DNA of 33,450 nucleotides from Pseudomonadota bacterium (GTDB lineage Bacteria > Pseudomonadota > Gammaproteobacteria > Steroidobacterales > Steroidobacteraceae): positions 1-33,450 of the forward strand of contig JAKAYU010000013.1 in the NCBI GenBank assembly GCA_021809525.1. The letters are read 5' to 3'. The translations under genes and the position numbers were made by a program. A model generated the notes under the pieces. It was not told where the DNA came from and did no database searches. It was given only the letters and a program-made list of their open reading frames with translations. This document shows, piece by piece, positions 1 through 33,450 of the stretch; the stretch's first letter is position 1, and the number at the start of each line of letters is the position of its first letter.

Positions 1-2
1 CC

Positions 3-329
3 GATCTCATCGGCCAGCCGTATGGGTTGCCGGGCAGCTACCGGCTGCCGTTCGCGACCTGCTGGACGATTGCGGATGAGTTGGGCGTGCGCGCGGGTCG
101 GGCGAAGACCCTGAAGCTCCTGCTCGGCAGATCCTGGGGCGGCCCGGTCGCCTCGCAACAGCTAAACCCCGAGACCGATGCCCGCATCGGCGGCGGGGGT
201 GGCTTCGCGACCGCTGCGGGGGATCTCGGCGCGACGATCGGTCGGCTCTGCGGCCGGCCACGCCCCGCGGGTCCGCCGCGCCTGCTTCTCCAGTCAACCC
301 ATGGCAATAAGGGCATGCCCGATGAATAG
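3..329 (+). CDS. C-terminal part of an unidentified ORF, cut by the left window edge
   Basis: An open frame runs in from the left edge and stops at TAG 327-329. The track shows only the part from an internal ATG at 27. The first 50 or so residues (DLIGQPYGLPGSYRLPFATC...) look protein-like, and third codon positions are GC-rich throughout. The last 50 residues are low in complexity (a run of glycines, then Pro/Arg-rich). The stop overlaps the start of the GH39 gene by 8 bases, as expected for translationally linked genes in one operon. I do not recognise the family. The tail could be a chance extension, with the true end lost to a frameshift. Context suggests a carbohydrate-related role, but nothing in the sequence proves it. 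Confidence 0.4.
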   Translation, partial: DLIGQPYGLPGSYRLPFATCWTIADELGVRAGRAKTLKLLLGRSWGGPVASQQLNPETDARIGGGGGFATAAGDLGATIGRLCGRPRPAGPPRLLLQSTHGNKGMPDE

Positions 330-1929
330 TCGTCGCACAAAGTTTCACCGCGTTTGCGGGCTGATGGTCGGTTTCCTCGTCGTGCTCGGCGCTTTCGCGA
401 CCGCCAGTGCCCGCACGCTGCCGGTAGAGCACATCGTGGTCGATGCGCACACAGCGGGCCAGCCCTTCCCGCACTTCTGGGACCACATGTTCGGTTCGGG
501 ACGCGCCGTGCTCGTGCTGCGGGCGAACTATCAGCACGATCTCGCTCTGATGAAGGGCGCGACCGGCATCCAGTTCGTGCGCTTTCATGGATTGCTGGAT
601 CGAGGCGTGGGGCTGACCGGCAGGCACACGGCGGCGTTTTACAACCGGTATGCCGCCGGGCCGCGCGGCCACGCGGCAGGGCCACCGTACAATTTTTCCT
701 ATGTGGACCAGATCATGGACGCACTGCTGGCGCACGGAGTGCGCCCGTACGTGGAGCTCGACTTCATGCCGCCAGCCCTGGCGCGCGATCCGGAGATGAC
801 GCAGTCGTTCTGGTATCACCCGGTCGTTTCCCCACCACGCAGCTACGCGCAATGGGACGACATGATCAAGGCGCTGGCGCGCAACTTCATCCAGCAGTAC
901 GGGATCAATGAAGTCGCGACGTGGTATTTCGAGGTCTGGAACGAGCCGAACCTTGATTTCTGGGGCGGCGTGCCGAAGCAGAGCACCTACTTCACGCTGT
1001 ACGATCACACCGCCCGCGCCCTCAAGAGCGTGAATGAACGTCTGCGCGTCGGGGGTCCAGCGACCGCGCAAGCCGCATGGGTGACGGCCTTTCTGCGCCA
1101 CGATGCCAAGCACCACGTGCCGGTTGATTTCGTGAGCACCCACGTCTACGGCAACGATACGGCCATGAATGTCTTCGGCCGCAAGGTAAAGGTCTCGCGG
1201 CGCACCATGGTGTGCCGCGCGGTGCGCAAGGTTCACCGGCAGATCGCACGCTCGCCGTATCCGCATCTGCCGCTGGTCCTGTCGGAATTCAACGCCAGTT
1301 ACAGCAATGAACCGGATGTGACCGACACGCCCTACATGGGTCCGTGGATTGCGAGCACCATTCGCCAGTGCGACGGCCTGGTGCACATGATGAGCTACTG
1401 GACCTTCTCGGATGTGTTCGAGGAGCAGGGCGTGGTGCGCAAGCCCTTCTATGGCGGCTTCGGACTGATCGCCGAGGACAATATCCGCAAGCCCGCGTTC
1501 GATGCGTTCGAGCTGCTGCATCGGCTGGGACACGTGCGCCTGCTGCCGCAGGTGCGATCGGCGCTCATCACCCGGCGGCGTGACGGCGCGCTCGTCCTGG
1601 CGCTGTGGAATTACGCGCCGCCGGATGGCCGGGGACCGAAGTACACGCCCCCGCCCGCGCACCGCTCGCATCGGGTCTTCGAGATCGCCGTGCACGAGTT
1701 CCCGCCTGAGGCGCACGGGTTGCTGTGGCGGGTCGATGACCAGCACAGCGACGTGCTGCGCGCCTTCAATGCCATGGGACGTCCCCGCTGGCCGACGCGC
1801 GAGCAGATCGCGGTGCTCAAGGCCGCGGGGCGCCTCGCGCCCGCGCGCCCCGTGCAGCTGCGCGATGGCCGCATCACGGTGCGGGTGCCGCAGCACGGGC
1901 TCGCACTGCTGCTGCTTGAGCGCCACTGA
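322..1929 (+). CDS. Secreted GH39-family glycoside hydrolase, beta-xylosidase-like
   Basis: Predicted retaining glycosidase of family GH39, probably releasing xylose or a related sugar from the non-reducing end of short beta-linked saccharides. I chose ATG 322 (535 aa) because an AAGGG motif lies 8 bases upstream and the protein then starts with a clean signal peptide (MNSRRTKFHR, hydrophobic core LMVGFLVVLGAF, cleavage near ASA-RT). The track start at 178 adds 48 unconvincing residues; ATG 301 is also possible. The body matches GH39 xylosidases: GSGRA near the mature N-terminus, then FVRFHGLLD, VELDFMPPALA, and WYFEVWNEPN with predicted acid/base E208. LSEFN carries predicted nucleophile E322. 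Both catalytic glutamates are present, so it should be active. The C-terminal 150 residues resemble the beta-rich domain of the family. It lies ahead of a LacI regulator and a sugar ABC importer. Exact substrate is not provable; GH39 also contains iduronidases and exopolysaccharide hydrolases. Confidence 0.85.
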   Translation: MNSRRTKFHRVCGLMVGFLVVLGAFATASARTLPVEHIVVDAHTAGQPFPHFWDHMFGSGRAVLVLRANYQHDLALMKGATGIQFVRFHGLLDRGVGLTGRHTAAFYNRYAAGPRGHAAGPPYNFSYVDQIMDALLAHGVRPYVELDFMPPALARDPEMTQSFWYHPVVSPPRSYAQWDDMIKALARNFIQQYGINEVATWYFEVWNEPNLDFWGGVPKQSTYFTLYDHTARALKSVNERLRVGGPATAQAAWVTAFLRHDAKHHVPVDFVSTHVYGNDTAMNVFGRKVKVSRRTMVCRAVRKVHRQIARSPYPHLPLVLSEFNASYSNEPDVTDTPYMGPWIASTIRQCDGLVHMMSYWTFSDVFEEQGVVRKPFYGGFGLIAEDNIRKPAFDAFELLHRLGHVRLLPQVRSALITRRRDGALVLALWNYAPPDGRGPKYTPPPAHRSHRVFEIAVHEFPPEAHGLLWRVDDQHSDVLRAFNAMGRPRWPTREQIAVLKAAGRLAPARPVQLRDGRITVRVPQHGLALLLLERH

Positions 1930-2280
1930 GCGGGCGGCAGCAACCGGCCGGGTACCGTGCGGCGTCGAGCGCGGCCGCTGATCGCGCGCGAGATGGATGA
2001 CCGGCAGGACGGGTGTGCCGGAGTCGAAGCGGTCCGGGAGGGCGATGGCGACGATCGTAGCACTGGCGGGGCCACCCGGAGTCGAGAGACAATGGCCCGG
2101 CACGCGGAAATGGTGCGGCAAAATCCGGCCGCGAGACGCCAAAATGGTGTTCTCGCAGCGGAACTTCGCGCGGGCGTACCACAGCGCTTCGGCGGGTAAA
2201 CTTCAGTACGACGTCGCGCCGTTGCGCGTGAGGTGTGCGGGCTGCCGTAAACGTTTTCCTCACAGCCATAGGATGTACAG
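1930..2280. other. Intergenic region between GH39 gene and LacI-family regulator gene
   Basis: This stretch is 351 bases long. Small ORFs cross it on both strands, but none has a good ribosome site or a recognisable product. No terminator with a T-tract follows the GH39 gene. The only element I can support is the AAACGTTT palindrome near its right end, listed separately. Confidence 0.5.
2247..2258. promoter_or_regulatory. LacI/GalR-type operator-like palindrome upstream of the regulator gene
   Basis: The sequence GTAAACGTTTTC contains the perfect 8-base palindrome AAACGTTT (2249-2256), with the CpG centre typical of LacI/GalR-family operators. It satisfies the inner part of the catabolite-responsive element pattern G-N-A-A-N-C-G-N-W-N-N-C. 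It lies 24 bases before the TTG start of the LacI-family gene, where bound protein would block transcription. Autoregulation is inferred. I saw no second copy upstream of the binding-protein gene or the GH39 gene. Confidence 0.5.
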
Positions 2281-3342
2281 TTGGCCATCAGCATTCGGGA
2301 TGTCGCGAAGCGCGCCGGAATTTCCACAGCGACCGTATCGAGGGTCATGAACGGCTCCGATGGGGTCACGGAGTCAGCGCGCGCGGCGGTTCTGCGGGCG
2401 GCGCGCGAACTGAATTACGTCCCACATGCCGCCGCGCGCGCGCTCATCACCGGCCGCACGCATACCATCGCGGTGCTGCTGCCTGACATGCATGGAGCGT
2501 TCTTTTCCGAATTGATCAGGGAGCTGGATCAGTGCGCCCACGCGCACGGACAGAGTCTGCTGGTGGCGAGCTTGCATGGGCGTCTTGCGGAGGCGCCGAA
2601 AGTTTTCGCGCTCATTCACGGACAGGTGGACGGGGTGATTCTCATGGCGCCGTTCGTCGACGCGGAACCCCGTCTCGCGCAATTGCCGTTTACGGTGCCG
2701 ACCGTGCTGCTCAATGCGCCGGGCCCCGTGAACGATGCGCCGTCGATCACCATAGACAATGCAGGAGGCGCTGCGCAGGTGGCCCGGCATTTCGCCGCGC
2801 TCGGCTACAAGGAGGTCGTGCATATTGCGGGACCTGCGGACAACTACGACGCGGCCGAGCGCGCCCGGGGGTTCCACGCCGCCGCGCGCAGACTCGGCAT
2901 GAGCGTGCAGCGCGATATCAGGGGCAATTACTCGGAGGAAGCCGGACGCGAGGCGGGCGCGGAACTGGCAAAGCGTCTGCGCAGGCCGCGGGCGGTCTTC
3001 GCGGCCAACGACAACATGGCCGTCGGCTGTCTCGAGGCCCTGGCCTCGGCTGGCATTGCCGTGCCCAATGAGATTGCGGTGGCCGGCTTCGACGATATTC
3101 CGATCGCGCGCTTCACCACGCCGCCCCTCACGACAGTGCGGCCGCCGGTGGCGCGACAGGGTCTCGAGGCCTTCGAATGGCTGGTGGCAGCCATCAAGCG
3201 CAAGAGCCCCACGCGGGTGCTTTCGAGCCGGCCGACGCAGCCGCTGCCGACCACCTTGATCGTCCGGGGCTCGACCGACCCGACGGCGCTCCCCTCGAGT
3301 GCGCGTGCGGCGTCGTCCCGGACCCGGCGGCCGCGAGGATAG
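2281..3342 (+). CDS. LacI-family transcriptional regulator
   Basis: DNA-binding sugar-responsive repressor of the LacI/GalR family, 353 aa, close to the usual 330-350. The N-terminal helix-turn-helix (ISIRDVAKRAGISTATVSRVMNG, about residues 4-24) is textbook for the family. It is followed by the hinge segment NYVPHAAARALITG (about 47-60), with the leucine that wedges into the operator centre. The remainder is a periplasmic-binding-protein-like sensor domain (TIAVLLPDMHGAFFSEL, VDGVILM, PRAVFAANDNMAVGCLEAL, VAGFDDIPIARFTTPPLTTV). Translation starts at TTG, with AGGA 7 bases upstream. The last 25 or so residues are Ser/Arg-rich and probably disordered. It lies between a GH39 enzyme and an ABC importer, so it probably controls both in response to the imported saccharide or its breakdown product. 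The effector is unknown. Confidence 0.9.
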   Translation: MAISIRDVAKRAGISTATVSRVMNGSDGVTESARAAVLRAARELNYVPHAAARALITGRTHTIAVLLPDMHGAFFSELIRELDQCAHAHGQSLLVASLHGRLAEAPKVFALIHGQVDGVILMAPFVDAEPRLAQLPFTVPTVLLNAPGPVNDAPSITIDNAGGAAQVARHFAALGYKEVVHIAGPADNYDAAERARGFHAAARRLGMSVQRDIRGNYSEEAGREAGAELAKRLRRPRAVFAANDNMAVGCLEALASAGIAVPNEIAVAGFDDIPIARFTTPPLTTVRPPVARQGLEAFEWLVAAIKRKSPTRVLSSRPTQPLPTTLIVRGSTDPTALPSSARAASSRTRRPRG

Positions 3343-3537
3343 AATCTGCAGGCGCGGCTGGCGGCGTGCCGAATCCATAGACCGCGTCGCAGTGGGGCGG
3401 CATCGGGCGAACGAGTTCTCTGTGCAGCAACTGAACCAACAGAGCGCATCGACGGTGAGTACCGGGTCGCATGAGCGCATATGCCTCGGGGGGACGCCCC
3501 GTACCGGGGCAGCGCGGCCCACTCCGGTGGGCACGGC

Positions 3538-4827
3538 GTGAGCCGCGTGACGAGGGTGCCGGTTCTGCGCAACGCGCTGACTCTGGCCGCGGCCGCCCTC
3601 GCCTGCGCGGGCTGTGCCCGCTCGCCCTGCGGGTTGAACGTCTGGGCCGTCGGCGTCGAGGCCAGTGCGTTGCAACGCATGGTCCCGGGATTCGAGCGGG
3701 AGCATCCGGGAACACGGGTTTGCGTGGCAAATCTCGCCTGGAGTTCCGCCGAGGCGCGCCTGCTCTCGGCGGTTGCGGCGGGCGATCCGCCCGATGTAGC
3801 CCAGGTTGGCGATACGGATCTGTCGACCCTGGTGACGCTCCATGCGATCGTTGCGCAGCGCCCGGTGGCTACGGATTTCTTCACCGAGGCACTGGCGGTC
3901 ACGCGCTTCCACGGGCGCTATTACGGCACGCCGTGGTATGTCGATACCCGAGTGCTCTTCTATCTTCCGGGAATCTTGCATCGCGCCGGCTATCGCCGGC
4001 CGGCACGCACGTGGCGCAAGTGGCTGCAGCAGCTCGCCGCCGTGCGCCGGGTTCTAAAGCCCGGTCAATATCCTCTGCTCGCCCCGATCAACGAATATGA
4101 ATTCCTCGAGGTACTGGCGTTGCAGCAGCCGGTGCCAGTGCTGCGGGACGGGGATCGCTATGGCAATTTCGCAAGTCCCACGTTTCGTGCCGCGTTGAGA
4201 TTCTACAAGAGCCTGTTCGCGCAACGGCTTGCCCCGCGCATCACCGACCGCCAACTAATCAATCTGTGGTGGCAGATGGCGCGCGGGGATTTCGTCTTCT
4301 ACGTGTCCGGACCGTGGAACATTGGCGAATTCCGCCGCTTCCTGCCGCCCCAGGATCAGCACCTGTGGATGACCGCCCCAATGCCGGGGCCGCGCGGCCC
4401 CGGCCGCTCGCTGCTCGATGGCTCGGACCTGGTGATCTTCAGGCGCTCACCCCGTCAGCGCATGGCGCGCGCATTCGTCCGCTACATGCTGGCGAACGCC
4501 CAACAGGTGCGCCTGTTCGAACTGACGGGAGATCTGCCTGCACGGCGCGCACCGTGGATCTTGCCGCCGCTTGCCGCCGACCGAAAGCTACGCGCGTTCC
4601 GCGTGCAGCTCGGGCGGGTCCGGCCCTTCCAGAAAATCCCCGAGTGGGGCGAGATCATGCACGGCATGCGCCGCATGGCCGAGCAGGTGGTGATCGGCGG
4701 GCTGCCCGTTGACGCCGCCACCACTCAGCTCGACCGCCGCGTGAACTACTGGCTCGCCGAGCGGCGCGCGCTGCTCGCACGCGGGGACAATGCAGCCGGT
4801 GCGCACGCGGCGCAGAAGCGACCATGA
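3538..4827 (+). CDS. ABC sugar importer, extracellular solute-binding (lipo)protein, family 1
   Basis: Substrate-binding component of a carbohydrate ABC importer, 429 aa, in the usual range. The N-terminus is a signal sequence ending LTLAAAALACAGC. Either C23 or C26 could be lipidated, though neither fits the lipobox consensus perfectly. The start is uncertain. GTG 3538, with GGTGGG 7 bases upstream, gives a clean signal peptide; the track's ATG 3481 adds 19 residues ahead of it. Family-1 signatures include GLNVWAVGVEASALQRMVPGFEREHPG near the mature N-terminus, SAVAAGDPPDVAQVGDTDL, YYGTPWYVDTRVLFY, and FVFYVSGPWNIGEFRRFLP followed by GPGRSLLDGSDLVIF. It delivers its sugar to the two permeases encoded just downstream. 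Its stop overlaps the next start (ATGA), so translation is coupled. The ligand cannot be read from the sequence; the neighbours suggest a beta-linked oligosaccharide. Confidence 0.85.
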   Translation: MSRVTRVPVLRNALTLAAAALACAGCARSPCGLNVWAVGVEASALQRMVPGFEREHPGTRVCVANLAWSSAEARLLSAVAAGDPPDVAQVGDTDLSTLVTLHAIVAQRPVATDFFTEALAVTRFHGRYYGTPWYVDTRVLFYLPGILHRAGYRRPARTWRKWLQQLAAVRRVLKPGQYPLLAPINEYEFLEVLALQQPVPVLRDGDRYGNFASPTFRAALRFYKSLFAQRLAPRITDRQLINLWWQMARGDFVFYVSGPWNIGEFRRFLPPQDQHLWMTAPMPGPRGPGRSLLDGSDLVIFRRSPRQRMARAFVRYMLANAQQVRLFELTGDLPARRAPWILPPLAADRKLRAFRVQLGRVRPFQKIPEWGEIMHGMRRMAEQVVIGGLPVDAATTQLDRRVNYWLAERRALLARGDNAAGAHAAQKRP

Positions 4828-5699
4828 AAGCCTCGACCGCGCTTCTATTCGTCATTCCGGCCTTGGCGATGATTCTGCTCTTTGTCTTCATCCCGCTGAT
4901 CGGCGTGCTCGGCCTCAGCCTTACGGACTTCAACGTCTATGCACTCGCCAATAGCGCCAATCTGCACTTCGTCGGCGTCGCGAACTTCACGCATCTGCTG
5001 CACGACCATGCCGCGTGGCAGGGCGTCGAGACCACGATGACCGTCGTGCTCGTCGGTGTGCCGGCCACCCTCGGGCTGTCGCTGGTCTGCGCATTGATGA
5101 TCGAGTCAATCGGTGCGCGGTGGCGTGGTCTGTTTCGAACCGCTTTTTTCCTGCCCGTCGTCTGTTCCACGGTCGCGGTGGCAATCGGCTGGCGCTACCT
5201 GCTCAATACGCGCTACGGGCTCGTGAACCGGTTGCTCGCCGCGGCGCATTTGCCGACGCCCAACTGGCTGGGTACACCCGGGTTGGCATTGCTCGCGGTG
5301 ACGGTGGTCGTGGTCTGGAAGGGTTTCGGGTACGGCATGATCATCGTCGCGGCGGCACGCCGCGAAATCCCCGATGAGCTTTACGACATCGCGCGCATCG
5401 AAGGGGCGGGCATGACGCAGCAGCTGCTGCGCATCACGATGCCGATGCTGGCCCCGACGCTCGGCCTGCTCGCGCTTCTGGACGCCGCGGGCTACTGGCA
5501 GCTGTTCGCCGAGCCCTACGTCCTGACCCAGGGTGGACCGATGGGCAGCACGATGAGTCTTCTGCTTCTGATGTACGATCGTGGCTTTCGCTGGTGGCGT
5601 TGGGGCGTGGCGAGCGCGCTGGCGATGGTGTTGACGGTCATCATGTGGCTGTTCGCGTGGCTGCAGCGCCATACGAGAGCGGCATGGCGAGGAGATTGA
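4824..5699 (+). CDS. ABC sugar importer permease, MalF/UgpA type
   Basis: Inner-membrane permease subunit, 291 aa, about six transmembrane helices. The first is ALLFVIPALAMILLFVFIPLIGVLGLSL. It carries the FNVYAL...FVGVANFTHLL segment typical of the first permease in carbohydrate importers. The EAA loop that docks onto the ATPase is visible as REIPDELYDIARIEGAGMTQQLLRITMPML (about residues 182-211). The LTQGGPMGSTMSLLLLMYDRGFRWWRWG segment near the C-terminus is also typical of this subunit. Its start overlaps the stop of the binding-protein gene, and its stop lies one base before the second permease, so the three are one operon. It should pair with the next gene product to form the translocation channel. 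Confidence 0.9.
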   Translation: MKASTALLFVIPALAMILLFVFIPLIGVLGLSLTDFNVYALANSANLHFVGVANFTHLLHDHAAWQGVETTMTVVLVGVPATLGLSLVCALMIESIGARWRGLFRTAFFLPVVCSTVAVAIGWRYLLNTRYGLVNRLLAAAHLPTPNWLGTPGLALLAVTVVVVWKGFGYGMIIVAAARREIPDELYDIARIEGAGMTQQLLRITMPMLAPTLGLLALLDAAGYWQLFAEPYVLTQGGPMGSTMSLLLLMYDRGFRWWRWGVASALAMVLTVIMWLFAWLQRHTRAAWRGD

Positions 5700-5700
5700 G

Positions 5701-6528
5701 GTGAGCGGCAGGGGCATGGTGCTGCGCGCATCGAGGTATGCGGTGCTCATCGTGATGGCGCTCGCCACCTTGTTCCCGCTGCTGTGGGTGACCTCCATTG
5801 CCTTCATGCGCTCGCCCGAGCGGTTTGCCGGCACGCCACCGTTGTGGCCCGATCATCCGACACTCGTGAACATGGTGAATATCGTTCATCAGCAGAGGAT
5901 CGGCCATTACTTCCTCAATTCGCTGATTGTCGCGGCGGCCACCACACCGTTATCGGTTCTGGTGGCGGGGCTGGCCGGCTATGCGCTGGCGCAAGCAAAG
6001 TTTCGCGGCCACCGCCTGGTGTCGTGGGTGGTGATGTTCGCGGTCCTGGTGCCCAATCAGGCGCTAGTGCTTCCTCTGTTCGAGATGTTCAGCGCGGTGC
6101 ATCTGGTCAATCACTACGCGGCCCTAGTGCTGCCTGCCGCGGCGAATGCGGTGAGTATCGTGCTCATTCAGGCGTATGCGCGCGCCATTCCCAAGGACAT
6201 TCTCGATGCCGCACGCATCGACGGCGCGAGCGAATGGCGCACATTTTTCTCCGTGGTGGTGCCGCTGATGGCCCCGATGCTGGCAGCGGTCGCGGTCCTC
6301 ACCTTCGTGGTGAGCTGGAACGATTTCATGTGGCCGATGATCGCCATGCAGAAGGTGGATATGCAGACCCTGCCGGTGGCATTGGCGTCGATCGACCGGG
6401 AGCACTATCAGAATATCGGTCTGATGGCCGCCGGCGCGACGGTGGCGATCTTGCCGATGATGTTGGTATTTCTGGCATCGCAACGCTACTATTTGCGCGC
6501 CGTCTCAGCCGGCAGCGTGACGGACTGA
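5701..6528 (+). CDS. ABC sugar importer permease, MalG/UgpE type
   Basis: Second inner-membrane permease of the importer, 275 aa. It starts at GTG directly after the first permease, with GAGGAG upstream. Helices include YAVLIVMALATLFPLLWVTSIAF at the N-terminus, the FLNSLIVAAATTPLSVLVAGLAGYALAQAKFRG segment, and two or three further C-terminal helices. The EAA loop reads RAIPKDILDAARIDGASEWRTFFSVVVPLM (about residues 160-189), followed by SWNDFMWPMI, a near-universal motif of this subunit. It forms the heterodimeric channel with the preceding permease and contacts the ATPase encoded 2 bases downstream. No anomalies are seen. Confidence 0.9.
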   Translation: MSGRGMVLRASRYAVLIVMALATLFPLLWVTSIAFMRSPERFAGTPPLWPDHPTLVNMVNIVHQQRIGHYFLNSLIVAAATTPLSVLVAGLAGYALAQAKFRGHRLVSWVVMFAVLVPNQALVLPLFEMFSAVHLVNHYAALVLPAAANAVSIVLIQAYARAIPKDILDAARIDGASEWRTFFSVVVPLMAPMLAAVAVLTFVVSWNDFMWPMIAMQKVDMQTLPVALASIDREHYQNIGLMAAGATVAILPMMLVFLASQRYYLRAVSAGSVTD

Positions 6529-6529
6529 T

Positions 6530-7564
6530 ATGGCGCGCCTCGAACTGCAACGGGTGACGAAGAGTCTCGCCAACGGCCAGCGCGTCCTGCGGGACATCGA
6601 TTGCGCAGTCAACGATGGCGAGCTGATCTCGATGGTCGGGCCCTCCGGGTGCGGGAAATCGACGCTGCTGCGTTGCATCGCGGGACTCGAGGCAATCACC
6701 TCGGGCGAGATCCGCATCGGCGAGCAGCGGGTCAATGACCTGCCGCCGCGGCAGCGCAACGTCGCCATGGTTTTCCAGAATCATGCGCTCTATCCGCACA
6801 TGACGGTCTACCAGAATCTTGCCTTCGGTCTGCGCGTGCGGCACGTGGCAAGAGCGGCGGTGGACGCGCGCGTGCGCCGCACTGCCGCCCGGCTCGGTCT
6901 CGATGCGCTGCTCGGACGCTATCCACGCGAGCTTTCCGGCGGCCAACGGCAGCGGACCGCACTCGGGCGTGCGATGCTGCGCGAGCCCGGGGTGTTCCTC
7001 CTCGACGAGCCGCTCTCGAGTCTCGACATCCCGTTGCGGGCGGAGATGCGCCGCGAGCTCTCGGCTCTGCACCAGTCTCTCGGCACCACCATGGTGTACG
7101 TGACCCACGATCAATCGGAGGCCCTCTCGCTCGGTCAGCGCGTCGTGGTGCTCGCCGATGGTGCGATCGAGCAGATCGACACTCCGGATGGCATCTATCA
7201 GGCGCCGAGGAATCGCTTCGTGGCCGGTTTCGTCGGCTGGCCGCCGATGAATTTCCTGAGTGAGGACTGGTTGCACGATACCGGTCTCGACACGCAGTGC
7301 ATCGAGTACGGTATTCGGCCGGAGCGGTTGCGGCTGCGGCCGGGTGCGCGCGGTGATTTCAGCATTATCGGCAAGCTCGAGCGCATCGAGTCCTTCGGCG
7401 GAGAATGGCAGGTGGAGATCAGCCGTCAGGGCTCGCGGGTGATTGCGCGCGTGCCGCCGGAGACGAAGCTGCAACGGGGGGCCGAACTGCGTTTGTGGTT
7501 CCGGCGCGAGGACCTCTACGCGTTCGATCGGGCGACCGGCAGCCGTATGCAAGCGTGGCGGTGA
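6530..7564 (+). CDS. ABC sugar importer ATPase, UgpC/MsmK/MalK type
   Basis: Cytoplasmic ATPase powering the importer, 344 aa. Domain order is standard: Walker A GPSGCGKST (about residues 38-46), Q-loop MVFQNHALYPHMTV, ABC signature LSGGQRQR (about 134-141), Walker B VFLLDEPLSSLD and H-loop YVTHDQSEA. A C-terminal regulatory domain (about 235-344; GIRPERLRLRP..., then RVPPETKLQRGAELRLWF) resembles the TOBE/OB fold of sugar-importer ATPases. The protein is slightly shorter than MalK (about 370 aa). ATG 6530 lies 1 base after the preceding stop. ATPases of this group often serve several sugar importers, so its role may extend beyond this locus. Confidence 0.93.
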   Translation: MARLELQRVTKSLANGQRVLRDIDCAVNDGELISMVGPSGCGKSTLLRCIAGLEAITSGEIRIGEQRVNDLPPRQRNVAMVFQNHALYPHMTVYQNLAFGLRVRHVARAAVDARVRRTAARLGLDALLGRYPRELSGGQRQRTALGRAMLREPGVFLLDEPLSSLDIPLRAEMRRELSALHQSLGTTMVYVTHDQSEALSLGQRVVVLADGAIEQIDTPDGIYQAPRNRFVAGFVGWPPMNFLSEDWLHDTGLDTQCIEYGIRPERLRLRPGARGDFSIIGKLERIESFGGEWQVEISRQGSRVIARVPPETKLQRGAELRLWFRREDLYAFDRATGSRMQAWR

Positions 7565-7681
7565 GTGGCACGGCCCGGCAGGCACTCGCGCCGTGGCACG
7601 GGCTGAGGTGAGGGCGGGCGCATGCGGGGTGGGTGCGCCTATCCAATGCTGTGCGCGCGAGTGGTTTTTTTGGGGGGAGGC

Positions 7682-9754
7682 ATGAGATCGACGCTTCGCG
7701 GTGTCGGCGCGGCGGTGGTGCCGCTGCTCGGTCTGGTGCTGGCCGGGTGCGGTGGGGGTGGCGGGCCATCGGCGCCGGGCGGCGGGTCGGGTGTGACGAG
7801 TCTGACACTCGCGGTGGACCCTGCAAGTGTCAGTGTCATCGCCGGGGGCTCCGCGACATTCACGCTCGAGACGAGTCCCGCGGCCTACAGTCCTGTGACC
7901 GTGGCCTCGGTCAACCCACCGGCGGGTCTTCAGGTGGCAACCGAGGCCGGGGCGAGCGCGGGATCGGGCACGCAGACGGAAATTATTACTGCGGCGACCA
8001 CGACGGCAGCGGGGACGTATACGCTTGCCCTCGAGGGGAGCGAGCGCGGGCTTACCGGTACCGTCGAGGTGACCGTGCAAGTGCAGGCGGCCGCGAATGG
8101 AACGCTCCAGATTCAGGCATCACCGGGCGTGTTGTCACAGCCGGCGGGCGGGTCATCGACATTTGCGGTGGACGTCAGCCCGGCGGTATCGAGCCCGGTC
8201 ACGCTGAGCTTGGTGAATGCGCCAGCGGGCATGCAGGTGAGCACCAACGCCGGCTCAGTCGCGAATTCCGGAGCGCAGAATGTGACGGTCAGCACGACGA
8301 CTACGGTCGCAGTGGGTACGTACACGCTCGAACTCCAAGGCGACGGTTCCGGTCAGACGGCAACGACACCGTTGACGGTTCAGGTGCAGCCGGCCCTGCC
8401 GGCGTCGTTCGTGAAAATCGAGCAGGAGACCTTCAACTACTTCTGGAATACGACCAACCCCAGCAATGGACTCGCGCCCGATCACTATTCGACCGCCGAT
8501 GGACCCTCGCCCTACGCCAGCATTGCCGCGACCGGATTCGCACTCAGCGCCTACCCCATCGGTGTCGAGAATGGCTGGGTGTCGCACGCGCAAGCAGCGC
8601 AACGGGTACTGACGACGTTGGGTTTCCTTTACAACGCCCCACAGGGAACGGCAGCTAGCGGGGACAGCGGCGATCAAGGGTTCTTCTATCATTTTCTCAA
8701 CCTCGATACCGGCGTGCGCTATGGCACCAGTACGGGGCTGTCGTCGATGGACAATGCCCTGCTGATGGCTGGAGTGCTGTTCGCGGCCAGCTATTTCAAT
8801 GACGGCAGCAGCACCGATAATCAGATCCAGAGCCTCGCGAGCGCCGTCTTCGACCGCGTCGACTGGCTCTGGATGGCGCACAGCGACCCGCCGCTCATCA
8901 ATCTAGACTGGACCCCGGAAGCGGGGTTCTCACCGGACAGTTGGCAGGGCTACAACGAGGCGATGATTCTTTATATCGAGGCGCTGGGCTCCAAAACCTA
9001 CCCGCTGCCGGCGAGTGCCTGGAGTGCCTGGACGGCAACCTATCCGCAATTCTGGGGCAGCTATTATGGACGGGAACAGCTGAGTTTTGGACCGCTGTTC
9101 GGATCGCAGTATTCCGAGGCATGGATCGATTTCCGTGGCATTCAGGATGCCTTCATGCAAAGCAACGGCATCGACTACTTCATCAACAGCCGTCGCGCGA
9201 GCGAGTCGCAGCAAGCCTACGCTGAGGCCAATCCCGGCGGCTGGAGCGGCTATGGGGCCAACCTCTGGGGTCTCACGGCATGCGACGGTCCCGGCGTCTT
9301 CACGGTCACGGACGCCAACGGTCAGATGCGCGATTTCCAGGGTTACCATGCGCGCGGCGCGGGATTGGAGTATGCCTACGACGATGGCACCATCGCGCCC
9401 ACAGCCGCGCTCAGTTCGATTGTGTTCGCGCCCGCTATCGTCATTCCGACCCTCGAGGCGATACAAGCGCAGTACGGGAACTACATGCTCGGTCAATACG
9501 GCTTTCACGATGCCTTCAATCCCAGTTTCCAGGATACGGCAGTGACCCCCGCTTCCGGCAGCGTGGTAGCCGGCGTGGGCTGGTTCGACAATCAATATCT
9601 CGGCATCGATCAGGGTCCAATTCTGCTGATGCTCGAGAACTACCGCAGTGGCCTGGTGTGGAGCGTGATGCGTGCAAACACCGTCATCCGCGCCGGTCTG
9701 CAGCGTGCCGGGTTCACGGGCGGGTGGCTCTCGGGAGCCCCGGCCCTGCAGTAA
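7682..9754 (+). CDS. Lipoprotein with two Ig-like repeats and a PF10091/GH144-like glycosidase domain
   Basis: Predicted surface or periplasmic carbohydrate-active lipoprotein, 690 aa. I chose ATG 7682 because a strong GGGGGGAGG ribosome site precedes it and the signal peptide (LLGLVLAGC) then puts lipidated C23 in place. A glycine-rich linker follows. Two related Ig-like repeats come next (about 38-135 and 140-236). They share the pattern VSxxAGGSxTF...SPA..SPVT...PAG.QV...AGTYTLxLxG...VQVQ. The C-terminal 450 residues contain FVKIEQETFNYFW, SSMDNALLMAGVLFAASYF, DRVDWLWM, GYNEAMILYIEALGS, SYYGREQLSFGPLFGSQYSEAWIDFRGIQD, NLWGLTACDGPG and GFHDAFNP. These match the Pfam 'putative glucoamylase' family PF10091, which includes GH144 beta-1,2-glucan hydrolases. 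True activity may be beta-1,2-glucanase, beta-glucosidase or something new. It lies 117 bases after the ATPase gene, likely in the same regulon. Confidence 0.8.
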   Translation: MRSTLRGVGAAVVPLLGLVLAGCGGGGGPSAPGGGSGVTSLTLAVDPASVSVIAGGSATFTLETSPAAYSPVTVASVNPPAGLQVATEAGASAGSGTQTEIITAATTTAAGTYTLALEGSERGLTGTVEVTVQVQAAANGTLQIQASPGVLSQPAGGSSTFAVDVSPAVSSPVTLSLVNAPAGMQVSTNAGSVANSGAQNVTVSTTTTVAVGTYTLELQGDGSGQTATTPLTVQVQPALPASFVKIEQETFNYFWNTTNPSNGLAPDHYSTADGPSPYASIAATGFALSAYPIGVENGWVSHAQAAQRVLTTLGFLYNAPQGTAASGDSGDQGFFYHFLNLDTGVRYGTSTGLSSMDNALLMAGVLFAASYFNDGSSTDNQIQSLASAVFDRVDWLWMAHSDPPLINLDWTPEAGFSPDSWQGYNEAMILYIEALGSKTYPLPASAWSAWTATYPQFWGSYYGREQLSFGPLFGSQYSEAWIDFRGIQDAFMQSNGIDYFINSRRASESQQAYAEANPGGWSGYGANLWGLTACDGPGVFTVTDANGQMRDFQGYHARGAGLEYAYDDGTIAPTAALSSIVFAPAIVIPTLEAIQAQYGNYMLGQYGFHDAFNPSFQDTAVTPASGSVVAGVGWFDNQYLGIDQGPILLMLENYRSGLVWSVMRANTVIRAGLQRAGFTGGWLSGAPALQ

Positions 9755-10174
9755 ACCCGGCGGGTGTTCGAGCTTCGGCCTGCAGATGCTGCCTCACCGT
9801 CGGTGCGGTTGCAGGATCGGCTGTGCCCCAGTGCCCGAACCGGTCTCGGCGCATCAGTGATTCTGTCGGCAGATTTCACGTTGCGCCGTTCGGGCACCGT
9901 GCGGAGCGGGAAAGACCCATCGGCGCGGCGGCTGAACGATTGCCGGCCGCTTCAGGGCGAGTGCCGTGGCGAAGGCTGTCTTGGGCGCATGAGAGCCCGG
10001 CGCCGGCGGCAGGGACCGGGATCCGGCGATTCGACCGCGTCCGCCGAGGGCCCGCCGGGAACGAGATCCTCGGTCATCGATCCACGGCGACGGGCGGACG
10101 CACTCCCGATCCGCCCGCAGGCGCTATGCTGTGTGCGTGAGCCGCGAATCCGCAGCGAACCCAGGGTGATCATC
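9755..10174. other. Intergenic region before the cytochrome P460-like gene
   Basis: These 420 bases are GC-rich and hold only chance ORFs. No terminator with a T-tract follows the PF10091 gene. A TATGCT hexamer near 10124-10129 could serve as a -10 box for the next gene, but no matching -35 is visible. I see nothing else here. Confidence 0.4.
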
Positions 10175-10765
10175 ATGCGAACTGTTGCACTGCTCGGCAT
10201 GAGCGCCGTTCTCGCCGTAATTACGGCGGTATCTTTGGCTGCCACCCCGACTCCCCGTCCGATGGCGCTCTGGCGGACGGTGCAGGTGTTGCGCACAGCC
10301 GACGCGCGGATGTTCGAGAGCGCGGCATATCAGCCGGGCTCGCGCGCCGTGGATGCCTACACCATCGATCTGGCCAACCCATCCGCCAACGATGCCATCC
10401 GCAAGGCCGGCGGTATCACAAACGTGCGGCGTTATCCCAACGGCGCGCTTCTCGTGAAGGAGAACTTCAACCTGCATCGGCGAGCGACCGGTGTCACGGC
10501 CATGCTCAAGCTTTCCGGCTATGATCCCGCCGACCGCAACTGGGTCATGGCCGCGTACACTCCTGCGGGCAAGGTCATCGCCTACGGCAAAGTCCCCGCC
10601 TGCATCGCCTGTCACGCGATGGTGTCGACACAGGACTTCGTGTTCGCACCGCCGCCGAAGCAGCTGCTGTCCGTTGCCATCTGGAAGGCGTTCTTCCCGA
10701 AGCAGACTATTACATCTGCCTATGAGCAGCTGCTGCGCTGGCATCCCGCTGCCGTCGTGAGGTAG
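10175..10765 (+). CDS. Periplasmic cytochrome P460-domain protein (single c-type heme site)
   Basis: Exported protein of 196 aa. It has a signal peptide (MRTVALLGMSAVLAVITAVSLAAT) and one CXXCH heme-attachment motif (CIACH, C143-C146-H147) followed by DFVFAPP. Segments such as GALLVKENFN, NWVMAAYTPAGKVIAYGKVPACIACHAMV fit the cytochrome P460 family. Known members oxidise hydroxylamine or detoxify reactive nitrogen species; many relatives have no assigned function. ATG 10175 with CAGGGTGAT upstream gives the signal peptide; the track's start at 9764 is a chance extension. It stands alone between the sugar locus and the convergent purD, with no visible link to nitrogen metabolism in the window. 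Family is fairly sure; function is not. Confidence 0.75.
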   Translation: MRTVALLGMSAVLAVITAVSLAATPTPRPMALWRTVQVLRTADARMFESAAYQPGSRAVDAYTIDLANPSANDAIRKAGGITNVRRYPNGALLVKENFNLHRRATGVTAMLKLSGYDPADRNWVMAAYTPAGKVIAYGKVPACIACHAMVSTQDFVFAPPPKQLLSVAIWKAFFPKQTITSAYEQLLRWHPAAVVR

Positions 10766-10887
10766 GCACGCCTCGCACGGACCGCGCCCCGCTCCACTCA
10801 CGGGGTCGCCCGATGTCAGGTGGAGCCGTCTCCGTACAAGAAGTATGGACCGCAGTCCGGGTCAGCCTGAACGCCTCAGTGGCCGGA

Positions 10888-12183
10888 TCAGCCGCGTCGT
10901 TCGCGAGCGATAGCGCGGTGGCCGATGTCCCGCCGGTACTGCATGTCAGGCCAATGGATCGCCCCGACCAGCGCGTACGCGGTCTCGGCAGCCGTGGAAA
11001 CGGACTCACCGAGTCCTACTGCGCACAGCACCCGTCCGCCGTCGGTGAGAACCCGGCCGCCCTCCAGGCGCGTGCCGGCATGGAACACCTTGCCGCGCCC
11101 GGCGGCGAGCGCGGCCGCCTGCTCGAGCCCCTCGATGCGATCGCCCTTGCGCACCGTGTCAGGATATCCGCGCGCGGCGAGTACCACGCCGAGCGCGGCT
11201 CTGAGGTCCCATTGCGCGCTCACCGTATCGAGGCGGCCCGCGAGCGCCGCCTCGCACAGCACCGCCAAGTCCGAGCGCAGCCGGCTCAACACCGGCTGAG
11301 TTTCCGGGTCGCCGAGACGGCAGTTGAATTCGAGTACGTTCGGCGTGCCGTCCTCGGCGACCATCAGCCCGGCGTAGAGAAAACCCGTGTAGGGCGTGCC
11401 GTCGGCCGCGAGTCCGGCGATCGTGGGCTCGATGACCTCCCGCATGATGCGCGCGTGCAGCTCGGGCGTGACGCGCGGCGCCGGCGAGTACGCGCCCATG
11501 CCTCCGGTATTCGGGCCCCGGTCGCCGTCGTCGCGGCGCTTGTGATCCTGCGAAGTGGCGAGCGGCAGCACGTGCGCGCCGTCGGCCATGACGATGAAGC
11601 TGACTTCCTCGCCGCGCAGAAACTCCTCGACCACCACTTGCTCGCCAGCGTGGCCGAACCGGCCGGCGAACATCTCGCCGACCGCCGCGCGCGCCTCCTC
11701 GAGCGTCTCGGCGATGATCACGCCCTTGCCGGCGGCAAGCCCGCTCGCCTTGATCACGAGCGGCAGCGGCTGACGCTCGAGCCAGGATGGATCGTAGTCC
11801 TCGCGTGTGAAGGTGCGGGAGCGGGCCGTGGGAATGCCGTGGCGCTCGAGAAAGTCCTTGGTGAAGGCCTTGGAGCCCTCCAGGCGCGCAGCCTGCCGGC
11901 GCGGGCCGAAGCAGGCGAGGCCGGCTGCCTCGAAGGCGTCGACCACACCGGCCACGAGCGGCCCCTCGGGCCCGACGATGGTGAGCTGCACACCCTCGCG
12001 CCGGGCGAGATCGACGAGCGCCGGGATGTCCTCAGCGCCGACGGGCACGTTGCGGCACTTCGGCTCGAGGGCTGTGCCGGCGTTGCCGGGCGCGACCAGT
12101 ACTTCCTGCACGCGCGCGGAGGCGGCGCATCTCCAGGCGAGCGCGTGTTCCCGGCCACCCGCGCCGATGACGAGGACCTTCAT
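10888..12183 (-). CDS. purD: Phosphoribosylamine--glycine ligase (GAR synthetase)
   Basis: Catalyses the ATP-dependent joining of 5-phosphoribosylamine and glycine in de novo purine synthesis, in the cytosol. It is 431 aa, the usual length (E. coli 429). The N-terminal domain begins [20 protein letters not shown] and includes VAPGNAGTA and [17 protein letters not shown]. The ATP-grasp domain shows [55 protein letters not shown] and [24 protein letters not shown]. The ATP- and metal-binding region [21 protein letters not shown] is intact. The C-terminus ends with the common [17 protein letters not shown]-like segment. It starts 7 bases after the purH stop, so purH and purD are co-transcribed as the last genes of the long leftward operon. 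It converges with the P460 gene. Confidence 0.97.
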
Positions 12184-12190
12184 CGGTGCG

Positions 12191-13756
<1,566 letters not shown>

Positions 13757-13765
13757 CACAACACG

Positions 13766-14056
13766 TCAGTTGGTCAGGCCGAACTGCTTGAGCTTCTTGC
13801 GCAGCGTGCCGCGGTTGATGCCGAGGATGTCCGCCGCGCGGCTCTGGTTGCCCGCGACGTAGTCGAGCACCACGCGGAAAAGCGGCTCCTCGACCTCGCG
13901 CAGCACCAGGCTGTACAGGTCCGCCGGATGCGAGCCGTTCAGATGCGTGAAATAGTCGCTGAGCGCCCGTTCGGCATGACTGCGCAGCGGCAGTTCGTGA
14001 CCATTGATGCGGATGCCCCCATCACGCCACTGCTCGTTCTTTTTTTTTGCTGTCAT
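13766..14056 (-). CDS. fis: Fis family nucleoid-associated DNA-binding protein
   Basis: Small DNA-bending regulator of 96 aa (E. coli Fis 98). It acts as a homodimer in rRNA transcription, chromosome organisation and recombination. The C-terminal helix-turn-helix NQSRAADILGINRGTLRKKLKQFGL is nearly identical to that of E. coli. The preceding helices (DLYSLVLREVEEPLFRVVLDYVAGN) form the dimer core. ATG 14056 overlaps the dusB stop (ATGA), the classical dusB-fis pairing, so expression follows dusB translation. Codons 3-6 (Ala-Lys-Lys-Lys) contain nine consecutive A residues, which is a potential slippage site. The N-terminal beta-hairpin region differs from that of E. coli, as in other distant members. 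Confidence 0.95.
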   Translation of the reverse strand: MTAKKKNEQWRDGGIRINGHELPLRSHAERALSDYFTHLNGSHPADLYSLVLREVEEPLFRVVLDYVAGNQSRAADILGINRGTLRKKLKQFGLTN

Positions 14057-15069
14057 GTGAAATTCTCGAGTGAATCCGGTTCGTCAGGCCGCGCGCGCTC
14101 CGCTGCCCACGCGTCGAAGTGCCGGCGTGCGCGCGCGAACTGCTCGTCCGCGTCCATCGCCGCCATAAGATCCAGACGGATCGGCTCCGGATCGGAAAGC
14201 CATCGTTCGCAATACCAGCCTATGTGCTTGCGAGCGATGCGCACGCCAGTCTCCGCGCCGTAAAAACCGTACAGGGAGTCGAGGTGAGCGAGGATGATAT
14301 CACGCACCTCGCCGCGCGACAGCAGTGGACTCGCACGCGCATCGAGATATGCATCGACAGCACCGAAGATCCACGGCTCGCCGAAGCTCGCGCGTCCGAT
14401 CATGACACCGTCGGCCCCAGTGAAATCAATCACTTTGCGCGCATCCCGCGGGCTGCGTATGTCGCCGTTGGCAAACACCGCAATGCGCACGGCGGACTTG
14501 ATTTCGCGGATGGTTTGGTATTCGGCCTCGCCCTGGTAGAAATCCGCGCGCGTGCGGCCGTGGACGGCGAGCGCTTGAATCCCGTTGCGCTCGGCGATGC
14601 GCGCGATCGCGAGGCCGTTGCGGTGCGCGTGATCCCATCCGGTGCGGATCTTCAGGGTGACCGGCACATCCACCGCGCGCACCACGGCGGCGAGGATGCG
14701 CTCGATGAGCCCCTCATCGCGCAGCAGTGCCGAGCCGCAGAGCTTTCCACACACCTTCTTCGCCGGGCAGCCCATGTTCAGGTCGATGATCTGTGCGCCG
14801 CGATCCACGCTCAGGCGGGCCGCCTGCGCCAGCACCTGTGGCTCGGCGCCCGCGAGCTGCACGACGCGAGGCTCGGGCTCGCCGGTGTGATCGAGGCGGC
14901 GGCGCGATTTCGCCGTATGCCACAGCCGCGCATCCGAGGTGAGCATTTCCGATGCGGCGAGGCCCGCGCCCAGGCGGCGGCAGAGGATGCGGAACGGCCG
15001 GTCCGTCACACCCGCCATGGGCGCGAGCACTGCTCGCGAGGGCAGTGTGTACGGTCCGATGCGCAGCAT
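14053..15069 (-). CDS. dusB: tRNA-dihydrouridine synthase B
   Basis: FMN-dependent enzyme reducing uridines to dihydrouridine in the tRNA D-loop. I place the start at ATG 15069 (338 aa), giving MLRIGPYTLPSRAVLAPMAGVTDRPFR, which aligns with the family N-terminus. The track's start at 15093 adds eight residues. The barrel domain shows LAGAEPQVLAQAA, IIDLNMGCPAKKV with predicted catalytic C101, GSALLRD, VTLKIRTGWD, LAVHGRTRADFYQG, VFANGDI and GADGVMIGRASFGEPWIF (FMN phosphate binding). The C-terminal helical tRNA-binding domain includes HLDSLYGFYGAETGVRIARKHIGWY. The start shares one base with the stop of the upstream zinc-ribbon gene (TGATG), and its stop overlaps the fis start, so three genes are translationally linked. 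Confidence 0.95.
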   Translation of the reverse strand: MLRIGPYTLPSRAVLAPMAGVTDRPFRILCRRLGAGLAASEMLTSDARLWHTAKSRRRLDHTGEPEPRVVQLAGAEPQVLAQAARLSVDRGAQIIDLNMGCPAKKVCGKLCGSALLRDEGLIERILAAVVRAVDVPVTLKIRTGWDHAHRNGLAIARIAERNGIQALAVHGRTRADFYQGEAEYQTIREIKSAVRIAVFANGDIRSPRDARKVIDFTGADGVMIGRASFGEPWIFGAVDAYLDARASPLLSRGEVRDIILAHLDSLYGFYGAETGVRIARKHIGWYCERWLSDPEPIRLDLMAAMDADEQFARARRHFDAWAAERARPDEPDSLENFT

Positions 15070-16061
15070 CAGCGCGGTGGCCCGTGCGCGCACACCACGT
15101 CGGCGCCTTCGCGCAGACAGGCGTCGATCTCGAACCCAACGGCGTGGGGCCCGGGGTTGACGAACGCCACGGTCGCATCGATGCGACCGCCCGCCGGTAG
15201 CATCGCGGAGGTCGAGGTCGCGTTCGCCAGGTAGTCGCGCGGCGGCACGTCGCGCGCGGCAATCGTTCGTCCGTAGCGGTCCTGCAGCGTCACACGCAGC
15301 AGCGGCAGGGGCAGCGGCCAGCGCCCGCGATTGGCGATGCTCGCCCGCACCGTGATCTGGTGAGGATCCTGGCCGCTCACGGTGGCCCCGAGCTGGCGGG
15401 CTTCGTAGGCGCGCACGTTCCAGAGCGGCACGACGGGAATGCCGAGCGCGCCGTAGAAGGCGCGCACCGTTCGCCCCACGGATGGCAGCGTGGCGAGCGT
15501 GCCCCGATAGTGGTTGATGAGCTGGCCGGCGAGCACCAGCAGCAGAACGAAGGCGCCGAGCAGCCAGCGACCGGTGTGTGGCTCATACGCCGGCTCGAGC
15601 TCAAATTCCGCCGGCCCCGGGGCTGGCTTCTGCGCAGGCAGTGGCGCATCGTGCAGGGCGGGCTCCGGGGCGGCAGCGGCCGGCCCAAGCGCCGCCGCAG
15701 GCTCTTGCGCGCCGATGGCTGCGGGCTCTTGTTCTTGTGGCTGGCGCTCCTGCGCAGCCGCCTCCGGCTCGAACCAGACGTCCTCCGCCGTCTGCGGCTC
15801 CTGGCCCATCGGCTCGGGCGCGGCGTGTTCCGCCTCGCCCTGCATCGGTCCGCTCGGCATTGCCGGCGGCTCGGGCGCCGCCATGCTGCGCGGTGCCGGT
15901 GCGGACGGCGCCGAGGGGGTCTCGGGGGGGCTCTCCGAGAGCGACTCGAGCGCATTAAAGACGCTGCGGCAGCGGCCGCAGCGCACGTGTCCCTGCGCCG
16001 CGCGCAGATCCCCGGCCGTCACGACCAGCATCAGGCCGCATTTCGGGCAGACGGTATACAT
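15069..16061 (-). CDS. Zinc-ribbon and DUF3426 domain membrane protein
   Basis: Single-pass membrane protein of 330 aa without an assigned function. The N-terminus is a four-cysteine zinc ribbon of the MJ0042 type (CPKCG near residue 5, CGRC near 28). A long Pro/Ala/Glu-rich, probably disordered linker follows (about 40-165). One transmembrane helix comes next (WLLGAFVLLLVLAGQLI, about 165-185). The C-terminal domain of about 140 residues (PLWNVRAYEARQLGATVSG..., ITVRASIANRGRWPLPLPLLRVTLQDRYGRTIAARDVPPRDYL) matches DUF3426. Topology puts the zinc ribbon in the cytosol and the beta-rich domain in the periplasm. Homologues occupy this same position between prmA and dusB in related genomes. It starts directly before its neighbour and ends at the dusB start, so it is tightly co-expressed with both. 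Confidence 0.85.
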   Translation of the reverse strand: MYTVCPKCGLMLVVTAGDLRAAQGHVRCGRCRSVFNALESLSESPPETPSAPSAPAPRSMAAPEPPAMPSGPMQGEAEHAAPEPMGQEPQTAEDVWFEPEAAAQERQPQEQEPAAIGAQEPAAALGPAAAAPEPALHDAPLPAQKPAPGPAEFELEPAYEPHTGRWLLGAFVLLLVLAGQLINHYRGTLATLPSVGRTVRAFYGALGIPVVPLWNVRAYEARQLGATVSGQDPHQITVRASIANRGRWPLPLPLLRVTLQDRYGRTIAARDVPPRDYLANATSTSAMLPAGGRIDATVAFVNPGPHAVGFEIDACLREGADVVCAHGPPR

Positions 16062-16967
16062 TCAGGCCTGCGCTAGCGGGTCGGGAGCCGCAGTGCGCCG
16101 GCCGGCAAGGGCGATCCATCCCTCGCGCGAGCCGAACGGGCACAGCTCGAACCAGGGCGCGTATGCCGCGCACACCTGCGGCGCGTCGTGCTCGAGCAGT
16201 CCGGAGAGCAGGATCGATCCGTGTGGCGCGAGCAGTGCGGCGAAGCGCGGCGCGAGCGCCACGAGCGGCGCACACAGGATATTGGCCATCAGCAGCCCTA
16301 CGGGTGCGCTTAGCGCATCCGCCGAGTCGCACGGGCGGATCCGCTGCGCCAGCGCATTCGCCTCGGCGTTATCACGCGTCGCGAGCAGCGCTTGGGGGTC
16401 GATGTCGAAGCACTGCACGCCAGATGCCCCGAGCCGGGCCGCAGCGAGCGCCAGAACGCCGGAGCCGCACCCATAGTCGATCACCTCGCGCTCAAGCGGC
16501 GGGTGCGCGTCGAGCCACTCCAGGCACAGCGCGGTGGTCGGATGCGTCCCGGTGCCGAAGGCGAGGCCCGGGTCGAGCCGCACCACCGCGGCATCCGGGT
16601 CCTCGACCTGCTCGTGATGCGGGCAGATCCACAGCCGCACGCCGAAGCGCATGGCGTGAAAGTCGCGCAGCCACTCGCGCTCCCAGGCCCGGTCGGCCAG
16701 GTGCTGCACCTGCAGCCGCTCCGGCGGGACGCCGAGCGCGCTGCTCAGGGCGCGCACGGTGTCGGCCTGGGGCGCATCGGGCGCGAACAGCGCCTGCAGC
16801 CGGGTCACCGGCCACAGGCGCAACTCCCCCGGCGCCGGCTCGAGCACCGGCTCGTCACGCGCATCAGCGAAGGTGATCGCGCTCGCGCCGCACGCGAGGC
16901 AGGCCTCCTCGGCCTGTTCCGCCGGCAGGCCGAGTAGCTCGAAGCTGATCTGCAGAAACTCGCTCAT
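16062..16967 (-). CDS. prmA: Ribosomal protein L11 methyltransferase
   Basis: SAM-dependent enzyme that trimethylates ribosomal protein L11. It is 301 aa (E. coli 293). The N-terminal substrate-recognition domain is small and acidic (MSEFLQISFELLGLPAEQAEEAC...). The linker holds REWLRDFHAMRFG. The catalytic domain carries LDPGLAFGTGTHPTTALCLEWL, the SAM-binding motif VIDYGCGSGVLALAAARLGA, the acidic residue after strand two (CFDIDPQAL) and MANILCAPLVALAP. All are diagnostic for PrmA. The stop directly abuts the start of the zinc-ribbon gene. There is a 60-base gap after accC, the largest within this part of the operon. Confidence 0.96.
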   Translation of the reverse strand: MSEFLQISFELLGLPAEQAEEACLACGASAITFADARDEPVLEPAPGELRLWPVTRLQALFAPDAPQADTVRALSSALGVPPERLQVQHLADRAWEREWLRDFHAMRFGVRLWICPHHEQVEDPDAAVVRLDPGLAFGTGTHPTTALCLEWLDAHPPLEREVIDYGCGSGVLALAAARLGASGVQCFDIDPQALLATRDNAEANALAQRIRPCDSADALSAPVGLLMANILCAPLVALAPRFAALLAPHGSILLSGLLEHDAPQVCAAYAPWFELCPFGSREGWIALAGRRTAAPDPLAQA

Positions 16968-17027
16968 GCGTGCTGCGCAGGCGGGCCGTCCCTCATACGC
17001 TGCGGCGGCCCGGGGGCGGCGGGCGGG

Positions 17028-18371
17028 TCATTTCAGGCCGAGCCGCCGTTCCAGATAGTGGATATCGGTGCCGCCCTTCTGGAAGGTCGCATGATTGCAG
17101 ATCTCCTGGTGCAGCGGAATGTTCGTCTTGATGCCCTCGATCACCATCTCGGCGAGCGCGTTGCGCATGCGGGCGATCGCCGCTTCGCGCGTCTCGCCGT
17201 GCGTGATCAGCTTGCCGATCAGCGAGTCGTAGTTCGGTGGGACGTTGTAGCCCGAATACACGTGACTGTCGACCCGCACGCCGGGGCCGCCCGGAGCGTG
17301 CCAGAGTCGGATCGGTCCCGGCGAGGGCATGAATGTCTTGGCGTCCTCGGCGTTGATCCGGCACTCGATGGCATGTCCGCGGATCTGGATGTCGCTCTGG
17401 GCGTAGGGCAGGCGCTCCCCGGCGGCGATCAGCAGCTGCGTCTTGACCAGATCGATGCCGGTGATCAGCTCGGTGACCGGGTGCTCGACCTGGATGCGGG
17501 TGTTCATCTCGATAAAGTAGAACTCCCCGTCCTGGTAGAGGAACTCGAGCGTTCCGGCGCTGCGGTAGCCGACCGCCAGGCACGCCTCCACGCAGCGATC
17601 GCCCATGATGCGCCGCTGCTTGGGCGTGATGCCCGGCGCCGGCGCCTCTTCCAGCACCTTCTGATGGCGCCGCTGCATGGAGCAGTCGCGCTCGCCGAGG
17701 TGGATCACGTTGCCGTGATGGTCGGCGAGCACCTGGAACTCGATGTGCCGCGGCCGCTCCAGGAACTTCTCCATGTAGACCTGGTCGTTGCCGAAGGCCG
17801 CCTGGGCTTCGCTGCGCGTCACGCCGATGGAATTCAGCAGCGAGGCATCGCTGTGCACCACGCGCATGCCGCGTCCGCCACCACCGCCGGAGGCCTTGAT
17901 GATGACCGGATAGCCGATGTCGCGGGCGATGCGGAAGTTCTCCTCCGGATCGTCTCCGAGCGGACCGTCCGATCCGGGTACGCACGGCACCCCGTGGCCC
18001 TTCATCACGCGGATCGCCGAGACCTTGTCGCCCATGGTGCGGATGGTCTCGGCCTTCGGCCCGACGAACACGAAACCGCTGTTTTCCACCCGCTCGGCGA
18101 AATCGGCATTCTCGGAGAGAAAGCCGTAGCCGGGATGGATGGCCACCGCGTCGGTGACCTCCGCGGCGCTGATGATCGCCGGCATGTTCAGATAGCTCGC
18201 CGTCGAGGGCGGCGGTCCGATGCACACCGACTCATCGGCGAGCAGCACGTGCTTGAGGCTGTAATCGGCGGTGGAATGCACGGCGACGGTCTTGATGCCG
18301 AGCTCGCGGCAGGCCCTGAGGATGCGCAGAGCGATTTCACCACGGTTGGCGATAAGAACCTTTTCCAACAT
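17028..18371 (-). CDS. accC: Acetyl-CoA carboxylase, biotin carboxylase subunit
   Basis: ATP- and bicarbonate-dependent carboxylation of biotin on AccB, first half of the acetyl-CoA carboxylase reaction that makes malonyl-CoA for fatty-acid synthesis. The start at ATG 18371 gives [20 protein letters not shown] and 447 aa (E. coli 449). The track's start 46 codons upstream lies inside accB and is spurious. The ATP-grasp fold shows [75 protein letters not shown] (with the metal-binding Glu, Asn and active-site Arg) and [12 protein letters not shown]. It starts 11 bases after accB. AccA and AccD, needed for the carboxyltransferase half, are not in the window. Confidence 0.97.
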
Positions 18372-18382
18372 GGCCGGGGCGC

Positions 18383-18832
18383 TTATTCGATGACGAACAG
18401 CGGCTGGCCGTACTCGACCGGATCGCCGTTGCGCGCCATGATCGAGGTGACCCGCCCGGCCCGATCCGCTTCGATCTGATTCATCATCTTCATCGCCTCG
18501 ATGATGCACAGCACCTGGCCGACCTTGATCTCATCACCGATATCCACGAACGGCTTCGCGCCCGGCGTCGGCGCGGCGTAGAAGGTCCCCACCATCGGCG
18601 CGGTGACCACGTGCTCATTGGGCCGCGGCTTGGCGGCCTCCACCGCAGCCGCAGCAGCGGGCGCCGCTTCGGCCGGGACTGCGGCGGCGATCTGCGGCAT
18701 GGCGTGCACCACCGCATTGCCCGTCGGCATGCGGCTGATGCGCACCGCTTCCTCGCCTTCCTTGATCTCGATTTCGGCGATGCCGGATTCCTCCAGCAAT
18801 TCGATCAATTTTTTGATTTTGCGGATGTCCAT
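18383..18832 (-). CDS. accB: Acetyl-CoA carboxylase, biotin carboxyl carrier protein
   Basis: Carries biotin between the biotin carboxylase and the carboxyltransferase. ATG 18832 is supported by an AAGGGGG ribosome site and by the family N-terminus [23 protein letters not shown]. This gives 149 aa (E. coli 156); the track start is 42 codons too early. Layout is an N-terminal helix pair (1-35), an Ala/Pro-rich flexible linker (about 40-75) and the biotinyl domain (about 75-149), with biotinylation site EAMKMM at K115. The thumb-containing [16 protein letters not shown] segment typical of bacterial BCCP is present. It precedes accC by 11 bases and follows aroQ by 52. In E. coli, AccB represses its own operon; that has not been shown here. 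Confidence 0.96.
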
Positions 18833-18884
18833 GTGGGAAAGCCCCCTTGCGTCATGGGACGGTGAGCAGCGGATTGCCTCGGAA

Positions 18885-19340
18885 TTACCCGGCGCGCGGC
18901 GTGCGGGCGGCGTGGTGCGCAGCGGCGCGCACGGCCAACTCGTACCCCAGGGCACCAAAGCCGGAAATCACTCCAAGGGCGATATCGGAGAAATAGGACC
19001 GGTGGCGGAAAGGCTCGCGCGCGTGCGGGTTGGACAGATGCACCTCGATCAGCGGCAGCTGGACCGCCAGCACCGCATCACGCAACGCAACGCTCGTATG
19101 AGTGAATGCCCCGGGGTTGAAGATCAGGCATCCCACCCCCTCGCCGGCGGCCTGATGGATGCGCTCGATGAGCGCATGCTCGGCATTGCTCTGAAAGCAC
19201 AGCAGCTCGCAGCCGTCTTGGCGCGCGCATTCGGCGGCGTGCCGCTCGATCGACTCGAGCGTGTCCGCCCCGTAGATCCCCGGCTCGCGGGTACCGAGCA
19301 GGTTCAGGTTCGGGCCGTTCAGGAGCAACAGGCGTGTCAT
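18885..19340 (-). CDS. aroQ: 3-dehydroquinate dehydratase, type II
   Basis: Dehydrates 3-dehydroquinate to 3-dehydroshikimate in the shikimate pathway to aromatic amino acids. It is 151 aa, typical of the small dodecameric type II enzymes. Family motifs: [21 protein letters not shown] with catalytic Y23; [31 protein letters not shown] with N75 and H81; and [21 protein letters not shown] with catalytic H101. The position upstream of accB-accC is common in gammaproteobacteria. The 107-base gap before it makes it a plausible first gene of the downstream transcription unit; a promoter there is likely but not clearly recognisable. Confidence 0.96.
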
Positions 19341-19447
19341 GGGGACGTTCAGGAAGCCTCTGCACGGGATGTGCGCGGCAATTTACCCTAATTCCGGCGT
19401 AAATGGGTGGAATTTGTCTCGAACGGACGGGATCAAGCGGTGATCGG
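19341..19447. promoter_or_regulatory. Probable promoter region of the aroQ-acc operon, with an inverted repeat
   Basis: This is the only sizeable AT-richer gap in the leftward cluster between tlpA and aroQ. It contains the inverted repeat ATTTAC-N12-GTAAAT (19381-19404), 41 to 64 bases upstream of the aroQ start. That is a good position for a regulator site or part of a promoter. I could not define a convincing -35/-10 pair. No terminator for the upstream tlpA gene is visible. Confidence 0.35.
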
Positions 19448-20152
19448 TCAACTGGAGGCGGTGTTCGCACGCTGCGCGGCCAGCCGTGCGATGCGGGCGG
19501 CGATCTGTCGCCGCGCCGTGGCGAGATCGATCTGGCCGCGGTCCAGGGCGCCGATTTGCTCCAGGATCACACGGGCTTGCGCGGCGCGCAGCCGGCCGAT
19601 TTTGAGGGTGACGATCTGTCCGCGCGCATCGACGAACACCGAGAACGGGAAGACCTCCACCATCCCCAGCGCCCGGATGGCCCGCATCCCGGCGCGCAGG
19701 CCGATCAGCAGAGGATAGCGGATTCCGGCGCGCCGCGCGTAGCGCAGCACGGCGGCCCGCCCGTCCACCGCCACGCCGATGACCTGCACGCCCTGCGGCC
19801 GAGAGCGGCTCAGCTGCTTCAGCAGGGGGATCTCCGCGCGGCACGGTGCGCACCATGGCGCCCAGAAGTTCACCAGCAGCGGCTGGCCGTGCCAGTCGGA
19901 GAAGCGGCGCAGCGCGCCGCGCCGGCCGCGGAAGGTGACATCGGGCAGGGTATCGGGGGCCACCCGCGCGGCTTCGCCCGCGTGTGTCCGGCCGGCGGGC
20001 GCGGCGGCAGGCCGCTGGCGTTGAGTGCGCAGCACCACGGCCCGCGGCGGGAGCGGCTGCTGCAAGGCCCGCAGCGCAAACCCCGCGATTGCGGCGGCGA
20101 GGATCAGCCCCGCGGCGAGCACGCCGCGGCCCACCCTGCGCGCGCGGCTCAT
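19448..20152 (-). CDS. Membrane-anchored TlpA/ResA-like thiol-disulfide oxidoreductase
   Basis: Periplasmic thioredoxin-fold protein of 234 aa, tethered by an N-terminal helix (VLAAGLILAAAIAGFALRAL, about 11-30). The thioredoxin domain (about 68-195) begins LPDVTFRGRRGALRRFSDWHGQPLLVNFWAPWCAPC. Its redox motif is C101-A-P-C104, and a proline lies in the usual cis-Pro position (VFPFSVFVDARG). The C-terminal 55 residues (GRLRAAQARVILEQIGALDRGQIDLATARRQI...) form an unusually long helical tail. Its start overlaps the dsbD stop (ATGA), so DsbD probably keeps it reduced. Likely roles are reduction of apocytochrome c or other periplasmic disulfides. The single P460 heme protein nearby would be one conceivable client, though this is speculative. 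Confidence 0.87.
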   Translation of the reverse strand: MSRARRVGRGVLAAGLILAAAIAGFALRALQQPLPPRAVVLRTQRQRPAAAPAGRTHAGEAARVAPDTLPDVTFRGRRGALRRFSDWHGQPLLVNFWAPWCAPCRAEIPLLKQLSRSRPQGVQVIGVAVDGRAAVLRYARRAGIRYPLLIGLRAGMRAIRALGMVEVFPFSVFVDARGQIVTLKIGRLRAAQARVILEQIGALDRGQIDLATARRQIAARIARLAAQRANTASS

Positions 20153-22074
20153 GCGGACGGCCGCACCGCGAACGCGGCCCGCACCCGTCGCAGGAAGGCC
20201 GTGGCATCCAGGTAGCCCACCACGCGGTATCGGCGCCGCTCATGACCGTCGCGATCGTAAAATGCGACCGTCGGTGGCCCGAAGATGCCGAAGTATCTCA
20301 GCAAGGCCTGGTCGGCCGCGTCGTTCGAGGTGACATCGGCACGCAGCAGCACCGTATGCGCCAGCGCCCGGCGCACCGCGGGGTTGGTGAATGTCGTGGC
20401 CTCCATTTCCTTACAGGAGGTGCACCAATCCGCGTAGAAATCCACCATGACCGTCTGGTGCCGCGCGGCGGCACGGCGCACGGCGCGCTGCAGGCCCGCG
20501 ACTGAGCCGATTGCAGTGAAGCGCAGCGCCGGCGCAGCGCGCGTGTGCTGCAGCGGCGAGAGGGGATTGGTGCCGCCGAGCGCCGCGCCGGTCACCAGGA
20601 CCAGCGCATAGGCCGCGACCAGGCCGCCGGCGAGCGCCGCCGGCCACCGGCCGCGCCGCAGGCGGCGTGCCTGCGAGCCGAGCGCCCAGGCTGCCGCGAG
20701 CGCGGGCACGGCCCACAGCGCGAGCGTCGCGCGCTCAGGTGTGAGCCGCGCGAGCATCCACACCGCTACGCCCAGCAGCATTGCGCCGAAGAGCTTTTTG
20801 ATGAGATCCATCCAGGGGCCAGCCTTCGGCAGCAGCCGTCCGGCCGAGGCGCCGACGGCGAGCAGTGGCGTGCCCATGCCGATGCTGAGCGCGAACAGAG
20901 CTGCGCCCCCGCGCACGATCGCACCCGACTGGCCGATCACGGCCAGGGCGCCGACCAGCGCCGGCGCCACGCAGGTGGTGACGATCAGGGCCGACAGGGC
21001 GCCCATCGCGGCGACGCCCCCAAGGGTTCCCGCGCTGCGCCGGTTGCTGATCTCGGCGAGGCGCGTCTGTAGCGCGGCGGGCATCTGAACCGAGAACGCG
21101 CCCAGCATGGCCACGCCCATCGCCGCGAGCAGCGCCGCGAACGCACCGAGGATCCAGGGCTGCTGGAAGGCGGCCTGAACTTCTGCGCCCGCGGCCGCCG
21201 CTGCGATGCCGGCTAGCGTGTAGGTGAGCGCCATGCCGAGGACGTACGCGCCGGACAGCAGCAGCGATCGGGCGACGCTCAGGGTGCGTCCCCCGGCGAT
21301 CAGCCCGGAAAGAATGGGGATCATCGGCAGGCAGCAGGGCGTGAAGGCCAGCGCGAGGCCCGCCAGATAGAACGCGCCGAGCATTGCGAGGAGGTTCCCG
21401 GAGCGAACCAGTCCGGCGAAGCGGCTCTGGCTCGATGCGCCGGCAGCGTGCACCGCAGCCGGGATCGGCGCAGGGGCTGCCAGGCGTGTCGGGGCGGAGC
21501 CGGCGGCCGCGGCCGGCCCGTGTGCCGCGGCGCTGTCCCCGGCGCCTGCCGCCGGGGGCAGCGCGACGGTGATGGTCTTGGTGATGGGCGGGTAGCACAA
21601 GCCTGCGTCGGCGCAGCCCTGGTAGGTCACCGCCAGCGCCGCATCCCGCGGCGCGGCTGCCGTGCCGCGCAGGACAGTCAGCTCGCCGGTGACGGCGATT
21701 CGGTAGATCTGCTCGCGGCCGAAGTACGGGTCGACTTTGATGATGCCCTTCGGCAGGGTGAACGCCCCGATCGCAGTGCCCGAGAGCGCCTTGACGTGTA
21801 TCCGGCTGCGGTAGAGATAGAAGCCGGGCCGGATGGCCCATGAGAGCCGGATCCGGTGCGCGCCCGGTGAGGCTTTCAAATGAAAGACCTGATCCGGCGG
21901 GGGGAATTTGCTGCCGCCGCTCTGGGCAGCCCCGAGGGCGGTGAGCACGGCGCTCGAGAGGGACGGCGGGCTGGCGGCCCGCGCCAGAGCGACCAGACAG
22001 GGCAGCAGCGCCAGCACCGCCAGCAGGGTGCGTCCCCGACGCCAGCTCGGATTTAATCTCGACCGTATCGTCAC
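20149..22074 (-). CDS. dsbD: Thiol:disulfide interchange protein DsbD
   Basis: Carries electrons from cytosolic thioredoxin across the inner membrane to periplasmic thiol proteins. I prefer GTG 22074, with GAGG 7-10 bases upstream and a GTGA overlap with the cutA stop. This gives 641 aa; the track begins at another GTG 24 bases earlier. A signal peptide (TLLAVLALLPCLVALARA) leads. The N-terminal alpha domain follows, with YQGCADAGLCYPP (C154, C160). About eight transmembrane helices include FTPCCLPMIPILSG (C247/C248) and VTTCVAPALVGAL. The C-terminal gamma thioredoxin domain has FYADWCTSCKEME (C551, C554). Every functional cysteine pair is present. The double Cys at the first membrane site is unusual; E. 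coli has a single cysteine (PCVLP). Confidence 0.95.
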   Translation of the reverse strand: MTIRSRLNPSWRRGRTLLAVLALLPCLVALARAASPPSLSSAVLTALGAAQSGGSKFPPPDQVFHLKASPGAHRIRLSWAIRPGFYLYRSRIHVKALSGTAIGAFTLPKGIIKVDPYFGREQIYRIAVTGELTVLRGTAAAPRDAALAVTYQGCADAGLCYPPITKTITVALPPAAGAGDSAAAHGPAAAAGSAPTRLAAPAPIPAAVHAAGASSQSRFAGLVRSGNLLAMLGAFYLAGLALAFTPCCLPMIPILSGLIAGGRTLSVARSLLLSGAYVLGMALTYTLAGIAAAAAGAEVQAAFQQPWILGAFAALLAAMGVAMLGAFSVQMPAALQTRLAEISNRRSAGTLGGVAAMGALSALIVTTCVAPALVGALAVIGQSGAIVRGGAALFALSIGMGTPLLAVGASAGRLLPKAGPWMDLIKKLFGAMLLGVAVWMLARLTPERATLALWAVPALAAAWALGSQARRLRRGRWPAALAGGLVAAYALVLVTGAALGGTNPLSPLQHTRAAPALRFTAIGSVAGLQRAVRRAAARHQTVMVDFYADWCTSCKEMEATTFTNPAVRRALAHTVLLRADVTSNDAADQALLRYFGIFGPPTVAFYDRDGHERRRYRVVGYLDATAFLRRVRAAFAVRPSA

Positions 22075-22400
22075 GGCCCCACCTCGGTGCCCAGCCACGA
22101 CAGGTAGGCGGCCGAACCGGCGGTGATCGGCAGCGCGATGATTTCCGGCACGTCGTAAGGATGCAGCGATTTGAGGCGCATTTCGAGCTCCGCGAAGCGG
22201 CTGCCCACGGTTTTGATGAGCAGGAGCACCTCCGGTTCATCTTCGATGCGGCCCTGCCAGCGGTACGTCGAGCGCACCGCCTGGCGGCTCACGCAGGCGG
22301 CGAGCCGGGACTCGATGAGTTCCCCGGCGATGCGTATCGCGCTTGCCTCGTCCGGGCAGGTGGTCAGGACCACGAGAGATTCGGGCATGCGTTCGGCCAT
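22071..22400 (-). CDS. cutA: Divalent-cation tolerance protein CutA
   Basis: Small cytosolic protein of 109 aa forming very stable trimers, related in fold to PII signal proteins. It was named for copper tolerance in E. coli, but its biochemical role is unsettled. Signatures: LVVLTTCPDEASAIRIAGELIESRLAACVS, TYRWQGRIEDEPEVLLLIKTV and LHPYDVPEIIALPITAGSAAYLSWL. The start is taken as ATG 22400; an in-frame ATG four codons later is an alternative. Neither has a strong ribosome site. It is the first gene of the leftward cutA-dsbD-tlpA group and overlaps dsbD by four bases. It is divergent from groES across a 206-base gap, the same neighbourhood as in many gammaproteobacteria. Confidence 0.95.
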   Translation of the reverse strand: MAERMPESLVVLTTCPDEASAIRIAGELIESRLAACVSRQAVRSTYRWQGRIEDEPEVLLLIKTVGSRFAELEMRLKSLHPYDVPEIIALPITAGSAAYLSWLGTEVGP

Positions 22401-22498
22401 GGCTCAAAAACTCATTCTAATGCGTCCGGGCGGCGGGCACCTCAGGGTTGTCCGCAGGGCTTCGTCCCCGGCGGCGCAAAAAAAAGCCCTCCACAGGG

Positions 22499-22526
22499 TT
22501 GAAAAACGGCGTCGCCTACCTATTAT
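22499..22526 (+). promoter_or_regulatory. Promoter of groES-groEL (sigma70-like, possibly also sigma32)
   Basis: TTGAAA (22499-22504) and TATTAT (22521-22526) are separated by 16 bases, each matching the sigma70 consensus at five of six positions. The same stretch partly resembles a sigma32 promoter: G-TTGAAA, then an ACCTATTA block about 13 bases later against CCCCATNT. The expected transcript starts near 22533, inside the CIRCE element, leaving a leader of about 75 bases. The boxes are seen directly; dual sigma use is inference. Confidence 0.65.
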
Positions 22527-22552
22527 TAGCAGCCACGCGGGTAGAGTGCTAA
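22526..22552. promoter_or_regulatory. CIRCE operator (HrcA binding site)
   Basis: TTAGCAGCC (22526-22534), a 9-base spacer and GAGTGCTAA (22544-22552) match the CIRCE consensus TTAGCACTC-N9-GAGTGCTAA at 7 of 9 and 9 of 9 positions, with exact spacing. It begins at the last base of the -10 box, so HrcA bound here would block the promoter. This predicts heat-shock control of groESL by HrcA. The hrcA gene is not in the window. Confidence 0.85.
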
Positions 22553-22606
22553 TAGCTCTCTCGCGGCTTTAACTTAACCCATTCGTGTCCTTAAGGAGCG
22601 TTCACC

Positions 22607-24554
<1,948 letters not shown>

Positions 24555-24559
24555 GGACC

Positions 24560-24650
24560 CCTCTAAAGAGGTATCGATTCCAGCGGAGGGAATCGCTAAG
24601 ATGACAACATCGGTTAGGGATTGTGCCCGACCCCAAAGCGGGGACAATCC
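24560..24650 (+). other. Three consecutive stem-loops in the groEL 3' region
   Basis: Between the groEL stop and its terminator lie three inverted repeats. First is CCTC-TAAA-GAGG (24560-24571). Second is CGATTCC-N7-GGAATCG (24575-24595). Third is GGATTGT...ACAATCC (24618-24650), enclosing a second stem CCCC-AAAGC-GGGG with a six-base one-sided bulge. None has a T-tract. They could protect the groESL mRNA from 3' exonucleases or belong to a 3'UTR-derived small RNA. Base-pairing is seen by eye; function is inference. Confidence 0.45.
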
Positions 24651-24693
24651 TGAAAGACGCGGATCAAGACCCCCCTATTCCGCGCAATCCTCT

Positions 24694-24723
24694 AAGCCCC
24701 GCAACTCGCGGGGCTTTTTTTTT
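24694..24723 (+). terminator. Rho-independent terminator of groES-groEL
   Basis: A perfect 7-bp GC-rich stem, GCCCCGC-AACTC-GCGGGGC (24696-24714), is followed by nine T residues (24715-24723). Two upstream A residues extend the pairing into the T-run. It lies 140 bases after the groEL stop and isolates groESL from glnE. This is the clearest intrinsic terminator in the window. Confidence 0.92.
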
Positions 24724-24828
24724 GGTTCTTCACCCAATTCCGGGGGCGCGGCCGGTGTTGTCTGTATCCAACGATCCCAGGTTGCCGTGGCCTGCAATCC
24801 GGATCGGTTTGCGGCAGTATGATGTCGC

Positions 24829-27684
24829 ATGAGCGCCGAGCTTGACGCGTGCGTACAACGGTCGCTGGAGGCCCTGGAGGCGGCTGCGCCGGGTCTGCGT
24901 GCGGCGCTGATGCCGCAGGTAGCGCAGAGCCTGCCGCGCGTGTTCGCGGCGAGCGACTTCGTGGCCGAGGCGTGCGCCCGCGATGCCCAACTGCTCCCCG
25001 ATCTGCTCACGCGCTTCGGGCTCGAGCGGCCGCTCGAGCCGCTCGAGCCGGCGCGCCGCGCGCCGCCGCCGGCGGACAGCGAGCCGCAGATGCTGACGGC
25101 GCTGCGCCGCTGGCGCCGCCGTGAGCTGGTGCGTATCGCCTGGCGCGCCCTTGCCGGCTGGGCCGACATCGAGGAGAGCCTGCGGGAGTCCTCCGAGTTC
25201 GCCGAGGCGGCGATCGCGGTCTGCCTCGAGTACGCGCGGCGAGAGCTCACCACGCGGTTCGGCGAGCCGCGCGGCCCGGACGGCGAGGTGCAGTCGCTGG
25301 TGGTGCTCGCCATGGGCAAGCTCGGCGGCCGGGAGCTGAACTTCTCTTCCGACGTCGATCTGGTGCTGCTTTTTCCCGAGCACGGCGAGACCGACGGCGC
25401 CCGAGCGATCAGCAACGAGGAGTTCTTCACGCGGCTCGCTCAGGGAATGATCCGACTGTTGGAGTCCCCGACGCACGAGGGCATCGTGCTGCGGGTGGAT
25501 ATGCGCCTGCGGCCGTTCGGCGACAGCGGGCCGTTGGTGACGAGCTTCGCGGCGCTGGAGGATTATCTGCCGCTGCACGGCCGCGACTGGGAACGCTACG
25601 CGTATGTCAAGGCGCGGCCGCTCATCGGCGAGGAGCGCTTCGCCGAGCTGAGGGCCGCATCGCTGCGGCCGTTCGTCTACCGCCGTTATCTCGATTACGG
25701 CGTGTTCGAAAGTCTGCGCGATATGAAGGCGCTCATCGAGCGGGAGGTGGCGCGCCGTGAGCTCGCCGATGACGTCAAGCTCGGCCCAGGCGGCATCCGC
25801 GAGATCGAGTTCATCGCCCAGACCTTCCAGCTCATCCGCGGCGGACGCGATCCGCAGCTGCAGACGCCCTCGCTGCTCGCGGCGCTGGCACTGCTTGGGA
25901 CGGGCCGGATCCTGCCCGAGGCGCAGGTTGCGGAACTGACCGACGCCTACCGGTATCTGCGCCGCGTGGAGAACGCCCTGCAGATGCTCACCGACGCGCA
26001 GACCCATCAGCTGCCCCAGGAGGCCCTTGCCCGCGAGCGCATCGCCGTGGCGCTCGGCGAGCCCGACTGGACGGCGCTACAGCGCACGCTGCAGCGGCAC
26101 CGGCAGCACGTCGCCCGGCACTTCCGCCGGCTGCTATTCGGCGGCAGGGAAACCCCCCGCCGCGGCGTGAAGCTCGACCTTGGCCGGGCCTGGGACGATG
26201 CGGCCGAAACCGCCTCGCTCACCGAGTCGCTCGCCGAAGCGGGCTTTGCCGCCCCCGGCGAGGCGGCCCAGAGGCTGCTCGAGCTGCGTGCCTCGACGCT
26301 GGTGCGCAAGCTCGATGAAGCCGGCCGGCATCGTCTGCAGGTGCTGCTCGGGCCTCTGCTCGCGGACGTTGCCGCGGGCAGTGCGGGCGCGCAGGAGCAG
26401 CTGACGGTGCTGCGGCGGATCCTGTCGATCCTCGAGGCGATGGGCAAGCGTTCGGCCTACTTCGCGCTGCTCAGCGAGAGTCCCGCAGTGCGCGTGCGGC
26501 TGGTGGAGATCTGCCGGCGGGGCGAGTTCCTCGCGCGGCAGATCGCTGCCTACCCGCTGCTGCTCGATGAGTTCATCGACGAGAGCGCCTTCGAGGCGCT
26601 GCCGGGGCGCGAGGCGCTCGAGCGTGAGCTCGATGCCGCCCTGGAGCGGGCCGAGCAGGACGATCCGGAGCGCCAGGTCGAGGCGCTGTGCCACTTTCAG
26701 CGCGCGGCGCTGTTCCGGGTGGCGGTCGCGGACCTCTCCGGCCGGCTGCCCGTGATGCGCGTCAGCGACCGGCTGACCGAGCTCGCCGAGATCATCCTGG
26801 ATCGGGCCATCGAGCTCGGCTGGCGGCAGATCACCGCGCAGTTCGGTGTGCCGTGCTGCGGCGAGGAGCGCCGGCCGGTGCACGTCTGCGCCATCGGTTA
26901 CGGCAAGCTCGGCGGCATGGAGCTCGGCTACGGCTCGGATCTGGATCTGGTGTTCGTGCACGACTCGCGCGGCGAGCGGCAGGAGACCGTCGGCGCGCAC
27001 CCCATCGACAACCAGGTGTTCTTCGTGCGCCTCGTGCAGCGCGTGGTCCACCTGCTCACCATGCACTCGGCGGCCGGCCGGCTGTACGAGATCGACGTGC
27101 GGCTGCGGCCGAGCGGCAAGGGTGGGCTGCTGGTGACGCAGATCGATGCCTTCGCCGAGTATCAGCGGCACGAGGCGTGGACCTGGGAGCATCAAGCGCT
27201 GCTGCATGCGCGCGCCGTGGCCGGCTCACGCGAGCTGTGCGGGGAGTTCGAGCGCATCCGGCTCGAGGTACTGCGCTTCAGCGTACGCCGCGAGCAGCTG
27301 CGCGAGGATGTGCGCGCGATGCGCGAGCGGATGCGCCGCGAGCGCTCCCGCAGCGAGCCGCTCTGGATGGATTTGAAGAACGATGCAGGCGGAATCGCCG
27401 ATATCGAGTTCCTCGCCCAGTACTGGGCGCTGAGGTGGGCCCGCGAATACCCGCCGGTGGCACTCTACGCCGATACCATCCGGCAGCTCGAGTCGGTGGC
27501 CTCGGCGAACCTGGTGCCCCAGGAGACCGTCGACCGTCTGACCGCGGCGTACCGGGCCTACCGGACCTGCCGGCATCATCTGGCGCTCGCGGGCTCCCGC
27601 GAGGAGCGGGTCCCGGCCGCGCAGTTCGCCGCCGAGCGTGCCGCAGTGAGCGCCATCTGGACAGACACATTCGGTGGTCGGTAG
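24829..27684 (+). CDS. glnE: Bifunctional glutamine synthetase adenylyltransferase / adenylyl-removing enzyme
   Basis: Controls glutamine synthetase by attaching or removing AMP in response to PII protein and glutamine. It is 951 aa (E. coli 946). Two nucleotidyltransferase domains are visible. The N-terminal deadenylylase has VLAMGKLGGRELNFSSDVDLVLLF (about 158-181). The C-terminal adenylyltransferase has GYGKLGGMELGYGSDLDLVFVHD (about 689-711). The N-terminal domain is followed by RPLIGEERFAELRAASLRPFVYRRYLDYGVFESLRDMKALIE and GPGGIREIEFIAQTFQLIRGGRDPQLQTPSLLAAL. The C-terminal domain is followed by DLKNDAGGIADIEFLAQYWALRWA. ATG 24829 has no clear Shine-Dalgarno sequence. A TATGAT hexamer lies only 5 bases upstream, hinting at a very short leader. 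It is a stand-alone gene after the groEL terminator. Confidence 0.96.
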   Translation: MSAELDACVQRSLEALEAAAPGLRAALMPQVAQSLPRVFAASDFVAEACARDAQLLPDLLTRFGLERPLEPLEPARRAPPPADSEPQMLTALRRWRRRELVRIAWRALAGWADIEESLRESSEFAEAAIAVCLEYARRELTTRFGEPRGPDGEVQSLVVLAMGKLGGRELNFSSDVDLVLLFPEHGETDGARAISNEEFFTRLAQGMIRLLESPTHEGIVLRVDMRLRPFGDSGPLVTSFAALEDYLPLHGRDWERYAYVKARPLIGEERFAELRAASLRPFVYRRYLDYGVFESLRDMKALIEREVARRELADDVKLGPGGIREIEFIAQTFQLIRGGRDPQLQTPSLLAALALLGTGRILPEAQVAELTDAYRYLRRVENALQMLTDAQTHQLPQEALARERIAVALGEPDWTALQRTLQRHRQHVARHFRRLLFGGRETPRRGVKLDLGRAWDDAAETASLTESLAEAGFAAPGEAAQRLLELRASTLVRKLDEAGRHRLQVLLGPLLADVAAGSAGAQEQLTVLRRILSILEAMGKRSAYFALLSESPAVRVRLVEICRRGEFLARQIAAYPLLLDEFIDESAFEALPGREALERELDAALERAEQDDPERQVEALCHFQRAALFRVAVADLSGRLPVMRVSDRLTELAEIILDRAIELGWRQITAQFGVPCCGEERRPVHVCAIGYGKLGGMELGYGSDLDLVFVHDSRGERQETVGAHPIDNQVFFVRLVQRVVHLLTMHSAAGRLYEIDVRLRPSGKGGLLVTQIDAFAEYQRHEAWTWEHQALLHARAVAGSRELCGEFERIRLEVLRFSVRREQLREDVRAMRERMRRERSRSEPLWMDLKNDAGGIADIEFLAQYWALRWAREYPPVALYADTIRQLESVASANLVPQETVDRLTAAYRAYRTCRHHLALAGSREERVPAAQFAAERAAVSAIWTDTFGGR

Positions 27685-27707
27685 GGCGAGAGGCAGCGCC
27701 CGGCCGG

Positions 27708-27713
27708 TATAAT
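27708..27713 (+). promoter_or_regulatory. Perfect -10 hexamer before the zf-CHCC gene
   Basis: TATAAT occurs 37 bases before the ATG of the small zinc-finger gene, in otherwise GC-rich DNA just after the glnE stop. No good -35 hexamer lies 16-18 bases upstream, so the promoter would be weak or activator-dependent. Confidence 0.4.
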
Positions 27714-27750
27714 GGCCGCTTCATCGAACCTTCGCCCGCAAGGAATTGAC

Positions 27751-27948
27751 ATGGCCGCAGCCGCGCAGCCCCTGATTCAGCCGAACGCCCAGCATCACTA
27801 CGAGGTGGGGGTCGAAGACCTGCCGCTGTCCTGCCCGATGCCGCAGATGCAGCTGTGGAATTCCCACCCCAAGGTGTACCTGCCGATCGAGGCGAGCGGC
27901 TGGGCCAAGTGCCCGTACTGCGGGGCGGAGTACACCCTGCGACGCTGA
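27751..27948 (+). CDS. Small zinc-finger protein, zf-CHCC family
   Basis: A 65-residue protein starting at ATG 27751, with AAGGA 8 bases upstream. The track's start at 27712 is 13 codons too early. The C-terminal half reads LSCPMPQMQLWNSHPKVYLPIEASGWAKCPYCGAEYTL. It provides the Cys...His...Cys-x2-Cys ligands of the zf-CHCC family (PF10276), which is related to the zinc-binding subunit of mitochondrial complex I. The bacterial members' role is not established. It lies between glnE and a convergent waaA gene with only six bases between stops. Confidence 0.88.
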   Translation: MAAAAQPLIQPNAQHHYEVGVEDLPLSCPMPQMQLWNSHPKVYLPIEASGWAKCPYCGAEYTLRR

Positions 27949-27960
27949 GCGGCCTCAGCG
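27943..27960. other. Perfect hairpin holding both stop codons of the convergent zf-CHCC and waaA genes
   Basis: CGCTGAG-CGGC-CTCAGCG forms a 7-bp stem with a 4-base loop. The left arm includes the TGA of the zinc-finger gene and the right arm includes the complement of the waaA TGA. There is no T-tract on either strand, so it is not a classical terminator, but it could act as an mRNA-end stabiliser for both transcripts. Confidence 0.5.
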
Positions 27961-29229
27961 GCCCGCCTCGCGAAGCTGCGCGCCGATCAGGGCGAGCAGC
28001 CGCTCGAGTGCGCCGCGATTTTCGGCGACCGCGCTGCGGCCGAGGGCGCCGATGCGCGCCCGCTCCCCGGGCTCGGCAAGCCAGGTGATCAGGCACTCGG
28101 TGAGCTCCTGCGCGTCGTGCACGAGCCGTGCCGCACCGCTCGCCAGGAGCAGCTGCGCGACGTCCGCGGCATTGAACTGATGGGGCCCGGTGGCGATCGG
28201 CAGGCCGAGCGCGGCAGGCTCCAGGAGATTGTGGCCGCCCACCGGCGAGAGACTCCCGCCCACGAAAGCGGCATCCGCCGCCGCATAGAAATCCAGCAAC
28301 TCGCCGAGCGTATCGAGCAGGACCACCGCCGCGTGCGCGCTGGCTGCGGCATCGGGTGAGCGCGAGTGGCGCACGCAAGCCACGCCTTGTGCGGCGAGCG
28401 CGGCCGCGACGCTCTCGAAACGCTGCGGATGGCGCGGGGCCAGCACCAGCAGCGCCTCCGGCAGCACCTCACGCACCCGGCGGTGGGCGGCGATCACCAC
28501 GGCCTCCTCGCCCTCATGGGTGCTGCCGGCGACCCACAGGGGACGCCCCGGAGCGTACCGCTCCCGCAGCCGCCCGCCGCGCGCGCCGATGTCCGGCGGC
28601 AGGGCGCAATCGAACTTGAGATTGCCCGTGACCTGCGTCCGGTCGGCCTCGGCGCCGATGGCGCGGAAGCGTTCGGCATCCGCCTCGCTCTGGGCTGCCA
28701 CGATGGCCCCGCGCAGCGCAGTGCGGAACAGCGCGCCGAAGCGCCGGTAGCGGCGCGCCGAGCGGCTCGAGAGACGCGCACTGGCGATGATCAGCGGTAT
28801 GCCGCGGCGCCGGCAGTGTCCGTAGAGCGTCGGCCACAGCTCCGTCTCCAGGATGATCGCGAGCCGCGGGCGCGTGCGCTCGAGAAAACGGCGCACCGGG
28901 CCCGGCAGGTCGTAGGGCAGGTAGCGCACGGTGACATCCGAGCCGAGCGTGACGGCGCGCGCCGCTCCGGTCGGCGTGAACGCGGTCACCAGGATCGGCA
29001 GGTCCGGCCAGCGCGCGCGAACGGCGCTGACCAGCGCCCCGGCCGGCCGCATCTCGCCGACCGATGCGGCATGGATCCACAGCGGCTCGCCCGGCACCGG
29101 CGGGCCGAAGCCGAAACGCTGCGCGAGGCGCGGGGCACGCGGGTCGCGGGCCCCGCGCGAGCGCGCCGCCAGCATTGCGGCGTGCACTGGCGCGGCCAGG
29201 TACACCACGAGCAGATACAGCCAGCGCAC
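27955..29229 (-). CDS. waaA: 3-deoxy-D-manno-octulosonic acid (Kdo) transferase
   Basis: Inner-membrane-associated glycosyltransferase (GT30) adding Kdo to lipid IVA, the first step of LPS core assembly. GTG 29229, sharing one base with the kdkA stop (TAGTG), gives 424 aa (E. coli 425) and the usual N-terminal hydrophobic anchor MRWLYLLVVYLAAPVHAAML. The track's start 49 codons earlier is inside kdkA. Motifs: RFGFGPPVPGEPLWIHAASVGEM with predicted catalytic E59, ILVTAFTPTGA, YLPYDLPGPVRRFLERTRPRLAIILETELWPTL, VTGNLKFD, WVAGSTHEGEE, LVLAPRHPQRF and FVGGSLSPVGGHNLLEPAALGLP (donor binding). Whether it transfers one or two Kdo residues cannot be read directly. The adjacent Kdo kinase suggests a monofunctional enzyme, because Kdo-phosphate LPS normally has a single Kdo. 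Confidence 0.96.
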   Translation of the reverse strand: MRWLYLLVVYLAAPVHAAMLAARSRGARDPRAPRLAQRFGFGPPVPGEPLWIHAASVGEMRPAGALVSAVRARWPDLPILVTAFTPTGAARAVTLGSDVTVRYLPYDLPGPVRRFLERTRPRLAIILETELWPTLYGHCRRRGIPLIIASARLSSRSARRYRRFGALFRTALRGAIVAAQSEADAERFRAIGAEADRTQVTGNLKFDCALPPDIGARGGRLRERYAPGRPLWVAGSTHEGEEAVVIAAHRRVREVLPEALLVLAPRHPQRFESVAAALAAQGVACVRHSRSPDAAASAHAAVVLLDTLGELLDFYAAADAAFVGGSLSPVGGHNLLEPAALGLPIATGPHQFNAADVAQLLLASGAARLVHDAQELTECLITWLAEPGERARIGALGRSAVAENRGALERLLALIGAQLREAGR

Positions 29230-29987
29230 TACGGCGCCTGCGCCGAGTGCTGCGGCTGCGAGTGGTAGCCGCCGAGCAACGCGTGCCAGTCCGCTTCGGT
29301 GAAGCGCGCGGCCGGCAGGGCATAGGTGACCTTTTCCAGCGAGCGGCGCAGCCGTACCAGATTGCCGTCGCGCCACAGGCCATCGGGCCGCAGCCGGCAG
29401 CGATCGAAATCCACTAAGTAAACCGACTCGGCGCCGAGCAGCACGTTGTGCGCGTTGAGATCGGCGTGATCGACGCCCAAGTCATGAAAGCGGCGGATGC
29501 ACCGCCCGATCGAGATCCACGTGAGCAGCGGCAGAGGCGCTTCCTGCAGCGCGGCGGTGAGCGGCTTCGTGGCGGGCAGCCGCTCGGTGATGATGTCGCC
29601 GCGGTAGTACCGGCCCTCGCGCAGATAGCGCGCGGCGATCGGCATGGGCACCGGCAGTCCCGCGCGGTGTAGCCGATGGGTGAGCAGCCACTCGGCGAAT
29701 GGCCGCGCGCTTTGCTCGTCGTGCCAGAGGTAGCGGTCGCCATACAGCCGCGCGATGAGTCCCCCGCGCCGGTAGTGACGCAGCACCAGCTCGCGTCCCT
29801 CGACTTGCACGAAATGGGTCGTGCCGCGGCCGCGCGCGGTACCGAGCAGCCGGCCCTGCGCGACCCAGTACTGTGCCTCGAACCACTCCGGCTGCCAATT
29901 GCGGGCCAGGGCCGCGTTGTATAGCATGGCGCCGCCCGCGATGGGCACATGCTTCACCAAAGGCCCGAGCGGCCAGTTTGCGCTCAC
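29229..29987 (-). CDS. kdkA: 3-deoxy-D-manno-octulosonic acid kinase
   Basis: Phosphorylates Kdo on lipid IVA, as in Haemophilus, Vibrio and Xanthomonas. It is 252 aa from GTG 29987. The kinase-like fold shows GRGTTHFVQVEGRELVLRHYRRGGLIA, ERLPATKPLTAAL, the catalytic loop VDHADLNAHNVLL (D176, N181) and the metal-binding LVDFDRC (D193), then RLRRSLEKV. The GRGTTxF and LRHYxRGG segments are distinctive for KdkA. The stop overlaps the waaA start, so kinase and transferase are co-translated. It is divergent from the GT9 gene with only 32 bases between start codons, so one or both promoters must extend into coding sequence. A start at M21 (29927) is a less likely alternative. Confidence 0.92.
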   Translation of the reverse strand: MSANWPLGPLVKHVPIAGGAMLYNAALARNWQPEWFEAQYWVAQGRLLGTARGRGTTHFVQVEGRELVLRHYRRGGLIARLYGDRYLWHDEQSARPFAEWLLTHRLHRAGLPVPMPIAARYLREGRYYRGDIITERLPATKPLTAALQEAPLPLLTWISIGRCIRRFHDLGVDHADLNAHNVLLGAESVYLVDFDRCRLRPDGLWRDGNLVRLRRSLEKVTYALPAARFTEADWHALLGGYHSQPQHSAQAP

Positions 29988-30019
29988 CGGATCGCGCTCC
30001 TCACTCCAGCTCCCCCGTG

Positions 30020-31063
30020 ATGTTGCCCACAGATCGACCGCCGCGCTCCGTGTGCATCCTCAGGCTTTCCGCGCTCGGCGACGCCTGCCACCTCGTGCCG
30101 GTCATACGCACGCTGCAGCGCAGCTGGCCCGAGACGCGTTTGACGTGGATCATCGGAAAGGCTGAGGCGCGGCTGCTCGGGCTCATCGAGGGGGTGGAGT
30201 TTATCACCGTCGACAAGCGCGCCGGACTCGCAACTGTGCGCGATCTGCGCGCCCGCTTCGCCGGTCGGCATTTCGACGTGCTGCTGCACATGCAGCTGGC
30301 GCTGCGCGCCAGCCTGATCGCGCGCCTGGTGCCCGCAACGGTGCGAGTCGGCTTCGATCGCGCCCGGGCGCGCGAGCTGCAGTGGCTGTTCACCAATGCT
30401 CGCATCGCCGCGCGGACCCGCGAGCACGTCCTCGACAGCTTCTTCGGATTCCCGGCCGCGCTCGGCATCACCGAGCGGGTGCTGCGCTGGGACGTGCCCC
30501 TGCCGCAGGAGGCGCTCGAGTACGCCGCACGGCTCATCCCCGATGAGCGCCCGACGCTCGTGATCAGTCCCTGCTCGAGCCATGCGCTGCGCAACTGGCG
30601 GCCCGAGCGCTATGCGGCGCTCGCCGAGCACGCCGTGCGCCGTCACGGCATGCGGGTGATCCTCGCCGGCGGCCCGTCGGCCGCCGAGCGTGTGATGGGC
30701 GAGCAGATCGAGCGCGCCGCGCCGGTCGAGCTCGTCAATCAGATCGGCCGCGACACCCTGCCACAGATGCTGGCGCTGCTTGCGCGCGCCCGGGCGCTGG
30801 TGAGCCCGGACTCAGGCCCCGCGCACATGGCCACCATGGTCGGCACACCAGTGATCGGATTGTACGCGGCCACCAATCCCGAGCGCAGCGGGCCGTACCT
30901 CTCGCGCCGCTGGTGCGTCGACGCCTACGGCGAGGCGGCGCGGCGATTTCGCGGCCGCGAAGCGCAGCAGCTGCCGTGGACCACGAAGATCGAGGTGCCG
31001 GGCGTGATGGACCTGATCGAGGTGCGGCAGGTGACCGCAAAGCTCGACGAATTGTTAGCATAG
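30020..31063 (+). CDS. GT9-family (heptosyltransferase I-like) glycosyltransferase
   Basis: Cytosolic glycosyltransferase probably adding an ADP-activated heptose or related sugar to the LPS core. ATG 30020 gives 347 aa. The GTG just before it is possible, but the 49 residues upstream in the track are the antisense of kdkA. GT-B fold features: N-terminal SVCILRLSALGDACHLVPVIRTLQRSWPETRLTWIIG, typical of GT9; mid-region TLVISPCSSHALRNWRPERYAALAEHAV; and donor-site SPDSGPAHMATMVGTPVIGLYAATNPERSGPY. The Kdo-pathway neighbours support an inner-core role, though GT9 substrates are hard to assign from sequence. It is followed 5 bases later by the DUF6165 gene. Confidence 0.87.
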   Translation: MLPTDRPPRSVCILRLSALGDACHLVPVIRTLQRSWPETRLTWIIGKAEARLLGLIEGVEFITVDKRAGLATVRDLRARFAGRHFDVLLHMQLALRASLIARLVPATVRVGFDRARARELQWLFTNARIAARTREHVLDSFFGFPAALGITERVLRWDVPLPQEALEYAARLIPDERPTLVISPCSSHALRNWRPERYAALAEHAVRRHGMRVILAGGPSAAERVMGEQIERAAPVELVNQIGRDTLPQMLALLARARALVSPDSGPAHMATMVGTPVIGLYAATNPERSGPYLSRRWCVDAYGEAARRFRGREAQQLPWTTKIEVPGVMDLIEVRQVTAKLDELLA

Positions 31064-31068
31064 CGGCC

Positions 31069-31458
31069 ATGAAAGACATTCTGGTGCCGATCTCCCCGGG
31101 GGAGCTGCTCGACAAGATCACCATTCTGAGGATCAAGGCCGAGCGGATGCGCGATGCGGCCAAGCTCGCCAACGTGCGCCTGGAGCTCGAGCTGCTGGAG
31201 CGGACCTGGCGTGAGGCGTGCGGCGCGGCGGACGTCTCGGCCGAAGAGCGCGCGCTGCAGGCGGTCAACGAGCGGCTGTGGGACATCGAGGACCGCATCC
31301 GCGCCAAGGAGGCCGCGCGCAGCTTCGATGCGCAATTCATCGAGCTCGCCCGCGCGGTGTACGTCGAGAACGATGAGCGCGCGGCGGTGAAAAAGCGCAT
31401 CAACCTCGCGCTCGGCTCGCGGCTCATCGAGGAGAAGTCCTACCAGGCGTACCGCTGA
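31069..31458 (+). CDS. DUF6165 family protein of unknown function
   Basis: Small cytosolic protein, 129 aa from ATG 31069. The track's earlier start adds a chance N-terminus from the GT9 gene. It begins [27 protein letters not shown] and continues with long, charged, helix-prone segments ([41 protein letters not shown]). It ends [28 protein letters not shown]. No signal peptide, membrane helix or catalytic motif is visible. I recall this N-terminal signature from DUF6165. Such genes occur in LPS/glycan clusters, often near tetratricopeptide or glycosyltransferase genes. Here it lies between a heptosyltransferase and a UDP-xylose synthase gene. A scaffold or accessory role in glycan assembly is inference. 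Confidence 0.75.
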
Positions 31459-31504
31459 GGCGTCCGCCCTCGGCGCACCGGGCTCGAAGCAGGCACGGGA
31501 ACCT

Positions 31505-32461
31505 ATGAACAAGCGTTATTCACTGCGCAAGAGAATCCTGGTCACCGGCGGCGCCGGCTTCATCGGCGCGCACCTGTGCCGGCGGCTGGTGCAGGAGGGC
31601 AACGACGTGCTGTGCATCGATAACTTCTACACCGGCACGCGCGACAACGTCGCGGATCTGCTCGCCAGCCCGCACTTCGAGGTGCTGCGTCACGACGTCA
31701 CCTTTCCGCTGTTCGTCGAGGTCGACGAGATCTACAACCTGGCGTGTCCGGCCTCGCCCGTGCACTACCAGAACAACCCGGTGCAGACCACCAAGACCTC
31801 GGTGCACGGCGCGATCAACATGCTCGGGCTCGCCAAGCGTGTGCGGGCGAAGATCCTGCAGGCCTCGACCAGCGAGGTGTACGGCGATCCGACCACGCAC
31901 CCGCAGACCGAGGAGTACTGGGGCAACGTCAACCCGATCGGGCCGCGTGCCTGCTACGACGAGGGCAAGCGCTGCGCCGAGACGCTGTTTTTCGACTACC
32001 ATCGCCAGCACCGGCTGCGGATCAAGGTGGCGCGCATCTTCAACACCTACGGCCCGCTCATGCACCCCAACGACGGCCGCGTGGTGTCGAATTTCGTGAT
32101 GCAGGCGCTGCGCGGGGAGCCGCTCACCATCTATGGGGACGGCAGCCAGACCCGCTCGTTCTGCTACGTGTCCGATCTGGTCGAGGGCCTGGTGCGCCTG
32201 ATGAACTCCGCTGATGAGATCACCGGACCGATCAATCTCGGCAATCCCAACGAGATGACGGTGCGCGAGATGGCCGAGACCATCGTGCGCCAGTGCGGCT
32301 CGCGCTCCCCGATCAGCTTCGCGCCGTTGCCGGCCGACGATCCCAAGCAGCGCCAGCCGGACATCACCAAGGCGCAGCAGCTCCTCGGGTGGTGCCCGTC
32401 GGTCGCGCTCGCAGATGGGCTGCCGCCGACCATCGAGTATTTCCGCCGCTTCGCGCAATGA
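31505..32461 (+). CDS. UDP-glucuronate decarboxylase (UDP-xylose synthase)-like SDR enzyme
   Basis: NAD-dependent extended short-chain dehydrogenase, 318 aa, predicted to convert UDP-glucuronate to UDP-xylose. Rossmann motif GGAGFIG is at residues 15-21. Family-specific segments are [66 protein letters not shown] with the catalytic Y151/K155 pair, [10 protein letters not shown] and [13 protein letters not shown]. The ACPASP and [11 protein letters not shown] blocks are hallmarks of UXS rather than of UDP-glucose epimerases or dTDP-glucose dehydratases. UDP-xylose would feed a glycosyltransferase, perhaps the next gene, whose start overlaps this stop (ATGA). It implies xylose, or a sugar made from it, in a surface glycan. 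Confidence 0.9.
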
Positions 32462-33450
32462 GCCGGCCGTCCAGTGCCGCGCCGCGCCTGCTGTTCGTGC
32501 CGGTGTCCGGGCCGACTGGAATGGGCGAATACTTCCAATCGCTCGCCATTGCGCAGGCGGTGCGCCAGCGCTGGCCGGACGCGGCCGTTCACTTCCTCCT
32601 CAACCGTCAGGCGTCCTATGCTGCCACCACGCCGTTCGATGCGACGCTGCTGCCTTCCTCGCCGACGTTCCACACGCCGGAGGTGATCGAGGCGATCAAC
32701 ACGTTCCGGCCGGACGTCGTGATCTTCGCCAACTCGGGCCGCCGGGAGCAGTTCCGCGCGGCCCGGCGTTCGGGCGCGGCGGTCGTCTTCATCAGTTACC
32801 GGCGCAAGAAGCGGCTCAAGGCCGCACGGCTGCGCTGGATGCGTCTGATCGACGAGCACTGGATCGCCTTCCCGCGCTTCATCTCGGGCGGCCCGGTGCC
32901 CTTCGAGCGCATCAACCGCTGGCTGTGCGGCAAGCCCGCGCCGCGCTATCTGGATATCGTGCTGCCTCCGACGGACGGCGCGCATGAGGCGCCGCGGCAG
33001 GTCGAACCGGGGTCGGCCCCGCCCGCGGTGCTCGTCGTGCCCGGTGGGGGCGCCGCGCCGCGCAATGCTCCGGATGCGCCGCAGCGCTTCCGCGCGGCCG
33101 CCGTCATGCTGGCCGAGTCCGGCGTGAGCACGCTGTATGTGGGGCCCGGCGACGGACCGGTCCCTGCGGCGCTGCGCGCCTTGAGGTTCCTGCCGCAGCC
33201 GGAGCTGTTCGAGTTGATGGGCGCCGCGCGGCTGGTCGTCACGAATGGCGGTCAGACCTTGCTGCAGGCGATCGCCTGCGGCACTCCGTGCGTCGCGGCG
33301 CCCATCAACAGAGACCAGCCCATCCGAGTTCGCAACGCTGCGGCGGCGGGCGTCGCGGTGCCCGCGCGCCTCGATGCGGCGGCGATCGCGCAGGCGGCGC
33401 GCAGGCTCCTCGAGGATGAGGCCGAGCGGCTGACGATGGTGCGGCAAGAT
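32458..33450 (+). CDS. Glycosyltransferase-like protein, GT-B fold, cut by the right window edge
   Basis: The first 331 residues are present; the gene runs off the window, which is why it is missing from the track. ATG 32458 overlaps the UDP-xylose synthase stop (ATGA). The N-terminal half begins [38 protein letters not shown] and includes [31 protein letters not shown]. The C-terminal half has [24 protein letters not shown], and [42 protein letters not shown]. This last segment resembles the nucleotide-sugar-binding region of MurG-type and GT1/GT28 enzymes. It may use UDP-xylose or another sugar in core or exopolysaccharide synthesis. Exact family and acceptor are unknown. DPKQ-like or kinase motifs are absent. 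Confidence 0.75.

Follow-up and report, generated by a model that had tools for sequence, protein, structure and literature searches.

Does the strongly folded stretch that follows groEL in this member of the Steroidobacteraceae belong to the chaperonin messenger, or is it a gene in its own right? The window analysed here is a stretch of 33,450 nucleotides (contig JAKAYU010000013.1 of assembly GCA_021809525.1), in which groEL and glnE lie on the same strand with three inverted repeats and a terminator between them. The initial annotation had read this layout as a possible small RNA (sRNA) released from the groEL mRNA. The repeats it listed are all present, at 24560-24571 (CCTCTAAAGAGG), at about 24575-24595 (CGATTCC..GGAATCG) and at 24617-24650, as is the strong U-rich terminator, whose stem-loop occupies 24694-24716 with a run of nine Ts at 24715-24723, the first two of them within the stem. 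Judging from its sequence, the folded stretch is very probably a real regulatory sRNA that had not been listed before, and the evidence presented below points to an independent gene rather than to a fragment of the groEL mRNA (Table 1).

Table 1. Features of the groESL-glnE region, in window coordinates.
Feature	Position	Strand	Evidence or remark
CIRCE element of the groESL promoter	22526..22552	+	2 mismatches to TTAGCACTC-N9-GAGTGCTAA, 0 expected
groEL, upstream neighbour	22917..24554	+	Cpn60, Pfam PF00118, E 2.6e-81
Nearly invariant block AAAGAGGTATCGATTC, probably an activator site or the -35 region	24565..24580	+	46 genus relatives
Probable -10 box TAAGAT (TAnnnT)	24597..24602	+	fixed offset from the block
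Small RNA	24609..24722	+	z -4.24; covariation on 50 relatives; covariance model R1 122.5 bits
Hairpin 1	24617..24650	+	widely changing stem sequence, pairing kept
Hairpin 2, CGCGGA stem, loop with GACCCCCC (24668-24675)	24658..24684	+	almost unchanged within the genus
Hairpin 3, intrinsic terminator with U-run, common to the sRNA and the groESL mRNA	24694..24723	+	helix 6
glnE, downstream neighbour	24829..27684	+	Pfam PF03710; synteny

Folding of the entire region gave -69.5 kcal/mol compared with -52.8 kcal/mol for shuffled sequence (z -3.84), with 1 of 200 shuffles folding equally well. For 24609-24722 alone none of 200 shuffles was as good, and the z-score was still -2.64 after removal of the terminator (24609-24692), whereas the first 54 nt (24555-24608), which hold the first two repeats, were unremarkable (z -0.63; 55/200 shuffles equally good). 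The excess of folding stability is thus located wholly in the 3′ part, so that the earlier claim of more structure than expected stands for the region and for its 3′ portion and fails for the first 54 nt; it also missed a fourth hairpin, listed as hairpin 2 in Table 1. The resulting RNA would be about 114 nt long with three hairpins, presumably starting about 7 nt past the -10 box and ending in the U-run of the terminator.

When 99 related genomes were searched at the DNA level, the region was seen adjoining groEL throughout the genus. Sequences following the groEL stop codon were extracted from 46 genomes belonging to the genus and one belonging to a sister genus, and all 47 contained one RNA-like block. 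Within the genus alignments the sequence of hairpin 1 varies freely with retention of pairing, and the same holds for the terminator, while the segment AAAGACGCGGAnCAAGACCCCC(C)UAUUCCGCGC hardly varies. Hairpin 2 (CGCGGA-UCAAGACCCCCCUAU-UCCGCG) is the best conserved of all elements, and its loop, AAGACCCCC(C)UAU, is nearly invariant. No other single-stranded part of the RNA is under strong constraint; this C-rich loop is proposed as the targeting loop. A second C-rich motif, GACCCCAAAG, occupies the loop of hairpin 1 (24629-24638) in the subclade of the window.

Covariation was assessed by aligning 50 sequences, drawn from about nine genera, to the covariance model R1. Standard pairs filled 91.3% of cells, and two-sided changes were found in 23 of 26 pairs (177 cells); all 500 shuffles fell short on each of the five measures, and structures slid along the alignment were only 44.8-51.5% paired. 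Helices 1 and 3 (hairpin 1) showed two-sided changes in all eight pairs, helix 6 (hairpin 3) was 94.9% paired with such changes in 7 of 8, and helix 4 (hairpin 2) was paired in 99.4% of cells with six of its seven pairs altered on both sides and the C-run retained in other genera. Because the model structure was used in fitting the alignment, these figures lean towards that structure; hairpin 2 needs no fitting, its stem changing from CGCGGA/UCCGCG to CGUGGA/UCCACG across genera while the C-run in the loop stays. The compensatory changes that the initial annotation had named as a check are therefore present in relatives, and together with the U-rich terminator they lend its proposal of a small RNA strong support.

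The core-hairpin pattern occurs in 46 stretches among 84,980 species genomes, and all but one of these belong to metagenome-assembled genomes (MAGs) labelled Proteobacteria, Gammaproteobacteria or Steroidobacteraceae. The exception (L082, positions 131-155) sits on a contig of 4 kb from a MAG that bears the label Bacillota and is probably a binning error. R1 located the RNA in 90 of 217 family genomes at E <=0.01, including 49 of the 58 genomes of the window's genus; in one of the nine without a match (L028) the element is cut by a contig end, and in the others the groEL end was not well matched. After inspection, convincing copies were distributed over about nine genera (g1, g2, g26, g27, g33, g34, g35, g44 and g45), mostly with scores of 37-127 bits, three weaker ones (L207, L188 and L219, 23-29 bits) being accepted on inspection. 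Judging by the record labels, the family that carries the RNA is the Steroidobacteraceae. Spread beyond this family was examined with R1 on the order and with a second model, R2, on 369 genomes of the class, and was rejected; many matches of up to about 35 bits were returned, and those inspected were plain GCCCCGC terminators, so the model E-values are unreliable below about 37 bits.

Two side observations concern the same loci. At L188, L061 and L219, other groEL copies of the same genus have diverged hairpins at their ends, again with a C5-C6 loop. In two species, group II introns (RF02001, 83-94 bits) lie just past the sRNA terminator (L005 1250-1422, minus strand; L009 1903-2074, plus strand), a position compatible with insertion after an intrinsic terminator.

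No Rfam 15 family matched the window at gathering score, and the best sub-threshold matches of a relaxed-threshold scan of the element lay far below the cut-offs. With its conserved structure, compensatory changes and terminator, this RNA family is an undescribed one of a known kind, namely that of intrinsically terminated bacterial sRNA genes.

The origin of the transcript is addressed by the sequence ahead of it. The upstream block, 16 nt long and nearly invariant in 46 genus members, is followed by a variable spacer with a fixed length of 16 nt, after which TAnnnT stands at the exact offset in 43 members, the other three having it shifted one base downstream; it was seen at no other offset tested in this set. 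Such constant spacing over variable sequence argues for a promoter. The -35 hexamer of the window genus matches TTGACA poorly, so this promoter would need an activator or another sigma factor. A regulon sharing the block (AAAGAGGTATCGATT) was considered and rejected, as the genome holds one exact copy and the remaining matches carry three mismatches (14 versus 5 for the reversed control). The second inverted repeat was likewise rejected as an RNA hairpin: 75% of its cells are paired, for the most part by bases that do not vary, two-sided changes are few, and the surrounding region does not exceed shuffled sequence in stability. The repeat overlaps the probable promoter, and a role as DNA sequence accounts for it better. 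A dyad at 24570-24581 / 24589-24598 (GTATCGA...TCGATAC in many relatives), with half-sites about 22 bp apart, also overlaps the probable promoter and could be an operator for some regulator.

Promoter-like sequences of other types precede the RNA in other genera. All 13 copies in g34 follow TTTACA-N16-TAnnnT, and the stand-alone copies of g27 follow a sigma-E-like GGAACTT-N16-(G/C)TCT in 6 of 6 cases, GGAACTT being the -35 motif of the sigma-E promoters of rybB and micA (PMC1804206); a sigma-E promoter (GGAACTT / GTCAAA-type) is absent at the window's copy. The distance from the -10 box to the start of hairpin 1 in g27 and g34 is similar to that in the window genus. These stand-alone copies of g27 are second copies of the RNA, about 700 bp downstream of groEL, at L169, L170, L171, L216, L217 and L287.

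Gene order is consistent with this independence. The arrangement groES-groEL-RNA-glnE is shared by the window, g27, g35 and g44; g34 and g45 include copies that precede glnE without any groEL having been detected in the vicinity, and for g26 and further g34 copies neither groEL nor glnE was seen within the 6-kb stretches taken. The copies in g26, g34 and g45 show that the RNA can occur independently of groEL, and synteny places glnE beside the sRNA even in genera whose groEL is non-adjacent. Taken together, the TAnnnT motif held at fixed spacing in 46/46 relatives and the groEL-less relatives behind promoters of their own favour an independent primary sRNA gene, with its own promoter and a C-rich loop that would pair with G-rich mRNA sites, a reading that we consider likely.

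The strongest competitor is a type II 3′UTR-derived sRNA, which would lack a promoter, be released by RNase from the groESL mRNA and accumulate in heat shock. No terminator lies between groEL and the hairpins, so the groESL mRNA must contain them, and since groESL has a CIRCE element, heat-shock read-through into the sRNA terminator is plausible. (This element precedes groES and overlaps a sigma-70-like promoter, TTGAAA/TATTAT.) The groEL-adjacent copies of g27 moreover begin no more than about 20 nt after the stop codon; no promoter motif was matched at them, and because there is no room for a downstream promoter there, a processed 3′UTR form may exist in that genus. As the origin of the RNA in general, however, release from groESL is unlikely in view of the invariant block, the fixed spacing and the groEL-less homologues; the initial annotation was thus right about an sRNA and probably wrong about its main release from the groEL mRNA.

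Two further explanations assign the hairpins to a neighbouring gene. As the element is groEL's terminator, it might merely protect and terminate that mRNA, yet such a role is very improbable for an invariant loop hairpin of about 30 nt that has spread to groEL-less loci, and the C-loop hairpin is missing from those groEL ends that were seen in other families of the order. Alternatively, the hairpins and terminator could act in cis as a leader or attenuator governing read-through into glnE, which is the next gene in several genera, some of them without adjacent groEL. The chance of this appears slighter still: no glnE was detected within the 6-kb stretches at g26, L173 and L175, the copies at L177 and L171 lie more than 1 kb upstream of it, a strong terminator is present at every copy, and a simple attenuator has no need of an invariant C-rich loop. 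Finally, the ATG-started frame open at 24601-24822 (73 aa) was rejected as a short coding gene, its likelihood being practically nil, since many relatives lack the ATG at 24601 (e.g. ATCTCAAC in L006), both the linkers and hairpin 1 differ between relatives, also in length, and changes follow base pairing.

Among described RNAs, the independent sRNA gene favoured here most resembles sX13 of Xanthomonas (RF02232), another gammaproteobacterial RNA of about 115 nt with a short unstructured 5′ end, three stable hairpins and C-rich loops. The three stems of sX13 carry 4C/5C loops, and it acts, independently of Hfq, as a repressor of mRNAs that bear G-rich motifs close to the start codon (PMC3771888); an action on G-rich translation start regions is proposed here by analogy. 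The two RNAs agree only in part in their loops: all three sX13 stems have a C-rich apical loop, whereas here C5-C6 occurs in loop 2, with C4 in loop 1 in the window's subclade and a terminator loop that is not C-rich. Their surroundings differ as well, sX13 adjoining polA (PMC3771888) and the present RNA lying between groEL and glnE. RF02232 scores 16.1 bits on the element (gathering cut-off 50), and homology with sX13 was rejected, as in the 99 relatives the model matched elsewhere only, below cut-off, with no match at these loci. One such sub-threshold match (33.2 bits; L190, G010:C16:101168-101275) is possibly another C-rich-loop RNA.

RepG of Helicobacter pylori, one of several other sRNAs with C-rich loops, similarly acts through a C/U-rich loop on G-repeats (PMC8295292), and pairing with G-runs in mRNA leaders is predicted for the present RNA; RepG uses its terminator loop for this purpose, whereas the loop of hairpin 2 is proposed here, and the sequence comparison was made at the level of Rfam. 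MicA and RybB (PMC1804206) share the sigma-E-type promoter with the stand-alone g27 copies only and differ in RNA structure. CpxQ, MicX and MalH (reviewed in PMC9438474) are located, as here, at the 3′ end of an mRNA whose terminator they have in common, and MicX has its own promoter, as seemingly does the present RNA, which, in contrast to these three, has copies in other genera that are separate from the parental gene. That review of 3′UTR-derived sRNAs does not mention groEL, and no paper on an sRNA downstream of groEL was found in the literature searched.

These features suggest a mechanism in which RNA polymerase would start at about 24609 from the sRNA's own promoter and finish at the terminator, yielding an RNA with a short 5′ tail, a hairpin of variable sequence, the invariant C5-C6-loop hairpin and the terminator. 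The C-rich loop AGACCCCCCU would most likely pair with G-rich AGGGGGUCU at or near the ribosome-binding sites of other mRNAs, and this pairing would lower their translation in the manner of sX13. As groESL transcripts would run into the same terminator, heat shock may also raise the level of the RNA. A bolder proposal is that of a family-wide stress sRNA joining cytoplasmic chaperonin and envelope stress, in which an ancestral groESL-linked copy gave rise in one genus to a duplicate under a sigma-E-type promoter, the invariant C5 loop lowering outer-membrane receptor mRNAs; in our judgement this is distinctly improbable.

Candidate targets were sought through G-rich motifs near ATG codons, which are expected anyway, and matches to AGGGGGTCT-N2-11-ATG in the genus were only modestly above the reversed-pattern control. 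Few genes recurred with a AGGGGGUCU-like site just before the ATG in the 58 genus genomes, and among the loci examined one orthologous pair alone did so (L276 and L284, 69.6% identical). These two genes carry AGGGGGUCU at the ribosome-binding site. They have signal-peptide-like starts and, at the start codon, the loop-complementary AGGGGGTCTCAATG, which makes them possible targets; by eye only, we take their products to be TonB-receptor-like. A further candidate (L222) is presumably rplA, also recognised by eye. Both the pair and rplA are a lead, not a result.

For the study of apparent 3′UTR-derived sRNAs, this locus is a caution that such an RNA may be a separate gene. It adds an undescribed RNA family, apparently limited to one family of mostly uncultured bacteria, in which an sRNA gene keeps its loop while the type of promoter and the neighbours change, from a -10 box of its own beside groEL to sigma-70-like and sigma-E-like promoters. 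It also provides a further gammaproteobacterial example of the C-rich-loop design of sX13, and raises the question of whether this design arose more than once.
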